A stretch of 64,000 nucleotides of DNA, taken from assembly GCF_034259325.1 (NCBI RefSeq), contig NZ_JAXIVS010000004.1, positions 62,001 through 126,000 of the forward strand, given 5' to 3'. The DNA comes from Hyalangium ruber. Lineage in GTDB: Bacteria; Myxococcota; Myxococcia; Myxococcales; Myxococcaceae. This document shows positions 1 through 64,000 of this stretch, in pieces. The notes beneath the pieces were generated by a model. It ran no database searches and was not told where the DNA came from. It saw only the letters and a list, made by a program, of their open reading frames with translations. Position numbers and translations under genes: made by a program. How positions within the stretch are numbered: the first letter of the stretch is position 1; each line of letters starts with the position of its first letter.

Positions 1-608
1 GCCGGGTCGAGCTTGGCGCCGGAGCGGACGAAGTCGGTGTAGCGCAGCCACGTCAGGCGCTGCTGCTCGGGGGAGAGCTTGGCCTTCTCGGGCGAGTTGT
101 AGACGGCCTCGATGCGCTGGAAGAGCTTCTCGTTCTGGGTGATTTCATCCGAGAAGGCGGCGAGCTTGGGCGCCATCTCGCGCTCGATGCCCTGGAACTC
201 GGGGGTGGCCATGGTCGAGGCCCAGACGCCGTAGCTGGTGCCCACGGCATCGAGGGTGCGCCCGGTGTCCTCCAGGGCGACGATGGTGTTCTCGAAGGTC
301 GGCGCGGCCGGGTTGTTGGCGATCGCGGCGATCTCCTGGCGGGCCTTGTCCATGGCCGCCTCGAGGGCGGGCTTGAAGTGCTCGACCTTGACCTGATCGA
401 ACGCGGGCACGCCGCCGTAGGGGCCGACCCACTTGGCCAGCAGCGGGTTCTGCGGCTGGGCGGGCGCGGTCGGCGCCGCCTGGGCGGGCGCGGCCGCTTG
501 AGCGGCCGAGGTTTCCTGATCAGTCACGCGGCCCTCCGGGGCGGTGGTCGCGCAGGCGGCGGAGACGAGAGCAGCCGCGCCAGCACTGGCGAAAAAGAGC
601 TTACGCAT
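1..608 (-). CDS. M3-family peptidyl-dipeptidase lipoprotein, N-terminal part (partial)
   Basis: Open frame enters from the left edge, so only the first ~202 residues are present and no stop is seen. It begins at an ATG (606-608) preceded by a GGAGG about 9 bases upstream. The start encodes a lipoprotein signal ending in a V-S-A-A-C lipobox (Cys19), followed by an Ala/Pro/Gln-rich linker to about residue 45. The rest (W-V-G-P-Y-G-G-V-P-A-F-D, F-K-P-A-L, N-P-A-A-P-T-F-E-N-T) matches the N-terminal helical region of Dcp/oligopeptidase-A type M3 zinc peptidases, which trim small peptides. The HExxH zinc site would lie outside the window. It is divergent from the OmpA-like gene. Confidence 0.82.
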   Translation of the reverse strand, partial: MRKLFFASAGAAALVSAACATTAPEGRVTDQETSAAQAAAPAQAAPTAPAQPQNPLLAKWVGPYGGVPAFDQVKVEHFKPALEAAMDKARQEIAAIANNPAAPTFENTIVALEDTGRTLDAVGTSYGVWASTMATPEFQGIEREMAPKLAAFSDEITQNEKLFQRIEAVYNSPEKAKLSPEQQRLTWLRYTDFVRSGAKLDP

Positions 609-876
609 CAACGGATTCCTCCAGACGGGAGTGTCATGGGTGGGGGTGCAGACTAGCGGGGCCGATTCGGAAGTCGACTCAGAACGGAACCGGGCGCCCC
701 AACAGGGGAGCATGGGGGCTATTCCCTCGCTCGCTCCCCAAGCCCACGGACAGGCGACGGCGCACAGCGTCATCCGGCGCCCCGAGGGGCGAGCAAGGCG
801 CCGAGCCTCCCCAAAGGCCCTGTGAATGCGCTCCCTTGAAGTCCCTTCCAAACGGGAGAGCACAAGGAGGCTTCAC

Positions 877-1500
877 GTGAACGCATGGAAGACGGTGGGA
901 GTGCTGGTGCCGGCGCTGATGCTGGGAGTGACGGGCTGCGCGACTCCGGGTAAGCGAACGGCGACGGGCGCGGCGGCGGGCGCCATCGTGGGCGGAGCGG
1001 CGGGAGCCATGGTGGGCGAGGACTTCGAGGGCGCGGCGGTGGGCGCGGGCGTGGGGGCGGTGGCGGGCGCGGCCGTGGGCAACTACCTCGACAAGCAGGC
1101 GCGCGAGCTGGAGCAGGTGGCGGACACCCGGAGGACGGACGAAGGGCTGCTGCTGAACCTGCGCAGCGAGCTGCTCTTCGAGACGGACAGCGCGGTGCTC
1201 ACGGAGAGCGCCATCGCGCAGGTCTCTCGGATTGGAGACATCCTGGTGAAGTACCCGGAGGACCGGATCCGCATCGAGGGCCACACCGACAGCCGAGGCG
1301 AGGGGCCCTACAACGAGGCGCTGTCGATGCGCCGCGCCGAGGCGGTTCAGCGCGTGCTGATCTCCCGGGGCGTCCAGCCTCAGCAGATGATGGTGCTGGG
1401 CATGGGCGAGACGGAGCCGGTGGCGCCGAACGAGACGGTGGCGGGGCGCTCGGCCAACCGCCGCGTGGAGCTTCACATCGACGTGCCGCGGGCCTCGTAA
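877..1500 (+). CDS. OmpA-family lipoprotein with glycine-zipper region
   Basis: The start is the GTG at 877, seven bases after AAGGAGG (864-870); frames opening further upstream lack a signal peptide. The 207-residue product has a lipobox (L-G-V-T-G-C), then a Gly/Ala-rich glycine-zipper stretch (about residues 30-70) and a C-terminal OmpA peptidoglycan-binding domain with the I-E-G-H-T-D-S-R-G motif and N-x-x-L-S-x-x-R-A. Expected role: an outer-membrane lipoprotein that anchors the outer membrane to peptidoglycan, of the YiaD/Pal-like kind. Domain assignment is solid; the precise role is inferred. Confidence 0.9.
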   Translation: MNAWKTVGVLVPALMLGVTGCATPGKRTATGAAAGAIVGGAAGAMVGEDFEGAAVGAGVGAVAGAAVGNYLDKQARELEQVADTRRTDEGLLLNLRSELLFETDSAVLTESAIAQVSRIGDILVKYPEDRIRIEGHTDSRGEGPYNEALSMRRAEAVQRVLISRGVQPQQMMVLGMGETEPVAPNETVAGRSANRRVELHIDVPRAS

Positions 1501-1527
1501 GCCAGCCCGCGGCCCATCGCGCGAGGA

Positions 1528-1821
1528 CTACGGGCAGACGCAGCGGCCGTTACAGTCGTAGTCGAGGTAGCAGGTGTTGCCACCACAGGCGGTGGAGCAC
1601 GCCGACGCCGTGCTGTAGTACGTGCCCCAGTCGCAGGTCCACTTGCGCGCACAGATGGCCTGCGCGGAGACGTTCTCCTCGGAGCTGCTCTGCTGCGCCT
1701 GCTCGTCCACGAGGACGGTCTCGGACGCCGGGGCCTCCTCGGGCGCGTACGTGCCGCCGCACCCCGTGACAGCGAGGGTGAGGCCCGTGATGAAGGCAAC
1801 CAGCAGAGAGGGGATTCGCAT
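1528..1821 (-). CDS. Small cysteine-rich lipoprotein, function unknown
   Basis: 97 residues from the ATG at 1819-1821, with GGAG about 10 bases upstream. The N-terminus is a lipoprotein signal ending A-V-T-G-C. After an acidic Glu/Gln/Ser-rich spacer, the C-terminal half carries eight cysteines (C-A-R-K-W-T-C ... C-S-T-A-C ... C-Y-L-D-Y-D-C ... C-V-C-P), suggesting a small disulphide-stabilised surface domain. I recognise no family. It converges on the OmpA-like gene with only 27 bases between the stops. Confidence 0.7.
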   Translation of the reverse strand: MRIPSLLVAFITGLTLAVTGCGGTYAPEEAPASETVLVDEQAQQSSSEENVSAQAICARKWTCDWGTYYSTASACSTACGGNTCYLDYDCNGRCVCP

Positions 1822-1987
1822 GGGGACAAGACTCCTGGGTATGGGGTTCAGCTCCAACGGCGCTCGCGCGCTATTCGCATTTTACCCAGAGTCATATTCC
1901 CTCCACAAGCAAACCCCGGGTTCACGCGGGCTGCCCCAGAGGGTGGCCCTATCGACAAGGTAGGGTCCCGCATGGTCTATCTATTGG

Positions 1988-2899
1988 GTGACCCGTAGCC
2001 AACACCCGGAGAAGCTCATCTCCGCCGCCGGCGGATTCGTCGGCATCCTCCTGGTCCTGCTCGTCAGCGCCTACTTCGTGGGCCCGACCTCCGCGAGCCT
2101 GGTCGTCGCCTCCATGGGAGCGTCGGCCGTGCTGCTGTTCGCCGCTCCGCATGGACCGCTCTCCCAGCCCTGGCCGGTCTTCGGAGGCCACCTGCTGTCC
2201 GCCGTCGCCGGCGTCACGTGCTGCCGGTTTATCTCCGACCCGCGCATCGCCGCGCCCGCGGCGGTCGGGCTGGCCATCGGGGTGATGTACTACGCCCGGT
2301 GCATCCACCCGCCCGGGGGAGCGACCGCGCTGACGGCGGTGCTCGGAGGGCCCGCGCTGCAGGAGCTGGGCTACCAGTACGTGTTCACGCCCGTGCTGCT
2401 CAACGCGGTGATCATCCTCGTGGTGGCGGTGGCGGTGAACGCCCCGTTCGCGTGGAGGCGCTACCCGGTCGCCTGGGCCCGGCGCGCTCCGCCGCCTCGC
2501 CCCGAAGCGCCGGCCATCTCCCAGGAGCACCTGACCTTCGCGCTGCGGCAGATGGGGCCATTGCTCGAAGTGACGGAGGAGGAACTGGCGGAGCTCTACG
2601 CCATGGCCCAGCACCACGCCGGGGGAACGCACTTGTCCCCGACGCAGATCCGGCTGGGTGGGTGCTACGCCAATGGCCGCGCGGATGCGCGGTGGGCCAT
2701 CCGCCAGGTGGTGGACGAGCAGCCGGGAGCGACGCCGGAGCAGGACGTGGTGGAGTACCGGGTGGTGGCCGGGTACGAGGGACGTGGGAGCGGCAGGTGT
2801 ACCCGTGCGGCCCTGGCGCTCTGGGCCCGGGAGGAAGTCCCTCCCCCGGTCGTGGCGGGTGCGGCCGAAGCCCGCGTCACGGCACGAAGCGCTCGATGA
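1988..2899 (+). CDS. HPP-family integral membrane protein
   Basis: 303 residues, GTG start. The first ~165 residues are hydrophobic with four or five membrane segments and contain the family signature I-H-P-P-G-G-A-T-A-L. HPP proteins are inner-membrane proteins, some implicated in nitrite transport; the substrate here cannot be read from sequence. Residues ~175-300 form a soluble cytoplasmic extension with a stretch (A-L-R-Q-M-G-P-L-L-E-V-T-E-E-E-L) that resembles a small helical domain. The 3' end overlaps the convergent TetR gene by 23 bases. Confidence 0.78.
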   Translation: MTRSQHPEKLISAAGGFVGILLVLLVSAYFVGPTSASLVVASMGASAVLLFAAPHGPLSQPWPVFGGHLLSAVAGVTCCRFISDPRIAAPAAVGLAIGVMYYARCIHPPGGATALTAVLGGPALQELGYQYVFTPVLLNAVIILVVAVAVNAPFAWRRYPVAWARRAPPPRPEAPAISQEHLTFALRQMGPLLEVTEEELAELYAMAQHHAGGTHLSPTQIRLGGCYANGRADARWAIRQVVDEQPGATPEQDVVEYRVVAGYEGRGSGRCTRAALALWAREEVPPPVVAGAAEARVTARSAR

Positions 2900-3416
2900 G
2901 GAGCTGAACGCGCCGGCGCAACACGCGCGTCGCCGGCACGTCGGACTGGAGCCCGTCGACGGCGAGCATGAAGAGCTCGGAGAGCTCCTTGGTCTCGAGG
3001 ATCGCCTGGGTGTACTTGAGCCGGAGCCGCTCGTGCTTCGCCTCGACCTCCGGGAGCAGCCGCGCGCATGCCTCGTAGAACTCGCTCGCCATCGGCGCGC
3101 CTACCAGCTGGTCCCACGGCTCCAGGAGTAGCAGCTCGTACACCTGCATCAGCTTGTCCCGCTTGCCGCCGGGCGTGGCCAGCACCTGCTCGACCTTGGG
3201 ATAGCGCCCCTCGAAGATGAACTCGAAGAGCGCGGAGAAGATGTCCTCCTTGTTCTTGAACTTCCGGTAGATGAGCGGTCGCGAGATGTTGGCCCGCTTG
3301 GCGATGTCGTCGAGCGAGGTCTTCGCGTAGCCAAACTGGAGGAAACAGTCTCGCGCGGCCTCGAGGATTGCCACCCGACGCATCGCATCGCGCTCTTCGC
3401 CCTTCGCATCCAACAT
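2877..3416 (-). CDS. TetR/AcrR-family transcriptional regulator
   Basis: 179 residues from the ATG at 3414-3416. The N-terminal helix-turn-helix is clear (A-I-L-E-A-A-R-D-C-F-L-Q-F-G-Y; then S-L-D-D-I-A-K-R-A-N-I-S-R-P-L-I-Y-R-K-F). The C-terminal ligand domain is short and not assignable. The gene is divergent from the metallo-beta-lactamase-fold hydrolase, and a perfect 13-bp inverted repeat lies immediately upstream of its start codon, so repression of itself and of the neighbour is the likely circuit. Inducer unknown. Confidence 0.88.
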   Translation of the reverse strand: MLDAKGEERDAMRRVAILEAARDCFLQFGYAKTSLDDIAKRANISRPLIYRKFKNKEDIFSALFEFIFEGRYPKVEQVLATPGGKRDKLMQVYELLLLEPWDQLVGAPMASEFYEACARLLPEVEAKHERLRLKYTQAILETKELSELFMLAVDGLQSDVPATRVLRRRVQLLIERFVP

Positions 3417-3420
3417 GAGG

Positions 3421-3456
3421 ACAAATTGACAAAAAATACCCAATTTGTCAATTTGT
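3421..3456. promoter_or_regulatory. Candidate TetR operator, 13-bp perfect inverted repeat
   Basis: ACAAATTGACAAA (3421-3433) is repeated in exact inverse at 3444-3456 with a 10-base spacer. It is an AT-rich island in GC-rich DNA, lies in the gap between divergent genes, contains TTGACA (-35-like) sequences on both strands, and begins four bases from the TetR start codon. Operator function is inferred. Confidence 0.72.
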
Positions 3457-3492
3457 AACCCCGGCGAGGATGCGCCTGTCTGGAGAGCCCTG

Positions 3493-4662
3493 GTGAAGAG
3501 CAAGACGTTACGCAGCGGCATTGCCCGTGTGGCCCTGTGGGCCGGGGCGCTGATGGTCATCGCCGTGGTGGGGATTCTCGCCAGCGCGTGGCCGGCGATG
3601 GGAGGGAAGGCCGAAGGCGCGAGGCGCACGCGAATGGAGCGCTCTCCGCAGTGGAAGGAGGGACACTTCGAGAACCCGCAGCCGCTGGTGAACGACTTCT
3701 GGCGTTCCATCACGGGCATGTCCGACGCCAGCCCCTACGTGAGCCCGGTGGGGCAGCCGGTGCCCACGATGCCCGGAGGCCGCGAGCGGTTCGAGACGCC
3801 GCCCGCCACCGGCTTGCGTGTCACGTGGCTGGGGCACTCCTCGGTGTTGCTGGAGATCGACGGCCACCGAATCCTCACGGATCCGGTGTGGGGCGACCGC
3901 GCCTCGCCGCTGAGCTGGGTGGGCCCGAAGCGCTGGTATGCCCCGCCGATTCCCCTCGCGGAGCTGCCTGAAATCGATGCCGTCGCCATCTCCCACGACC
4001 ACTACGACCACCTGGACTACCCGACCCTCAAGGCGATGAAGGACTGGAAGACCACCTTCATCGTGCCGCTCGGAGTCGGTGCCCATCTGGAGTCCTGGGG
4101 AATCCCCGAGGCGCGCATCGTCGAGCTCGACTGGTGGCAACAGACGAAAGTGGGGAGCATCGAGGTGACCTGCACACCCGCGCGCCACGCGTCGGGGCGG
4201 ACGGGAATCGACAAGGACGCGACGCTGTGGGCGGGCTACGCGTTCGCGGGGCCCAAGCACCGCGTGTACTTCTCGGGCGATACGGGGCTGTTCCCGGCGA
4301 TGAAGGACATTGGCGAGAAGCTGGGGCCCTTCGACGTGACGATGATTGAAGTGGGCCAGTACAACAGCGCATGGCCCGACTGGCACATCGGGCCCGAGCA
4401 GGCGGTACGGGCCCACGAGATGGTCCGAGGCCGCGTCCTGGTGCCGGTGCATTGGGGGCTGTTCACCCTCGCGGCACATGGCTGGACCGAGCCGATCGAG
4501 CGGGTGCTGGCGGCCGCCGGACAGTCGGGGCAGACGGCGATCGTGCCGAAGCCGGGCCAGAGCATCGAGCCGGGCGCACCGCCCGCGGCCGAGCGCTGGT
4601 GGCCGGACCTGGCCTGGAAGACCGGGGCGCAGGATCCCATCGTCTCCACCCAGGTGAATTGA
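3493..4662 (+). CDS. Metallo-beta-lactamase-fold hydrolase (NAPE-PLD/UlaG-like), membrane-anchored
   Basis: 389 residues. GTG at 3493 is preferred: it follows a GGAGAG and yields a clean hydrophobic N-terminal segment (residues 11-33, probable signal anchor), whereas the TTG at 3445 falls inside the operator. The zinc motif H-D-H-Y-D-H sits at residues 168-173, with further ligand positions in P-A-R-H-A-S, F-S-G-D-T-G and V-H-W-G. Sequence features (W-L-G-H-S-S, T-D-P-V-W, W-Y-A-P-P) match the N-acyl-phosphatidylethanolamine phospholipase D-like branch of the family. Actual substrate unknown. A short gap separates it from the next plus-strand gene, so they probably form an operon under the TetR regulator. 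Confidence 0.82.
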   Translation: MKSKTLRSGIARVALWAGALMVIAVVGILASAWPAMGGKAEGARRTRMERSPQWKEGHFENPQPLVNDFWRSITGMSDASPYVSPVGQPVPTMPGGRERFETPPATGLRVTWLGHSSVLLEIDGHRILTDPVWGDRASPLSWVGPKRWYAPPIPLAELPEIDAVAISHDHYDHLDYPTLKAMKDWKTTFIVPLGVGAHLESWGIPEARIVELDWWQQTKVGSIEVTCTPARHASGRTGIDKDATLWAGYAFAGPKHRVYFSGDTGLFPAMKDIGEKLGPFDVTMIEVGQYNSAWPDWHIGPEQAVRAHEMVRGRVLVPVHWGLFTLAAHGWTEPIERVLAAAGQSGQTAIVPKPGQSIEPGAPPAAERWWPDLAWKTGAQDPIVSTQVN

Positions 4663-4675
4663 CGAGGCTCATGAC

Positions 4676-5350
4676 ATGAAGGTCATTCTCTTTGGCGCGA
4701 CGGGCATGGTCGGACAGGGAGCCCTGCGCGAGTGCCTGCTGGATCCCGATGTGGAGCAGGTGCTCACGGTCGGGCGCAGCGCGACGGGGCAGCAGCACGC
4801 GAAGCTCCGCGAGCTGGTCCACAAGGACCTGTCGAACTTCTCCGGCGTGGAGGAGGCACTGACGGGCTACGACACATGCTTCTTCTGCCTGGGAGTCTCC
4901 TCGGCGGGCATGTCGGAGGAGGACTACCGGCGCGTGACGTACGGGATGGCGCTGGCGGCGGCGGAGACGCTGGTCCGGCTCAACCCGGGAATGACCTTCA
5001 TCTTCATCTCGGGGATGGGCGCCGACAGCACCGGGCGCAGCCGCACCATGTGGGCGCGGGTGAAGGGCGAGACCGAGAACGCCCTGCTCCAGCTTCCCTT
5101 CAAGGCGGCGTACATGTTCCGCCCCGCGTACATCCAGCCGCTGCACGGAATCAACTCGCGGACGAAGCTGTACCGGGTCCTCTTCGTGGCGGCAGCGCCG
5201 CTCTACCCCGTCTGGAAGCGGCTCTTCCCGAAGCACGTGACGACCACCGAGCAGTTGGGACGCGCGATGCTCCAGGCCGCGAAGCAAGGAGCGCCCAAGC
5301 GCGTGCTCGAGAACGAGGACATCAACAAGCTCGTCGCCGCGCACGCCTGA
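4676..5350 (+). CDS. NAD(P)-binding Rossmann protein, epimerase/SDR-like
   Basis: 224 residues. The N-terminal dinucleotide-binding loop G-A-T-G-M-V-G is clear, followed by V-G-R-S (cofactor-contacting region) and F-I-S-G-M-G-A-D. There is no typical Tyr-x-x-x-Lys catalytic pair, as in the atypical NmrA/YbjT-like members that often act as redox sensors or reductases of unknown substrate. It lies 13 bases after the hydrolase gene and ends at a strong bidirectional hairpin. Confidence 0.75.
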   Translation: MKVILFGATGMVGQGALRECLLDPDVEQVLTVGRSATGQQHAKLRELVHKDLSNFSGVEEALTGYDTCFFCLGVSSAGMSEEDYRRVTYGMALAAAETLVRLNPGMTFIFISGMGADSTGRSRTMWARVKGETENALLQLPFKAAYMFRPAYIQPLHGINSRTKLYRVLFVAAAPLYPVWKRLFPKHVTTTEQLGRAMLQAAKQGAPKRVLENEDINKLVAAHA

Positions 5351-5363
5351 CCGGCGCTCTTTC

Positions 5364-5391
5364 CAAACCTGTCTGATGTCGGACAGGTTTG
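5364..5391. terminator. Hairpin between convergent genes
   Basis: A perfect 10-bp stem (CAAACCTGTC at 5364-5373 with GACAGGTTTG at 5382-5391, 8-base loop) lies 14 bases after one stop and 27 bases after the other. The stem is flanked by T-rich sequence on the left but no long U tract. A bidirectional terminator is the simplest reading. Confidence 0.6.
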
Positions 5392-5417
5392 TCCAAAGCC
5401 CCTCCGGACCGAGCCCC

Positions 5418-6389
5418 TCACCCCAGCAGGCAGGTCACCGCGCTCCAGCGCGCCTCTGGAGGGCCGAACACCGAGCCGGGCACGGCCAGCCAGCCGCGCT
5501 CCAGGAGCGCCTCGAAGCTCAGCGGGGACGTGCTGAAGTACCCAGTCCTCGGAAGCTCGAATGGCGGCGAGCCGAGCGCCTCGCGCACCCTGCCCCACTG
5601 CTCATCGAAGCGGGCCTGGACGCGTGCGGGCAGCTCGCGGTGGTGCTCCAGGAGGAAGCAGGCCTGGCGCAAGGCGAGGGGATCGAGCGGTGGCACCTGC
5701 CCTCCTTCCAGGCCCCGCGCCACCGCGCCCGGAACGAGGGCGAAGCCCGCCAGGTCCGGCGTGAGGTGTCCCTTGGCCAGCGAATGCACCAGCAGCGCCT
5801 GCCCCGTCCGCAGCAGCTGCTCCGTCGCAGCGGTGAAGCGCGGCGCGAAGGTGTACACGGCATCGAGGACCAGCAGTCGCCGGGGGTCCGCGCCCAACCA
5901 GGCTTCCAGTGCCCGCGTCTCCGCCTCCGAGAGGACACGGCCCAGGGGCACGAGGGGCTCGGGCAGGAGCATGACTTCCGGCGCGGCGCCGGGAGCCTGC
6001 GCAGGCAGCATGGGGGCTGGGCACGTGGGGAACGGCTGCACGGGCAGCCCTGCCTCCGCCGCGAGCACGAGGTACACGGGATAGACGTCCGAAGGCGCAT
6101 GCAGCACCCGCCCCTCTCGGGCGAAGTGCTGGACCAGCAGGCGCAGCAGGTCGCGCACCCCGCGCCCGAAGAGGACCTGGGCCTCGGTCCCAGTGGAGGG
6201 CAGGCCGAACGCCTCTCGCCACGCGCGCTCCAGCTCCCGCGCCTCGCGCACCGGCGGCGACTCGGGGAGCTTCGGCGCCAGGGCCGAGAGCGCCTTCGGG
6301 GGATTCATGCAGTCGAGCCGCACCAGCCGTGAGCCGCGCTCACTGGCCAGCAGCTCCTTGCAGAAGCGCTTGTAAGCCTCGAAGTTCAT
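5418..6389 (-). CDS. PLP-dependent aminotransferase-fold protein (class I/II), short
   Basis: 323 residues, shorter than the usual ~380-400 of fold-type I aminotransferases. L-V-L-D-A-V-Y (residues 173-179) fits the strand whose Asp contacts the PLP pyridine nitrogen (Asp176) and Tyr, and V-H-S-L-A-K (Lys206) fits the Schiff-base lysine. The substrate-side C-terminal domain is reduced. The start codon overlaps the stop of the radical SAM gene by four bases (ATGA), so translation is coupled and a joint pathway is likely. The exact reaction is not assignable. Confidence 0.65.
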   Translation of the reverse strand: MNFEAYKRFCKELLASERGSRLVRLDCMNPPKALSALAPKLPESPPVREARELERAWREAFGLPSTGTEAQVLFGRGVRDLLRLLVQHFAREGRVLHAPSDVYPVYLVLAAEAGLPVQPFPTCPAPMLPAQAPGAAPEVMLLPEPLVPLGRVLSEAETRALEAWLGADPRRLLVLDAVYTFAPRFTAATEQLLRTGQALLVHSLAKGHLTPDLAGFALVPGAVARGLEGGQVPPLDPLALRQACFLLEHHRELPARVQARFDEQWGRVREALGSPPFELPRTGYFSTSPLSFEALLERGWLAVPGSVFGPPEARWSAVTCLLG

Positions 6390-7697
6390 GCCAGCTCCAA
6401 TCGGCTGTGACGGTCCTCGAGCGAGGCATAGCAGGCCCCATCGGCGAGCACGTTCCAGCTTCGCGCCAGCCCCTGGGTGCGCTCCCAGAAGAGGCTCGGC
6501 TCGGTATAGGTGGCCACGCGCATCCAGCGTCCGCCCACCTCGCCCTCGTACACCGGCGAGCCCCAGGGCAGCGCCGCCACGCGCGCCCAGCCCTGCGCCT
6601 CCAGCCAGTCAGTGGCCAGGGCAAGCGGCACCTGATGCTCCCGGCTCCAGCGGTTGGACGGCCGCGAGTGGTACACGGACTCCTCCGAGGTGGAGACGTA
6701 GAGCTCCTTCCACGTCACCTCCTCCACGCCCTGGGCGGCAGCCCACTCCAGGTAGGCCGAGAAGCTCTCCGCCGAGTCCAGCCCGCCCCGCTGGAGCACC
6801 GCGATGAGGCGAGGCTTCAGGACGCGGAAGCCGCCGGTGCGGAAGCTCTCCAGCACCCGCTCCGTCCCGGTGTCCAGCCGCATGAGGGCCGCGTTCCGCG
6901 CGGGCTCGGCATGGTGTCGGGACAGGGAGAGCACCGTCAGCCCGGCTTCCTCGAGTCGAGCCAGCGCGCTGCTCCGGGCCTCGCTCTCCAGCCGCGAGAG
7001 GAAGACACCATTGGAGATGAGCACCACCTTCCGGGGGAAACGCTCGGCGCAGGCGCGCACCAGCTCCACCAGACGCGGCAGGGGCAGCAGCCCGGGCTCG
7101 CCACCGCCGGTGATGACGGCGCGCTCGGCGCCCCGGGCGAGCGCCTGATCCAACAGGCCCTCCACCACCTCGGGGGAGAGCGCGGCCTGCGCCTGGTCCG
7201 CCGAGATGGAGGCCTCGGAGAAACAGAACGCGCAGTCCGCCTGGCACCCGCGAGCGATGGGCAGAAACGAGATGGAGCGCGGCTTGAGCCCCTCATAGGG
7301 CATCAGCGTGGGGTGGAGCACTCGGAGCGAGCGCGCCAGGGCCGCCTCCAGGTCCCACGCGGTGAGCGAACCATCCGCCTCGATGCCATGCACCGCGGTG
7401 AGCCGGATCTCCGGCCGGGGAACGAAGCGCCCCAACCCGGTGCGCTCATTGGGCATCAGCTCTTCGGTGGGAACCTGGGTCTCCAGCGCGATGAGCTGAT
7501 CTCCCGGAAGTGCCAGCCGCTCCAGCAGCTTTCCGGCCTTGCGGACGCCGATGTCGAGTTCCTCCCGCCGAAGGAGGAAGAAGCGGTCCGGGAAGGTGCT
7601 CTCGGGGATGCGGGCCTTCGAGTAGCTCAGCGCGTACTTGTCGAAGGCGCGCGCCAGGTTGGACAGCACGGTGATGTGGAAAAGACTCTCCCCCATG
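6386..7697 (-). CDS. Radical SAM protein, function unknown
   Basis: 436 residues from the ATG at 7695-7697 (an in-frame TTG lies 35 bases further upstream; the ribosome site is weak for both). The 4Fe-4S motif C-x3-C-x2-C is at Cys151, Cys155 and Cys158 (G-C-Q-A-D-C-A-F-C-F), followed by the SAM-contacting G-G-G-E-P. The family uses a reduced cluster to cleave S-adenosylmethionine and start radical chemistry. The 150-residue N-terminal extension and the C-terminus (no extra Cys cluster seen) do not match a subfamily I can name. Its only obvious partner is the overlapping PLP-fold gene. Confidence 0.75.
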
Positions 7698-7752
7698 GCA
7701 CCAGCATGGCCCGCCTGTCCGGGCCCTGCCAACCACCTGGCGGGTACTGCCG

Positions 7753-8136
7753 TCAGCCCACGATGACCTTCCGGACGCCGCGTGCCTCCAGCAGCGCGGG
7801 CAGCCGGTCTCGGTGGTCACCCTGCAGCACCAGCGCGTCCTCTTCCACCACTCCGCCACAGCCCAGCGAGCCCTTGAGCGCCTTGAGCCACACCTCCCGC
7901 TCCGAGGGCTTGAGCTCCAGCTGCTCCACCACCGTCACTTCCTTGCCGCCCCGCCCCTTGCGCTCCATCCGCACCACCGCGCGCGCGGGCCCCTTGCGCT
8001 CCTCCACCTTCCGAGGAGCCGCCACGGGCGCGGGCGCCGAGGGCAGCTCCTCACGCTTGCCAGCCAGCGCCGCGAACGGGTTGTGGAAAGGGGCCGCGGG
8101 GGCGGCCTCCTCCGGCTTCTTGTCTTTCTTGCCCAT
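7753..8136 (-). CDS. yciH: SUI1/eIF1-like translation factor (YciH family)
   Basis: 127 residues. After a variable N-terminus rich in Ala, Pro and Lys (1-55), the C-terminal ~75 residues match the YciH/SUI1 fold: M-E-R-K-G-R-G-G-K-E-V-T-V-V, then L-K-G-S-L-G-C-G-G and L-Q-G-D-H-R-D-R-L-P. Bacterial YciH binds the 30S subunit and affects start-codon fidelity. The ATG overlaps the stop of the VKOR-DsbA gene by one base. Confidence 0.88.
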   Translation of the reverse strand: MGKKDKKPEEAAPAAPFHNPFAALAGKREELPSAPAPVAAPRKVEERKGPARAVVRMERKGRGGKEVTVVEQLELKPSEREVWLKALKGSLGCGGVVEEDALVLQGDHRDRLPALLEARGVRKVIVG

Positions 8137-9461
8137 CAGTGCGCGTGAGCCTGCACCGGGGGGGCGGGAGGCAGCACCTTGAAGGCGGGCGCGTTCGCGT
8201 CCCCGTCCACCATCGCCAGCACGTAGAGGAACGGGACGCTGGGAGGAACCTCGCGCCCGTTCACCACCACCAGCGGCGTGCCGTGGATGTCATGCTGCTG
8301 GGCGTAGGAGACATCCTCCTGGATACGCACCGCCGTGTCGGGGCTGTTCACGCAAGCCTCGAGCTGCGAGCGGTTCATCGAGCCCGAGGAGGCGATCTCC
8401 ATCACCTTCTGCGCGTTCAGCCCGGCCTGGGCCTGGAACAGCTTCTCGCGCAGCTCCCAGAAGTCGGGGGCGTTCTCCAGGCAGATCTGCGCCTTGGCGG
8501 CGACGCACCGCGTGCCCGTGACGTCCGTGTGCTGCGGCGGGATGGAGGGGTTGCACGCCCCATCCAGCGGATACTGCCGGGCCTCCAGGGACAGCTTCCC
8601 CTCGGGCAGGCGCTTCTTCAGCGCGGCCACGGCCTCCACCAGCATCTTGCAGTGGGGGCACTTGCTGTCGGTCCACTCGACGACCTTCACCGGCGCCTCG
8701 GCCGAGCCAAAGCGGCGGCGCGCGGGGGCGCGGGCCGGCAGCGGCTGGTCGTGGCGGTACTGCGCCAGCGCGGAGGCGGCCATCTGCTGCTCGCGCGGAT
8801 CCAACCCGCGCAGGTAGGCCTCCAGCGAGCCGGCATCGGCGGTGAGCTGCGGCAGCGCCTCCTCGGCGGGGGTGAGCTTCGGAGTCGCGCGCCCCGGCCC
8901 GAGCAGCGCCACGAAGCCGGCCACCGCGAAGCCCACGGTCCACTTCAGCGCGCGGCCCCACTCACCGGCCAGGGGCACCACCGGACCCGGCAGTCCACGC
9001 CAGGCCACCGCCGCGAAGGCCAGCACCAGCCCGTAGGTGCCCAGGCACGTGGGGCACAGGGCGCCGGTGGAAGCACTCACCGCGGCGAACACCACGGTGG
9101 ACAGCACACCCGCGGCGGCCGTCAGCCGCAAGCCATTGGTGGCGGGCCGCACGGTGTGGCCCGAGCTGCGCCAGGCCAGGTACAGGCCCGCGAGCCCCGT
9201 GGCCACCAGGCCCCACAGCAGGCCCAGGCCCGCCACGGGGATGCCCAGCGTCTCATGCACGCGGCTGGCGAAGGAGGTGTTCCACACCGTCTCACAGTTG
9301 ATCGTCTGGGAGACGCCACACACGGTGGTGCCGCCACCGCGCAGCGTGAGCAACTCACGCCACTGAAACAGGGCGAGCGCGCTCTCCGCGAGGCCCAGGA
9401 CCAGCAATGCCACGGCTCCGCGGAAGGGAACGGGAGGGGGCGGGTTGGCCTTCTTGCTCAT
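8136..9461 (-). CDS. VKOR-DsbA fusion: membrane disulphide-bond-forming protein
   Basis: 441 residues. The first ~190 are a four- to five-helix vitamin K epoxide reductase domain with the loop cysteines Cys48 and Cys56 (T-V-C ... N-C-E-T-V-W) and the quinone-side C-P-T-C at 136-139. Residues ~245-440 are a periplasmic DsbA-like thioredoxin domain with C-P-H-C at 268-271 and a cis-Pro loop (H-G-T-P). Fused proteins of this type oxidise thiols of exported proteins and pass electrons to quinone, replacing DsbA plus DsbB. It sits between a cupin and yciH with overlapping ends. Confidence 0.92.
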   Translation of the reverse strand: MSKKANPPPPVPFRGAVALLVLGLAESALALFQWRELLTLRGGGTTVCGVSQTINCETVWNTSFASRVHETLGIPVAGLGLLWGLVATGLAGLYLAWRSSGHTVRPATNGLRLTAAAGVLSTVVFAAVSASTGALCPTCLGTYGLVLAFAAVAWRGLPGPVVPLAGEWGRALKWTVGFAVAGFVALLGPGRATPKLTPAEEALPQLTADAGSLEAYLRGLDPREQQMAASALAQYRHDQPLPARAPARRRFGSAEAPVKVVEWTDSKCPHCKMLVEAVAALKKRLPEGKLSLEARQYPLDGACNPSIPPQHTDVTGTRCVAAKAQICLENAPDFWELREKLFQAQAGLNAQKVMEIASSGSMNRSQLEACVNSPDTAVRIQEDVSYAQQHDIHGTPLVVVNGREVPPSVPFLYVLAMVDGDANAPAFKVLPPAPPVQAHAH

Positions 9462-9784
9462 GCGTGCTCCGGAGGGGGGGTCATCAGGACGAGGAGCCGG
9501 GCGTTGTCCGGCCCCTCATTGGTCATACCGTGCTCCACGCCAGCGGGAGCAAAAACGGCGGCGCCGGGGCCGTGGGACTCCTCCTCGGCGCCAATGCGGA
9601 AGCGACAACGGCCCTCGAGGACGAGGTACACCTTGTCGGACAGGGTGTGCTTGTGCGGCTTCTGGGACTGGCCCGGAGCGACGCAGTACACGTCCAGGAA
9701 GAAGCGTCCCGACTGGAAGAGGTTGTGCTTCTGGAGCTTCTCGGCCGAGAAGCCTTGGAAGGCGGACAGGTGCTTCACATCCAT
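9458..9784 (-). CDS. Small cupin-domain protein
   Basis: 108 residues from the ATG at 9782-9784 (AGGAG about 11 bases upstream; the in-frame GTG at 9796 abuts the same AGGAG and is less likely). A single cupin barrel: the first motif H-K-H-T-L-S-D-K-V and second motif G-P-G-A-A-V-F-A-P-A-G-V-E-H-G give the usual metal-binding histidines. Function of the family ranges from sugar and small-molecule enzymes to sensors; none can be chosen here. The stop overlaps the VKOR-DsbA start (ATGA). Confidence 0.8.
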   Translation of the reverse strand: MDVKHLSAFQGFSAEKLQKHNLFQSGRFFLDVYCVAPGQSQKPHKHTLSDKVYLVLEGRCRFRIGAEEESHGPGAAVFAPAGVEHGMTNEGPDNARLLVLMTPPPEHA

Positions 9785-9822
9785 CGTGGCATTCACTCCT
9801 GGGCGTCTATATAGCGACGGAC

Positions 9823-10887
9823 ATGGAACCGCTGTCGCTGCATTTTCTTCACGAGCAGGCAGGCGCCCACTTCTTGGAGGTGGGAGGCCGGGAAGTCGCG
9901 GCCGATTATGGAGACTCGGAGGCCGAGTATCGAGCGGCCCGTGCGTCCGTGGCCCTACATGACGCCTCCTACCGCGAGACGCTCCGGATAACGGGGGAGG
10001 ACCGCTCCAGCTTCCTGCACGGCATGGTGACGCAGGAGGTGAAGGCGCTGCCCACCGGCGCGGCGGCCTACGCGGCGATGATTACCGCCAAGGGCGCCAT
10101 GGTGGCCGACGCCCGAATCCTCAAGCGCGAGGCCGATCTGCTGCTGGACGTGGAGCCAGGCACTCTCGCCAAGGTGAAGGATTTCCTGGAGAAGTACCTG
10201 ATTTCCGAAGACGCCGAGCTGCAGGACGTCACGGGCGAGTGGGCGCTGCTGCGCCTGCTCGGGCCCCGGACGGCCGAGGTGCTGGGCGCCGCGCTGGGCG
10301 CCGCCTTCGAGCCCCTGGCCGCCAACGCCTCCCGGGAGGCCACGCTGGCGGGCGCGGGGGTGCTGCTCGTGGGGCAGCCGGCGTTCGAGAAGCACGGGGT
10401 GGACGTGCTCGTCCCCCGGGGCGCGCTGGAGGCGGTGTGGAAGGCGCTCGTCCAGGCGGGTGGCGTACACGGGCTGAAACCGCTGGGCTTCGGGGCGCTG
10501 GAGCTGCTCCGGGTGGAGGCAGGGGTGCCGCGCTACGGGCAGGACATGGTGGACACCACCATCCCCCTGGAGGCGAACCTCACCCAGGCCATCTCGTACA
10601 ACAAGGGCTGCTACATCGGGCAGGAAGTCATCGCCCGCGCCACCTTCCGCGGCCACATGAACCGCAAGCTGACCGGGCTGCTCCTGGGAGAGGTGAAGGC
10701 AGCGCCCGGCACCGAGCTGCGCAAGGGCGAGAAGAAGGTGGGCTGGCTCACCAGCGTGGTGCGCTCTCCCGCCACCGGGCAGCAGGTGGCGCTGGGCTAC
10801 GTCCACCGGGACCACCTGGAGCCCGGCACCGAGCTGACGCTGGCGGAGGGCCCCACGGTGAAGGTGGCCGCCCTACCGTTCGCCTGA
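9823..10887 (+). CDS. ygfZ: YgfZ/GcvT-like folate-binding Fe-S maintenance protein
   Basis: 354 residues from the ATG at 9823; the frame stays open upstream but that part is antisense to the cupin. The diagnostic YgfZ motif K-G-C-Y-I-G-Q-E lies at about 261-268, preceded by the aminomethyltransferase-type core (S-F-L-H-G-M-V-T-Q, P-R-Y-G-Q-D). YgfZ binds tetrahydrofolate and supports repair or assembly of certain Fe-S enzymes. It is divergent from the cupin across 38 bases and its end overlaps the convergent amidohydrolase. Confidence 0.88.
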   Translation: MEPLSLHFLHEQAGAHFLEVGGREVAADYGDSEAEYRAARASVALHDASYRETLRITGEDRSSFLHGMVTQEVKALPTGAAAYAAMITAKGAMVADARILKREADLLLDVEPGTLAKVKDFLEKYLISEDAELQDVTGEWALLRLLGPRTAEVLGAALGAAFEPLAANASREATLAGAGVLLVGQPAFEKHGVDVLVPRGALEAVWKALVQAGGVHGLKPLGFGALELLRVEAGVPRYGQDMVDTTIPLEANLTQAISYNKGCYIGQEVIARATFRGHMNRKLTGLLLGEVKAAPGTELRKGEKKVGWLTSVVRSPATGQQVALGYVHRDHLEPGTELTLAEGPTVKVAALPFA

Positions 10888-12090
10888 GCTGTCGCCCACG
10901 CCGTAGAAGCGGGCGCAGTTCTCCCAGAGGATCTTCCGCCGGGCGCTCTCCGGCAGGGGAATCTGCAGGAAGCGCTCGATGGCGCGCGGGTAGCGAGAGT
11001 CCGGGTGCGGCCAGTCGGTGGAGAAGACGATGTTGTCGGCGCTGCCCAGGTGCTCGACGACGTGGGTGACGAAGTCCTCGTCCGCCTCCACCGAGACGAC
11101 GCACTGCCGCCGGAAGTAGTGACTCGGAGGCTCGGGAAGCTGCTTGTGGGAGACGCCGAGCTGGATCTCCCAGTGCTCGTCCATCCGGTGGAGCAGCCAC
11201 GGCACCCAGCCGCAGTTGCCCTCGAAGAAGCCCACCTTGAGCGTGGGGTGCCGGGCGAGCACGCCGCCACCACAGAAGGCCATGGTCGCGTACATCATCT
11301 CCATGGAGTGGCAGGCCACATGGCGCAGGAAGATGTTGCTGCCGAACTGGCTGCCCGCCTGCGGCAGGTGTGAGCCCACGCCCTCATGGAACACCACGGG
11401 GACGCCCAGCTCGGTGCAGGCCTCCCAGAGCGGGTCATAAATGGGGTCGTACCACTGCCGACCGCACACGGGGTTCGGACGAAGGAAGAGGGCCCGGAAG
11501 CCAAGCTCCTTCACGGCCCGGTGGGCCTCGCGCACGGCGTCCTCCACGGAGAACGGGGACACCATCGCCGCACCGAGCAGCTTGCGGGGAGCGTGCTTCA
11601 CATAATCATAGAGCCAGTTGTTGTAGGCGCGCGCCACGGCGGCGGCGAACCCCGGCTCCAGCTCATCCACCGCGAGCGCGAGCAGGCCCGAGGTGGGGAA
11701 GACAACCGTCATATCGACGCCCTCGGCCTCCATCGCCTCGAGCTGCGTCTGCGCGGACCAGCCCCGCCGGGAGAAGTCGGCGAAGCGGGACTGCTGAAAG
11801 GCCTCCAGCGCGCGGGCCTCGGGCCGCTGCTCGACAGCCTGGCGGACGGCCGCGCGGACCTGCGGCGAGGGGAGCACCGCGGGCAATCGGCGCCCATCCG
11901 GCCCCCGAGGATCGAACCAGGGCATGAGCCGCTGCTCGAGCTCCATGTAGACGAGCGCGTTGCGGAACGCGAACTCCGAGCTCCGGGGCGCCCTCGCCTG
12001 GTACCCCGGCTCGATGTAGCGCTCCCATAACTCGGGGGGTTCCACACAGTGCATGTCGCTGTCGAACACCGCGTAGCCTGCTCTGGCCAT
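10873..12090 (-). CDS. Amidohydrolase-2 family metal-dependent hydrolase
   Basis: 405 residues. The start F-D-S-D-M-H (D-x-D-x-H type, replacing the more usual H-x-H), a mid-protein F-H-E-G-V-G histidine, H-V-A-C-H-S and the late F-S-T-D-W-P-H-P-D Asp are the features of the ACMSD-like amidohydrolase superfamily, which performs hydrolytic or decarboxylation reactions on ring-derived acids. The exact substrate is unknown. It overlaps the ygfZ 3' end by 15 bases; 229 bases upstream hold no gene before the lipid cassette. Confidence 0.82.
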   Translation of the reverse strand: MARAGYAVFDSDMHCVEPPELWERYIEPGYQARAPRSSEFAFRNALVYMELEQRLMPWFDPRGPDGRRLPAVLPSPQVRAAVRQAVEQRPEARALEAFQQSRFADFSRRGWSAQTQLEAMEAEGVDMTVVFPTSGLLALAVDELEPGFAAAVARAYNNWLYDYVKHAPRKLLGAAMVSPFSVEDAVREAHRAVKELGFRALFLRPNPVCGRQWYDPIYDPLWEACTELGVPVVFHEGVGSHLPQAGSQFGSNIFLRHVACHSMEMMYATMAFCGGGVLARHPTLKVGFFEGNCGWVPWLLHRMDEHWEIQLGVSHKQLPEPPSHYFRRQCVVSVEADEDFVTHVVEHLGSADNIVFSTDWPHPDSRYPRAIERFLQIPLPESARRKILWENCARFYGVGDSSGER

Positions 12091-12319
12091 CTCTCACCGC
12101 CTCGTCATCGGGTGGACTGAGCAGACGGAGAGCTCGCGACTCCAAAGTGACGCGAGCGCTGCTTGCCCCTCGGAGAGCAGGCACGAGCCGATTCGAGCCA
12201 TCACACCCGCGCCGAATTCCCTCAAGCCTCTCAAAAGGGCGGCGGCAGCAACGGCGTCACGCTCCCACCTTCAACACAGGGCCTCACGCCAGGGGCCCAT
12301 TGCGCGAGGGCAGCGAGAC

Positions 12320-13261
12320 ATGAACATCCACATCGAGCAACTGACGATTCCCGCCACCGACGGCTACAAGCTGGCGGCGACGCTCTTCTCGCCGGAGGAA
12401 GAGACCACCGGCCCCGTGGTGCTCATCAACCCGGCCACGGGCGTCAAGCGGACCCTCTACGCGCAGTTCGCCCGGTTCCTCGCGGGACGGGGAATGTACG
12501 TCCTCACCTACGACTATCGCGGCATCGGCGGCTCGCGTCCCAAGCCCCTGCGCTCGCTGAAGTCGAACATGGAGGCGTGGGGCACCGGAGACCTGGCCGG
12601 CGCCGTGGACTGGCTGGTGGAGCGCTACCCACGCCGTCCGCTGCTCGCGGTGGGCCATAGCTCGGGCGGGCAGCTGCTCGGGCTGACGGACCGGGCCCAG
12701 TACGTCTCCGCCATGCTCGGGGTCGGCGCGCAGAGCGGCTACTGGCGCCACTGGAGCGGGCCCCGGCGCTACGCGCTCGCCTGCCTCTGGTACGCGGTGA
12801 TGCCGGCGGCGTCGCGGCTCCTCGGCTACTTCCCCGCGAAGCGGCTCGGCCTGGGAGAGGACCTGCCCGGCGAGGTGGCACGGGAGTGGGCGCGCTGGTG
12901 CCGCAACCCGGCCTACATCTGCGACGAGCGCGGCGTGCCGCTGCGCCCACACTTCGAGGAGTTCTCCGGCCCGCTGCGGGCCTACAGCTTCTCCGACGAC
13001 ACCTTCGCGCCGCGAGCCGCCGTGGAGGCCCTGCTGGGCTTCTACCGCCGCGCGCGCAAGGAGCACCTCCACCTCCACCCAGCGGACCTGGAGGTGGACT
13101 CCATCGGCCACTTCAAGTGGCTGCGCGAGAGCTTCCGCGCCTCCCTCTGGGAGGACATGGCCTCGTGGCTGGAGCAGCAGGCACGCGCGGTCCGCCCGTC
13201 GGCCCCAGGCATGCGCCTGGGCGCCTCTCAACCCCCCACGCAACCCCCACCGCTCTCATGA
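12320..13261 (+). CDS. Alpha/beta hydrolase 1 of the lipid cassette
   Basis: 313 residues. Nucleophile elbow G-H-S-S-G (Ser114), early strand motif N-P-A-T-G-V, Y-D-Y-R-G-I-G-G-S and late D-S-I-G-H-F-K-W with the candidate catalytic His. This matches the COG4757-like predicted alpha/beta hydrolases; the related gene at 15594 shares the fold-specific order, including the Y-W-R-H-W / Y-R-H-W segment and S-F-x-D-D-T-F. Its stop overlaps the start of the methyltransferase (ATGA). It could release or remodel acyl chains; the substrate is unknown. Confidence 0.82.
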   Translation: MNIHIEQLTIPATDGYKLAATLFSPEEETTGPVVLINPATGVKRTLYAQFARFLAGRGMYVLTYDYRGIGGSRPKPLRSLKSNMEAWGTGDLAGAVDWLVERYPRRPLLAVGHSSGGQLLGLTDRAQYVSAMLGVGAQSGYWRHWSGPRRYALACLWYAVMPAASRLLGYFPAKRLGLGEDLPGEVAREWARWCRNPAYICDERGVPLRPHFEEFSGPLRAYSFSDDTFAPRAAVEALLGFYRRARKEHLHLHPADLEVDSIGHFKWLRESFRASLWEDMASWLEQQARAVRPSAPGMRLGASQPPTQPPPLS

Positions 13262-14445
13262 CCCTCGCCCGCGACACGTTCCTCCACATCCTCGATCGCC
13301 ACATCTCCGACTCCTCCCTCCAGCTGCTCGTCAATGACAAGCCCCACACCCTGGGCGCTGGAGAGGGGCCCCCCGCGGTCACCCTGCGCATCCACCGAGA
13401 CCGCTTCTTCAACCGCGTGCTGAGCCAGGGCAACCTGGGCATGGGCGAGGCGTACGTGGACGGAGACTTCTCCGTCGAGCAGGGGGAGCTCCACGAGTTC
13501 CTCACCCTGCTGCTGCGCAACCGCATCGATCAAAAGGTGCGGGGGGACCCGCGTACGGTGCTCCGGGTGCTGCGCGTGCAGCTGGGCAACATGCTCTCGG
13601 GTGCCCAGTGGCGCTACGTCCAGCACCACTACGACCTCGGGGACGAGCTCTTCGAGTCCTTCCTCGACGACACGATGACGTACTCGTGCGGCTACGCGCT
13701 CACGCCGGAGGACTCGCTGGAGGCGCTCCAGTACAACAAGCTGGACCGGCTCTGCCGCAAGCTGGAGCTGAAGCCCCAGGAGCACCTGCTGGACATCGGG
13801 TGCGGCTTTGGCGGCCTGCTCATCCACGCGGCGCGCCACTACGGCGTGACGGGCGTGGGCATCACCAACAGCCGGCGACACTGCGAGCGCGGCAACGAGA
13901 ACATCGCCCGCGCGGGGCTCTCGGACCGCATCCGCATCGAGCTGAGGGACCACGCCTCCATCGACGGGCGCTTCGACAAGGTCGTCAGCGTGGGCATGCT
14001 GGAGCACCTGCCGCGCAAGGAGTACGGGCGCTACTTCTCCCGCATCGCCAAGGTGCTGGCGCCGCGAGGCATGGGGCTGGTGCATGCCATCGGCACCAGC
14101 GCTCCGTCGAACACGCATGACCCGTTCATCCAGCGCTACATCTTCCCCGGCTCGGGACAGGTGAAGCTCTCGGAGGTGGCCACCCACCTGGAGCGCCAGC
14201 GGCTGGCGATCCGGGACGTGGAGAACATCGTCCGCCACTACCACTACACGGCGAAGCACTGGCTCACGCGCTTCCAGCAGAACCAGCACCGCCTGGCCCC
14301 GGAGCGCTACGGCCCCGAGTTCCGCCGGCTCTGGGAGTACTACCTGCACTGCTGTGTCGCGGCGCCGCTGGCGTCGGACGGCACCGTCTACCAGGTGCTC
14401 TTCATGAAGGACTACGCGGCGCCGATGCCGCTCCACCGCGTCTGA
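13258..14445 (+). CDS. cfa: Cyclopropane-fatty-acyl-phospholipid synthase-type methyltransferase
   Basis: 395 residues. SAM-binding motif L-D-I-G-C-G-F-G-G at 178-186; Y-D-L-G-D-E-L-F and Y-S-C-G-Y-A at the start of the fold and the E-H-L segment of the catalytic core match Cfa. The family transfers a methylene/methyl from SAM to the double bond of an acyl chain. Here it is followed by a membrane desaturase, so a double bond could be made and then modified in one pathway. Starts by ATGA overlap with the upstream hydrolase. Confidence 0.9.
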   Translation: MTLARDTFLHILDRHISDSSLQLLVNDKPHTLGAGEGPPAVTLRIHRDRFFNRVLSQGNLGMGEAYVDGDFSVEQGELHEFLTLLLRNRIDQKVRGDPRTVLRVLRVQLGNMLSGAQWRYVQHHYDLGDELFESFLDDTMTYSCGYALTPEDSLEALQYNKLDRLCRKLELKPQEHLLDIGCGFGGLLIHAARHYGVTGVGITNSRRHCERGNENIARAGLSDRIRIELRDHASIDGRFDKVVSVGMLEHLPRKEYGRYFSRIAKVLAPRGMGLVHAIGTSAPSNTHDPFIQRYIFPGSGQVKLSEVATHLERQRLAIRDVENIVRHYHYTAKHWLTRFQQNQHRLAPERYGPEFRRLWEYYLHCCVAAPLASDGTVYQVLFMKDYAAPMPLHRV

Positions 14446-14466
14446 GCCAGCCAAGGAGAAAACACC

Positions 14467-15591
14467 GTGCATCCCCTGTCCCTGTTGAACCAGGAGTTCA
14501 TCGCTCGTGGCTGGAACCGCAAGCCCACGGGGCGACTGCTCGCCGAGCTCGCCCTCCACGTGACGCTCGCGCTGGGAGGCATCGCGCTCGTGGTGCTGGC
14601 CCGGAGCCCGTGGCTCGATGCCCTGGGCATCCTCGTGTCCACGATGGGCTCGCTGGGTGTCTCCACCAACACCCATACCTCCTCGCACTACTCCACCGCC
14701 ACGCGGCGCTGGGTGAACCGGGCGCTCACCTACTTCGGCTATCCGCTCTTCCTGGGCATGTCGGCCACGTACTGGTGGCAGAAGCATGTGGCCGTCCACC
14801 ACCCCACCCCGAATGTCATAGGGCTCGATGACGACGCGGACCTGCTGCCCACCTTCACGATCACCGAACGGGATGTGGCCGAGGCCCGAGGGCTGCGCCG
14901 CTGGTGGTTCGAGCACCAGTGGCTCGCCATCCCCTTCGCCATCGCCTTCAACGCGCTCAACGTCCAGCAGGCCGGGGTGCGCTACCTCGTCGGCTGCCTG
15001 CGGGACTCCTCGCGCCGCACGAAGGCGCACGTGCATGACGCGCTCGCGCTGCTGGGACACGTGGCGCTGTGGCTGGTGATTCCGGCGTTCTTCTTCGGGC
15101 CGCTGGCGGTGCTGGGGCTGTACGCGGTGCGCGTGGTGCTGCTGGGCTACGCCATCTTCATCGCCTTCGCCCCCGCCCACTTCCCCGCGGAGGCGGCCTT
15201 CGTGGACCGGGAGGGCAAGAGCCGAGCGGAGTACTTCCGGAAGGCGGACTACATCTTCCTGCAGACATCCACGACGCTGAACTTCCGCACGGGCTTCCTG
15301 GGCCGGCTCTTCTGCGCGGGGGTGGACTACCAGATCGAACACCACCTCTTCCCGGGCTACAGCCACGTGTACTACCCCCAGATGAGCCGCATCCTGCGGC
15401 GCTTCTGCGAGGAGCAGGGCTACCCGTACCGCACGCTGGGGTGGTGGGAGGCGGTCTGGAAGTCGCTGGTGGTCTTCCGCAAGCCCAAGCCCATCCTGCC
15501 CCGGCTCATGACGGTGCATGGGCCGGTGCCGGCCGCGGAGGCTCCGGAGTCCGTCGCCATCGTCGGGGACATGATCGAGCAGGTGGCCTGA
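14467..15591 (+). CDS. Membrane fatty-acid desaturase
   Basis: 374 residues, GTG start seven bases after AAGGAG. The three histidine boxes of membrane di-iron desaturases are present: H-T-S-S-H (about residue 70), H-V-A-V-H-H (about 109-114) and Q-I-E-H-H-L-F-P (about residues 294-301), separated by hydrophobic pairs of helices. The Q-x-x-H-H third box is typical of front-end and acyl-lipid desaturases, but those often carry cytochrome b5 and none is seen here. Regiospecificity cannot be read. Confidence 0.9.
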   Translation: MHPLSLLNQEFIARGWNRKPTGRLLAELALHVTLALGGIALVVLARSPWLDALGILVSTMGSLGVSTNTHTSSHYSTATRRWVNRALTYFGYPLFLGMSATYWWQKHVAVHHPTPNVIGLDDDADLLPTFTITERDVAEARGLRRWWFEHQWLAIPFAIAFNALNVQQAGVRYLVGCLRDSSRRTKAHVHDALALLGHVALWLVIPAFFFGPLAVLGLYAVRVVLLGYAIFIAFAPAHFPAEAAFVDREGKSRAEYFRKADYIFLQTSTTLNFRTGFLGRLFCAGVDYQIEHHLFPGYSHVYYPQMSRILRRFCEEQGYPYRTLGWWEAVWKSLVVFRKPKPILPRLMTVHGPVPAAEAPESVAIVGDMIEQVA

Positions 15592-15593
15592 GG

Positions 15594-16553
15594 ATGATCC
15601 AGCGCCAGCACCACACCGTCGTCACCCGGGATGGCACCTCCCTGGCCGTGACCACCTGGCAGGAGGAAGGCAGGGCGCCGCGCGAAGTGGCGCTCCTGCT
15701 GTGCGCCATCGGAGCCCGGCAGGAGCGCTATGCCTCCTTCGCTGAAGGGCTGGCCCGGGACGGCTGGCGGGTGGTCACCTTCGACTACCGGGGCATCGGA
15801 CGCTCGGCGCTCCCGGAAGAGGCCCGGCACACCGCCTCCATGCGCGCCTGGGGCGAGCAGGACCTGACGGCCGTCATCCAGTGGGTCTGCGAAGCGTTCG
15901 ACCCCGAGCGACTCACGGCCGTGGCGCACAGCATCGGCGGGCAGCTCCTCCCGTTCGCCGACAACCACCAGCGGCTGGGCGCGGTGGTGCTCGTCGCGTC
16001 GCAGCGCGGCTGCTATCGGCACTGGCGCGGATGGAAGCGCTACGGGGTGCTGCTCTTCTTCCGGCTGTACATCCCGCTGTGCCTGAGGCTCTTCGGCCGT
16101 GTGCCCCTGTCCTTCGTGGGCCTGGACGACCTGGAACGTGGCATCGCCGAGGACTATGCGCGCTGGGGAATGGACGAGCGCTACCTGTGGCCCTCCGGCG
16201 AGTCGCGCTCGGCGCGCTTCTTCGCCTGCACCTTCCCGCTGCTCGCGCTCAGCTTCGAAGACGACACCTTCTATGCGCCGAGGCGGGCCGTCCAGGTGCT
16301 GCTGCACGACTTCTACACCTCTGCGCCAGCCCTCTGGTGCCATGTCGAGCACCACCGGCTGAAGCTGCGCGGGCTGGGGCACTCGGGCTTCTTCGATCCC
16401 CAGCGCTGTCCGGAGGGCTGGTGGGAAGAGGTCTCCACCTGGCTGCGCACCGCCACCGCGAACGCGCTCCAGTTGCCCCGGCGCGAGGCCGCGGGCGTGC
16501 CGGCCCTCACCTCGATCGCCGTACACGTGTCGCGGCCGGGAGCACCAGAGTGA
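15594..16553 (+). CDS. Alpha/beta hydrolase 2 of the lipid cassette
   Basis: 319 residues from the ATG at 15594, two bases after the desaturase stop; frames opening earlier are inside the desaturase. Nucleophile elbow A-H-S-I-G (Ser113), F-D-Y-R-G-I-G-R-S and G-L-G-H-S-G-F-F with the probable catalytic His. It is clearly related to the hydrolase at 12320 (same elbow spacing, same Y-R-H-W-R-G and S-F-E-D-D-T-F motifs), so the two are probably duplicates that diverged within the cluster. Confidence 0.82.
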   Translation: MIQRQHHTVVTRDGTSLAVTTWQEEGRAPREVALLLCAIGARQERYASFAEGLARDGWRVVTFDYRGIGRSALPEEARHTASMRAWGEQDLTAVIQWVCEAFDPERLTAVAHSIGGQLLPFADNHQRLGAVVLVASQRGCYRHWRGWKRYGVLLFFRLYIPLCLRLFGRVPLSFVGLDDLERGIAEDYARWGMDERYLWPSGESRSARFFACTFPLLALSFEDDTFYAPRRAVQVLLHDFYTSAPALWCHVEHHRLKLRGLGHSGFFDPQRCPEGWWEEVSTWLRTATANALQLPRREAAGVPALTSIAVHVSRPGAPE

Positions 16554-17383
16554 TGGAGCCATTCTTCATGGAGCTGCCTCGGGCGCGCGTCCGGGTGCAG
16601 GTGACTGGCGACGGTGCGAGGACGTTGGTCATCATCCCCGACCCGCCGAACCTCATCGAGCACCACCGCGAGGTCATCGAACAACTGGCGCGCGGCTTCC
16701 GTGTCATCTGCTTCGAGCTGCCGGGGTTCGGGCGCTCAGAGCTGCGCAACGGGGCGCGCTTCAGCCTGGAGCTCCAGGTGGAGATCATGACCGAGGTGCT
16801 GGAACGCCTGTCCGCGCGTCAGGTCGTCCTCGAGATGTCCTGCCTGGGAGCGCTGGCGGGGATGCGCCTCGCGCGCCTCCGTCCGGACCTCGTGGAGCGA
16901 CTGGTGCTCGCCCAGGTGTCCACGCAGGAGCAGATGCGGACCTGGGCCCGAGGAACGGACATCTGCGGCCTCATCCACACGCCGCGCGTGGGACAGGCGC
17001 TCGTATCCCTCTGCCGGCGCTTCATCGCGCGCCACTGGTACACGGCGGCGCTTCCGGAGGGGACCGACGCGCGCACTCGTCAGCGCTACCTCCAACCCAC
17101 GCTCCAGTCCCTTCGCGAGGGAGGCCCCTTCGAGCTCGCCTCGGCCTATCAAGCCCTGCGGCGCTCCGAAACGCTGGAGTACGGCGCCATCCAGCAGCCC
17201 ACGCTGCTGCTGTGGGGCCGGGCGGACCGGACCCACGAGGACACCTCGCCTCGGGCCCTGCTCCACGCCCTGCCCCACGCGGAGCTGATGGAGTTCGAGG
17301 GCTGTGGCCACTTCCCCACCCTGGAAAAAGCAGGGGCGTACGTGGAGCGCCTGCGGACCTGGGCGGGAGGCTTGCCCGGCTGA
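16553..17383 (+). CDS. Alpha/beta hydrolase-fold protein 3, atypical nucleophile elbow
   Basis: 276 residues; ATG overlaps the previous stop by one base. The fold is supported by E-L-P-G-F-G-R-S, L-L-W-G-R-A-D and G-C-G-H-F-P-T. The elbow, normally G-x-S-x-G, reads L-E-M-S-C-L-G (residues 93-99): either Ser96 acts without the small flanking residues or Cys97 is the nucleophile. Substrate unknown; it is clearly less like the other two hydrolases. Confidence 0.72.
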   Translation: MEPFFMELPRARVRVQVTGDGARTLVIIPDPPNLIEHHREVIEQLARGFRVICFELPGFGRSELRNGARFSLELQVEIMTEVLERLSARQVVLEMSCLGALAGMRLARLRPDLVERLVLAQVSTQEQMRTWARGTDICGLIHTPRVGQALVSLCRRFIARHWYTAALPEGTDARTRQRYLQPTLQSLREGGPFELASAYQALRRSETLEYGAIQQPTLLLWGRADRTHEDTSPRALLHALPHAELMEFEGCGHFPTLEKAGAYVERLRTWAGGLPG

Positions 17384-17474
17384 CTGCCCTCCCAGGAAGA
17401 GCCGGCGCACGGACCGCCGGGTGCTCACAAGAACCCTCACCGTCCTCCGTCCACACAACAACGGAGAGACATCC

Positions 17475-17774
17475 ATGCTCAATGCCGAAGAGCTGAAGGC
17501 CTACATCCAGACGAAGTTCAGCGAGCACGCCTGCCTGAGCCCGAATGAGGTCTTCGGGGCGGACCTGACCCTGGCGGCGATCATCACCCGCTCGGAGCGG
17601 ATGACCAACAGCGTCGACCTCATGGAGGCGTTCGCCCGGACCTCCAACGCCCTGCGCAAGGAGCACGGCATCCGAGTCCGCCTGCCCGCGCTCGCGCTCG
17701 ACACGCCGATCTCCAAGGTCCTGGAAGCCTTCCTCCAGGAAGCGCAGCGGCAGCAGGAAGGGAGGGCCGCATGA
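17475..17774 (+). CDS. Acyl carrier protein
   Basis: 99 residues; ATG preceded by a purine-rich GGAGAG. The carrier motif is N-S-V-D-L-M-E with Ser46 as the phosphopantetheine site, placed about the middle as in ACPs, and the following helix (A-F-A-R-T-S-N-A-L-R-K-E-H-G-I) matches the acidic recognition-helix region. It is less acidic than primary-metabolism AcpP. It is followed (ATGA) by a desaturase-like gene and then a holo-ACP synthase, so it is almost certainly the cassette's own acyl carrier. Confidence 0.82.
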   Translation: MLNAEELKAYIQTKFSEHACLSPNEVFGADLTLAAIITRSERMTNSVDLMEAFARTSNALRKEHGIRVRLPALALDTPISKVLEAFLQEAQRQQEGRAA

Positions 17775-18745
17775 GCTCGGTGCCCCAGAACGCCTCGGCG
17801 ACCGTCCGGGACCTGCACGCAGCCCCCGCGCGCCAGAAGACGGCGGCGCCCCAGACGCGCAGGACGGAGATCGTCGCGGACCTGTACCAGGCCTTCAAGG
17901 AAGAGGGCCGCACGCTGGTGGACATCACGTGGGAGCAGCAGCGCCTGCACGAGTCCCGCCGCTGGAGCGTGGTGGAGCTGGTCGATGCGGTGACGCTGGA
18001 GAACGTGTCCGAGTCGGACCGGCTGGTGGTGTGGAACGCGGGACGCGCCGAGCTGACGACGAAGCCGGGAGCGGACCGGCTCGCGCGGCTGGCCGACACG
18101 GAGTGCCGCCGGTGGCAGGGGCGTGATGCCACGGTCGCATCCATCCTGCAGGCGTGCGGCACGTGGAGCCGCTACTGGAACGAGGAGGAGGCGCACCACG
18201 AGACCAGCTTCAACCAACTGGCAACAGTGCTGGGCATGGAGCCCATCACCGACCAGACCTTCATCGAGTTCCGGAAGATCTTCCCGGATGACGACATGCT
18301 GCGCACGCTGACGCTGCTGGCGTTCTCGGAGATCGTCGCCGCGGTCAACTACGCCCACTCGGCGCGGATGGTCCAGGAGCCAGGGCTCAAGGCGCTGCTC
18401 AAGCAGGTGGGCGCGGACGAGATCCAGCACATGACCTACTTCATCGCGTTCGCCAAGGGGCTGGTGGACAGCGGGCGGTACCCGGCCAAAGAAGCCTTCG
18501 CGGTGGCGCACCTCTTCCTGCGGGAGGGAGGCGAGGTCCAGGGCAGCAAGCGCGAACGCGTGGAGCAGCGCGAGACGCACGTGAACTGGTGGGATCATGT
18601 CGAGTACCGCGAGGGCATGAACGCCCCGGACGCGGTGGAGAAGAAGGAGACGCTGATCTTCCACGCGCTCAAGCGCATCACTGGCATCACCGTCTCCTCG
18701 GCCCAGGAGGCCGAAGACATGTGGCTGGAGTTGGTCGGGTGCTGA
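17771..18745 (+). CDS. Ferritin-like di-iron protein, acyl-ACP-desaturase-like
   Basis: 324 residues. Two carboxylate/histidine clusters fit stearoyl-ACP desaturase: E-E-A-H-H (Glu140, His143; E-E-x-x-H) and D-E-I-Q-H (Glu217, His220), with the intervening helix L-A-F-S-E-I-V-A-A (Glu187) standing where F-Q-E-R-A occurs in the plant enzyme. These soluble enzymes oxidise the acyl chain held on ACP; the carrier is encoded immediately before this gene. A long N-terminal extension (about residues 1-35) is not part of the core. Its 3' end overlaps the holo-ACP synthase gene by seven bases. Confidence 0.75.
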   Translation: MSSVPQNASATVRDLHAAPARQKTAAPQTRRTEIVADLYQAFKEEGRTLVDITWEQQRLHESRRWSVVELVDAVTLENVSESDRLVVWNAGRAELTTKPGADRLARLADTECRRWQGRDATVASILQACGTWSRYWNEEEAHHETSFNQLATVLGMEPITDQTFIEFRKIFPDDDMLRTLTLLAFSEIVAAVNYAHSARMVQEPGLKALLKQVGADEIQHMTYFIAFAKGLVDSGRYPAKEAFAVAHLFLREGGEVQGSKRERVEQRETHVNWWDHVEYREGMNAPDAVEKKETLIFHALKRITGITVSSAQEAEDMWLELVGC

Positions 18746-19110
18746 TCGGACTCGGACATGACCTGCAGGCCCTCGAAGAGCTCCAGCCGCTGGAGGGCCT
18801 GTGGGAACCCGGGGCCTTCTTCACCGAGGCCGAGGCGGCCCGCTTCGAGTGGAGCCCCTCCCCGGTGGAGAGCCTGGCGGCGGGCTTCTCGAGCAAGGAG
18901 GCGCTGTTCAAGGCCCTGCCTCCCATCGAGGGCTGGTACTGGACCGATGCGGAGCTCCATCACGACGAGCGGCACGCGCCCCACTTTCGCTTCCATGGCG
19001 TGCTGCGCGAGTTCATGGAGCGCCAGGGCTGGTACGCGAAGCTCTCCATCTCCCACAGCGGGGGCTTCGTCTCGACCGTGGTCATCGTCTCGACCCTGAA
19101 GGGCCCCTGA
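18739..19110 (+). CDS. Holo-ACP synthase (4'-phosphopantetheinyl transferase, AcpS-like)
   Basis: 123 residues from the GTG at 18739. The family marks are in order: I-G-L-G-H-D-L (Asp8), F-S-S-K-E-A-L-F-K-A (Lys53, Glu54) and S-I-S-H-S-G-G near the end. It transfers phosphopantetheine from CoA to the serine of an ACP, most probably the product of the gene at 17475. Overlap of seven bases with the di-iron protein gene implies coupled translation. Confidence 0.86.
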   Translation: MLIGLGHDLQALEELQPLEGLWEPGAFFTEAEAARFEWSPSPVESLAAGFSSKEALFKALPPIEGWYWTDAELHHDERHAPHFRFHGVLREFMERQGWYAKLSISHSGGFVSTVVIVSTLKGP

Positions 19111-19136
19111 ACACTTCCCACCTGAGAGGACACACC

Positions 19137-19559
19137 GTGCGCTTCGAGGAATCCGCCGTCACGCTGCGCGTGCGGCCCAATGATCTGGACAGCCTGGGAC
19201 ATGTGAACAACGCGACCGCGCTCGAGTACCTGGAGGCGGGACGCTGGGCGTGGCTGGACCAGCATGCCCTGCGCCGCACGGCGCGCGTGCTTCCGGTCGT
19301 CGCCAAGATCGAGGTGAGCTACCGCAGGGAGATCCTCCCCCAAGAGGTGGTGGTCCACACGCGCGTCGAGTCGCCGCGAAGCGACGAGCTGGAGGAGGAG
19401 TCGGTGATCTACCGCGCCTCCTTCCGGCAGCAGATCCTGATCGACGGCAGCGCCCAGGTGGCGGTGGACGCGCTCGTGCAGGTGGCCTTCATCGACGTGG
19501 CGGAGCGCTCCCTGCGCTCGCTCCAGGACTTCCTGGCCTCGGCCCGGAACCGCCCGTGA
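19137..19559 (+). CDS. Hotdog-fold acyl thioesterase (YbgC/FcbC-like)
   Basis: 140 residues, GTG start after GAGAGGA. N-terminal D-L-D-S-L-G-H-V-N-N-A-T-A-L-E-Y (Asp16 catalytic, family D-x-D-x-x-G-H-V-N-N) and the standard hotdog length place it with 4-hydroxybenzoyl-CoA-type thioesterases. In this operon it would release an acyl chain from the carrier or CoA. It lies 26 bases after the holo-ACP synthase. Confidence 0.85.
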   Translation: MRFEESAVTLRVRPNDLDSLGHVNNATALEYLEAGRWAWLDQHALRRTARVLPVVAKIEVSYRREILPQEVVVHTRVESPRSDELEEESVIYRASFRQQILIDGSAQVAVDALVQVAFIDVAERSLRSLQDFLASARNRP

Positions 19560-19567
19560 GGCACGTG

Positions 19568-21274
19568 ATGCTCGACCTCCTCCAGCGGCTCGAGAGCGCG
19601 GCTCCCGAGCGGGGCCTGTACCTGCATGAGGACTACCGCAGCGCGCCCACCTTCATCCCCTACACCGAGTTCCCCGCCCGAGTCGCGGCGTGCGCGGAGC
19701 ACCTCCGGGCTCGAGGCGTGCAACGGGGGACGCGCGTCATCCTCCCCTTCGAGACCGATGAGCGGGTGCTCTTCTCCCTCTTCGGGCTGATGGAGGTGGG
19801 CGCCTTGCCCTTATCGGTGAAGCCCCACCTGCCGACCACGGGCCGGCAGGGCTACCGCGACTTCCTGGAGCGGATCTCCCAGCGCTATGGCGCCAGCCGC
19901 ATCCTCGATGTCCCGAGCCTGAAGGGCTTGGAGCTTCCCTTGGAACGTGTCCCGCTGCCCCCGGCGGGAGCGCGGGTGGAAGGCGCTCGGCTGCGAACAG
20001 CCTCCGAGGATGAGCTGGCGTTCGTGCAGTTCTCCTCGGGTTCGACCTCGTTCCCCAAAGGCGTGCCCATCACCCAGCGAAACCTGGTCGCCAACCTGGG
20101 GATGATCGTCCACCACGACGGGATGACACCCGAGGACCGGGTGGCGAGCTGGCTGCCGCTCTTCCACGACATGGGACTGATCGGGCTGATGACGTGCTTC
20201 TACGCGGGCAGCGACGCCTACCTCACCCAACCCATGAGCTTCCTCATGGACCCGATGGGCTGGCTGGAGTCCCTGTCCGAGCGCCGCATCACCTCCTCGG
20301 TCATCCCCAACTTCGCGATCGACTACTCGCTGAAGACCCTGAACGAGCTGGAGCCGGAGGAACTGGCGCACCTGGACCTGTCAGCGCTGCGAACGGTGCA
20401 TCTGGCCAGTGAGCCCATCAACATCCCGAACCTGAAGCGCTTCACGGAGCAGCTCGCGCCCCAGGGGCTGCGACGGAGCGCGTTCAAACCCTGCTACGGC
20501 ATGGCCGAGGCAGTGCTGATGGTCACTTGCATGGGACGCGAGGAGGACTGGCGCGTCGTCACCGGCCCGAGCGGGCAGCCCGCCATCTCCGTGGGGCGGC
20601 CCCTGCGGGAGTTCGACGTGCGGCTGCGCGCCGAGAACGGTCGCCTGTGCGACGAGCGAGAGCTGGGAGAGATCGAGCTACGGGGCGGCAGCCTCGCACC
20701 CGAGTACTTCGAGGACGAGCGCCCGCTCCGTGGAGAAGAGGGCTTCTACGCCACGGGAGACCTGGGCTTCGTCCAGGACGGTGAGCTGTTCATCACCGGC
20801 CGCATCGGCGACCGCATCAAGATCAACGGGCAGAGCTACTTCTCCGCCGACTTCGAACAGGCCATCGAGCGGCTCCCCTTCATCCGCACCGGCAGGACGG
20901 CGGTGTTCCAGGACCAGGGGCGCGTGGTGGTGCTCGCCGAAGCCAGACACCCCGCGGTGCTGGCACGCAGAGCCCACAGCCAGCGGCAGGTGTGCGCCGC
21001 CATCCTGGAGGCGGTGGGAGTCACCGTGTCCCAGGAGGACGTGCTGTTCATTCGCTACGGCCAGCTCCCGAAGACGAGCAGCGGCAAGCTCCAGCGCCGG
21101 GCCATCGCCGAGGCCCACGCGCGGGGACACATCCGCCTCGCCACGCCGCTGGGCCTGCACGCGGACCTGCTGAAGCTCCGCGCGCGGCGCCTGGTCCACG
21201 GCTCCCTGCGAGTACTGTCCCAGGGACTCGGGCGAGGCCGTGAAGCGGCCCACGCCCGCCCAGCCCGAGGCTAG
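19568..21274 (+). CDS. Fatty-acyl-AMP ligase (FAAL-like adenylate-forming enzyme)
   Basis: 568 residues. ATG at 19568 has GAGG six bases upstream; an in-frame GTG at 19556 overlapping the previous stop is an alternative. Adenylation motif F-S-S-G-S-T-S-F-P-K-G at about 155-165, G-M-A-E-A-V motif, Y-A-T-G-D-L-G-F, and the A10-type Lys507 in T-S-S-G-K-L-Q-R. The S-S-G-S-T motif and length are those of long-chain fatty-acyl-AMP ligases, which load free fatty acids onto an ACP rather than CoA. The carrier of this operon would be the natural acceptor. The 3' end overlaps hppD by four bases. Confidence 0.85.
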   Translation: MLDLLQRLESAAPERGLYLHEDYRSAPTFIPYTEFPARVAACAEHLRARGVQRGTRVILPFETDERVLFSLFGLMEVGALPLSVKPHLPTTGRQGYRDFLERISQRYGASRILDVPSLKGLELPLERVPLPPAGARVEGARLRTASEDELAFVQFSSGSTSFPKGVPITQRNLVANLGMIVHHDGMTPEDRVASWLPLFHDMGLIGLMTCFYAGSDAYLTQPMSFLMDPMGWLESLSERRITSSVIPNFAIDYSLKTLNELEPEELAHLDLSALRTVHLASEPINIPNLKRFTEQLAPQGLRRSAFKPCYGMAEAVLMVTCMGREEDWRVVTGPSGQPAISVGRPLREFDVRLRAENGRLCDERELGEIELRGGSLAPEYFEDERPLRGEEGFYATGDLGFVQDGELFITGRIGDRIKINGQSYFSADFEQAIERLPFIRTGRTAVFQDQGRVVVLAEARHPAVLARRAHSQRQVCAAILEAVGVTVSQEDVLFIRYGQLPKTSSGKLQRRAIAEAHARGHIRLATPLGLHADLLKLRARRLVHGSLRVLSQGLGRGREAAHARPARG

Positions 21275-22431
21275 ATGCGCCCTTCGGCCTTCTGCTGCCG
21301 CTCGATGCTCTCGAAGAGCGCGCGGAAGTTGCCGCCGCCGAAGCCCTGGTCACCCTTGCGCTGGATGATCTCGTAGAAGAACGGGCCCGCGTGCGGGTCC
21401 TTGTAGAGGCTGGCCGCGTCCTTCATGAAGATCTGCAAGAGGTAGGCGTGCTCCTTGTCGCCGTCGATGAGGATCTCCAGCTCGCGCAGTGCGTTGACGT
21501 CCTCGTCGATGCGCTTGATGCCCATGCGCTGGATGCGCTCGGGCAGCGCGTCGTAATAGGAGCCCGGCGTGGGCATGAACTGGATGCCCGAGCTCTCGCG
21601 CAGCGACTTCACCGAGCGGAGGATGTCCTGCACCGTGAGCGCCAGGTGCTGCACGCCGTCGCCCCGATGGTCCTCGTTGAAGAGGTTGATCTGCGAGGCC
21701 TTGAAGAAGGGCCGCAGCGGCTCGTTGTTGGCGAACTTCACCTTGCTGCCCGGATCCCACACCACCGTGGAGCGCAGGCCCGAGCCGTGGCCCATCTTCC
21801 GCTCGGCCACGTTGTCGGTGTGGAACTGGATGCCCCAGAACGTCTCGAAGCCCATCACGTGCTCCATCCACAGGAGCATGGGCTTCATCGTCTGGAAGTT
21901 GCAGGTGATGTGGTCGACGCGCCCGAAGCCATAGCGGTTGTTGCCGCCCTCGGGCGTGGCGTGCGCCTGGAAGCCCGGGAAGAGCGCCCGGTACCCATCG
22001 CGCTGGATGAAGCGGAAGGTGGTGTCACCGAACGGCGTGGTGATGGAGAACATCGCCAGCTTGCCACCGTTCTCGTCGGTGAAGCGCTGGATGTCGGTGA
22101 TGAAGGTGGCGTCGCGCTTCTCCAGCAGCTTGAAGGCCTTCTCGACGTCCTCCACCTCGTAGTTGATGGTGCCCACCCCGTCCGGGTGCTTGCGCAGGTA
22201 GCGCCACGCGCGCCCGCCCTCGCCCACCGGCTGGCTCACCACCAGCACGACGTCGCCCGCCTGGAAGACGGCCGACTTCTGCTTGCCCGCCTTCTCCAGC
22301 TCCGGCGAGGACACGCCCAGCTCGGCGAAGTCCAGCCCCTTCACGTAGAAGTTCCGGCTGCGCTCCAGGTCATGCACGTACCAATGCACGCTCTCGATGG
22401 TCTTGATGCCCAGGGACTCCAACTTGGCCAT
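21271..22431 (-). CDS. hppD: 4-hydroxyphenylpyruvate dioxygenase
   Basis: 386 residues. Metal ligands of the two-His-one-Glu facial triad are visible: His174 (R-V-D-H-I-T-C-N), His262 (G-V-Q-H-L-A-L) and Glu354 (F-F-Y-E-I-I-Q-R-K-G). The length and the G-N-F-R-A-L-F terminal region match bacterial HPPD, which converts 4-hydroxyphenylpyruvate to homogentisate. It is the last gene of a three-gene minus-strand tyrosine-degradation operon, 29 bases after maiA. Confidence 0.95.
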   Translation of the reverse strand: MAKLESLGIKTIESVHWYVHDLERSRNFYVKGLDFAELGVSSPELEKAGKQKSAVFQAGDVVLVVSQPVGEGGRAWRYLRKHPDGVGTINYEVEDVEKAFKLLEKRDATFITDIQRFTDENGGKLAMFSITTPFGDTTFRFIQRDGYRALFPGFQAHATPEGGNNRYGFGRVDHITCNFQTMKPMLLWMEHVMGFETFWGIQFHTDNVAERKMGHGSGLRSTVVWDPGSKVKFANNEPLRPFFKASQINLFNEDHRGDGVQHLALTVQDILRSVKSLRESSGIQFMPTPGSYYDALPERIQRMGIKRIDEDVNALRELEILIDGDKEHAYLLQIFMKDAASLYKDPHAGPFFYEIIQRKGDQGFGGGNFRALFESIERQQKAEGRI

Positions 22432-22460
22432 GTGCGACTCCTTCTAAGGATGGGTAACCG

Positions 22461-23108
22461 TCAGGCCGGTACCGCGTCGGGCTGCCGGTCGGGGTGTGCC
22501 GCCTGGAAGGCGGGAAGCTGGCTGCACGCCGCTTCGATGCGCGTGAGCGTGGGAAAGGGCGTGAGGTCTACCGCGAATCGCCGGGCCGCGTAGAGCTGGG
22601 GAATCAGGCAGATGTCGGCAATCGACACCTGGTCCCCCAGGCAATAGGTGCCGGCTGTCTCCTTCACGGCACTCTCCAGCGCCGTGAGGCCCCGGGTGTT
22701 CCAGTGGGCCCCGAAGAGCTTGTCGTCCGCCTTCAGCTCGCCCTTCACGAACTGGAGCACGGAGAGGTTCTGCAGCGGCTGAATGCCCGAGTTCACCATC
22801 TCCGCCAGCATCCGGGCCCGGGCGCGCGGCAACGGCTCGGACGGCAGCAGAGGGGGCGTGCGATAGCGCTCCTCCAGGTACTCCATGATGGCCAGGGACT
22901 GGGAGAGCCGCCGCACCAGGCCTCCCTCCTCGAACTCGAGGGTGGGCACGGTGCGCATGGGGTTGAGGGCGCGGTAGGCCTCGGTGTTCTGCCGGCCTCC
23001 GTCCTGGACCAGGTGGACCGCCTCGTACGAGTAGGCCAGCCCCTTGAGGTTCAGGGCGATACGCACCCGCCACGAGCACGAGGAGCGCCAATAGCTGTAG
23101 AGCTTCAT
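22461..23108 (-). CDS. maiA: Maleylacetoacetate isomerase (GST zeta class)
   Basis: 215 residues. The zeta-class glutathione transferase signature S-S-C-S-W-R-V-R-I-A-L (from residue 9) and the Q-S-L-A-I-M-E-Y segment are present. It isomerises maleylacetoacetate to fumarylacetoacetate in tyrosine catabolism. The ATG overlaps the fahA stop by four bases, so translation is coupled. Confidence 0.93.
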   Translation of the reverse strand: MKLYSYWRSSCSWRVRIALNLKGLAYSYEAVHLVQDGGRQNTEAYRALNPMRTVPTLEFEEGGLVRRLSQSLAIMEYLEERYRTPPLLPSEPLPRARARMLAEMVNSGIQPLQNLSVLQFVKGELKADDKLFGAHWNTRGLTALESAVKETAGTYCLGDQVSIADICLIPQLYAARRFAVDLTPFPTLTRIEAACSQLPAFQAAHPDRQPDAVPA

Positions 23109-24082
23109 CGCTTCACCACCTTCTGGGAGATGCGGCCGAAGAGGTTGTGGCCCTGGGCATCCAGCATCTCGATTTCGATGGTGTCGCCCGGCTTCATGAA
23201 GGGCGTCTTCGGCTTGCCCTCCTCGATGGTCTCGATCATCCGCCGCTCGGCCAGGCAGGAGATGCCCCGGGCGCGGTCCGCGTTGGACACGGTGCCGCTG
23301 CCCAGGAGGGTGCCCGCCGTGTAGCTGCGCGTCTTGGTGATGTGCTGGATGAGGTCGTGGAAGGAGAAGTGCATCTCCGGGCCCGCGTCCGTGTCACCCA
23401 CCAACTGGCCGTTGAGCGTGGAGCGCAGGCGCAGGTGCAGCCGGCCCTCCTTCCACGCCGGCCCCAGCTCGTCCGGGGTGAGCGCGAAGGGGCTGAAGGC
23501 GGTGGCCGGCTTGCTCTGGAAGAAGCCGAAGCCCTTGGCCAGCTCATCGGGGATGAGGTTTCGCAGGGACACGTCGTTGGCGAGCATCACCAGCCGGATG
23601 TGCCTGCCGGCCTCCGCGGCCTTCGTACCCTGGGGCGTGTCGCCGAGGATGACGCAGACCTCGCTCTCGAAGTCGAGGCCCCAGGCCTCATCGGCCAGGG
23701 GGATGTCCGCGGTGGGCGCCAGCAGGTCTCCCGAGCCGCCCTGGTACACGAGGGGGTCGGTCTTCAGCGTGGCCGGGGGCTCGGCGCCGCGCGCCTTGCG
23801 CACGAGGAGGACGTGGTTGATGTAGGCGCTGCCGTCGATCCACTCATAAGCGCGGGGCAGCGGAGCCATCAGCGCGTTGACGTCCAGCGGACGGTTCTGC
23901 ACGGCACCCGCCTCGAGCTGCTCGGCCAGGGCGCGCAGCTGGGGCTCCTTGGTGGCCCAGTCATCCAGGGCGCCCTGGAGCGTGAGCGCCACGTGGGTGG
24001 CCAGCGCATACGCCGAGTTGTCCCGCTTGACGACGATGAGCCGTCCGTCTCGGGTCCCATCCTTGAGGGTGGCGAGCTTCAA
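23105..24082 (-). CDS. fahA: Fumarylacetoacetate hydrolase-family protein
   Basis: 325 residues if the TTG at 24080-24082 is used: the family normally begins M-K-L-A-T-L-K-D-G and this codon aligns with that Met, with a GGGAG seven bases before it; upstream in-frame codons would add an unrelated leader. Core residues F-E-S-E-V-C-V-I (metal Glu), Q-G-S/S-N-D and L-G-S-G-T-V match FAH, which cleaves fumarylacetoacetate to fumarate and acetoacetate. It is the first gene of the operon. Confidence 0.92.
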   Translation of the reverse strand: MKLATLKDGTRDGRLIVVKRDNSAYALATHVALTLQGALDDWATKEPQLRALAEQLEAGAVQNRPLDVNALMAPLPRAYEWIDGSAYINHVLLVRKARGAEPPATLKTDPLVYQGGSGDLLAPTADIPLADEAWGLDFESEVCVILGDTPQGTKAAEAGRHIRLVMLANDVSLRNLIPDELAKGFGFFQSKPATAFSPFALTPDELGPAWKEGRLHLRLRSTLNGQLVGDTDAGPEMHFSFHDLIQHITKTRSYTAGTLLGSGTVSNADRARGISCLAERRMIETIEEGKPKTPFMKPGDTIEIEMLDAQGHNLFGRISQKVVKR

Positions 24083-24411
24083 TCCCTGGCTCCCAGGCGG
24101 CCGAGGAAGGAACTGCCGGGCCACCTGGGCCGGGCTTTTCGGCTGTGGCCCCCAGGGTGTCAAGCAACAGCGGAAGCGCAAGCCTCGGACGCGCCGCGTC
24201 AATGACGTCTGGCTGTCTGCCCCCCAGGCAATCACCGCCAGTGTCCCCTGGAGGGGGGTGGATCCGTTCGGTCTTTGTTGATCCCCGAGTCAGCGGGCAC
24301 GGGTCCTGGCTGCCTCCCCTTGGCACGGACCCATACGACACCAAGGTTGTCCCAGGGACGCACAGCCGACCGCATTGCCCTGGCGATGCGATGGGAGGGC
24401 GAGGGCAGCGA
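24083..24411. other. Intergenic region, divergent operons
   Basis: 329 bases between fahA and the hybrid kinase gene. No gene, tRNA or long inverted repeat was seen. It probably holds both promoters, but no convincing -35/-10 pair could be picked; the TGGCAC at about 24325 lacks the distal element of a sigma-54 site. Confidence 0.5.
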
Positions 24412-27400
24412 ATGTCAGAGGGCTTTCCACAGGTTGGCGCCAGTCCCGGTGAACCGCTGCCCGGGCGGCGGCTGGGGAACCGCTTCGAGCTGCTTCAGCG
24501 CCTGAAGACGGGTCGAGGCATTTCGACCTGGCTGGGGAGCGACCTGCGGAGCGGGGGCCGGGTCGTCATCAAGGTCACCTCCACCACCGCCCTGGCCTCG
24601 GCGACGCGGCAACGGCTGGAGCACGAGGCGGCGGTGCTGGAAGAGCTGGACAGCAGCTTCGTGGTGCCCGTGCTGCACCTGGGCGTCTCCAACGAGCTGC
24701 TCTATCTGGTGACGCCCTACATCCCGGGCGAGTCGCTGCAGGAGCGGCTCACGCGCGGCAGCCTCACCCTGCCCGAGGTGCTCACGCTGGGCCAGTGCAT
24801 GCTGGCGGCCCTGGCGGAGGCCCACCGACACGGCGTGCTGCACCGGGACGTGAAGCCCGCCAACATCATCATCGAGGGCCAGCCGCTGGAGCGCGCCACG
24901 CTGGTGGACTTCGGCCTGGCCCGCAGCGAGCGGCTGGACCCGTCGCTCCGGGACCTGCCCGTGGGCACCGCACGCTACCTCTCGCCCGAGCAGGCCGGGC
25001 TGCTCAACCGCCCGGTGGAGGCCACCTCGGACCTGTACTCGGCGGGCATCGTCCTCTTCGAGGCGCTCTCCGGCCGCCCCGCCTTCGATGGTGGCTCGGT
25101 GGGAGAGGTGCTGCGCCAGCACCTGGCCGCGCGCCCCAAGCTGCGCAGCGGCGGGGTGGAGGTGCCCCGCGCGTTGGAGGAGCTGGTAGGGCGGCTCTTG
25201 CAGACCGACCCGTCCGACCGCTACCAGTCCGCCGAGTCGGCGCTGGCGGACCTGCGCGCCCTGGACGAGGCGCTCTCGCACGGCGAGGCGGAGCCGGAAC
25301 TCGTCACCGGCGCGCATGATCAGCGCCGCAGCCTCACCGAACCCTCCTTCGTGGGCCGCCACGAGGAGCTGGCGTTGCTGGAGCGCGAGCTGGAGCGCAC
25401 CCGCTCCGAGCCGGGCCGGCTGGTGGTGGTGGAGGCCGAGTCCGGCGGAGGCAAGAGCCGGCTGATCGAGGAGTTCTCCGCGCGCGCCGTTCACCACCGG
25501 GCGTGGGTGCTCCAGGGGCAGGCGGTGGATCAGGCCGCGCTGCGCCCCTTCCAGCTCTTCACGGGCGTGGCGACCACCATCGCCGCGGCGGCGAAGGAGA
25601 AGCCCGCGCTGGCCGAGACGCTGCGCCAGCGACTGGTGGGCCAGGAAACGGCGCTGTGTACGGTGTTACCGCAGTTGGAGCCGATGCTGCGCCCCGCTCC
25701 GCAGCAGCACCTGGGCCCCGAGTCCTTCGGCGAGCACCGCGGCATCCGCGCCCTCACCTCGCTGCTGGGCGCGCTGGGCACGGAGGCCGAGCCGGCGGTG
25801 GTGCTGCTGGATGACTGCCAGTGGGCGGACGAGCTGACGCTGCGGGCGCTGGAGAGCTGGCAGCAGACCGCCGAGCAGAGCGCGGGCCACACCATGATCG
25901 TGGTGTCCTTCCGCAGCGAGGAGGTGGGCCCCGGACACATGCTGAGGCGGCTGAAGCCCAGCGCCCACCTGCGCCTGGCAACCTTCGGCGCCGCCGAGGT
26001 GGCCCGCATGGCCGAGTCCATGGCGGGCGCCCTGCCACACGAGGCCACGGAGCTGGTGGCGCGCCTGTCCGAGGGTAACCCCTTCATGGCCTCGGCGGTG
26101 CTTCACGGGCTGGTGGAGGATGGCGCCCTGGTGCCCAGCCCCGATGGCTGGCAGGTGGACGCGGCTGCCATGGCGCACGTGCGCTCCTCGCGCCAGGCGG
26201 CCTCGTTCCTGGTGCGTCGGCTCAAGCGGCTGCCGGCGGACTCGCTGCGGCTGCTCTCGGTGGGCGCGGTGCTGGGCAAGAGCTTCGGCCTGGAGCGCGT
26301 GGCCTCCCTGTCCGGCACTCCACGAGAGCGGGTGACCGTGGCCCTGGCCGAGCCTCGCCGTCGCCACATGCTGTGGGAGGACACGCCGGACCGCTACACC
26401 TTCGTCCACGACAAGCTGCGCGAGGCGCTGCTGGGGCTCCTGGGGCCCGAGGAGCTGAAGGAGCTGCACCGGCTGGCGGCGCGCGCCATTGCCTCCAGTG
26501 CTCAAGCGGACCCCTTCGAGCTGGCCTATCACTTCGACGCGGCGGGCGAGTACACCCAGGCCCTGCCCCACGCCCTGGTGGCGGCGGAGCGGGCACGGCA
26601 GCAGTTCGCCCTGGAGACGGCGGAGCTCAATTACCGCATCGCCGAGCGCGGCGCGGAGGGCGCGAACACGGACACCCGCTACCGCATCACCGCGGGGCTG
26701 GGCGATGTGTTGATGCTGCGTGGCCGGTACGAGGCGGCCCAGCAACAGCTCGAGCTGGCGCAGAGCCTGGCGAGCGATCGGGTGGAACAAGCACGCACCT
26801 GGGCCCGACTGGGAGAGCTGGCCTTCAAGCGCGGCCGTGGCGACGAGGGCAACGCGGCGCTGGAGCAGGGGCTGAGGCTGCTGGGGCGCTGGGTGCCCGG
26901 CAGCAACGCCCTGCGAGGGCTGGGCGCGGTGTGGGAAGTGGCCGTGCAAGCGGGCCACACGCTGCTGCCCAGGCTCTGGCTGGCGCGCCGCCCGCTGGAC
27001 CACAGCGAGGAGGACCTGCTCGCCGTCCACCTCTACAGCCGCCTGGCCTACGCGTACTGGTACCACCGGGGGCGCATGGCGGTGCTCTGGGCGCACCTGC
27101 GCGAGCTGAACATCGCCGAGCGCTACCCGCCCACGCCGGAGCTGGCGCAGGCCTACTCCGAGCACTCGCCGGTGGCCACGGTGCTGCCCTGGTACGAGCG
27201 CGCCATCGACTACGTGTCCAAGTCCCTGGCCATGCGCCGGGAGATGGGCGACGTGTGGGGCCAGGGGCAGTCGCTGCACTTCTACGGGCTGGCCATGTAC
27301 TGCACCGGCCGCTTCGAGGAGTGCATCGAGCGGATCCGCGAGGCCATCCGCCTGCTGGACCGGACCGGGGACCGGTGGGAGGTGAACAACGCCCACTTCC

Positions 27401-29418
27401 AGATGGCCATGGCGCTGTACCGGCTGGGCCGGCTGAAGGAGGCCCTGAGCTCCGCCCAGCAGTTGCACCGGGCGGCGCTGGCCATCGGAGACCGGTACGC
27501 GGTGCGGCTCGCCCTGGAGGTGTGGGGCAAGGCCTCCGGGGGCCGCATCTCCCGGAGCCTGCTGGAAGAGGAGTTGGGCAACCCCGGCGCCGATCCCCAG
27601 TCCCGCGCCGGCGTGCTCATGTCGGAGGCCATCCGCCAGCTCCACGAGGGAGACGTGGAAGGCGCGGTGACGACGCTGGAGCAGGCTGAGCGCATCGTCG
27701 AGGGCTCGCACCTGCGCTCCGAGTACGTGGCGCCCGTGCCCGCCTGGCTCACCACCATGCTGCGCCGGCGCCTGGAGGGCGTCTCCGCGTTCGCGCCGAA
27801 GCGGCGCGCGCAATTGCTGGAGGAGGCCGAGCGGGTGGCTCGCCGGGCGCACCACGTGGCGCGCACCTACCGCAACAACCTGCCCCACGCCCTGCGCGAG
27901 CGGGGCCTGCTGGCGGCCATGGCCGGCCACCCCCGCAAGGCCCGCCGGTGGCTGGAGCAGAGCCTGCGGCTGGCCGAGAAGCTGAAGATGCGCCACGAGC
28001 GCGCCCAGACGCTGCTAGCGCGCGGTCAGGTGGGCAAGGAGCACGGCTGGCCCGAGGCGGCCGAGGACCTGAGGACCGCCACCCGGGAGCTCCAGGAGAT
28101 GGAGCAGGGACTGAGCGAGGAGTCCCACAACCCCGGCGCCACGCCCGAGCGGCCAGAGACGCTGTCCCTGGTGGACCGCTTCCCCCGGGTGCTGGAAGCG
28201 GGCAGGCGCATCGCCTCGGCGCTCACGCGCGAGGCGGTCTTCGAGGCGGTGCGCCAGTCCATGCTGGAGCTGCTGCGCGCCGAGCACTGCGCCGTGCTGG
28301 ACCCGACCGACGTGCTGCCCGAGGACGTCCGGGCGGCCGAGGGCGTGAGCCGTACCGCCATCGCCCGCGCGATGGAGACGGGCCAGCCCGCCATCATGGG
28401 GCAGGGCATGCCCGGCGGGGTGAGCGAGAGCATGGAGATGATCGGCGTTCGCTCGCTGCTGTGCGCGCCGCTCCAGGTGCGCGGCAAGACGGTGGCGTGC
28501 GTGTGCGCCAGCCACCGTCAGGTGGGCGAGCTGTTCGGCGAGGACGAGGAGCGGCTCACCGGCTTCATCACCACGCTGGCCAGCGTGGCGCTGGAGAACG
28601 CGGAGGGCTTCGAGCGGATGACGGCCCTGTCCGAGGAGCGGGGCCGGCTCTACCTCGAGGAGCAGGAGGCGGTACGCCGCCGGGACGACTTCCTGTCCAT
28701 CGCCGCGCATGAGCTGAAGACGCCGCTCACCTCGCTCCAGCTCCACCTCCAGGGCCTCATGTCGCAGATGCGGCAGGCGGCGGTGCGGCCGCCACCCGAG
28801 CGCGTGGCGGCCAAGCTGGACTCGGCCAACCTGCAGACGCAGCGGCTGGGCAGGCTCGTCAACGAGCTCCTGGACATCTCCCGGGTGGCGCAGGGCCAGC
28901 TCCTCGGCAAGCTCGAGGACGTGGACCTGGTGACCCTGGTGCGCGGCATCATCGAGCGCTCGCGCGAGGCACTGGCGCGGGCCGAGTGTCCCGTGGAGGT
29001 GCGCGCCAGCGGCAGCGTGGTGGGACACTGGGACGCCATGCGGCTGGAGCAGGTGGTGGGCAACCTCATCACCAACGCCATGAAGTACGGGGCAGGCAAG
29101 CCCATCGAGGTGACCATCGAGGGTGGGCCCACCGACGCCCGCATCCAGGTGCGCGACCATGGCATCGGCATCGCCCCGGAGGACACCGAGCGCATCTTCG
29201 AGCGCTTCGAGCGCGCGGTGTCCGTGCGCCACTACGGCGGCTTTGGCATCGGCCTGTGGCTGGTGCGAGAGATCGTCCAGGCGCTCGGGGGGACGGTGGA
29301 GGTGGAGAGCACCCCGGGCCAGGGCTCCACCTTCACCATCACCCTCCCCCTGCGCAGCCCGGAGCAGCCCGTGGCGGGAGACGCCTTGCTCAGCGCCGAG
29401 TCAGCTCCAGGTAGATGA
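24412..29418 (+). CDS. Hybrid Ser/Thr kinase - ATPase/TPR - GAF - histidine kinase
   Basis: 1,668 residues from the ATG at 24412 (GAGGG just upstream). In order: a eukaryotic-like kinase domain (about 20-290; H-R-D at 144-146, D-F-G at 166-168); an AAA-like ATPase region (Walker A G-G-G-K-S at 345-349, L-L-D-D Walker B near 465-468); a long helical TPR-like middle; a GAF domain (about 1250-1400); and a HisKA/HATPase kinase with H-E-L-K-T-P (His1433), N-L-I-T-N (about 1551) and G-F-G-I-G-L. All key kinase residues are present. No response-regulator domain is fused and none lies beside it. Such multi-kinase proteins occur in myxobacteria and cyanobacteria; the signal is unknown. Confidence 0.92.
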   Translation: MSEGFPQVGASPGEPLPGRRLGNRFELLQRLKTGRGISTWLGSDLRSGGRVVIKVTSTTALASATRQRLEHEAAVLEELDSSFVVPVLHLGVSNELLYLVTPYIPGESLQERLTRGSLTLPEVLTLGQCMLAALAEAHRHGVLHRDVKPANIIIEGQPLERATLVDFGLARSERLDPSLRDLPVGTARYLSPEQAGLLNRPVEATSDLYSAGIVLFEALSGRPAFDGGSVGEVLRQHLAARPKLRSGGVEVPRALEELVGRLLQTDPSDRYQSAESALADLRALDEALSHGEAEPELVTGAHDQRRSLTEPSFVGRHEELALLERELERTRSEPGRLVVVEAESGGGKSRLIEEFSARAVHHRAWVLQGQAVDQAALRPFQLFTGVATTIAAAAKEKPALAETLRQRLVGQETALCTVLPQLEPMLRPAPQQHLGPESFGEHRGIRALTSLLGALGTEAEPAVVLLDDCQWADELTLRALESWQQTAEQSAGHTMIVVSFRSEEVGPGHMLRRLKPSAHLRLATFGAAEVARMAESMAGALPHEATELVARLSEGNPFMASAVLHGLVEDGALVPSPDGWQVDAAAMAHVRSSRQAASFLVRRLKRLPADSLRLLSVGAVLGKSFGLERVASLSGTPRERVTVALAEPRRRHMLWEDTPDRYTFVHDKLREALLGLLGPEELKELHRLAARAIASSAQADPFELAYHFDAAGEYTQALPHALVAAERARQQFALETAELNYRIAERGAEGANTDTRYRITAGLGDVLMLRGRYEAAQQQLELAQSLASDRVEQARTWARLGELAFKRGRGDEGNAALEQGLRLLGRWVPGSNALRGLGAVWEVAVQAGHTLLPRLWLARRPLDHSEEDLLAVHLYSRLAYAYWYHRGRMAVLWAHLRELNIAERYPPTPELAQAYSEHSPVATVLPWYERAIDYVSKSLAMRREMGDVWGQGQSLHFYGLAMYCTGRFEECIERIREAIRLLDRTGDRWEVNNAHFQMAMALYRLGRLKEALSSAQQLHRAALAIGDRYAVRLALEVWGKASGGRISRSLLEEELGNPGADPQSRAGVLMSEAIRQLHEGDVEGAVTTLEQAERIVEGSHLRSEYVAPVPAWLTTMLRRRLEGVSAFAPKRRAQLLEEAERVARRAHHVARTYRNNLPHALRERGLLAAMAGHPRKARRWLEQSLRLAEKLKMRHERAQTLLARGQVGKEHGWPEAAEDLRTATRELQEMEQGLSEESHNPGATPERPETLSLVDRFPRVLEAGRRIASALTREAVFEAVRQSMLELLRAEHCAVLDPTDVLPEDVRAAEGVSRTAIARAMETGQPAIMGQGMPGGVSESMEMIGVRSLLCAPLQVRGKTVACVCASHRQVGELFGEDEERLTGFITTLASVALENAEGFERMTALSEERGRLYLEEQEAVRRRDDFLSIAAHELKTPLTSLQLHLQGLMSQMRQAAVRPPPERVAAKLDSANLQTQRLGRLVNELLDISRVAQGQLLGKLEDVDLVTLVRGIIERSREALARAECPVEVRASGSVVGHWDAMRLEQVVGNLITNAMKYGAGKPIEVTIEGGPTDARIQVRDHGIGIAPEDTERIFERFERAVSVRHYGGFGIGLWLVREIVQALGGTVEVESTPGQGSTFTITLPLRSPEQPVAGDALLSAESAPGR

Positions 29419-30412
29419 CGTTCTTCTCGGTGTCCCGGAACATGTTGGTGGAGGCGAGCTGGAGCGGGTCGATGTCCAGCGTGAGGGCCTGCATCTGGTC
29501 CTCGTCGCGGTAGATGAGCCACCAATCCATGAAGGCCTCGAGGTAGCCAGCCTCGGGGCAGGTGGCGAAGTTGGCCACCAGCAGGCGCCCGCCCGGGTTG
29601 AGCATGTTGAAGAGGATCTGCGTCAGCCGCCGGGCCGTGTTGTCCGACAAGTAGTCGTACAGGCCCGCGGAGTAGGCGAGATCCAGGTGGCCGAACAGGG
29701 CGCGGCCCGTGAGCAGGGCGCGCACCGAGCCGCAGACCGGACGGATGGCGTTCTCCGGGTGCTGACGCGACACCTCGGCCAGGCTCATCGGATCCTGGTC
29801 GAAAGCGATGAACTCGCCAATGTGGTGCTCCTTGACGGAGCGGGCCAGCTCGGACTCGCGCAGGTGCCCACAGGCGACGGAGAGGATCCGCGGCATGTGG
29901 ACCTGGGAGGCGACCTTGTCGATCTCCTGGGCCAGCAGCACGCGCCGCTCTCGCACGCTGCGAGGACTCGGCTGCTGGTACATGAAGCGGTAGATATTCG
30001 TGCCCGGGTGGAGGTGCAGCTCCTCCTCGATGCGCTCCGCATACAGGTAGTCGATGAGCGCGGCGTCCCCCGCGTAGCCGCGCGGCCGTTCATAGCCATG
30101 GCGGGTGAAGGGACATTGGTGGAGCAGCTCGCGCAGCGGATGCACGCGAGCGACTTCCAGGCAGAAACGGCGCCACTCCTTCCGGTTCCACTGGTTGCGC
30201 ATGTGGAAGAGGCCGTGATGCAACAAGAGCATCCCGGCTTGGACATCTCCTCCACTGGCAAGCTGTCGGTGAACTGCGTCGAGCCAAGCTGTCGCACGTC
30301 CAAGTCTGTCACTCAGACTTGCCCAATCAGAGACGGGTGCGACCAGCGCATTACGCCTGAGACCTCGAATGAACTCAGGCGTCTGAAGCAGATGAGGGAA
30401 GGGATCGTGCAT
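29390..30412 (-). CDS. Class I SAM-dependent methyltransferase, PhcB-like
   Basis: 340 residues from the ATG at 30410-30412; the frame is open to an ATG at 30511 but the added ~33 residues do not look conserved. Features: R-P-R-G-Y-A-G-D (a motif of proteins annotated as 3-hydroxypalmitate methyl ester synthesis methyltransferases), then I-L-S-V-A-C-G-H (SAM loop; G-x-G is degenerate to A-C-G-H) and L-N-P-G-G-R-L-L-V-A-N. It may methylate a fatty acid or related small molecule; the link to signalling by methyl esters rests on that motif only. It converges with the hybrid kinase, overlapping by 29 bases. Confidence 0.65.
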   Translation of the reverse strand: MHDPFPHLLQTPEFIRGLRRNALVAPVSDWASLSDRLGRATAWLDAVHRQLASGGDVQAGMLLLHHGLFHMRNQWNRKEWRRFCLEVARVHPLRELLHQCPFTRHGYERPRGYAGDAALIDYLYAERIEEELHLHPGTNIYRFMYQQPSPRSVRERRVLLAQEIDKVASQVHMPRILSVACGHLRESELARSVKEHHIGEFIAFDQDPMSLAEVSRQHPENAIRPVCGSVRALLTGRALFGHLDLAYSAGLYDYLSDNTARRLTQILFNMLNPGGRLLVANFATCPEAGYLEAFMDWWLIYRDEDQMQALTLDIDPLQLASTNMFRDTEKNVIYLELTRR

Positions 30413-30541
30413 CAACCCGCACAACTCAGAACCCCTATGTGTGCCATTCCTCGGAAGCAGGCTGGCGAGGCGTGCGCCTCCTGAGCAGCCAGCATCCTTG
30501 GCGACCGGCATTGCCCACCCGGGCAGGTGAGCAGCCGGCGA

Positions 30542-31390
30542 CTAAAGCGGGAGGCTGGCCCAGCGCTCGAAGGGCGGGCGAGCAGGCGCGGCCAGCCCCT
30601 CCAGGAAGCGCTCGATGGAGCCATTCACCAGCTCGGGCTCCTCCAGGTTGGACATGTGGCCCACGTGCGGCAGCCGCACCAGCCTCGAGCCGTCGATGCG
30701 CGTGTGCAGCACCTCGGCCATCTCCGGCGTGGTGATGGCATCCTCTTCGCCCACGACGATGAGCGTGGGCGTGGTGATGCGCGACAGCTCTTCGGTGACG
30801 CCCCGCCGGGTGATGACGCCGTGCATGGCGCGCCACACGTCGCGCGGGTTGCTCACCAGCTGGCGCCGCAGCTCTTCGCGCTCGGCGGCCCGCGACGGAT
30901 CATTGAGGAAGGTCTTCCCGAAATAGATCGCCATGAGGCGATCCACCACGGGGCGCAGACCCAACCAATGCGTCGTCGTTGACAGCAGCAGGTAGCGCGA
31001 CAGGTTCCACAGCGACTCCGAGGCCGCCGAGGTGTCCAGCAGCACCAGCGAGCGCAGCAGCTCCGGGTGGCGCGCCGCCACACGCAGCCCCACGAAGCCG
31101 CCCTGGGACAGGCCCACGAAGTGGCAGGGCGCCAGCCCCAGGGCCTGGATGAGCGCCACGGCGTCTTCGTAGACGGTCCGTAGATCGATCACCTTCCCGG
31201 GTGGCGCCTGACTGCGACCCTGACCGCGATGGTCATAGGAGATACACCGGTAGCGGCCCTTCAGGGCCTCGACCTGGCGGGAATAGAGGTGCGAGTTCCA
31301 GAGCAACCCGTGGCTGAAAACGATCGGCTCGCCGGGCCCTCCGGTGTCCTCGTAATAGAGTTGCACGCCGCGAATGGACAGAAAGGGCAT
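30542..31390 (-). CDS. Alpha/beta hydrolase
   Basis: 282 residues from the ATG at 31388-31390. Clear hydrolase signatures: F-S-H-G-L-L oxyanion region, Y-D-H-R-G-Q-G-R-S, nucleophile elbow G-L-S-Q-G-G and final P-H-V-G-H-M catalytic His. Resembles 3-oxoadipate-enol-lactonase/esterase-like members, but the substrate is not determinable. It stands alone on its strand, 129 bases downstream of the methyltransferase gene start. Confidence 0.85.
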   Translation of the reverse strand: MPFLSIRGVQLYYEDTGGPGEPIVFSHGLLWNSHLYSRQVEALKGRYRCISYDHRGQGRSQAPPGKVIDLRTVYEDAVALIQALGLAPCHFVGLSQGGFVGLRVAARHPELLRSLVLLDTSAASESLWNLSRYLLLSTTTHWLGLRPVVDRLMAIYFGKTFLNDPSRAAEREELRRQLVSNPRDVWRAMHGVITRRGVTEELSRITTPTLIVVGEEDAITTPEMAEVLHTRIDGSRLVRLPHVGHMSNLEEPELVNGSIERFLEGLAAPARPPFERWASLPL

Positions 31391-31540
31391 GGATGTCGAG
31401 GATAGGGAGTCAACCAGGAAGCGGAACCCCGGGAGCACATCCGAATGTTTCCCGGGGGGAAGCCTTCAAGCCCTCTCCCCCTCGATTGCCGTGCGGCAAG
31501 ACGCTGGAGCAAGCAGCCGGGCCCCAGCGCACTCCGAACC

Positions 31541-32050
31541 CTAGCGGGTGACGTCCAGCCGGAAATCCTCTTCCGGCGGCAGCTCGATGGGCTCGATGTA
31601 GCGGCCGGCGATGACGCCGTGACGCCGCAAGGCCCGCTCGATGTCCTCGCGCAGCGCGAGCACGGGCACCACGTGGAAGCCGGTGGCGAAGCTCACCTCG
31701 TCGATGAAGGCGAGGTTCTCCGGCTGGTGCGTCGCGATGTAGAGCGAGCCGCGCGAGCCCCCGGGCTGATGACGCAGGGGCAGGAAGAAGAGGCGGCCCA
31801 GCACCTCGGAGGACACCGTCTGCACGATGGAGGCGGGCACCTTGTCGAGCTGCTCCGCGCGGATGAACGGCACGTTCAGGTGACCGGCCAGCAGGCGCAG
31901 GAACTTGTCCGGCGGAACCATCTTCAGATCCAGCACCGCCTCGCCAAACTTGTACTTCCAGCGGGCGTGGTGCCACAGCGCCGTCTGCACCTGCTCGGGC
32001 GTCAAAGCACCGTTGTGTACCAACCACTCCCCCAGCCGCATCCTGCTCAC
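31541..32050 (-). CDS. Stand-alone GspE/MshE N-terminal (MshEN-like) domain protein
   Basis: 169 residues from the GTG at 32048-32050, with a GGGGGG about six bases upstream. The N-terminal R-L-G-E-W-L-V-x-N-G-A-L-T-P-x-Q-V-x-x-A-L is the MshEN motif found in PilB/GspE ATPases, followed by a helical second repeat (F-G-E-A-V-L-D ... L-L-A-G-H-L-N-V-P-F). No Walker ATPase follows; the protein simply ends with an Ile/Glu/Pro-rich tail. In the known ATPases this domain binds cyclic di-GMP; whether this copy does is inference. Confidence 0.65.
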   Translation of the reverse strand: MSRMRLGEWLVHNGALTPEQVQTALWHHARWKYKFGEAVLDLKMVPPDKFLRLLAGHLNVPFIRAEQLDKVPASIVQTVSSEVLGRLFFLPLRHQPGGSRGSLYIATHQPENLAFIDEVSFATGFHVVPVLALREDIERALRRHGVIAGRYIEPIELPPEEDFRLDVTR

Positions 32051-32088
32051 AACGCCACCCCCCTTGAGACCGCCAAGGAGCCAATGCG

Positions 32089-32102
32089 CATGGCATGCCA
32101 TG
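32089..32102. repeat. 14-bp perfect palindrome in promoter region
   Basis: CATGGCATGCCATG is an exact palindrome in the 252-base gap between divergent genes. It is a possible operator for the S9 peptidase or the MshEN gene, but it could be chance in GC-rich DNA. Confidence 0.3.
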
Positions 32103-32302
32103 GGAGACCCCAGGCAATTCACAGGGTTGCGACCTCTCTTTCTCAGGATGCGGAAGGATTTTCCGTGCGGACCCTCCAGGATTTACGGCCCGCCCGCGCA
32201 ATGGCGCCTTTTTACGTTCGTACCTCCGCTCACGCTGCGCCACAGTGCGCACACTCGCGGGTCCTCTCGGGCCCGCTGCTTCAACGTCCCCAAGGAGGTT
32301 GC

Positions 32303-34246
<1,944 letters not shown>

Positions 34247-34260
34247 CCGGGCGGAAACGA

Positions 34261-34306
34261 GAGCGGCGGAGCCGGACTCCCATTCGGAGCCAGCCCCGCC
34301 GCGCTC
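34261..34306. terminator. Imperfect GC-rich hairpin between convergent genes
   Basis: The segment starts GAGCGGCGGAGCC and ends CCCCGCCGCGCTC, which pair as a ~14-bp stem with a few mismatches and bulges. It lies 14 bases after the S9 peptidase stop and before the convergent small gene, so a terminator is plausible, though there is no T tract. Confidence 0.4.
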
Positions 34307-34345
34307 ACTTCGAGGTGCGATGCTCGGACGGACCGAGCGTCGCTG

Positions 34346-34684
34346 TCAGGCCTTCAGCGGCTTCACGGCCGCCGGGCACTCCCAGTACGTGTACTCGCAG
34401 GCCTCCGTGCTCGACTCGCACGGCACCTTCACGAGGGTGACGAGCTCGCACGGGTGGCTGAGCTCTCCGGGCCCGGCGGGCACCAGGTCGGGAGGCGCCG
34501 CCACCCCGCCACTGTTACCCGCGGGAGCCGGGCTCACCCGCCCCGCCCCGCGCCCCTTGCGCGAGGCCCCGCGCGAGTCCTGACGGTTCTCCTGCGACGG
34601 CGGCCCCCACAGCGTGGACACCACCGGCAGCAGGCCCGGCGCGATGCCCAGCACCGCGCCCAGAACGTACAGCTTCGTTCGCAT
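34346..34684 (-). CDS. Small exported protein, function unknown
   Basis: 112 residues with GGGGG five bases before the ATG. A short hydrophobic N-terminus (L-Y-V-L-G-A-V-L-G-I-A-P-G) suggests export. A Pro/Gly/Arg linker leads to a C-terminal region with four cysteines (H-P-C-E-L, V-P-C-E-S, E-A-C-E-Y, W-E-C-P). No family recognised. Confidence 0.55.
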   Translation of the reverse strand: MRTKLYVLGAVLGIAPGLLPVVSTLWGPPSQENRQDSRGASRKGRGAGRVSPAPAGNSGGVAAPPDLVPAGPGELSHPCELVTLVKVPCESSTEACEYTYWECPAAVKPLKA

Positions 34685-34948
34685 GAATCCCCCTTGCCGG
34701 TTGAGACCGCCTCAGCGCCCCTCTGGCGCTTCGGCTCCGGTCCAAGCGGCAAGGACGTAACTACCAGGGAGGTCTGACATCCCTGTCCGAGCTTCCAGGG
34801 CGTTTTCCCTCGGACACCCTCGTCCTTTCGTACCTTTCCCGAGCCCTGCCGACGCATTAGGGGAGTCGAACTCCGCGCCCACAGCGGGTTAGGATGATCA
34901 GCTACCCCTGCGCTTGTCAGCCGGTTGTGGTATGGGGACTTCGCATTC

Positions 34949-35326
34949 ATGCCCTTCCAGATCATCGTTCATCAGCCAGAGCGCATCCTCGAGGTCATCT
35001 ACCCGCCCCAGCCCACGACGGCGGACCTGGACGACTACCTGGCGCGCGTGCGGGAGATCATCGACGGGCTGGGCGGCGACTGGAGCGCGCTGGTGGACCA
35101 GTCGCAGCTCCGGGTGATGCCCTCGCAGTGGGTGGCGGCGATGGCGAAGCTCAACGCCTACGCGCAGCTCAAGGGGATGAAGCGCTCGGCGCGCATCGTC
35201 TCCACGGCGGCCTCGGGGCTGCAGGCGTGGCGGATGACGAAGCAGGCCATGCTCAACATCCCCGCGCGCACCTTCGAGTCACGCCCCGAGGCGCTGCACT
35301 GGCTGCAAAACCCCGACGAGGAATAA
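34949..35326 (+). CDS. Conserved-looking protein with possible STAS/SpoIIAA-like fold
   Basis: 125 residues from the ATG at 34949. A predicted alternation of strands and helices (Q-I-I-V-H-Q, I-L-E-V-I-Y, W-S-A-L-V-D-Q, R-S-A-R-I-V-S-T) and the A-A-S-G-L-Q-A-W-R segment resemble the STAS/SpoIIAA-like fold seen in several small myxobacterial proteins. The assignment rests on pattern only and no function is claimed. The 264 bases upstream hold no gene. Confidence 0.45.
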   Translation: MPFQIIVHQPERILEVIYPPQPTTADLDDYLARVREIIDGLGGDWSALVDQSQLRVMPSQWVAAMAKLNAYAQLKGMKRSARIVSTAASGLQAWRMTKQAMLNIPARTFESRPEALHWLQNPDEE

Positions 35327-35402
35327 GGGCGGCTGTGCCCCGGGGGACCAAGCCCGCGAGCGGAGCTTGACACCGTGGGGGGCCGCGTTTACGCGAGGAG
35401 TC

Positions 35403-36653
35403 ATGAGCACACCCCGGTTCCCCAACCCGTCGGCTCCCATCAGCAACAAGGTTCCCCTCCGCGTCCTCCTGCTGGAGAACATCCACAAGTCCGCCGAGGT
35501 GCTGCTCTCGGCCGAGGGCTTCCAGGTGGAGCGGGTGGCGGGCGCCCTCAAGCCCGAGGAGCTGGCCGAGCGGCTCAAGGGCGTACACCTGGTGGGCATC
35601 CGCAGCAAGACGACCGTGCCCGAGAGCGCGCTGGTCCACGCGGAGAACCTGCTGGCCATTGGCGCCTTCTGCATCGGCACCAACCAGATTGACCTGACGG
35701 CCACCAACATCCACGGCATCCCCGCCTTCAACGCGCCCTTCAGCAACACGCGCAGCGTGGCGGAGATGGTGCTGGCGGAGGTCGTCGTCCTCACCCGCCA
35801 GCTGTTCGACCGCAGCCGCGAGGTCCACCTGGGCCAGTGGCGCAAGGTGGCCACGGGCAGCCATGAGGTGCGCGGCAAGACGCTGGGCATCATCGGCTAC
35901 GGGCACATCGGCTCGCAGCTGGGCGTGCTGGCCGAGGCGCTCGGCATGCGCGTCATCTATTACGACGTGATGACGAAGCTGCCGCTGGGCAACTCGCGCT
36001 CGGTGCCCACGCTGGGCGAGCTGTTGGCCGAGTCGGACTTCGTCACCCTGCACGTGCCGGCCACGGCGTCCACGAACATGATGATCGGCGCGGCGGAGCT
36101 GGCGCGGATGAAGAAGGGCGCCTGCCTCATCAACGCCAGCCGTGGCACGGTGGTGGACATCCCCGCGCTGGCCGAAGTGCTGCGCTCCAAGCACCTGGGC
36201 GGCGCCGCGGTGGACGTGTACCCGGAGGAGCCCGAGACCAACAGCGACGGCTTCATCACCCAGCTCCAGGGGCTGCCCAACGTGGTGCTCACCCCGCACA
36301 TCGGCGGCTCCACCGAGGAGGCCCAGGAGTCCATCGGCCGCGAGGTGGCCACCTCGCTCATCAAGTTCGTGCGCGGGGGCGCCACCACGGGCGCGGTGAA
36401 CTTCCCGCAGGTGGAGGTGCCGCTGATTCCGGGCACCCACCGCATCCTCAACGTCCACCGCAACATCCCGGGCGTGCTGCGCGACATCAACCGCATCGTC
36501 TCGGACCTGAACGCCAACATCCACGCCCAGGTGCTGAGCACCGACTCCAACATCGGCTACCTGGTCATGGACCTGGACCAGGACGTGTCCGCGCAGGTGT
36601 GTGACGCGATCGCCGGACTCAACACGGACATCAAGACGCGCATCGTCTCCTGA
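35403..36653 (+). CDS. serA: D-3-phosphoglycerate dehydrogenase
   Basis: 416 residues, ATG at 35403 with GAGGAG shortly before it. NAD loop G-Y-G-H-I-G-S-Q, catalytic triad residues N-A-S-R-G-T-V-V-D (Arg), Glu region of L-G-G-A-A-V-D-V-Y-P-E-E-P, and H-I-G-G-S-T (His) are all present. The C-terminal ~75 residues are an ACT domain (R-N-I-P-G-V-L-R-D-I-N), the serine-binding regulatory domain. It makes 3-phosphohydroxypyruvate, the first step of serine synthesis. Confidence 0.95.
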   Translation: MSTPRFPNPSAPISNKVPLRVLLLENIHKSAEVLLSAEGFQVERVAGALKPEELAERLKGVHLVGIRSKTTVPESALVHAENLLAIGAFCIGTNQIDLTATNIHGIPAFNAPFSNTRSVAEMVLAEVVVLTRQLFDRSREVHLGQWRKVATGSHEVRGKTLGIIGYGHIGSQLGVLAEALGMRVIYYDVMTKLPLGNSRSVPTLGELLAESDFVTLHVPATASTNMMIGAAELARMKKGACLINASRGTVVDIPALAEVLRSKHLGGAAVDVYPEEPETNSDGFITQLQGLPNVVLTPHIGGSTEEAQESIGREVATSLIKFVRGGATTGAVNFPQVEVPLIPGTHRILNVHRNIPGVLRDINRIVSDLNANIHAQVLSTDSNIGYLVMDLDQDVSAQVCDAIAGLNTDIKTRIVS

Positions 36654-36659
36654 GCCCGC

Positions 36660-38063
<1,404 letters not shown>

Positions 38064-38121
38064 GCTCCAGGCGTATTGCACGCGCCCCGCGCTGACAAGC
38101 CGTCTGGTGCCGTTTCTGGCT

Positions 38122-39540
38122 TCAGGGCACCATCAACTCGGCGAGCTTGTGCGCCAGCTCCGCCTCGGCGCGCAGCGGCGCGTCCTCCAGCGCGTCCGCC
38201 TCTCCCTGCAGCAGGGCCGCCGTCTGTTGCGCCGCCTGGCGAGCCTCGGCCTTCTCACCGGCTTCCCACTTCGCGCACGCCTTCCGGGCGCCGAGGATGA
38301 AGTTGGTCAGCGCCACCGTCTTGCGCACCGAGCGCTGCGAGTACCACGTGGACGTGGACGCCAGCGGCTCGCTGCCCTCGTAGCCTGCGGTGAGGGTGAC
38401 GGCCGGCGGCGCCTCTCCCTCCACCGGCTGGAACGAGAAGAGGTTCGTCACCAGCGACTGGTTGGGCGGCACCTCCCCACTCCCCGTCAGGCGCGCGAGG
38501 ATGGCGCCCCGGTTGCGCGAGAGGAACACCGTAGCCACCTCCAGCGCCGCCTCGCTCGCGCCCGGCACGACGCCCGGCAGGCCGTAGACCGCCTCCACCC
38601 GGAAGCCCTCGGCCGGCTTCAGCGCCATCCGCAAGTCGTACGCGATGGGCGTCACCAGGAAGTCGAAGTCCTCGTCGAACACCTTCCGCGTCCGCTCAGG
38701 CCCGCTCAGGTAGAAGTAGTTCGCCCCGCGCACGGCGGAGATCTCCGTCACCAGTTCCTGCCCGAACGCGATGTTCACCCCGAAGACCGTCATGTCTCGG
38801 CCCTCCTTGGAGTTGTCTCGCAGCAGCTCCAGGAACCCGCCCTGGCCCGTGGCCCCCACGTTGGGCAGCGCGTCCGTGAACAGGAACAGCCGCCGGGCCC
38901 GCGCCGGGTCCACCTCACGCGTGGCCAGTTGCTTGAAGCCGTCACGCAGGCCGCACTCGATGCAGGTGCTGCCGTCGGGTTCGATCTTGGCGATGGCGCT
39001 CAGCAGCGCCCCGCGATCGCGCACCGGCGTCTGCTTCACCAGCGTGTCCACGCTGTCATCGAAGATGACCAGCGAGAAGGTGTCGTTCTCGTCCAGCTTC
39101 TCCACCAGCTTGCGCGCCGCCTCCTTCACCGCCTCCATCGGCTCGCCCTTCATCGAGCCGGAGTGGTCGATGACCAGCGCCACATCCAGCGGCTTGCGGC
39201 GGAAGGTGGCCCCGTCCACGTTGGAGGAGAAGCCCACCTGCACGAAGACCTCCTGGCGCCCCGTGTCGATGGCCGGCGCGATGGCCGTGGCCGTGCGCAG
39301 GCACAGCACCTGGTCACACGCGGCCCCCTCCAGCGGCAGGTCGTGCTCCGCGAAGAGCCCCTCGGCGACGAAATCCGCCGGCGCGGGCACCGTTCCCTCG
39401 GCGATCTTCCGGCGCGCCAGCGCGATGTCCTGCGCACCACCGGGGGTTGCTCCCAGGTCGCCGGGCGCAGAGCTCACGGGGACACCACAGCCAGCCAGCG
39501 TGAGCGCCGCCAGCAGCGCCACGAGGAACCTTCGCGTCAT
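38122..39540 (-). CDS. von Willebrand factor A domain lipoprotein
   Basis: 472 residues; ATG at 39538-39540 with GGAGG five bases upstream. Lipobox L-A-G-C (Cys18). The VWA domain has a MIDAS site D-H-S-G-S (125-129), with later T and D positions. After the domain, a beta-rich portion and a helical Ala/Glu-rich tail. Family members bind metal-dependently to partners at the cell surface; the partner is unknown. It is unrelated in detail to the YfbK-like protein at 57893. Confidence 0.85.
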   Translation of the reverse strand: MTRRFLVALLAALTLAGCGVPVSSAPGDLGATPGGAQDIALARRKIAEGTVPAPADFVAEGLFAEHDLPLEGAACDQVLCLRTATAIAPAIDTGRQEVFVQVGFSSNVDGATFRRKPLDVALVIDHSGSMKGEPMEAVKEAARKLVEKLDENDTFSLVIFDDSVDTLVKQTPVRDRGALLSAIAKIEPDGSTCIECGLRDGFKQLATREVDPARARRLFLFTDALPNVGATGQGGFLELLRDNSKEGRDMTVFGVNIAFGQELVTEISAVRGANYFYLSGPERTRKVFDEDFDFLVTPIAYDLRMALKPAEGFRVEAVYGLPGVVPGASEAALEVATVFLSRNRGAILARLTGSGEVPPNQSLVTNLFSFQPVEGEAPPAVTLTAGYEGSEPLASTSTWYSQRSVRKTVALTNFILGARKACAKWEAGEKAEARQAAQQTAALLQGEADALEDAPLRAEAELAHKLAELMVP

Positions 39541-39664
39541 TTCAGCCTCCGGGGATGAGGGGAATGTTCGCGCCAAAGCAAGGCCCATTCCAAGCCCAAC
39601 CCCTTGAACTCACAGCGTTGCGAGGCGCAAATGTCCCACCACCCCTGACAGCTGTGTCATGCGC

Positions 39665-40960
39665 TCAGGAAGCGGGCCAGGAGTCGAAGAGTCGCTCGGT
39701 GGCATCCAGCTGGGACCAGTCCACCTTGCCGCTCATGGAGCCGGTGCCGTGGACACGGGTGATGTGGATCTCCTTCCACACCGGGACGCCCGACGCGCGG
39801 CGTGCCTCCCACGCGGACCAGTACACCCCATCCGTGGCCTTCACCGCCCGGGCGAGGCACGCGTCGAACTCGGTCCCGGGAAGCCAGCGCAGTTCCTCCA
39901 ACACCCAGGACACATCGAGGTTCACCCCCGCGGGCGCAGCAGCACCCGTGATGGCCTGAAACGTCTGGGTGCCACTCCCGACCGGCAGGAAGGAGACCCC
40001 CTCGGGGCGGAGGACCGCCCAGCCCGTACGCACCCGATGGCCCGGTCCCTCCCAGAGCACGACCTCGAAGAGGCTCACGTTCGACAGGCGCTGGCCGCCG
40101 CGACTGGAGCCGAGGAAGGGCGGCTGGCGGTGCATCTCCACCAGCGCCGCGAGCTTGTGCAGGGGCTCCACGTACCGGACGTGTACCCGGCGGTCACCCT
40201 GGACGCGCACGCTCCGCATGAACCGCTCCACCTGGACACCACCAGCCTGGATGGAGCGGAGGGACACCGACACTGGCTCGCCCAGCACGGGCCTCCAGAC
40301 GAGCCGCTCGCTGGTGAGCCAGAACTCCCCCGCCCGCAGCGCGTACGTCACCAGGAGGCAGACGAAGGTGACCACCGTGATGAGGGCGGGTGTCGTCCCG
40401 CCCCAGAGGGACGCGAAGTGGACGAGCGGCAGGAACACGGCGATCAGCGCCGCCACGGGCAGCGGGAAGTACTCGTTGCGCTTCATCTCCAGCAGCCGCG
40501 TCTCTCCCGGTCCGGGAGCGCTCACGCGAGGTTCCCGGAGGACCGCTTCCAGGCGGACCAGGTCCTCCTCCAGCGTGGGAGGCCCCGAGGGCAAGGCCAG
40601 CTCGCCCAGCCGCTTCTGGACGAGCGCCTCCAGGCGGGCGCGGCGGGCCCCCACGTCCCGCAGGGGCTCCAGCGCGGGCAGGGTCTCCGGCCAGCCGGCG
40701 AGTTCCGCGCGCCGCCGGGCCCGACTCAGAGCCTCCGCGAGCTCCGCCTCGTGCTGGAGCACTTCCTTGGAAAAGCCCCTCCACGCACGCAGGCGGCGCT
40801 TCCAGCCGGCGCCCTTCAGCCGCCGCTCCAACACCGCGTAGCGCTTCTGGGCCGCCTCGATGACCTCCAGTCGACCTTCGAGCGTCCGACGCACGTCCTC
40901 CAGGGTCAGCTCCCGTTCAGGAGACGACGAGGACACCGGGGCTCGTAGTCGCTCGGACAT
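39665..40960 (-). CDS. Two-helix membrane protein with coiled-coil N-terminus, function unknown
   Basis: 431 residues. Residues ~15-145 are charged and helical (likely coiled coil), 166-208 form two membrane segments (L-P-V-A-A-L-I-A-V-F and I-T-V-V-T-F-V-C-L-L), and the C-terminal ~220 residues contain PH-like beta stretches (V-S-V-S-L-R-S-I-Q, V-E-R-F-M-R-S-V-R). No family named. It is divergent from the next membrane-protein gene. Confidence 0.65.
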   Translation of the reverse strand: MSERLRAPVSSSSPERELTLEDVRRTLEGRLEVIEAAQKRYAVLERRLKGAGWKRRLRAWRGFSKEVLQHEAELAEALSRARRRAELAGWPETLPALEPLRDVGARRARLEALVQKRLGELALPSGPPTLEEDLVRLEAVLREPRVSAPGPGETRLLEMKRNEYFPLPVAALIAVFLPLVHFASLWGGTTPALITVVTFVCLLVTYALRAGEFWLTSERLVWRPVLGEPVSVSLRSIQAGGVQVERFMRSVRVQGDRRVHVRYVEPLHKLAALVEMHRQPPFLGSSRGGQRLSNVSLFEVVLWEGPGHRVRTGWAVLRPEGVSFLPVGSGTQTFQAITGAAAPAGVNLDVSWVLEELRWLPGTEFDACLARAVKATDGVYWSAWEARRASGVPVWKEIHITRVHGTGSMSGKVDWSQLDATERLFDSWPAS

Positions 40961-41045
40961 TCGCTGTGGGGATCTTATCGAGGAGCGGAGGCTGCCTCCC
41001 TATCTTGTAGAGCCGCGATGTCTGAGGTGTCCGCTGGGGGGCAGA

Positions 41046-41822
41046 ATGGACAAGCTGCGCAAGCCGTTCTTCATCGCCTCGCTGGTGTGCCTGGCGCTCA
41101 CCGTGCTCGTCGAGGTGGGTGCGCCGGTCCTGCTGCCCACTCAGGCACCGGACCGTCAGGCGCTAGAGGCTTCCATCCGCGAGGAGGGCGCGCAGGACGA
41201 CGTCGACATCAACGAGGTCCTCGAGGTCCAGAAGGAGAACCCACCCACGCCGGGACTCAGCATCCCCTATCTGGCCCTGCTGGATGCGCTGCTGCTGCTC
41301 ACCCTGTCGCTGATGGGCGCCAGCCTCCTCATCCCCGAGCGTGTCCATGGGCGTGTGCAGGGGCTGGTGACCCTCATCGGGTCCATCGTCGCGCTGCTGG
41401 CGGGCATCGCCATGCTGTTCGCCGCCTTCGGGCTGCTGATGCTGATGGTGTCCCTGTTCCTCTCGGTGCCCTTCGGCACCATCGCCTATCTGGCGGTGTG
41501 GGGCTTCTTCAACCGAGGGGGTGCCAGCGGCACGCTCGGCCTGCTCATGCTCCTCAAGGTCGTGGCCGCGGTGTGCCTGGTGCTCGCCCACCAGCGCTTC
41601 CTTCAGAACAAAGGACTGGTGCTGCTGGTGCTCACCTCGCTGCTGGCCAACGCCATCGTCAGCTTCCTGCATGGGCTGGTGCCCATCGTGCTGGTGAGCA
41701 TCACCGACGCGCTGGGCGCCATCATCGTCGCCATCCTCGCGCTCATCTGGGCCGTGGTGCTGCTCATCGGCGCGCTCGTCTCCATCGTAAAGGTGCTTCG
41801 CCTCACGCGCGTGGCGGCGTGA
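41046..41822 (+). CDS. Polytopic membrane protein, function unknown
   Basis: 258 residues from the ATG at 41046; the frame opens earlier but that part is antisense to the neighbour. About six hydrophobic segments, a hydrophilic loop of ~35 residues after the first (D-D-V-D-I-N-E-V-L), and no conserved motif that I recognise. It ends four bases before the convergent contractile-injection-system operon. Confidence 0.62.
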   Translation: MDKLRKPFFIASLVCLALTVLVEVGAPVLLPTQAPDRQALEASIREEGAQDDVDINEVLEVQKENPPTPGLSIPYLALLDALLLLTLSLMGASLLIPERVHGRVQGLVTLIGSIVALLAGIAMLFAAFGLLMLMVSLFLSVPFGTIAYLAVWGFFNRGGASGTLGLLMLLKVVAAVCLVLAHQRFLQNKGLVLLVLTSLLANAIVSFLHGLVPIVLVSITDALGAIIVAILALIWAVVLLIGALVSIVKVLRLTRVAA

Positions 41823-41825
41823 GCC

Positions 41826-42308
41826 TCACTGGAGCTTGACCTGGCAGGGCGTGGAGCCGGCGCCTGGGCTGCGGCAGGTGACGACCAGCTCGGCGCCCTC
41901 CTTCATCACGTCCAGCTTCCGGGGCTCCGTCAGCCGGTCCACCGAGATGGGGAGCGCGGGCTTGCCCTTGGGCGTGAACTCCAGGGCCACCGCACCCGCG
42001 CCCACGAGGACCACTTCCAGCGTACGGGCCCGCGCGCCCCCTTCCGCGATGCTCACCCGACAGGCCCTGCCCTGCACCACGCTCAGCACGCCGTTGGCGA
42101 GGGGGCAGTCGGCCTGAAGTTCCTCCGCCTTCACCGCGCGCGGCGGGAAGAAGCGCTCGCGCAACTTCGCGCGCTCCTGCTTCGACATCGAGGAGCGACC
42201 TTGCTTGGAGTTGTCCGTCGCGCCCAGGCCCACGCCCAGCACGTACAGGGCGATGCAGGCGAAGACCGCCAGGATGAGCACCACCGTGAAGGGCTTGGGA
42301 GCGGCCAT
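41826..42308 (-). CDS. Small single-pass protein at the end of the injection-system operon
   Basis: 160 residues from the ATG at 42306-42308 (an in-frame GTG is nine bases upstream). One N-terminal membrane segment (V-V-L-I-L-A-V-F-A-C-I-A-L-Y-V-L-G-V), then a soluble beta-rich domain with three cysteines (A-D-C-P-L, R-A-C-R-V, V-T-C-R-S). No family recognised. It follows the Cys-rich membrane protein by 18 bases and is the last gene of the operon, so a role in anchoring or assembly is only a guess. Confidence 0.6.
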   Translation of the reverse strand: MAAPKPFTVVLILAVFACIALYVLGVGLGATDNSKQGRSSMSKQERAKLRERFFPPRAVKAEELQADCPLANGVLSVVQGRACRVSIAEGGARARTLEVVLVGAGAVALEFTPKGKPALPISVDRLTEPRKLDVMKEGAELVVTCRSPGAGSTPCQVKLQ

Positions 42309-42326
42309 GGCGTACACTCGAGCGGG

Positions 42327-43379
42327 CTACTGCGTGATGGGACTCCGGATGCCCCGTCGCATGATCTCCTCGTTGACCCGGGGGAAGACCCGGATCGGCA
42401 TACAGCGCCCGGACACGCAGAAGAGCCCGCCCGTACACGCGGGAACACAGGGCACCGGAGCCTGCTGGCACTTCCCGGCCGAGCAGAAGCCGGAGATGCA
42501 CACCGAGTTGTTCGAGCACTCCTGCCCGTCGGGCAGCAGGCACACCTGGTTCGTGTGGCACTGCGAGGGCGGACGGCACTCGTTGTTGTTCTCGCACTTG
42601 CCGTCATCGCGCGTGCAGCGCTCGTCCTTGCAGTAGAGGCTGGTGCATTGCCCGTCCCCCGTGCAGGCCTCGCCCGGCGCCAGCAGGCACGTGCGCGTGT
42701 TCAGCAGGGGGATGCACTTCTGCCGCGCCGGGCAGGTGTCTCCCGGGCCGCAGTTGCGCCCCAGCTCCGCCTCCGCGCACCGGCCCTCTTTGCAGCGGGC
42801 CGAGAGGCACTGCCCGTTCTCCTTGCAGCCCTTGAAGCCATCCTCGCCCAGGCACACGCCGCCAGCCGCTCCCGAGCACGCCAGCCCCTTGCCACACTCC
42901 GTCCCCTCGCAGGGCTCGCCCAGGTCCGGCCCTCCCCTTCCCGCGAGGATGGCCGCCACGCCGCCACCAATGACGAGCACGCCCGCCGCCAGCGCGACGA
43001 TCCACCATGGGAACGCCTTCTTCACCACGGGCGCCGCTTCCGGAACCACGAAGGCCACCGTGGGCCCGTCGGCGTACTGCTCGTCCGGGTTGGCCACGTT
43101 CGTCACCAGCACGTGGAAGGTGTAGCGGCCCGGCGGCGTGCCCGGAGGCACCTGCAACTTCACGATGTACTGCTGCGTCCCGTCCGGCGCGAGGTCACGC
43201 TCCGCCTCCCCGGCGATGGTCGCCCACTCGGGGCGCGCCTGCCCGGCCATCATCACCGTGGCCCGCGCACGCACCGGAGCGCGCAGCGCGTTGGACACCG
43301 TGAAGGCCAGCTCTCCCTGCCCCGAGGCACTCAGGTTCACCGACTCCGTTGCGGCCGTGATGTCGAAAGCGCGTGGCAT
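42327..43379 (-). CDS. Single-pass membrane protein with ~28-cysteine C-terminal domain
   Basis: 350 residues. Residues 1-115 look like an Ig-like beta domain (V-P-P-G-T-P-P-G-R-Y-T-F-H-V), 122-147 are one membrane helix, and 155-335 hold about 28 cysteines in repeated C-x(n)-C blocks of a Dickkopf/EGF-like pattern (e.g. G-E-A-C-T-G-D-G-Q-C). The Cys-rich part presumably faces the periplasm or the outside. The start overlaps the preceding tail-protein stop by one base, so it is coupled to the injection-system genes. Possible membrane anchor or cargo; no homology claim. Confidence 0.7.
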   Translation of the reverse strand: MPRAFDITAATESVNLSASGQGELAFTVSNALRAPVRARATVMMAGQARPEWATIAGEAERDLAPDGTQQYIVKLQVPPGTPPGRYTFHVLVTNVANPDEQYADGPTVAFVVPEAAPVVKKAFPWWIVALAAGVLVIGGGVAAILAGRGGPDLGEPCEGTECGKGLACSGAAGGVCLGEDGFKGCKENGQCLSARCKEGRCAEAELGRNCGPGDTCPARQKCIPLLNTRTCLLAPGEACTGDGQCTSLYCKDERCTRDDGKCENNNECRPPSQCHTNQVCLLPDGQECSNNSVCISGFCSAGKCQQAPVPCVPACTGGLFCVSGRCMPIRVFPRVNEEIMRRGIRSPITQ

Positions 43380-43897
43380 CAGCTCGCTCCTGGCTGCGGG
43401 AGCTGCGTGAAGTGCAGCTCGTAGGTGACGTAGGCGGGCTTCTCCATCTCGATGATCCGCTCCAGCATGGGCCGGTGCGGCTCCAGCTCCGCCGGGGCTC
43501 GCACGCGGATGTGGAAGGGCCGGGGCAGACCGTCAGGGCCGAGCACCCGCTCCTCCAGCTCGAAGTCCCGGCGGCCCGTGGCGGTGGACAGGAACAGCAA
43601 CAGCCCGCGCGCCGTGCCTCGCCAGCGCGACAGCTCCACCCCCGCGGCCACCAGCTCGCGCAGGCGCCCGAGCCCCGTCGTCACCGGTAGATCCAGGTCC
43701 ACCCAGTGCGCCAAGAAGGGCACGAAGCGCTCCGGTGCCCGGCGGGGGTCGAAGAGCGCGTCCAGGTTCTCCAGCACCGCTTCCGAGGGCGCGTGGAGCG
43801 CCTCCATCACGGCCAGCATCGCCGCCAACGGGCCGCCTGGGCGAGCGGTCCGCTGGAAGACGCCCGGCAGCACCCGGAGGATTTCAGCGCTCTTCAT
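43379..43897 (-). CDS. Phage tail protein I-like baseplate wedge component (Afp12-like)
   Basis: 172 residues. The segment L-P-G-V-F-Q-R, D-A-L-F-D-P-R-R-A-P and H-W-V-D-L-D-L-P matches the tail protein I (P2 gpI) family that works with baseplate J. The Y-E-L-H-F-T end is typical of the contractile-injection-system variants. It overlaps the baseplate J gene by 14 bases. Confidence 0.82.
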   Translation of the reverse strand: MKSAEILRVLPGVFQRTARPGGPLAAMLAVMEALHAPSEAVLENLDALFDPRRAPERFVPFLAHWVDLDLPVTTGLGRLRELVAAGVELSRWRGTARGLLLFLSTATGRRDFELEERVLGPDGLPRPFHIRVRAPAELEPHRPMLERIIEMEKPAYVTYELHFTQLPQPGAS

Positions 43898-46478
43898 CGT
43901 CCGTCACCACCTCCAGCTCGTGGGAGCCGGAGCACAGGAGCCAGGTGGGCGGCAGCGTCACCTTCTCGGTGAACTCGCGCGTGGAGACGGGCTCGTAGCG
44001 CTCGCTGCCCTGGGGCCGACGGAAGACGCCGCTCGGGCCTCCCGCCAGCAGCGGCGCGCCCTGTGGCAGAGCGGCCAGCGCGTACACGGGTTGGAAGAGG
44101 CGCTCGGCCTCGCGCAGGGGCAGGCCGCTGCCCACGTCCGGCCGCTGCCAGGTGGCGTTGGGGCGACTCGCGTCCTGCCACAACACCCCCACGCGGTGCG
44201 AGCCGGCGTAAACGGTGGCGCCGGAGAATGCGAGCGCCAGACAGCTTCCTCCGTCCCAGCCCTTGTCATAGGCGCGCCAGCCGTCCGGTGGATCCGCGCT
44301 CCCCAGGAGCTCTCGGCTCACGCAGCCCTTGCCCGGATCCGAGCCGCTCGCCGCCGCCAGCCCTGCCCAGAGGAAGGCGCGGGGCCCGTCGCGCTGCACC
44401 TCCAGCACGCGCACGTCCTGCCCGCGCAGCCCGATGTGCCGGAAGGTGCCGCTGCTGCCTCCGCCACTGGAGAGGAAGACTCCCGTCTGCCCCATCCCCG
44501 CCACCGCCACGCTCACCCCGCCGCGCACGTTCAGGGCGGTACACACGGCGAAGAAGCCCAGGTCCTGGTTGCTGGGGTCCACCAGCACCTGCAGCGGCGT
44601 GGCACCGGGCCGCATCGCCAGCTCGAAGAGGCCCACGCGCGTGGCGATGAGCAGCACTGGAATGCCCTCGCGCATCGTCCACGCGAGGTCCTCCACCGTG
44701 TCCACGGTGTGGGTGGACTTGTCCCACGTCTCCCCGCAGTCCCAGGAGACATGGACGCGTGAGCGTTGCTGCGTATCGCCTACCAGCCGCGCCGCCACTG
44801 CCACCAGCCCTGCGCGCGCCGGGTGCGCCTCCACCACCTCTACCTGCTCTCCGGGGAAGCGGCCCGCGGGCTCCCAGCCGTCTCCCGCGTTGACGGAGCG
44901 GAAGAGCGTCGTGTCTCCACCCGCATAGAAGGTGTCCGGCTGGAAGTTGTCCGCCGCCAGGGTGCGCACCTCGCGCGGCACCTCTTCCACGCGCAGCCGG
45001 ACCCGGTCCACGTAGCTCACCCCCGGCTCGGACAGGAGGATGTCGTAGACGTGCGAAGCCCGGAGCGCATGGCCGAAGCGCCACCCTCCGGGCCGCAGCG
45101 GCGAGGGCAGCGGCGTGAGGGTGCGGTAGAGCCGCTCCAGGAGGCGCTCGCGCAGCGCCCCCGTGTCCTCCGCCCGGTGCGCCACCACGCGCGCCACCAC
45201 GCTCATGACCTTGTTGCGCGCATACGTCACCCGGATCTCCGTGCCCAGGGGCTTGCGCTCCTCCAGCTCCCGCTGGATGCGCGCGCGCGCTTCCTCCGTC
45301 TCGTGCTCGCGCAGCCGCTCCACCGTCACGCCCTCGCCGTAGCGGCCCTGCACTTCCGGGGGCAGGTGCGGCACCAGCAGCACCTCCACCGTCCCCGCCG
45401 GGGCGTGTTCCCAGATCTGCGCCAGGGTGATGGCCTTGGCGCGCGCCACCGCTCCCGAGGCTCGCAGCGCCAGCAGCTCGAAGTCCTCCGCCGTAACGGC
45501 CCGCCGCAGCGAGTGCAGCTCCTGGGGTCCGCGCACCAGCGCGTTCTCCACCGTCTCCGCCGGGCGCCCGCCCACTGCGGGCCGGGGGTTGCTCACCTTC
45601 ACGCCAGGGATGGGATCCTTGAGGACCTCCAGCGCGTTCGCCGCCACGTTTCCCGCCGCACCTCCGCCTCGGCGGTACCAGAGGCGGATGGCGCGCCCTG
45701 TGGCAGGAATGGCCGCCAGGGCTTTCGCCTCGCCCAGGGTGCCCTGCTCGGTGGACATCCGCGCCGAGGGCGCGAAGGTGATGGTGCCCGTCATCCGGTC
45801 CACCACGTAGGCGGGCTCGTTCGGAGGCAGGTAGGCGAAGTCCTCCACCTCGCGCCAGATGCGATAGGTGCGCCCCTCGTGCTTGCGCGCCGGGGCCCGG
45901 CCATCGAGCTCGGAGGGCTCTGCCTCCACGCCCACCACCAGGTCGAGCGAGTCGCCTGTGGGAGCAACGATGGGTGGCCGGCGCGCGCGCACCGAGAGAC
46001 CCGGCTGGCCGGTGCCCTGGCCTACCAGCTCCGCGTCCACCTGCTCGCAGTGGTAGGCCAAGGCCTCCACCTCGCTCTGTCCCGGGAGGATGCGCGCCGC
46101 GTCCGCCGTGAGGAAGACCACCGGCTCGGCACCCGCGTCCGCGCGGGACAGGGTGACGCGCGTGCCCCGGGGAATGTCCACCGGGCGCTCGGCCGGACGG
46201 CTCACGCTGAAGATCAACGCCACGGAGGCGGCCGCTGGCGGCTGGAGGCGCACTCCCAGGAGCCGGAGGAACTCCACGTACGCCTTCTCCGGCAGCCGGT
46301 TGAGCCGGTAGAGCATCGTCTCCGTCAGGTGCGCGAAGGCCTCCAGCAGCACCATGCCCGGATCATGCGGGCTCAGATCGGTCCACTCCGGGCACGCCTG
46401 CACCAGGCGCGTGCGCGCCTCATCGACGAGCTGCTGGAAGGTCCGGTCATCCAGGTGTGGGGACGGGAGCGAGGTCAT
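43884..46478 (-). CDS. Baseplate J (gp47)-like protein fused to an Asp-box beta-propeller
   Basis: 864 residues. The N-terminal ~490 are a baseplate assembly protein (D-L-S-P-H-D-P-G-M-V-L-L-E-A-F-A-H-L-T-E; R-G-T-R-V-T-L; E-V-L-L-V-P-H-L). Residues ~500-850 instead form repeats with sialidase/sortilin-type Asp boxes: S-V-N-A-G-D-G-W (about 523) and the canonical S-W-D-C-G-E-T-W at 578-585, plus Y-A-G-S-H-R-V-G-V-L-W. This addition is not found in ordinary Afp11 proteins that I know of. The start overlaps the gp25 gene stop (ATGA). Confidence 0.82.
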   Translation of the reverse strand: MTSLPSPHLDDRTFQQLVDEARTRLVQACPEWTDLSPHDPGMVLLEAFAHLTETMLYRLNRLPEKAYVEFLRLLGVRLQPPAAASVALIFSVSRPAERPVDIPRGTRVTLSRADAGAEPVVFLTADAARILPGQSEVEALAYHCEQVDAELVGQGTGQPGLSVRARRPPIVAPTGDSLDLVVGVEAEPSELDGRAPARKHEGRTYRIWREVEDFAYLPPNEPAYVVDRMTGTITFAPSARMSTEQGTLGEAKALAAIPATGRAIRLWYRRGGGAAGNVAANALEVLKDPIPGVKVSNPRPAVGGRPAETVENALVRGPQELHSLRRAVTAEDFELLALRASGAVARAKAITLAQIWEHAPAGTVEVLLVPHLPPEVQGRYGEGVTVERLREHETEEARARIQRELEERKPLGTEIRVTYARNKVMSVVARVVAHRAEDTGALRERLLERLYRTLTPLPSPLRPGGWRFGHALRASHVYDILLSEPGVSYVDRVRLRVEEVPREVRTLAADNFQPDTFYAGGDTTLFRSVNAGDGWEPAGRFPGEQVEVVEAHPARAGLVAVAARLVGDTQQRSRVHVSWDCGETWDKSTHTVDTVEDLAWTMREGIPVLLIATRVGLFELAMRPGATPLQVLVDPSNQDLGFFAVCTALNVRGGVSVAVAGMGQTGVFLSSGGGSSGTFRHIGLRGQDVRVLEVQRDGPRAFLWAGLAAASGSDPGKGCVSRELLGSADPPDGWRAYDKGWDGGSCLALAFSGATVYAGSHRVGVLWQDASRPNATWQRPDVGSGLPLREAERLFQPVYALAALPQGAPLLAGGPSGVFRRPQGSERYEPVSTREFTEKVTLPPTWLLCSGSHELEVVTDDEER

Positions 46479-46906
46479 CCGGGGCCTCCCGTGAGCGTCA
46501 GCGCGTAGAGGAAGCGATCTCCCCGCCCCGTGGCGCGCACCCGGTACTCCAGGGTGACGTCCAGCCGGAACGCATCCTCGGGGTTCCGGCCGGCTTCGAC
46601 CTGGAGCAGTTGGATTCGCGGCTCCCAGCGCTCCAGCGCGCGACGTACGTAATAGATGGCGAGCCCCGCGGTGGTTTCGTCGTTGGGAGAGAAGGTCAGC
46701 CGGTGCAGGTCGCAGCCGTACTCCGGACGCATCACCCGCTCGCCCGGCAGCGTGGTCAGCAGGAGCAGCACGGCCTGGCGGATGGCGGCGTGCTCCTCCA
46801 CCATGTCGATGGCGCCCGTGGGTGCGAGGCGCAGGCCCGGATGCTCCTCGCCCATGTCGAGGTCCGGGTGCAGGAACCGCCAGGCACGATAGCGGGGCGC
46901 GCTCAT
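46475..46906 (-). CDS. gp25/W-like baseplate lysozyme-fold protein (Afp9-like)
   Basis: 143 residues from the ATG at 46904-46906. Family marks: I-R-Q-A-V-L-L-L-L-T-T-L-P-G-E-R-V-M-R-P-E-Y-G is the hallmark of the GPW/gp25 family, followed by L-T-F-S-P-N-D and the R-A-L-E-R-W-E-P-R-I strand. It is a baseplate wedge protein linking the sheath to the hub. Overlaps the PAAR-like gene stop by four bases. Confidence 0.9.
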   Translation of the reverse strand: MSAPRYRAWRFLHPDLDMGEEHPGLRLAPTGAIDMVEEHAAIRQAVLLLLTTLPGERVMRPEYGCDLHRLTFSPNDETTAGLAIYYVRRALERWEPRIQLLQVEAGRNPEDAFRLDVTLEYRVRATGRGDRFLYALTLTGGPG

Positions 46907-47244
46907 CCCGCCTCCGTCACCAACGTCTGCCCGGGGGCGTTCACCTTGTACTCCACCACTCCGGGAGGCGTGCCGTCCGTCAGCCCGCTCAGCGTGTCCA
47001 GGCAGATGTGCCGCCCGTCGATGCGGACGAAGTCGGAGTAGCCCACCTTCACCGCCAGCGTGTTGGTACACGGCTTGATGGTGGGGCCGATGTTGGGGCA
47101 CCCGGCGATGGGCCGGCCCTCGGGGTCGGCGCGCACCAGCACCGGCCGCCCTTCCACCGTGACCCAGGCCTGCGAGGCCACGAGTCCCACCTTCCCCAGC
47201 TCGTGGGCACACACCACCAGCGCGTCGACGGTCAGCAGGCGCAT
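46903..47244 (-). CDS. PAAR-like spike-tip protein (Afp10-like)
   Basis: 113 residues. Compact beta-rich protein with C-A-H-E-L-G-K, G-C-P-N-I-G-P, K-P-C-T-N-T and R-H-I-C-L-D, the Cys/His positions expected of zinc-pinned PAAR-like tips. Its place between the VgrG-like spike and gp25 supports this reading. It would sharpen the spike and could carry cargo. Confidence 0.75.
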   Translation of the reverse strand: MRLLTVDALVVCAHELGKVGLVASQAWVTVEGRPVLVRADPEGRPIAGCPNIGPTIKPCTNTLAVKVGYSDFVRIDGRHICLDTLSGLTDGTPPGVVEYKVNAPGQTLVTEAG

Positions 47245-47245
47245 G

Positions 47246-48763
47246 TCACCCTCTCCGGAAGTCGATGGATTGCCCGCGAATGACGACTGGCTGTCCCGGC
47301 GCCTCGATGTCCAGAGGCGCCGTGGCGTGGAGGCGCACCTTGGAGGGCGTCAGCTCGAGGTAGCTGCCCGCCCCGTCCTCCACCCGGAGCGACTTGCCCG
47401 CATCGTCCAGCCGCAGCAGGTGTCCTCCCGGAGTCCGCGCCGTGTAGCGACGCACCGAGCCGCCCTCGACGCCCGTGTCCGAGGGAGCGCTCTCGCCGAA
47501 GAAGCCCCCCATCACCATGCCCCGCGCGGGGTCTCCGTCCGCCAGGACGAGCAGCACCTGATCGCCCACGTCCGGCAACATCACCAGCCCCTTGCCCGAG
47601 CCCGCCCCGAGGCAGAGCACCTGCATCCACTCCGTCTCCACGTCGTTGTAGGCCGGCAGCGTGGCGCGCACCCGGCCCAGTCCGTCCGGATCATCCACGC
47701 GGCTCACCACGCCCAGGGTCGCGGCCGAGGCACGCTCCCGGGCCCGGCGGGGAGGCGGGGCCGAGGACAGCTCCGAGACGAAGCCGCGCTGGGTGTCCAG
47801 CAAGTGGTTCACGGCGGTGAGCACGTAACGGCCGGAAATGGCGGGGGTGATGCCGCGAACCTCTACCCGCGTTCCCGGGCGCAGCCGCGCGTCACCCTCC
47901 GCCAGCGCCGTCAGCACCACCTCTCGGGCGCTGCGGTGGTCCAGCTCCGCCTGGGCGACGGCCTCGGCGTGGGCATCCGCCTCCGCCAGCTCGTTGACGA
48001 GGGCGCGCTCACCGGGGCTCCCCAAGAGCGAGGGAGGCGCTTCCACCTCCACCTTGCGGCCCTGCCGGGCGTGAGAGGCGCGGGCGGAGTGATGCCGCGC
48101 CCGGAGCGGATCCCACCCTCCCGCCGAGACCGAGCGACACGCGGGATCTCCGTTCACCTCCACGGTGGCTTCCTGGAGCGACTCGCCGAGCAGCAGCGGC
48201 AACGGCTCGCCCTCGCCCTCCAGGGTCACCAGCCTCAGCGCGCCGTCTCGGAGCACCAGGTACACGCCACAGCGGTCCGCCAGCTCCACCAGGAAGTCGA
48301 GGTCCGACTGCCCGTGCTGCACCAGGTGTCTCCAGAGCGGCCCAGGTGCCGAGGCCTCAACGGACAGCCCCAGGTCCGACACCACCTCCCGGGCCACATC
48401 CCGCAGCGTCACCTGCACGTGCGCCCGCACCGGCTGGCGCTTGCGCAGTCGGTGGAGCACGTCGTAGCCGCGCACGCGCACTGCGCGCGCGCCTCCAGCC
48501 ATGTGGGCGTATTCCACCGCCGTCACCTCGCCGGAGAAGAGCGGCTCCGCCTGAGCCGTGGTGGAGACGCGCAACGCAGTTCCCGGCGCCACGCCCTGGG
48601 TGATGACACCACCGCGTGGATCCACGAAGGTCAGCTCGCACAGGGTGGGCAGGGAGAGCCGCTGCTGCACCCGCACGGCGCTCAGGTCCCGCAGCTCCGC
48701 GAGGGGCAGCGGCGCGCCGCCCAGCTCGATGGTCACCGCGGGCAGTCCCTGGACGCGGCTCAT
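47246..48763 (-). CDS. VgrG/gp5-gp27-like central spike protein (Afp8-like)
   Basis: 505 residues. The first ~340 residues match phage late-control D/VgrG N-terminal domains (F-S-G-E-V-T-A-V-E-Y, H-G-Q-S-D-L-D-F-L-V-E-L-A), followed by an OB-type portion (G-V-V-S-R-V-D-D-P-D-G-L-G-R-V-R, G-D-Q-V-L-L-V-L-A-D-G-D-P) and a short beta-helical end (Y-L-E-L-T-P-S-K-V-R-L). ATG overlaps the LysM gene stop (ATGA). No fused effector domain. Confidence 0.9.
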   Translation of the reverse strand: MSRVQGLPAVTIELGGAPLPLAELRDLSAVRVQQRLSLPTLCELTFVDPRGGVITQGVAPGTALRVSTTAQAEPLFSGEVTAVEYAHMAGGARAVRVRGYDVLHRLRKRQPVRAHVQVTLRDVAREVVSDLGLSVEASAPGPLWRHLVQHGQSDLDFLVELADRCGVYLVLRDGALRLVTLEGEGEPLPLLLGESLQEATVEVNGDPACRSVSAGGWDPLRARHHSARASHARQGRKVEVEAPPSLLGSPGERALVNELAEADAHAEAVAQAELDHRSAREVVLTALAEGDARLRPGTRVEVRGITPAISGRYVLTAVNHLLDTQRGFVSELSSAPPPRRARERASAATLGVVSRVDDPDGLGRVRATLPAYNDVETEWMQVLCLGAGSGKGLVMLPDVGDQVLLVLADGDPARGMVMGGFFGESAPSDTGVEGGSVRRYTARTPGGHLLRLDDAGKSLRVEDGAGSYLELTPSKVRLHATAPLDIEAPGQPVVIRGQSIDFRRG

Positions 48764-49509
48764 GAGCCCCTCCGGAGCGCGCTGGCCGAGGGCAGCCGGA
48801 GCACCGTTCCCGCGGGGACCTGCATCGGATCAGCGATGCCGTTGAGCGAGGCCACCAGCCGCCAGAGCGCCGGATCGCCGTAATACTGGTGGGCGAGCTC
48901 ATCCAACCGCTGGCCCGCCACCGGCGGTTGCCCGGGTGAGCCGCCCGCCCCGAGCACCTCGTGGGCCTCGAAGGACTCGGGCGGCAGCCGCTCCGTCACC
49001 TGCTCGGCGGTGAGGCCCGCGGGCAGCGGAGGTGGCTTGGCCTCCGAGGAAGCCTCGTCCACTCGCAGGAGCCGCATGCGCAGCCAGGAGCGCCGCGGGG
49101 CTCCGGAGGTCGTGAAGTGCTCCAGCCGCTCCGCGATGGAGGCGACCACGCCCGGCTCATTGATCCGCTTGCCCCAGACCACGCGCACCCGGGGTGGCCG
49201 ACCGAAGCCCCTCTCCTCCACGCTGTTCTCCGCGAGTCGCCACAGCGGCTGGGTGAGATCCCGCACATCCTCCGTCTGGATGGAGGAGCCCAGCAGCGAC
49301 ACATCGAAGAGCAACTCCAGCAGCAACTCCGTGCTGCCCCCGCCGGTGAAGAGGAGCGCGTCGTCCATGGGACCGCCCCCCGTCACGGCTCCGCCCAGGG
49401 AGCGACGGGGCCTCAAGCCCGCGGTGCGCCGTATCACCAGCGTCTCCGGATTGAGGAGCGCGCCGATGCGCTCTCCGCTCGGCTCGAGGAGGAAGGCCAC
49501 GCGCTCCAT
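48760..49509 (-). CDS. LysM-domain tail-tube adaptor (Afp7-like)
   Basis: 249 residues from the ATG at 49507-49509, which overlaps the previous stop (TGATG). The N-terminal ~170 residues hold the adaptor fold (N-P-E-T-L-V-I, V-R-V-V-W-G) and 196-243 a LysM domain (L-D-E-L-A-H-Q-Y-Y-G-D-P-A-L-W-R). In these machines it joins the tube to the spike. Confidence 0.87.
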   Translation of the reverse strand: MERVAFLLEPSGERIGALLNPETLVIRRTAGLRPRRSLGGAVTGGGPMDDALLFTGGGSTELLLELLFDVSLLGSSIQTEDVRDLTQPLWRLAENSVEERGFGRPPRVRVVWGKRINEPGVVASIAERLEHFTTSGAPRRSWLRMRLLRVDEASSEAKPPPLPAGLTAEQVTERLPPESFEAHEVLGAGGSPGQPPVAGQRLDELAHQYYGDPALWRLVASLNGIADPMQVPAGTVLRLPSASALRRGS

Positions 49510-50582
49510 CACTCGCCTCGCTGCTCACGATCGAGCCGGTCCAACCGCTCCCACTGCTGGAGCAGCGCCGCCGCATCCTCCGGATCCGGGGACGAAGGCT
49601 CGGGAAGTTCAGGCCAGTAACAGACAACCCACTCCTCGGAAGGCGGGCTGGACGCGCGGGGCGACGGCCCCGGAGCAGGCAGGGGTGGAGCCTTGGGCGC
49701 ATCGCCTGGCGCTTCCGCGCGTGCCGGAGCCCTTGGCACCTGGAGGACTGTGTTCGGCCCCGTCGCGTGCTCTGCCCTACCGAGACTCCGCGCGGGTTCC
49801 GCGATGGGCATCGAGGTCAGGATGGGACCCAGCAGGGACACCGGGCCCAGCTCCTCCTCCCGTACAGGGGACTCGGAAGCAGTTTCCCGCGTCGCACGGG
49901 GCGCCAGCCCTGGCTCGGACCTCAGCCGATTGGGCGTCGGCATCGATGGAGGAGCGGAGACCTGAGTGGCGGCAGAGACAACGGGCGCTTCCGCCATCGA
50001 AGCCCTCGGCTGTGCCTCTCGGCGCTCGCGCCCGGAAGAAGGGCTCCGTGGCACGGACGGCGCCGAGGAAGCGACGCGGGGCGGCTCGATGCGAGCCTCC
50101 CGAGTGGGTGGCTGGGCCGCCACGCCAGGAGACTCCGGCGTGCGAGTTCGCGGCGTGGAGGTGGCCACGTTCCTGGGCGCGGAAGGAACCTGCTCCGCCG
50201 TACGCCGCGCCGGGGGAGGGAATTTGAAGACAGGCACCGCGGGCGGTGGGGACACAGGTTTCTCCACGGAAGACAGCAGGTGCGGCGCGCTCTGGCGGAC
50301 CTGCTCGACCCATTCCGCGGGAGGACCGGCCCGCAGCGCCTGAACATCCCGCAGCCAGTGACTCGGAGGCCCGTGAGAGGGCCTGGGCTCGCGTGGCGCG
50401 GAAGGAGCCTCCGGCAACGCCTCCTCCGCGCGCGGAGCCTCCTCCTCTCGAGGAGACACCTCGGCCCGAGGCGTCTCGGGCTCGACGGGCTCCGAGAGCA
50501 CCGCCTCCGCCCACGCCTTCATCCGCTTCGCCACGGCGCGGAGCAACGCGGCGCGCAACCCTTTCTCGAAGAGCTCAGCCAC
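49509..50582 (-). CDS. Proline/serine-rich protein in the injection-system operon, function unknown
   Basis: 357 residues from the GTG at 50580-50582, overlapping the tube gene by eight bases. A short N-terminal helix (V/M-A-E-L-F-E-K-G-L-R-A-A-L-L-R) leads into ~270 residues of low-complexity Pro/Ala/Ser/Arg/Glu sequence and an acidic/aromatic C-terminal end (E-E-W-V-V-C-Y-W-P-E-L ... Q-Q-W-E-R-L-D-R). It sits where other systems encode small tube-initiator or tape-measure proteins. Low complexity makes it unsafe to name. Confidence 0.6.
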   Translation of the reverse strand: MAELFEKGLRAALLRAVAKRMKAWAEAVLSEPVEPETPRAEVSPREEEAPRAEEALPEAPSAPREPRPSHGPPSHWLRDVQALRAGPPAEWVEQVRQSAPHLLSSVEKPVSPPPAVPVFKFPPPARRTAEQVPSAPRNVATSTPRTRTPESPGVAAQPPTREARIEPPRVASSAPSVPRSPSSGRERREAQPRASMAEAPVVSAATQVSAPPSMPTPNRLRSEPGLAPRATRETASESPVREEELGPVSLLGPILTSMPIAEPARSLGRAEHATGPNTVLQVPRAPARAEAPGDAPKAPPLPAPGPSPRASSPPSEEWVVCYWPELPEPSSPDPEDAAALLQQWERLDRLDREQRGE

Positions 50583-51063
50583 GGTTGAAGGACTCGAAGG
50601 TGATGACGAGGGACTCGATGGCCACCAGCTGCCCGAGCGCATCGAGGGGAGCGCCGTGCCATTCCGACGGCCAGGCCTCCAGCAGGTTCCAGCGCAGCAC
50701 CTCCGTCACGCCGTCCATGGCGAGCATCAGCACCGACACGTTCTTGCGCTGCGGCTGCCCGCTGACCGAGGCCTGGAACCACGTCCACAGGTCCGACGAG
50801 CGGGTGAGCCCATAGCGCAGCGTCACCTCGCCCAACCGCAGCGGGCCCGCCAGCTTGCGCACCACCGTGCCGCCCCCTCCCTCTCGGTAGGGGATGACCT
50901 CCACCTTCGCGTGCAGCCCGTCGAACTGGGTGAAGTGCCCCTCGTTCACCCCGTCGATGAGCAGCTTGAAGTTGTAGGCGCGAAACGGATCCACCTGCGC
51001 GCCCGGCTGTGCGCCGGGATCCTGCTCGGGCGGTGGCGCCTCGGGTGCCTTGGCCTCAGCCAT
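50575..51063 (-). CDS. Phage tail tube (gp19-like) inner-tube protein
   Basis: 162 residues. After a short Pro-rich leader, the beta-barrel core starts D-P-F-R-A-Y-N-F-K-L-L-I-D-G and continues F-T-Q-F-D-G-L, R-K-L-A-G-P-L, L-T-R-S-S-D-L-W-T-W-F, as in T4-like gp19/Afp1 tube proteins. Only one tube gene is present, whereas the Afp type has two or three. It overlaps the sheath gene by eight bases. Confidence 0.9.
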   Translation of the reverse strand: MAEAKAPEAPPPEQDPGAQPGAQVDPFRAYNFKLLIDGVNEGHFTQFDGLHAKVEVIPYREGGGGTVVRKLAGPLRLGEVTLRYGLTRSSDLWTWFQASVSGQPQRKNVSVLMLAMDGVTEVLRWNLLEAWPSEWHGAPLDALGQLVAIESLVITFESFNRG

Positions 51064-52264
51064 TCTTCACCTCCTCCACTTCCGCGCCCCCGGCGTGCTG
51101 GCCGATGCGGAAGATGATGAACTCGGCCGGCTTCACCGGTGCCAGGCCGATCAGCGTCACCACCTGCCCCGCGTCGATGATCTCCGGCGGGTTGGTCTGC
51201 TCGTCGCACTGCACGAAGAAGGCCTGCTCCGGGGTGCGGCCCAGCAGCGCCCCGTCGCGCCACAGCCGCAGCAGGAACGAGTACACGTCCCGGTGGATGT
51301 TGCCCCACAGCGTCGGCGCGTTCGGCTCGAACACCGTCCAGCCCGTGCCCAGGGCGATGGACTCCTCCACGAAGTTGAACAGGCGCCGCACGTTCACGTA
51401 GCGCCACTCGCTGTCGCCCCCCGCCACCGTGCGCGCGCCCCACACGCGGATGCCCCGGTTGGGGAAGTAGCGAATGCAGTTCACGCCGTTCGAGTTGAGC
51501 TCCGCCTGCTCATCCGGGGTGATGTGGCGCACCAGGTTGCCCGCGCCGAACACCACCTCGTTGGCCGGCGCCTTGTGGACCCCGCGCGTCACGTCCGTGC
51601 GCGCGTAGATGCCCGCCATGTGTCCGGAGGGCGGCGCGTTCACCCGCTCCCCCGTCATTGGATCCTCCACGGTGATCCACGGGAAGTAGAACGCTCCGAA
51701 GCCGTTGTCCGACATGCGCGGGCGCAGCCCCTTGGCGGGTCCCTCCGGCGCCGCGGCGGGAGGCTTCCCTGGCGACTCCAGCAACCCCACCCGCGTGAGC
51801 TGGGCGATGTCCTCCACGTCCTCGGGCGAATCCAGGATGGCGATGCGGTCCTTCATCTTCTCCGCGTGCGAGATCAGCGCATCGTGCGCTCCGGGATCGG
51901 AGAAGCCCGGGGCCGCCACCATGGCCACCTCGCTCACCTCCTCGAGCACCGCCAGCCCCTCGCGCCGGCGCGTGCCGCCGGTGATTCGCGGGCTGTCGCC
52001 GATGTTGATGACGAAGCAGCGCCGCCCACCGTTGAGGAAGAAGCCGTACACGGCGCGAGACAGGTCCGTGCCCGGCAGGTCCGGCCGCGTGAACTCCTTG
52101 AGGAACTGGGGCCAGCCGTTGATGGCCACCGCCTCGTGCAGGCGCGCGTCCGCCAGCGGCGCTCGGCCCACGAAGGCCGCCGTCGTCGTCCCCACTCCTT
52201 GGATGGAGCGTGACCCGGTGGAGACCTCCTCCACGTAGATACCGGGCGTCAGGTAGTTCGGCAC
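51056..52264 (-). CDS. Contractile tail sheath protein
   Basis: 402 residues. Start M-P-N-Y-L-T-P-G-I-Y-V-E-E-V is the phage sheath N-terminus, with T-A-A-F-V-G, G-I-R-V-W-G-A-R-T and the end motif V-T-L-I-G-L-A-P-V-K-P-A-E-F-I-I-F characteristic of contractile injection sheaths. Shorter than most Afp sheaths but with both ends of the core. A single sheath gene is present. The stop of the DUF4255 gene is one base upstream. Confidence 0.93.
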   Translation of the reverse strand: MPNYLTPGIYVEEVSTGSRSIQGVGTTTAAFVGRAPLADARLHEAVAINGWPQFLKEFTRPDLPGTDLSRAVYGFFLNGGRRCFVINIGDSPRITGGTRRREGLAVLEEVSEVAMVAAPGFSDPGAHDALISHAEKMKDRIAILDSPEDVEDIAQLTRVGLLESPGKPPAAAPEGPAKGLRPRMSDNGFGAFYFPWITVEDPMTGERVNAPPSGHMAGIYARTDVTRGVHKAPANEVVFGAGNLVRHITPDEQAELNSNGVNCIRYFPNRGIRVWGARTVAGGDSEWRYVNVRRLFNFVEESIALGTGWTVFEPNAPTLWGNIHRDVYSFLLRLWRDGALLGRTPEQAFFVQCDEQTNPPEIIDAGQVVTLIGLAPVKPAEFIIFRIGQHAGGAEVEEVKNG

Positions 52265-52265
52265 G

Positions 52266-52949
52266 TCACCCCTCCTTCAGCGGCAGACGGATCACCAGCG
52301 GCTCTTGATTGGGAGTCAGCGCCTCGGCGCCCACGTGGAGCACCTCGCCCTTGGCCCGCACCTCCAGGCCCCCGAGGGACTCCACGGGCGGCACGAGCGG
52401 GAAGTGGAAGTAGCCCCGCGCGTCCGTGCGCGTGCCCAGCTTCAGCGACGGCAGCTCCACCAGCGCGCCCGGGATGGGCACGTCTCCAGGCCCCACCACG
52501 CGGCCTCGCAGCTCCTCGGGGCTGGCCGATCGGAGGACGAGCGGGAAGCGCACGCGCTGGACGTTCGGCTCGGCGCGCTCGCGGCGCACCGGCACGCGCA
52601 CCCGGAAGGCGGGGCGCGGGGGCACACCCAGCGTGGCCCACAGCTCCAGCGGGACCGGCGAGAGCTCCACCTCGAAGTCAGCGATCTCCAGCGCCGAGAA
52701 GACGAGCTCACCCAGCAGGTGGTGGGCGCGCTCCGGCGTCTGCGCCCCCACGGTGATGAGGTAGCAGACGGAGAACTGCAGCGGCACGCGGCGCCCCGTG
52801 CGCGCGGGAGGCAAGGCGCCCAGCTCGAGCAGGTAGAGGCTCACGCCCTCCTCCAGGGAGCTTCGATCCGGAGTCGCGAGCGAGACGGGCATGTCTCCCA
52901 CCACGCGCCCTACCCATGCCTTCAGGCGCTGGTCGACCTGGTCGATCAT
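52266..52949 (-). CDS. DUF4255 tail-terminator-like protein with carboxypeptidase-regulatory-like domain
   Basis: 227 residues. The N-terminal ~120 match the Pvc16/Afp16 type (M-I-D-Q-V-D-Q-R-L, V-S-L-Y-L-L-E-L, L-L-G-E-L-V-F-S-A-L), the tail terminator that caps the tube. Residues ~140-215 add a beta sandwich of the carboxypeptidase-regulatory kind (L-R-G-R-V-V-G-P-G-D-V-P-I-P-G-A, T-D-A-R-G-Y-F-H-F). First gene of the operon; the promoter must lie in the 52950-53168 gap. Confidence 0.8.
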   Translation of the reverse strand: MIDQVDQRLKAWVGRVVGDMPVSLATPDRSSLEEGVSLYLLELGALPPARTGRRVPLQFSVCYLITVGAQTPERAHHLLGELVFSALEIADFEVELSPVPLELWATLGVPPRPAFRVRVPVRRERAEPNVQRVRFPLVLRSASPEELRGRVVGPGDVPIPGALVELPSLKLGTRTDARGYFHFPLVPPVESLGGLEVRAKGEVLHVGAEALTPNQEPLVIRLPLKEG

Positions 52950-53033
52950 CCCCTCGCTCCCGGATCAGCGCGGTCCCCTGCTCCAATCCCCGCACAACGT
53001 GGCTGCCAAAGTTGCACTCGCGGACGCAGCCGG

Positions 53034-53057
53034 GAACCTGCGCTCCAGGGCAGGTTC
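53034..53057. promoter_or_regulatory. 8-bp inverted repeat upstream of the injection-system operon
   Basis: GAACCTGC at 53034-53041 and GCAGGTTC at 53050-53057 form a perfect 8-bp stem with an eight-base loop. It sits in the divergent gap between the injection-system operon and an outer-membrane protein gene. Operator or attenuator function is a guess. Confidence 0.35.
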
Positions 53058-53168
53058 GCGTCAGCGCTTCAACAAAAGGACTCGTGTCGTTTTTCGCGCC
53101 ACACCGGCTTCTCTTTCCCTGAGCGTCCGCGAATGATGGACGCCTCCTTCTTCAGGATGACCCTCTCG

Positions 53169-53834
53169 ATGATCAGACGTTTAGCCACCCCTCTGTCCCG
53201 CCATGGCACCGCGCTGGCCTGGATGCTGGTGCTGGGCTCGGGCGCGAAGTCCCTGGCACAGACCTCGGAGACCTCCACCTCGGACGGGGAGACGCCTCAG
53301 GTCGAGGCCACTCCGAGCGAGGCACCTTCCGGAGGCCTTCGACTCGGAGCGATGCTGGATGTGGGCGCGCCGGATGGCGTGGGCGTCTCCGCGGTGGTGC
53401 GTCCCATCGAGTGGCTGCGGCTCAACGCCGGGCTCACGACGAACACCCTGAGCGTCGGTGTGCGCGGAGGCATCAGCCTGGTGCCGCTGTCCACCTTCAT
53501 CGCACCGTCGCTCAACGCGGACGTCGGCCATTACTTCGACGCCAACTACAACGAGCTCGTGGACAGGCTGGGCGGCATTCCCCTGCGGACCCAGGTGCCC
53601 ATCGACGAGGTCGGCTTCAACTACGTGGGGGCCAGCGTGGGGCTGGAGATCGGCAAGCCGGAGCGCTTCTCCTTCTTCCTGCGCGCCGGCCTCACCCACG
53701 GCTCGCTGACCATCGATGACGCGGAGGCCCTGCTGCAGGACGTGACGGGAGATCCCGACCTCACCGCCAAGCCGCTGACCATCCGCTTCACCAGCCCGTC
53801 CATCAAGCTGGGCTTCCTCCTCTACTTCTTCTGA
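53169..53834 (+). CDS. Probable outer-membrane beta-barrel protein, function unknown
   Basis: 221 residues from the ATG at 53169, chosen because it gives a normal signal peptide (R-R then L-A-W-M-L-V-L-G, cleavage near K-S-L-A-Q); ATGs at 53133 and 53157 are also in frame. The mature part has alternating hydrophobic strands (L-R-L-G-A-M-L-D-V-G, V-G-V-R-G-G-I-S-L, F-F-L-R-A-G-L-T-H) and ends with an aromatic L-Y-F-F, as in barrel proteins. The next lipoprotein gene starts 12 bases later. Confidence 0.6.
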   Translation: MIRRLATPLSRHGTALAWMLVLGSGAKSLAQTSETSTSDGETPQVEATPSEAPSGGLRLGAMLDVGAPDGVGVSAVVRPIEWLRLNAGLTTNTLSVGVRGGISLVPLSTFIAPSLNADVGHYFDANYNELVDRLGGIPLRTQVPIDEVGFNYVGASVGLEIGKPERFSFFLRAGLTHGSLTIDDAEALLQDVTGDPDLTAKPLTIRFTSPSIKLGFLLYFF

Positions 53835-53846
53835 GCGAACCGCCCC

Positions 53847-54395
53847 ATGCGATCTTCCTACCGCATCCTGCTCCTCACCCTGCCGCTGCTGACCGTCGGC
53901 TGCGGCGATCTGTTCTACGTCGAGGCGGAGACCGAAGAGCTCTGCAAGACGCAGCGCGATCTGTCCTTCCCGGCAGGCCTGCCCCTTCCTGGCAGCGTCC
54001 AGCAGACCTTCCTCTTTCCCGTCAGCGACATCACCGCCACCATCCCCGCTGGCGACACCGAGTCCGTGCTGCGCGTGCGGTCCTTCACGCTGAAGGCCAC
54101 CAGCGGCAACCCGGAGCTGAGCGGCATCGAGAAGGCCAGCTTGACGCTGCGCCTGCAGAATCAGTCCCGGCCCACCACCCTGCTGGAGTACCGGCGCGCC
54201 GCGAACCAGCCCTCCACCCAGACGCTGTCGGCGACAGGCAACGGCACGTTGGATCTCCAGGAGCTGATCCGCGAGGAGGAGCTGGAGCTGACGATGGAGG
54301 CCAGCGGCGCCCTGCCCCCGCGCGCCTGGACGGCGGACCTGACGGTCTGCGCCGGCCTGCGGCTCAAGGCGGACTTCTTCGACATGATCTTCTGA
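53847..54395 (+). CDS. Lipoprotein, function unknown
   Basis: 182 residues; lipobox L-T-V-G-C (Cys19). The mature part is beta-rich (T-F-L-F-P-V-S-D-I-T-A-T, L-R-V-R-S-F-T-L-K-A) without a known motif. Probably co-transcribed with the barrel-like gene before it. Confidence 0.65.
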   Translation: MRSSYRILLLTLPLLTVGCGDLFYVEAETEELCKTQRDLSFPAGLPLPGSVQQTFLFPVSDITATIPAGDTESVLRVRSFTLKATSGNPELSGIEKASLTLRLQNQSRPTTLLEYRRAANQPSTQTLSATGNGTLDLQELIREEELELTMEASGALPPRAWTADLTVCAGLRLKADFFDMIF

Positions 54396-54413
54396 AGTCC
54401 GCCGACCGCGAGC

Positions 54414-54953
54414 CTACGGCTCGGTGGGAAGCTGCAGGCGCCCACCGAGCACCTGGCTCTCCGCGTACCGCGACATCGTCTGGCGCAGGTACTCCAGGTG
54501 GTCCTCCTCCTCCGCCTGGCGCAGCGTGAAGCTGTCCAGCGCGTCGTCGTCGTCCGCCTCCTCCGCCAGCGCCGCCAGCAGGTCCCACCCCGCGTTGTCC
54601 ACCAGCTCCGCCGCCATCAGCGCGTGGAACAGGTGCTGCAGCGCCACATCCTCCCGGAGGATGACCTGCTCGATGCCACGCGCCTCCTGCGCCACCAGCC
54701 GCGACATCTCCGACTCGCCGTTGGCGTCCCCGCCCAGCGCCTGGATCTGCTCCTCCAGCCACGCCTGGTGCTCGGCCTCCTCGTCCCGGTAGGCCTGCAT
54801 GGTGTCCAACATCCCTCGGACCTGCGGGTCCTCCGAGGCCTCCATCTGCCGCAGGATGCGGTCGTAGAGCTTCACGCTGGTGCGCTCGAAGGTGAGCCGC
54901 TCATGGAGCAGATCCACCAGCTTCTCCGGGTTCTTCTCCGCCAGCTTCTTCAT
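54414..54953 (-). CDS. Ferritin-like domain protein
   Basis: 179 residues; ATG at 54951-54953 with GGAGG six bases upstream. A four-helix bundle with carboxylate/His positions in E-R-T-S-V-K-L-Y, D-E-E-A-E-H-Q-A-W, and E-E-E-D-H-L-E-Y-L. These resemble DUF892/rubrerythrin-like proteins that store or oxidise iron or scavenge peroxide. Faces a CBS-domain gene on the other strand. Confidence 0.82.
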   Translation of the reverse strand: MKKLAEKNPEKLVDLLHERLTFERTSVKLYDRILRQMEASEDPQVRGMLDTMQAYRDEEAEHQAWLEEQIQALGGDANGESEMSRLVAQEARGIEQVILREDVALQHLFHALMAAELVDNAGWDLLAALAEEADDDDALDSFTLRQAEEEDHLEYLRQTMSRYAESQVLGGRLQLPTEP

Positions 54954-55145
54954 GACGGGCCTCCTGTGGGCTTCCACCAAGGCTATGCATTGGGAAGCGG
55001 GCCCACCCCGCTCGCCTGGTGGGCAGGCATGTGAGCGAGCCTTGAAGAATGCACCCTTTGCGCGTCCGCCCTGGCCCGCACAGCCGATGCGCGCCCGCGG
55101 GAGCGACTCCACCCTCTGCCTGCGACTGAACCCCGAGGAAGGTCC

Positions 55146-55664
55146 ATGACCGACGCCATCGAGAAGTTCATGACCCGCTCCGTCCACACCATCGGGACGA
55201 AGAGCCCGCTCACCGAAGCCCACCGGATGATGAACGACCACGCCATCCGCCACCTCCCGGTGCTCGAGGGAGGACGCCTCGTGGGGATGCTGTCCCAGCG
55301 GGACCTGCACCTCATCGAGACGCTCAAGGACGTGGACCCCAAGGAGGTTCTCGTCGAGGAGGCCATGTCCCAGGACGCCTACACCGTCCTCCCAGAGGTG
55401 TCGCTGGAGGAGGTGGCACGGGAGATGGCGCTCCACAAGTACGGCTCGGCCGTCATCGCTCGCAGCAGGGAAGTCCTAGGCATCTTCACCACCACGGACG
55501 CGCTTCGGGCCCTGAGCACCGTGCTCTCCACGCCCAGGAAGGCGGTCGCTCGCAAGGTCTCGAAGCCCGCCGCCCGCGGGACCAAGACGAAGGCACCGAC
55601 CCAGCGGACCGCCGCCAAGGCCCGGAAGGGCTCGGGACAGTCGGCTCGGCGCTCCCGACGCTGA
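55146..55664 (+). CDS. CBS-pair protein with basic histone-H1-like tail
   Basis: 172 residues. Two CBS repeats (V-H-T-I-G-T-K-S-P-L-T-E-A; A-Y-T-V-L-P-E-V-S-L-E-E-V) with I-R-H-L-P-V-L-E, R-L-V-G-M-L-S-Q-R-D and V-L-G-I-F-T-T-T-D. They would bind an adenine nucleotide. The last ~45 residues are Lys/Arg/Ala-rich (K-K-A-V-A-R-K type repeats), an unusual DNA-binding-like tail. Confidence 0.8.
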   Translation: MTDAIEKFMTRSVHTIGTKSPLTEAHRMMNDHAIRHLPVLEGGRLVGMLSQRDLHLIETLKDVDPKEVLVEEAMSQDAYTVLPEVSLEEVAREMALHKYGSAVIARSREVLGIFTTTDALRALSTVLSTPRKAVARKVSKPAARGTKTKAPTQRTAAKARKGSGQSARRSRR

Positions 55665-55679
55665 AGCACGCGGGGAAGG

Positions 55680-56216
55680 TCAGGCCTGGGCGCTCGACGG
55701 CTCGTCCGGGTCGTGCGCGTACGCCTCGGCGGGCTCGGCGGGGGCGCTCGGCTGCACGCCCAGGTACTCCTTGCGCGTGCCCAGCACCAGGTCGAAGAAC
55801 GGGTGTGTGACGCACCAGTTGGCGTTCTGATCACGCCCCATGTGGTGGTCGTAGTGCCAGGGCACGTGCTCCTTCGCCCAATGCGGGTCCAGGTGTGCTC
55901 GCCGGTGAACCTGGTAGTACCTCGCCGTGCAGTACCACACCGTCGCGGTGAAGAAGGGCGCCACCGGCAGCAGCGGCAGGTGCCCCACCACGATGGCCGC
56001 CAGACCCACCATCTCCTTGGTCTTCGGCGACCAGCTCCACCGCTCGTCGCTGTACTGGTCGTCCACCATCTCGTTGCGGCGCGACTTCTGGTGGTGCTCG
56101 TGCCAGTGGAAGCTCCAGAAGCTGTTCCGGTTCTTCCCCAGGCCGTGCAGCACGTACTTGTGCAGCAGCCACTCGCCGAAGTTGCTGTACAGCAGGCCCA
56201 GCGGAATGCCGATCAT
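55680..56216 (-). CDS. Fatty-acid hydroxylase/sterol-desaturase-superfamily protein
   Basis: 178 residues with histidine clusters H-K-Y-V-L-H, H-W-H-E-H-H, V-H-R-R-A-H and H-Y-D-H-H. This is the di-iron histidine arrangement of the superfamily (C-4 methyl oxidase, fatty-acid 2-hydroxylase, carotenoid hydroxylase). The protein has about three hydrophobic segments and an acidic Pro/Ala end. Divergent from a TetR gene across 90 bases, which suggests that repressor controls it. Confidence 0.75.
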   Translation of the reverse strand: MIGIPLGLLYSNFGEWLLHKYVLHGLGKNRNSFWSFHWHEHHQKSRRNEMVDDQYSDERWSWSPKTKEMVGLAAIVVGHLPLLPVAPFFTATVWYCTARYYQVHRRAHLDPHWAKEHVPWHYDHHMGRDQNANWCVTHPFFDLVLGTRKEYLGVQPSAPAEPAEAYAHDPDEPSSAQA

Positions 56217-56269
56217 GCACTACCTCCCACAGCGGCGCGTCCAGCCCTCCATTCGCGGCCACCAAATAA

Positions 56270-56283
56270 TGACTATGTGGTCA
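56270..56283. promoter_or_regulatory. Candidate TetR half-site palindrome (TGAC-N6-GTCA)
   Basis: TGACTATGTGGTCA lies in the AT-rich 90-base gap between the divergent TetR and fatty-acid-hydroxylase-like genes. Arms are only four bases, so the signal is suggestive, not strong. Confidence 0.35.
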
Positions 56284-56306
56284 CTTTTTTTGTGAATCGC
56301 AACCAA

Positions 56307-57053
56307 ATGAGACCTCGGAGCAACCCACACCGTCCGTCTGCCTCCACCTCACCCGCGGGCTCGCCCCGGAGTCGGAGGCCCGGGCCCCAGGGTGGCCCCC
56401 GGGACACCAACCGCCGCGAGCGGATGAAGGCCCTGGGCGAGGCGGGTCTGCGCTTGTTCGTCACACGGGGCCTGGAGGGGGTCACCGTGGACGACATCAC
56501 CCAGGCGGCCGGAGTGGCCAAGGGCACCTTCTATCGGTACTTCGAGGACCAGACGGCCTTGGTGGGCATGCTGCTGGAGCCGGTGCGCCGCGAGCTGCTC
56601 GACGGGCTGGAGGCGTGCGGCCGGGCCCTCTCTGGGGCGCGTGACGTGGAGACGATGTTCGAGGCGTACCGGGCGATGGCGGCCATCATCGCCAGCGCGC
56701 TGCTCCAGTACCCGGATGTGGTGCGGCTCTACCTGCAGGAGTGCCGGGGGCCCGCCGTGGGGGCGCGGGTGAAGGTGGTGGAGCTCGCCCGGCTCATCTC
56801 CCGTCACGCGGTGGACATTACGGAGAAGTCCCACACCCACGGGCTGCTGCGCCCCATCCGCCCGGCGGTGAGCGGGCTCGCGGTGGTGGGCGCGGTGGAG
56901 CGGCTGCTCCTGGCGGTGCTGAGCGAGGAGGACATCGGCAATCCGCTGGAGCTGCCCGACGCGCTCACCACGCTGGTGTTGGACGGACTGCGGCTGCCAC
57001 TTGCCGAGTCGCCCGCGCGCCGGAAGATGGACGGCAAGCCGAACCGCCCTTAA
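56307..57053 (+). CDS. TetR/AcrR-family transcriptional regulator
   Basis: 248 residues from the ATG at 56307, giving a ~40-residue basic/Pro-rich leader before the helix-turn-helix (A-L-G-E-A-G-L-R-L-F-V-T-R-G; V-D-D-I-T-Q-A-A-G-V-A-K-G-T-F-Y-R-Y-F). An ATG at the core (M-K-A-L-G) at 56427 is the alternative. The ligand domain is not assignable. Divergent from the hydroxylase-like gene. Confidence 0.85.
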   Translation: MRPRSNPHRPSASTSPAGSPRSRRPGPQGGPRDTNRRERMKALGEAGLRLFVTRGLEGVTVDDITQAAGVAKGTFYRYFEDQTALVGMLLEPVRRELLDGLEACGRALSGARDVETMFEAYRAMAAIIASALLQYPDVVRLYLQECRGPAVGARVKVVELARLISRHAVDITEKSHTHGLLRPIRPAVSGLAVVGAVERLLLAVLSEEDIGNPLELPDALTTLVLDGLRLPLAESPARRKMDGKPNRP

Positions 57054-57062
57054 AGGTAGGGT

Positions 57063-57755
57063 GTGCGCAAGCGGAGCCGGGGTGGGTGGCGATTGCCGGG
57101 GTGGGTGAGGCTGGGGCTGTGCGCCCTTACGCCGCTGGTGCTGCTCAACCTGGCCATCGCCTTCTTCGGTGGCACCCGGGTGTTCCCCCTCTCCTTCTCC
57201 TTCCTGGAGCAGAAGGTGGAGGCGCTCGGGGCGTATGCCCGTCACCGGCCGGCGTGCCTGCTGAGCGGACACGCGCCGCTCGAGCCCCTCATCGCCGAGG
57301 CCGAGCGCCGCCACCGCCTGCCTTCGGGCCTGCTCCAGGCGCTCGTGCAGGTGGAGTCCGAGACGCGGGTCCACCGCATCTCTCCCGCGGGGGCCATGGG
57401 GCCTGGCCAGCTCATGCCCGGCACCGCGCGGATGATGGGCGTGGAGGATCCCTTCGAGCCCCAGGCCGCCATCGACGGCAGCGCGCGCTACCTCGCCGCG
57501 CAGCTCGCGCGCTTCGATGACGTCCGCCTGGCGGTGGCCGCCTACAACGCGGGGCCGGGCGCGGTGAACGGCGCGGTGCCGCGCAACGGGGAGACGGAGT
57601 TCTACGTGGCCAAGGTGCTGAGCGCCTACGCGCGCCTGCGCCCTCCGCCCCCGAAGCCCGCGCCTTCACCTGCGGTGAGCCAGGCCTCGGCCTCGCGCGG
57701 GGGCCAGGGCTCACGCAGCGCGTCACGCCGCCCGGCGCCCACGACGTCGCGGTAG
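57063..57755 (+). CDS. Membrane-anchored lytic transglycosylase (SLT family)
   Basis: 230 residues, GTG start, ten bases after the TetR stop. N-terminal signal anchor (L-C-A-L-T-P-L-V-L-L-N-L-A-I), then an SLT domain with catalytic Glu in Q-V-E-S-E and G-A-M-G-P-G-Q-L-M-P, and A-Y-N-A-G-P-G. It cleaves peptidoglycan with anhydro-muramyl formation. A Pro/Ser/Arg-rich C-terminal tail follows. Confidence 0.87.
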   Translation: MRKRSRGGWRLPGWVRLGLCALTPLVLLNLAIAFFGGTRVFPLSFSFLEQKVEALGAYARHRPACLLSGHAPLEPLIAEAERRHRLPSGLLQALVQVESETRVHRISPAGAMGPGQLMPGTARMMGVEDPFEPQAAIDGSARYLAAQLARFDDVRLAVAAYNAGPGAVNGAVPRNGETEFYVAKVLSAYARLRPPPPKPAPSPAVSQASASRGGQGSRSASRRPAPTTSR

Positions 57756-57892
57756 CTCCCCGGAGTTGAGGGGGTGCGACACGCGAGCATCCTCCTGTTG
57801 ACCGACCTCGGGCGGATGACCGACGCGCATACCTCGCGAGTCGTGCGACACATGCTTGCGCTGACGCAGCCGCACGTCCCCCGAGGATTTCC

Positions 57893-59584
57893 ATGAAGAA
57901 GAAAGCAGCCAAGAACTCATCGCTGTCCACAATCGCCACCGTCACCGTGTTGGTGGTGGTGGGCGTGGTGGCGATCATCACCCTGTTCGGTGACAACTTC
58001 CGCAAGCTCTTCGGCGCGAGCGCGTCCGCCCTCGCGGGAAATGACGAGGTGGCGTCGGCGCCCTCTCCCCAGCTCCTGCAGAAGAAGACGATGCGCAGCT
58101 TCGGGTCGAACGATGCGTACGAAGGGTCGCCGCCAGCCGCCGCCGCGCCCGCGCCTGCGCCTGCGCTCGCCGTTGCCCCCGCCGAGCCCGTCACCGCTGG
58201 CAACACCCACGTCGCCGAGCGCCCCAACCCCTTCACCCTCACCTCGGAGGACACCCTGTCCACCTTCGCGGTGGACGTGGACACCGCCTCCTATGCCCTC
58301 TTCCGCCGCAACGTGAACGAGGGCGCGCTGCCTCCCCGCGAGTCGGTGCGCGTGGAGGAGTGGGTGAACTACTTCAAGTACCGCCTGCCCACACCCGAGA
58401 AGGGGGACTTCCACGTGGACCTCGAGGGCGCGCCCTCCCCGTTCACCTCGGGCCGGCAGCTGATCAAGGTGGGCCTGCAGGGCCGCAAGATTGGCAAGAG
58501 CCAGCGCAAGCCCACGCACCTGGTCTTCCTGGCGGACACCAGCGGCTCCATGGGGCAGCCGGACAAGCTGCCGCTCGCCCAGCGCGCGATGAAGCTGATG
58601 GTGGACGGGCTGAACGAGCAGGACACGGTGGCGCTCGTCACCTACGCGGGCAGCGTGCGGGACGTGCTGCCGCCCACGCCGGCCTCCGAGCGGACCAAGC
58701 TCTTCGCGGCGATCGACGCGCTGACGTCGGGCGGCGGCACCGCCATGGGGGATGGCATGCAGATCGCCTACCAGCACGCGGCGAAGAACGCCGGGCCTGA
58801 CAAGGTCGCGCGCGTGGTCGTCCTCACGGATGGCGACACCAACATCGGGCGCAACCAGAGCGCGGACGCCATCCTGGAGAGCGTGCGCGGCTACGTGCAG
58901 GAGGGCGTGACGCTGTCCACCATCGGCTTCGGCATGGGCAACTACCGCGATGACCTGATGGAGCGGCTGGCCAACAAGGGCAACGGCAACTGCTACTACA
59001 TCGACAGCGAGAAGGAGGCCCGCCGCGTGTTCCAGGAGCAGCTCGCGGGCACGCTGGAGGTGATCGCCAAGGACGTGAAGGTGCAGGTGGAGTTCGACAA
59101 GGTGGCGGTGCGCGGCTACCGGCTGCTGGGGTACGAGAACCGGGCCATCGCGGACCAGGACTTCCGCAACGACAAGGTGGACGCGGGCGAGATTGGGGCC
59201 GGGCACTCGGTGACGGCGCTGTACGAGGTGGAGCTGACGGGCGAGGGCTCGAAGGTGGCCACGGTGCGCGTGCGAGCCAAGACGCCGAGCGGCAGCGAGG
59301 CGGCCGAGCAGAGCTTCGCGTTCCCGCGCGAGCAGCTGCACGGCAAGCTGGCGGATGCGTCGTCGGACATGCGCTTCGCCACGGCGGTGGCGGGCACGGC
59401 GGACATCCTCCGGGGCGCGCCGCAGGCCAGCGACTGGAGCCTCTCGGTCGCCGAGGAGCTGGCGCAGGGCGCCATCGACGGCATGGAGGACCGCGAGGAG
59501 TTCGTCTCGCTGCTGCGCCGCGTGCGTGAGGCGAAGCTGGAGAACGTCTCCTCGGGGCGGACGACGTACAACCGGGGGTACTGA
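57893..59584 (+). CDS. von Willebrand A domain protein (YfbK-like)
   Basis: 563 residues. A short N-terminal membrane segment (V-T-V-L-V-V-V-G-V-V-A-I-I), Ala/Pro-rich linker, the YfbK-specific N-domain (F-A-V-D-V-D-T-A-S-Y), a VWA domain with MIDAS D-T-S-G-S (215-219), G-G-T-A-M-G-D-G, and the conserved C-terminal module ending T-Y-N-R-G-Y. The function is unknown in all species; surface assembly roles are proposed. The 137 bases before it hold no gene. Confidence 0.85.
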   Translation: MKKKAAKNSSLSTIATVTVLVVVGVVAIITLFGDNFRKLFGASASALAGNDEVASAPSPQLLQKKTMRSFGSNDAYEGSPPAAAAPAPAPALAVAPAEPVTAGNTHVAERPNPFTLTSEDTLSTFAVDVDTASYALFRRNVNEGALPPRESVRVEEWVNYFKYRLPTPEKGDFHVDLEGAPSPFTSGRQLIKVGLQGRKIGKSQRKPTHLVFLADTSGSMGQPDKLPLAQRAMKLMVDGLNEQDTVALVTYAGSVRDVLPPTPASERTKLFAAIDALTSGGGTAMGDGMQIAYQHAAKNAGPDKVARVVVLTDGDTNIGRNQSADAILESVRGYVQEGVTLSTIGFGMGNYRDDLMERLANKGNGNCYYIDSEKEARRVFQEQLAGTLEVIAKDVKVQVEFDKVAVRGYRLLGYENRAIADQDFRNDKVDAGEIGAGHSVTALYEVELTGEGSKVATVRVRAKTPSGSEAAEQSFAFPREQLHGKLADASSDMRFATAVAGTADILRGAPQASDWSLSVAEELAQGAIDGMEDREEFVSLLRRVREAKLENVSSGRTTYNRGY

Positions 59585-59617
59585 GCCCCTCGGCTCCGCT
59601 GAGAGCGGGGGGCGCGC

Positions 59618-60244
59618 ATGCGCGAGGCAAGCAGGCGGCTGTGCCAGGGACTGTTGTTGCTGGTCGTAGCCGCCGCTTGCAGCCATGACTCCAGCGGGCG
59701 CTGGGAAGACACGGGCGTGCGTACCAAGGGCGGAGACTCCGTCACGCTTCGCCTCCAGGTGCTGATCGCCAAGGGCCAGCTTCAGCAGGCCGAGGCCATG
59801 CTGGTCCAGGCGCTTTCCGCCGGGTTGCTCTCGCAAGAGACGGCAACACGGCTGCGCGAGCGAATCGCCGCTCAGAAGGAAGTGCAAGAGCAGGAGCCCA
59901 GCCGCCTCCCGCCTCCTATCTCCTCGGAGGAGCTGCAACCCTTACCGCAGCGACGCACCTGCTGGACGGAGTTGCCAGACCATCCGGTGTGCCAGCATCT
60001 CCCTGAGGAGTACACCTTCCACAGCGCCCGCCAAGCGCTGGAGGCGATGAAGCAGAAGCTGGCGCGGAAGGACCTCGTCCTGCACGCTCAGGAGCAGGCC
60101 GAGCGCGGCCCCTGCCCGGACATCGGCATACATTACAATGTCCGCATCCAGGGAAGGCGGGCTGGCTCCATCACCTGCTGTCCCTGTTGTGTGGAAGCCG
60201 AGAGTGGTCCCATCACTTGGACGAAGTGTCGGATCGTCTGGTAG
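59618..60244 (+). CDS. Sit-type lipoprotein toxin candidate
   Basis: 208 residues. Lipobox V-A-A-A-C (Cys21), then a helical linker and a C-terminal domain with conserved-looking F-H-S-A-R-Q-A-L-E-A-M, G-P-C-P-D, S-I-T-C-C-P-C-C and a final C-R-I-V-W. The organisation (lipoprotein N-terminus, variable toxin-like C-terminus, small acidic gene directly downstream) is that of Myxococcus SitA proteins, which are passed between cells by outer-membrane exchange. Sequence reads less GC-rich than its neighbours. Assignment rests on architecture, not a motif match. Confidence 0.5.
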   Translation: MREASRRLCQGLLLLVVAAACSHDSSGRWEDTGVRTKGGDSVTLRLQVLIAKGQLQQAEAMLVQALSAGLLSQETATRLRERIAAQKEVQEQEPSRLPPPISSEELQPLPQRRTCWTELPDHPVCQHLPEEYTFHSARQALEAMKQKLARKDLVLHAQEQAERGPCPDIGIHYNVRIQGRRAGSITCCPCCVEAESGPITWTKCRIVW

Positions 60245-60259
60245 TCCCGGACGCAGCGC

Positions 60260-60856
60260 ATGACGGAGACCTCATCCAGGCAGGAAGAGCTGCGAGCCTT
60301 GAGGCTGGCGGCTGAGCAAGGGGATTGGAATGGCTGCCGCTCCGCCTCGGAAAGGCTCCTCTCCCGACTTCCTGTTGAGCTTGCGGTGCGGTTGACCCGC
60401 GATCATGTCATGCGCCGATTGCCCGTCTTCGAACGGCATCATCCCGGTGTGAGGTGGCCCCGCGAGTTCATCGAGTCCATGGATGACTCTGGCGCCTCTC
60501 CCAGCGAGCGCGAGTGGCCCGAGGCAGAAGATGACTTTTCCGGCCCAGGAGCCAACAGCTTCACTAGCGCTGTCGAAGCCCTCTGGAGGGCGGGACGGCT
60601 CATCGAGCACGTGCAACGCTGTGTGCCAGAGCTGGTGAACGCGCTGTCCGAATCCATCATGGCGGAGAAGGGCGAGTTCTGGGGCTCGCGAAATCCCCAG
60701 GCATGGGCACTCTGGTATCGGCTCACGGCCAGCGGCGACAACGATCCACGGATCGTCGACATCCAGCTTGCGATGAAGCGGGATCCCCAGGCTGCAGCGG
60801 TGCAGCGCGATTCCTGGCTCGAAGTCTCTGACTGGCTCGAAGCCGCTCTGCGCTAG
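60260..60856 (+). CDS. Possible immunity protein for the Sit-type lipoprotein
   Basis: 198 residues, acidic overall, no signal peptide and no recognised domain (helical pattern, A-E-Q-G-D-W-N-G, L-W-Y-R-L-T-A-S-G-D-N-D-P). It lies 15 bases after the lipoprotein gene on the same strand and reads less GC-rich than the surroundings, as immunity genes often do. Its end overlaps nagB by four bases. Confidence 0.45.
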   Translation: MTETSSRQEELRALRLAAEQGDWNGCRSASERLLSRLPVELAVRLTRDHVMRRLPVFERHHPGVRWPREFIESMDDSGASPSEREWPEAEDDFSGPGANSFTSAVEALWRAGRLIEHVQRCVPELVNALSESIMAEKGEFWGSRNPQAWALWYRLTASGDNDPRIVDIQLAMKRDPQAAAVQRDSWLEVSDWLEAALR

Positions 60857-61590
60857 CGGCGCCGCAGGCCGCTGGCGGCGGCCGGGTCCAACCAGAGATG
60901 CACATCCCGGTGGAGTTGCAGGAAGGACGCCGGACAGCGCGGGGTGACGGGGCCATGCACCATCGCCGTCACCGCCGCCGCCTTGCTCGCCCCGAACGCC
61001 AGCACGAGCACCTGCTTCGCATGGAGCAGGGCCGCCATCCCCAGCGTCAGCGCCGCCATCGGCACGCGTGAGGCCTCATCCCCGAACAGCGGCGCCAGGG
61101 CCTGCCGCGTCTCCCGCGACAACAACGCCCGGTGGCTCTTCGACACCAGCCCCTCGCCCGGCTCGTTGAAGGCGACATGGCCGTTCGGCCCGATGCCCAG
61201 CATCAACAGGTCCAGCCCTCCCGCCGCAGCGATCGCCGCGTCGTAGCGCACGCACTCCGCCTCCGCGTCCGGCGCGCTCCCATCCAGGAAGTGGATGCGC
61301 TCGGGCCCCAGGTTCACCTGCGCGAACAGGTGGCGCTCCATATAGGAGCGGAAGCTGCTCGGGTCCTCCGGCGGCAGCCCCAGGAACTCATCCAGGTTGA
61401 AGGTGGTGGTACGCGACAGGTCCAGCTCGCCGCGCGCACGCAGCACCACCAGCTCCCGGTACACATTGAGCGGAGAGCGTCCCGTGGGCAGTCCCAGCAC
61501 CAGCTCGGGCCGGGCACGCACGGCAGCTGCGAGGTGGGCCGCACACGCGGCGGCGGCTTCCTGCTCGGAGGCAAAGACGCGGACGTTCAC
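60853..61590 (-). CDS. nagB: Glucosamine-6-phosphate deaminase
   Basis: 245 residues from the GTG at 61588-61590; the frame continues open to 62907 but that stretch is antisense to the EamA and amidase genes. Family marks: L-G-L-P-T-G-R-S-P, N-L-D-E-F-L-G-L, S-F-R-S-Y-M and L-G-I-G-P-N-G-H-V-A-F-N-E-P-G. It converts glucosamine-6-phosphate to fructose-6-phosphate and ammonia. Confidence 0.92.
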   Translation of the reverse strand: MNVRVFASEQEAAAACAAHLAAAVRARPELVLGLPTGRSPLNVYRELVVLRARGELDLSRTTTFNLDEFLGLPPEDPSSFRSYMERHLFAQVNLGPERIHFLDGSAPDAEAECVRYDAAIAAAGGLDLLMLGIGPNGHVAFNEPGEGLVSKSHRALLSRETRQALAPLFGDEASRVPMAALTLGMAALLHAKQVLVLAFGASKAAAVTAMVHGPVTPRCPASFLQLHRDVHLWLDPAAASGLRRR

Positions 61591-61695
61591 GGGATGCGCC
61601 GGGTTGGCCCCCGACCGGGGCCCGAGAGGGTTCGTCCTTGTTATTGCGAGAAGGTGCAGCCAGGGGAAGGACCCTTCCGGTATGGAAGCACCGCG

Positions 61696-62577
61696 ATGCC
61701 CTTTACCCCTGGAGCGGTCCTCCTCACCCTCAGCGCCTCCCTCAGCTACGGCTCTTTTGACGCCGTGCGCAAGAAGCTGGCCAACACCCTGCAACCCCTG
61801 CCGCTCACCGCCCTCCTGGGGCTGGGCCAGGCCCTCTTCTTCGCCGTGTGGACGCTCTCCTCCGGGGCCACCCTCCCTCTGCCGGGCTACCTCCCCCAGG
61901 CGGCGGCCTCCATCACCTTCTCCCTGGTGGGCAACCTGCTCTTCATGCGCGCCCTCCAGGTGTCGCCCCTGAGCCTCACCATCCCCTTCCTCTCCTTCAG
62001 CCCCGTCTTCACCGCTCTCTTCTCCGGTGCCCTGCTCGGAGAGTTTCCCCGGTCCATCCAGGCCCTGGGCATCGCCTGGGTGGTGCTCGGCGCCTTCCTG
62101 CTCAACCTCGCCAAGGAGGACCTCGCCAGCCCCACGCACTTCCTGCGCGGCGTCACCCGGGAGCGCGGGTGCCTGCTGATGCTGGGCGCCGCCCTGGTCT
62201 GGGCGCTCGGCTCCATCTTCGACAAGCGCGCCCTCGTCTACGCCTCGGTCCCCCTGCACGCGCTCGTGCAGTCGCTGGGCATCGCCCTGGCCATCCTCTT
62301 CCTGCTGCTCCTGCGCCGGGATGTGGGCTCGCTGGGCAACGTGCGCCACTGCCGCGGCCTGTACGCCGTGGCCATCGTCGTCGCCTCGCTCGCCCAGGGA
62401 CTCCAGCTCCTGGCCCTGCCGCTCGTCGTGGTGAGCCTCTACGAGGCCATCAAGCGCTGCATCGGCATGACCCTGGCCGTCATCAACGGCGCCCTGTTCT
62501 TCGGCGAGCCGGTCACCCCTCGCAAGCTCCTGTCCATCGCCCTGATGGGCACCGGAGTGGTGTTCATCCTCGCCTGA
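61696..62577 (+). CDS. EamA-family membrane transporter
   Basis: 293 residues from the ATG at 61696. Ten hydrophobic segments in two homologous halves (the EamA duplication; each half begins with a conserved Ala/Leu-rich helix). Members export amino acids or sugars. The 105-base gap to nagB is the likely shared promoter region; a nucleotide-sugar or amino-sugar link is only suggestive. Confidence 0.83.
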   Translation: MPFTPGAVLLTLSASLSYGSFDAVRKKLANTLQPLPLTALLGLGQALFFAVWTLSSGATLPLPGYLPQAAASITFSLVGNLLFMRALQVSPLSLTIPFLSFSPVFTALFSGALLGEFPRSIQALGIAWVVLGAFLLNLAKEDLASPTHFLRGVTRERGCLLMLGAALVWALGSIFDKRALVYASVPLHALVQSLGIALAILFLLLLRRDVGSLGNVRHCRGLYAVAIVVASLAQGLQLLALPLVVVSLYEAIKRCIGMTLAVINGALFFGEPVTPRKLLSIALMGTGVVFILA

Positions 62578-62680
62578 GCCAAGGGCCCGTCCGCGACGTA
62601 GGAGGGCTTCCGAACAGAACCAGACCCACCAGGACACGAGAGTCCCCGGAAGCGCGCTCCAAAGGAGTAGAGTGCCCTCC

Positions 62681-64000
62681 ATGGACGCCTTCGCCTCCCT
62701 GGACGCCACTGCCCAGGCGGACCTGGTCCGCCGTAAGGAAGTCAAACCCCTGGAGCTCGTGGACGCGGCCATTGCCCGCATCGAGCGCCTCAACCCCCAG
62801 CTCAACGCCGTCATCACCCACTGGTTCGACGAGGCCCGCGAGCTGGCCCGAGGCCCCCTGCCCCAGGGCCCCTTCACCGGCGTGCCCTTCCTCATCAAGG
62901 ACCTCATCTCCGCCTACGCGGGCAAGCGCCTGGCCTCGGGCTCGCGCTTCTTCGCCGACCTCGTGGTGCCCCACGACAGCGAGCTGACCCAGCGCTACAA
63001 GCGCGCCGGCCTCGTCATCCTCGGCAAGACGAACCTGCCCGAGTTCGGCATCCTCCCCACCACCGAGCCCCAGCTCTTCGGCCCCACGCGCAACCCGTGG
63101 AACCGTGAGCACACCACCGGCGGCTCCAGCGGCGGCGCCGCGGCGGCCGTGGCCAGCGGCATGGTGCCCTTCGCCCATGGCGGCGATGGCGGCGGCTCCA
63201 TCCGCATCCCCGCCTCGTGCTGCGGCCTGTTCGGCTTCAAGCCCACCCGCGGCCGCATGCCCATGGGGCCGGACGTGGGCGACGTCATGCACGGCCTCGT
63301 CATCGAGCACGCCCTCACCCGCTCGGTGCGCGACAGCGCCGCCCTGCTGGATGCCACCGACGGCGCCGACGTGGGCGCTCCCTACGCGGCCCCGCACAAG
63401 GCCCGCCCCTGGGCCCAGGAGGCCGCCACCGCCCCAGGCAAGCTGCGCATCGCCTACACCACGCGCACCAACACCGGCACCCCCGTCCACCCCGAGTGCC
63501 TCCAGGCCATCGAGGACGCCGTGAAGCTCCTCACGGAGCTGGGCCACACCGTGGTGGACACCAGCCTCGAGGTCCCCGAGGAGGAGATGCTGGCGCAGAC
63601 CTTCATGACCATCTGGTCCAGCGGCGCGGTGCTCGCCATCGACAAGATGGCGGCCCTCACCGGGCGCACCCCCACCCCGGAGCACTTCGAGCCGCTGACG
63701 TGGGCCCTCTACGAGATGGGCCGGGGCCACAACATCTCCACCTACCTGCTGGCCTATGACGCACTGCAACGTTACGCCCGCGCCTTCGCCTCCAAGTTCA
63801 CCGACGTGGACGTCTGGCTGCTGCCCACGCTCGCCGAGCCGCCCGTGCCGCTGGGCACCTTCGACGCCCCGCCGGACGAGCCCATGATGCCCCTGTTCCG
63901 GGCCGCCGCCTTCACCCCCTTCACCCCGCTGGCCAACCTCACCGGTAACCCGGCCATGTCCGTGCCCTTCCATTGGACTCCCGAGGGCCTGCCGGTAGGA
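62681..64000 (+). CDS. Amidase (amidase signature family), C-terminally cut by the window
   Basis: At least 440 residues; runs off the right edge. ATG at 62681; a GTG at 62672 with AAGGAG four bases before it is an alternative. The catalytic Ser-cisSer-Lys set is visible: Lys in F-L-I-K-D-L, Ser in T-G-G-S-S-G-G and Ser in G-G-G-S-I-R-I-P. This hydrolyses amides; substrates range widely. Confidence 0.9.

Follow-up and report, generated by a model that had tools for sequence, protein, structure and literature searches.

The contractile injection system CIS-Sc of Streptomyces coelicolor (type IId; PMC12237407, which cites the structure 9gtp) is cytoplasmic and lacks a fibre gene; its wedge proteins are Cis11, of the TIGR02243 family, and a second one of the Tail_P2_I type, and downstream of the baseplate is encoded CisA, a bitopic membrane protein that is needed for firing in Streptomyces. 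Contact between CisA and Cis11 has been proposed there and is unconfirmed, cisA being toxic in E. coli (PMC12237407). Anchoring to the cell's own membrane is described for the thylakoid-anchored system of Anabaena (PMC8894136; 7b5h), whose Cis11 carries extra domains; in the available part of that report these are not described as propellers, and anchoring runs through baseplate and fibre extensions, via Cis12 and Cis13. For haloarchaeal systems that act in the T6SS manner, some of the loci have been linked to a single conserved putative membrane anchor, which has six transmembrane (TM) helices, and no propeller is mentioned (PMC11566945).

The locus described here lies in a 64,000-nucleotide stretch (the window) of the 10.8-Mb genome of Hyalangium ruber. 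It shares with CIS-Sc a TIGR02243-family Cis11, a Tail_P2_I-type second wedge gene, the absence of a fibre gene and a membrane protein gene downstream of the baseplate (bitopic by predicted topology in the window). It differs in two respects: Cis11 of Streptomyces lacks a propeller and contains a middle domain missing from the window protein, and CisA, whose cytosolic part is disordered, shows no detectable homology to the putative anchor of the window. With Anabaena it has in common a Cis11 with extra domains and, as we propose below, own-membrane anchoring; with the haloarchaeal loci, the link to one conserved putative anchor, here with a single TM helix.

The Cis11 gene and its operon

The gene, an ATG-initiated reading frame of 864 codons, sits between the gp25 and Tail_P2_I genes of a contractile-tail operon (Table 1). 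Its product matched TIGR02243 ('putative baseplate assembly protein') at 1.2e-85 (288 bits, above the curated cut-off of 155.8) and contains a Baseplate_J core at residues 273-451 (5e-11, also above the curated cut-off). The best match among solved chains was 9gtp_1K, the S. coelicolor Cis11 wedge protein (1.5e-65), and an 87%-identical homologue was found in a Myxococcaceae MAG.

Table 1. Features of the injection-system locus in the window, in operon order
Feature	Coordinates	Strand	Basis or remark
Cap-like protein	52266..52949	-	Family match (weak Pvc16_N, carboxypeptidase-regulatory-like fold)
Sheath, Cis2	51056..52264	-	PF04984 6e-18, PF17482 3e-14
Inner tube, Cis1	50575..51063	-	PF06841 3e-31
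Pro/Ala/Ser-rich protein, probably disordered	49509..50642	-	Conserved C-terminal motif; candidate length ruler
Cis7 (CIS_tube + LysM-like tail protein X)	48760..49512	-	Family match
Cis8, VgrG-like hub/spike	47246..48763	-	Family match
Putative PAAR-like spike tip	46903..47244	-	Position
Cis9, gp25-like wedge protein	46475..46906	-	PF04965 8e-25
Cis11 baseplate wedge protein with propeller insertion	43884..46478	-	ORF, family scores
Inserted Asp-box beta-propeller (by homology), residues 499-838	43965..44984	-	Read as seven four-stranded blades
Asp-box of blade 1, SVNAGDGW, residues 528-535	44874..44897	-	Motif
Asp-box of blade 2, SWDCGETW, residues 578-585	44724..44747	-	Motif
Tail_P2_I / TIGR02242 wedge protein (Cis12-like)	43379..43897	-	Family match
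Putative membrane anchor	42327..43379	-	NEW3-like domain 1-115, one TM helix 127-145, Cys-rich ectodomain
Small protein with N-terminal TM helix	41826..42317	-	Predicted TM

The order of genes given in Table 1 recurred in ten other Myxococcota loci that were read from end to end, one of which stops at a contig edge inside the anchor gene. In the window the reading frames overlap at gp25/Cis11, at Cis11/Tail_P2_I and at Tail_P2_I/membrane protein, where the start of the anchor gene overlaps the Tail_P2_I stop. The Rhodovulum counterpart of the putative spike tip gave a weak PAAR match, below cut-off. The Pro/Ala/Ser-rich protein between tube and Cis7 has 300-445 residues across intact loci and ends in the motif W-E-R-x-x-R-L-[DE]-R-E-Q-R-G-E; it is a candidate tape measure, or length ruler, and is also kept in the reduced loci described below. 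The scanned proteins of the window operon matched neither a fibre family nor an AAA ATPase family. Elsewhere in the window, positions 24145-29418 (+) encode a 1757-residue protein that combines Ser/Thr kinase, AAA_16, TPR, GAF and histidine-kinase modules.

The domain inserted into Cis11

Alignment with the propeller-less Cis11 proteins of Streptomyces and Kribbella showed an extra part of ~340 residues (about 499-838) in place of a short loop, after which the last ~25 residues (LPPTWLLCSGSHELEV...) realign with the C-terminus of the propeller-less Streptomyces Cis11. The propeller is therefore no C-terminal tail: it is inserted ahead of the final conserved Cis11 stretch and is fixed to the core on either side. 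A middle segment of ~150 residues in Streptomyces Cis11 is missing from propeller-bearing Cis11 (window ~132-145 vs. Streptomyces 132-289), as if one domain had taken the other's place.

Shuffling the insert 20,000 times produced the strict motif S.D.G.TW twice and two loose motifs a single time, so seldom that the two Asp-boxes of Table 1 are not attributable to chance; blade 1 of the homologues from Deinococcus and Rhodovulum contains S-L-N-D-G-x-[SG]-W. An earlier, sequence-only reading of this DNA had assigned the first ~490 residues to baseplate J and the next ~350, as a terminal half, to Asp-box repeats, with SWDCGETW at 578-585 and SVNAGDGW near 523. The family scores bear out the baseplate J assignment, and both motifs were found, the second at 528-535; the repeats stand as well, though the presumed terminal half is the insertion at 499-838.

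A profile built from eight diverse inserts had solved Asp-box/BNR propellers as its top matches (3b7f at 2e-7, 6p2k at 1e-5), with the GH74 structures 2cn2, 2cn3 and 4lgn at about 1e-3, and the homology to solved Asp-box propellers was strongest over blades 1-2. Run on 195 Myxococcota genomes, a profile of the insert from 16 close orthologues found only six matches outside the family, and all six proteins scored above the Pfam cut-off for Sortilin-Vps10. Hhalign of the insert gave 80-96% against Asp-box proteins, a set that included L109, picked via Pfam independently of the insert profile, and at most 1.5% against controls. AlphaFold returned low-confidence models both for full Cis11 (10 sequences, pLDDT 38) and for the insert alone (2 sequences, pLDDT 32). 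The Asp-box beta-propeller named in the earlier reading is thus supported by homology, while structure prediction lent it no support. In a register chosen by eye, residues 504-833 divide into seven A-B-C-D strand sets, and leave-one-out scoring with that register gave clear support to blades 4, 6 and 7, borderline support to blades 1 and 5, and none to blades 2 and 3; the seven-blade reading is suggestive only, and the propeller of the window Cis11 is probably seven-bladed.

Known Asp-box/BNR propellers (3b7f; the GH74 xyloglucanases 2cn2 and 4lgn; Sortilin-Vps10) have the same homologous blades and Asp-box motifs, whereas that of the window sits within a baseplate protein and most of its Asp-boxes are degenerate. 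No catalytic BNR glycosidase or sialidase family scored above cut-off for the protein (Pfam, NCBIfam). In the literature searched, neither a propeller as part of a baseplate protein nor PASTA domains in such injection systems were found to be reported.

Distribution and the accompanying membrane protein

The full-length insert was present in 22 of the 147 genomes of the class, the window genome counted. Our first view, that the fusion is limited to Myxococcaceae, was overturned by a plasmid search, which found inserts in Deinococcus sp. AJ005, Rhodovulum and Paracoccus (47%, 38% and 33%, respectively, across the inserted part), in operons syntenic with the Myxococcota ones; the search for the same fusion elsewhere, proposed in the sequence-only reading, was thereby answered both from Myxococcota genomes and from plasmids. 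A related baseplate protein is encoded in 55 plasmid records, and the five propeller-bearing ones alone cover at least 80% of the protein. No relative was found in the viral contigs and phages searched. A tree of the core, which predates the finding of the plasmid homologues, unites the propeller proteins of Myxococcaceae in a single clade (100/100), grouped with actinobacterial ones at modest support (81/79).

The protein encoded after Tail_P2_I in the window comprises a NEW3-like domain, a KK pair, one predicted TM helix and a Cys-rich ectodomain; the KK pair preceding the helix suggests an N-in topology, with the NEW3-like domain predicted to be cytosolic. The same N-domain and TM helix, followed by a PASTA ectodomain, are encoded directly after Tail_P2_I in Rhodovulum and Paracoccus, and by the second gene after it in Deinococcus, where the gene for a different membrane protein lies between anchor and baseplate genes. 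Small TM proteins occur in the plasmid loci at a position similar to that of the last gene of Table 1. No fibre gene is annotated in the four plasmid loci; there, as in the window operon, the fibre position after the baseplate genes is occupied by membrane protein genes.

By blastp (1e-17 to 3e-8), homology of the N-domain and TM helix extends over the Myxococcota, Deinococcota and Alphaproteobacteria, and models built from one side recovered the other at 1e-11 to 1e-32. This anchor family was found at all 13 intact propeller loci tested (some four independent lineages, so that 13 of 13 overstates independence), at none of four reduced loci and, depending on the model, at none or one of 30 propeller-less relatives, the possible exception being a Kribbella NEW3-type TM protein with a weak match (3e-4). 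Conservation within the family is 61% for the N-domain, 69% for the TM helix and 47% for the ectodomain, as expected if the inner end contacts a conserved partner. In one genome (L097:14082-16319, G087) two or three copies of the anchor gene stand in tandem after Tail_P2_I. Stand-alone myxobacterial paralogues (L110:6782-7891, L111:6259-7233, L112:5664-6770, L115:5041-6339) share the NEW3-like domain and TM helix and have LamG-like ends by eye; because it also occurs in these proteins, the N-domain is not specific to injection systems.

Searched against the reading frames of 16 actinobacterial loci, the anchor had no match at E < 1, and its models found nothing in the Streptomyces clavuligerus locus and the weak NEW3-type match alone in Kribbella. 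The S. clavuligerus plasmid encodes after Tail_P2_I (L127:16628-18382) a protein with a zinc-ribbon-like start, a long disordered part, one TM helix and, by eye, a discoidin-like end, a positional counterpart of CisA. The anchor of the window resembles CisA in place and predicted topology, is no detectable homologue of it, and may work in a CisA-like way.

Role of the propeller and the reduced loci

We propose, giving the idea roughly even chances, that the propeller docks a cytoplasmic machine to the membrane of its own cell via the co-encoded single-pass membrane protein. The machine to which the window Cis11 belongs would be a compact relative of the cytoplasmic CIS-Sc that does without fibres, with particles that presumably assemble in the cytoplasm. 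Propellers would lie at the baseplate periphery, 12 per baseplate if the stoichiometry of CIS-Sc holds, since 9gtp has 12 Cis11 chains. They would bind the conserved cytosolic domain of the bitopic protein, while its ectodomain, which varies between lineages (Cys-rich in the window, of PASTA type in Deinococcus and Alphaproteobacteria), would grip the cell envelope; such docking would orient the machine at the membrane and might license firing as CisA does in Streptomyces. The sequences themselves show the starting points of this proposal: that the insert is homologous to propellers, where it is inserted, that the operon is conserved and that the membrane protein occurs together with it. Against it, four species retain the propeller without the anchor, and the propeller may have another role.

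The earlier reading had offered target recognition or membrane docking as the role, in a system with no separate fibre gene. No recognisable fibre gene was indeed found at the locus, and we favour docking, a bitopic protein with a conserved and predictedly cytosolic domain accompanying the propeller in three phyla. Target recognition would make the propeller a built-in receptor-binding domain with which particles released by lysis bind glycans or proteins of other cells, in place of tail fibres; the fibre-less operon would suit this, as would the beta-propeller lectins on some eCIS fibres (PMC12923769). Mean pairwise identity, however, is 72% for the insert vs. 74-76% for the core, and the insert/core omega ratio has a median of 0.88 over 116 non-independent pairs. 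The insert thus varies about as little as the baseplate core, which is not what a typical receptor-binding domain would show, and differs in this from fibres, which evolve rapidly according to the fibre catalogue; this speaks against a host-range domain. The identical insertion site in three phyla and the link to a membrane protein also count against target recognition, which we consider unlikely.

Just as unlikely, in our judgement, is a structural part that braces adjacent wedges or shields the spike, replacing the missing middle domain of Cis11. The loss of that segment from propeller-bearing Cis11 would fit such a part, as would the strong conservation of the insert and its persistence at loci without the anchor, and in Anabaena three extra Cis11 domains touch Cis12 and Cis13 and enclose the spike in a cage (PMC8894136). 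It leaves unexplained, however, why the anchor accompanies every intact propeller locus tested and at most one of the 30 others. Propellers are common binding scaffolds, and one might hold a cargo or effector or bind peptidoglycan directly, which is very improbable: neither an effector gene nor a shared cargo was found to go with the propeller, a cytoplasmic particle could not reach peptidoglycan before firing, and a PASTA anchor would already provide wall binding.

The four species without the anchor (G014, G029, G110 and G111; loci L051, L052, L090 and L091) keep only the tube, the Pro-rich protein, the propeller-bearing Cis11 and Tail_P2_I, between the same flanking genes as in intact loci; sheath, cap, Cis7, hub, tip, gp25 and both membrane proteins are absent at the locus. 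Genome-wide, the sheath C-terminal family was without a match in G014 and G029, as was Phage_base_V in G029; G110 and G111 have sheath loci elsewhere. Pseudogenes and assembly gaps were considered and rejected (flanking genes intact, a single contig in G111, omega below 1). The retained genes are intact, with omega of 0.11-0.40 for tube, core and Tail_P2_I, values above that of a neighbouring enzyme gene and below 1: the reduced loci are under purifying selection, though relaxed. Where anchor and sheath were lost, the median insert/core omega ratio was 1.70 vs. 0.88 (1.44-2.20 over six non-independent pairs), so that constraint on the insert has relaxed more than that on the core; this fits the loss of its partner, non-specifically, the sheath being lost as well. 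The reduced loci may be slow remnants or a reused device.

A joint reading, by which propeller-bearing Cis11 and the NEW3-TM anchor mark a distinct membrane-docked class of injection systems in Myxococcota, Deinococcota and Alphaproteobacteria and the set retained in one Myxococcaceae clade after loss of sheath, hub, cap and anchor serves as a non-contractile device, is speculative, with perhaps one chance in a few of holding as a whole. The question addressed by the docking proposal is how fibre-less contractile injection systems locate the membrane through which they fire. Because the presumed contact would involve two compact, separately expressible domains (propeller and NEW3-like), conserved in three phyla, the idea is directly testable, and the reduced loci pose the further question of what use a tube and baseplate may have without a sheath.
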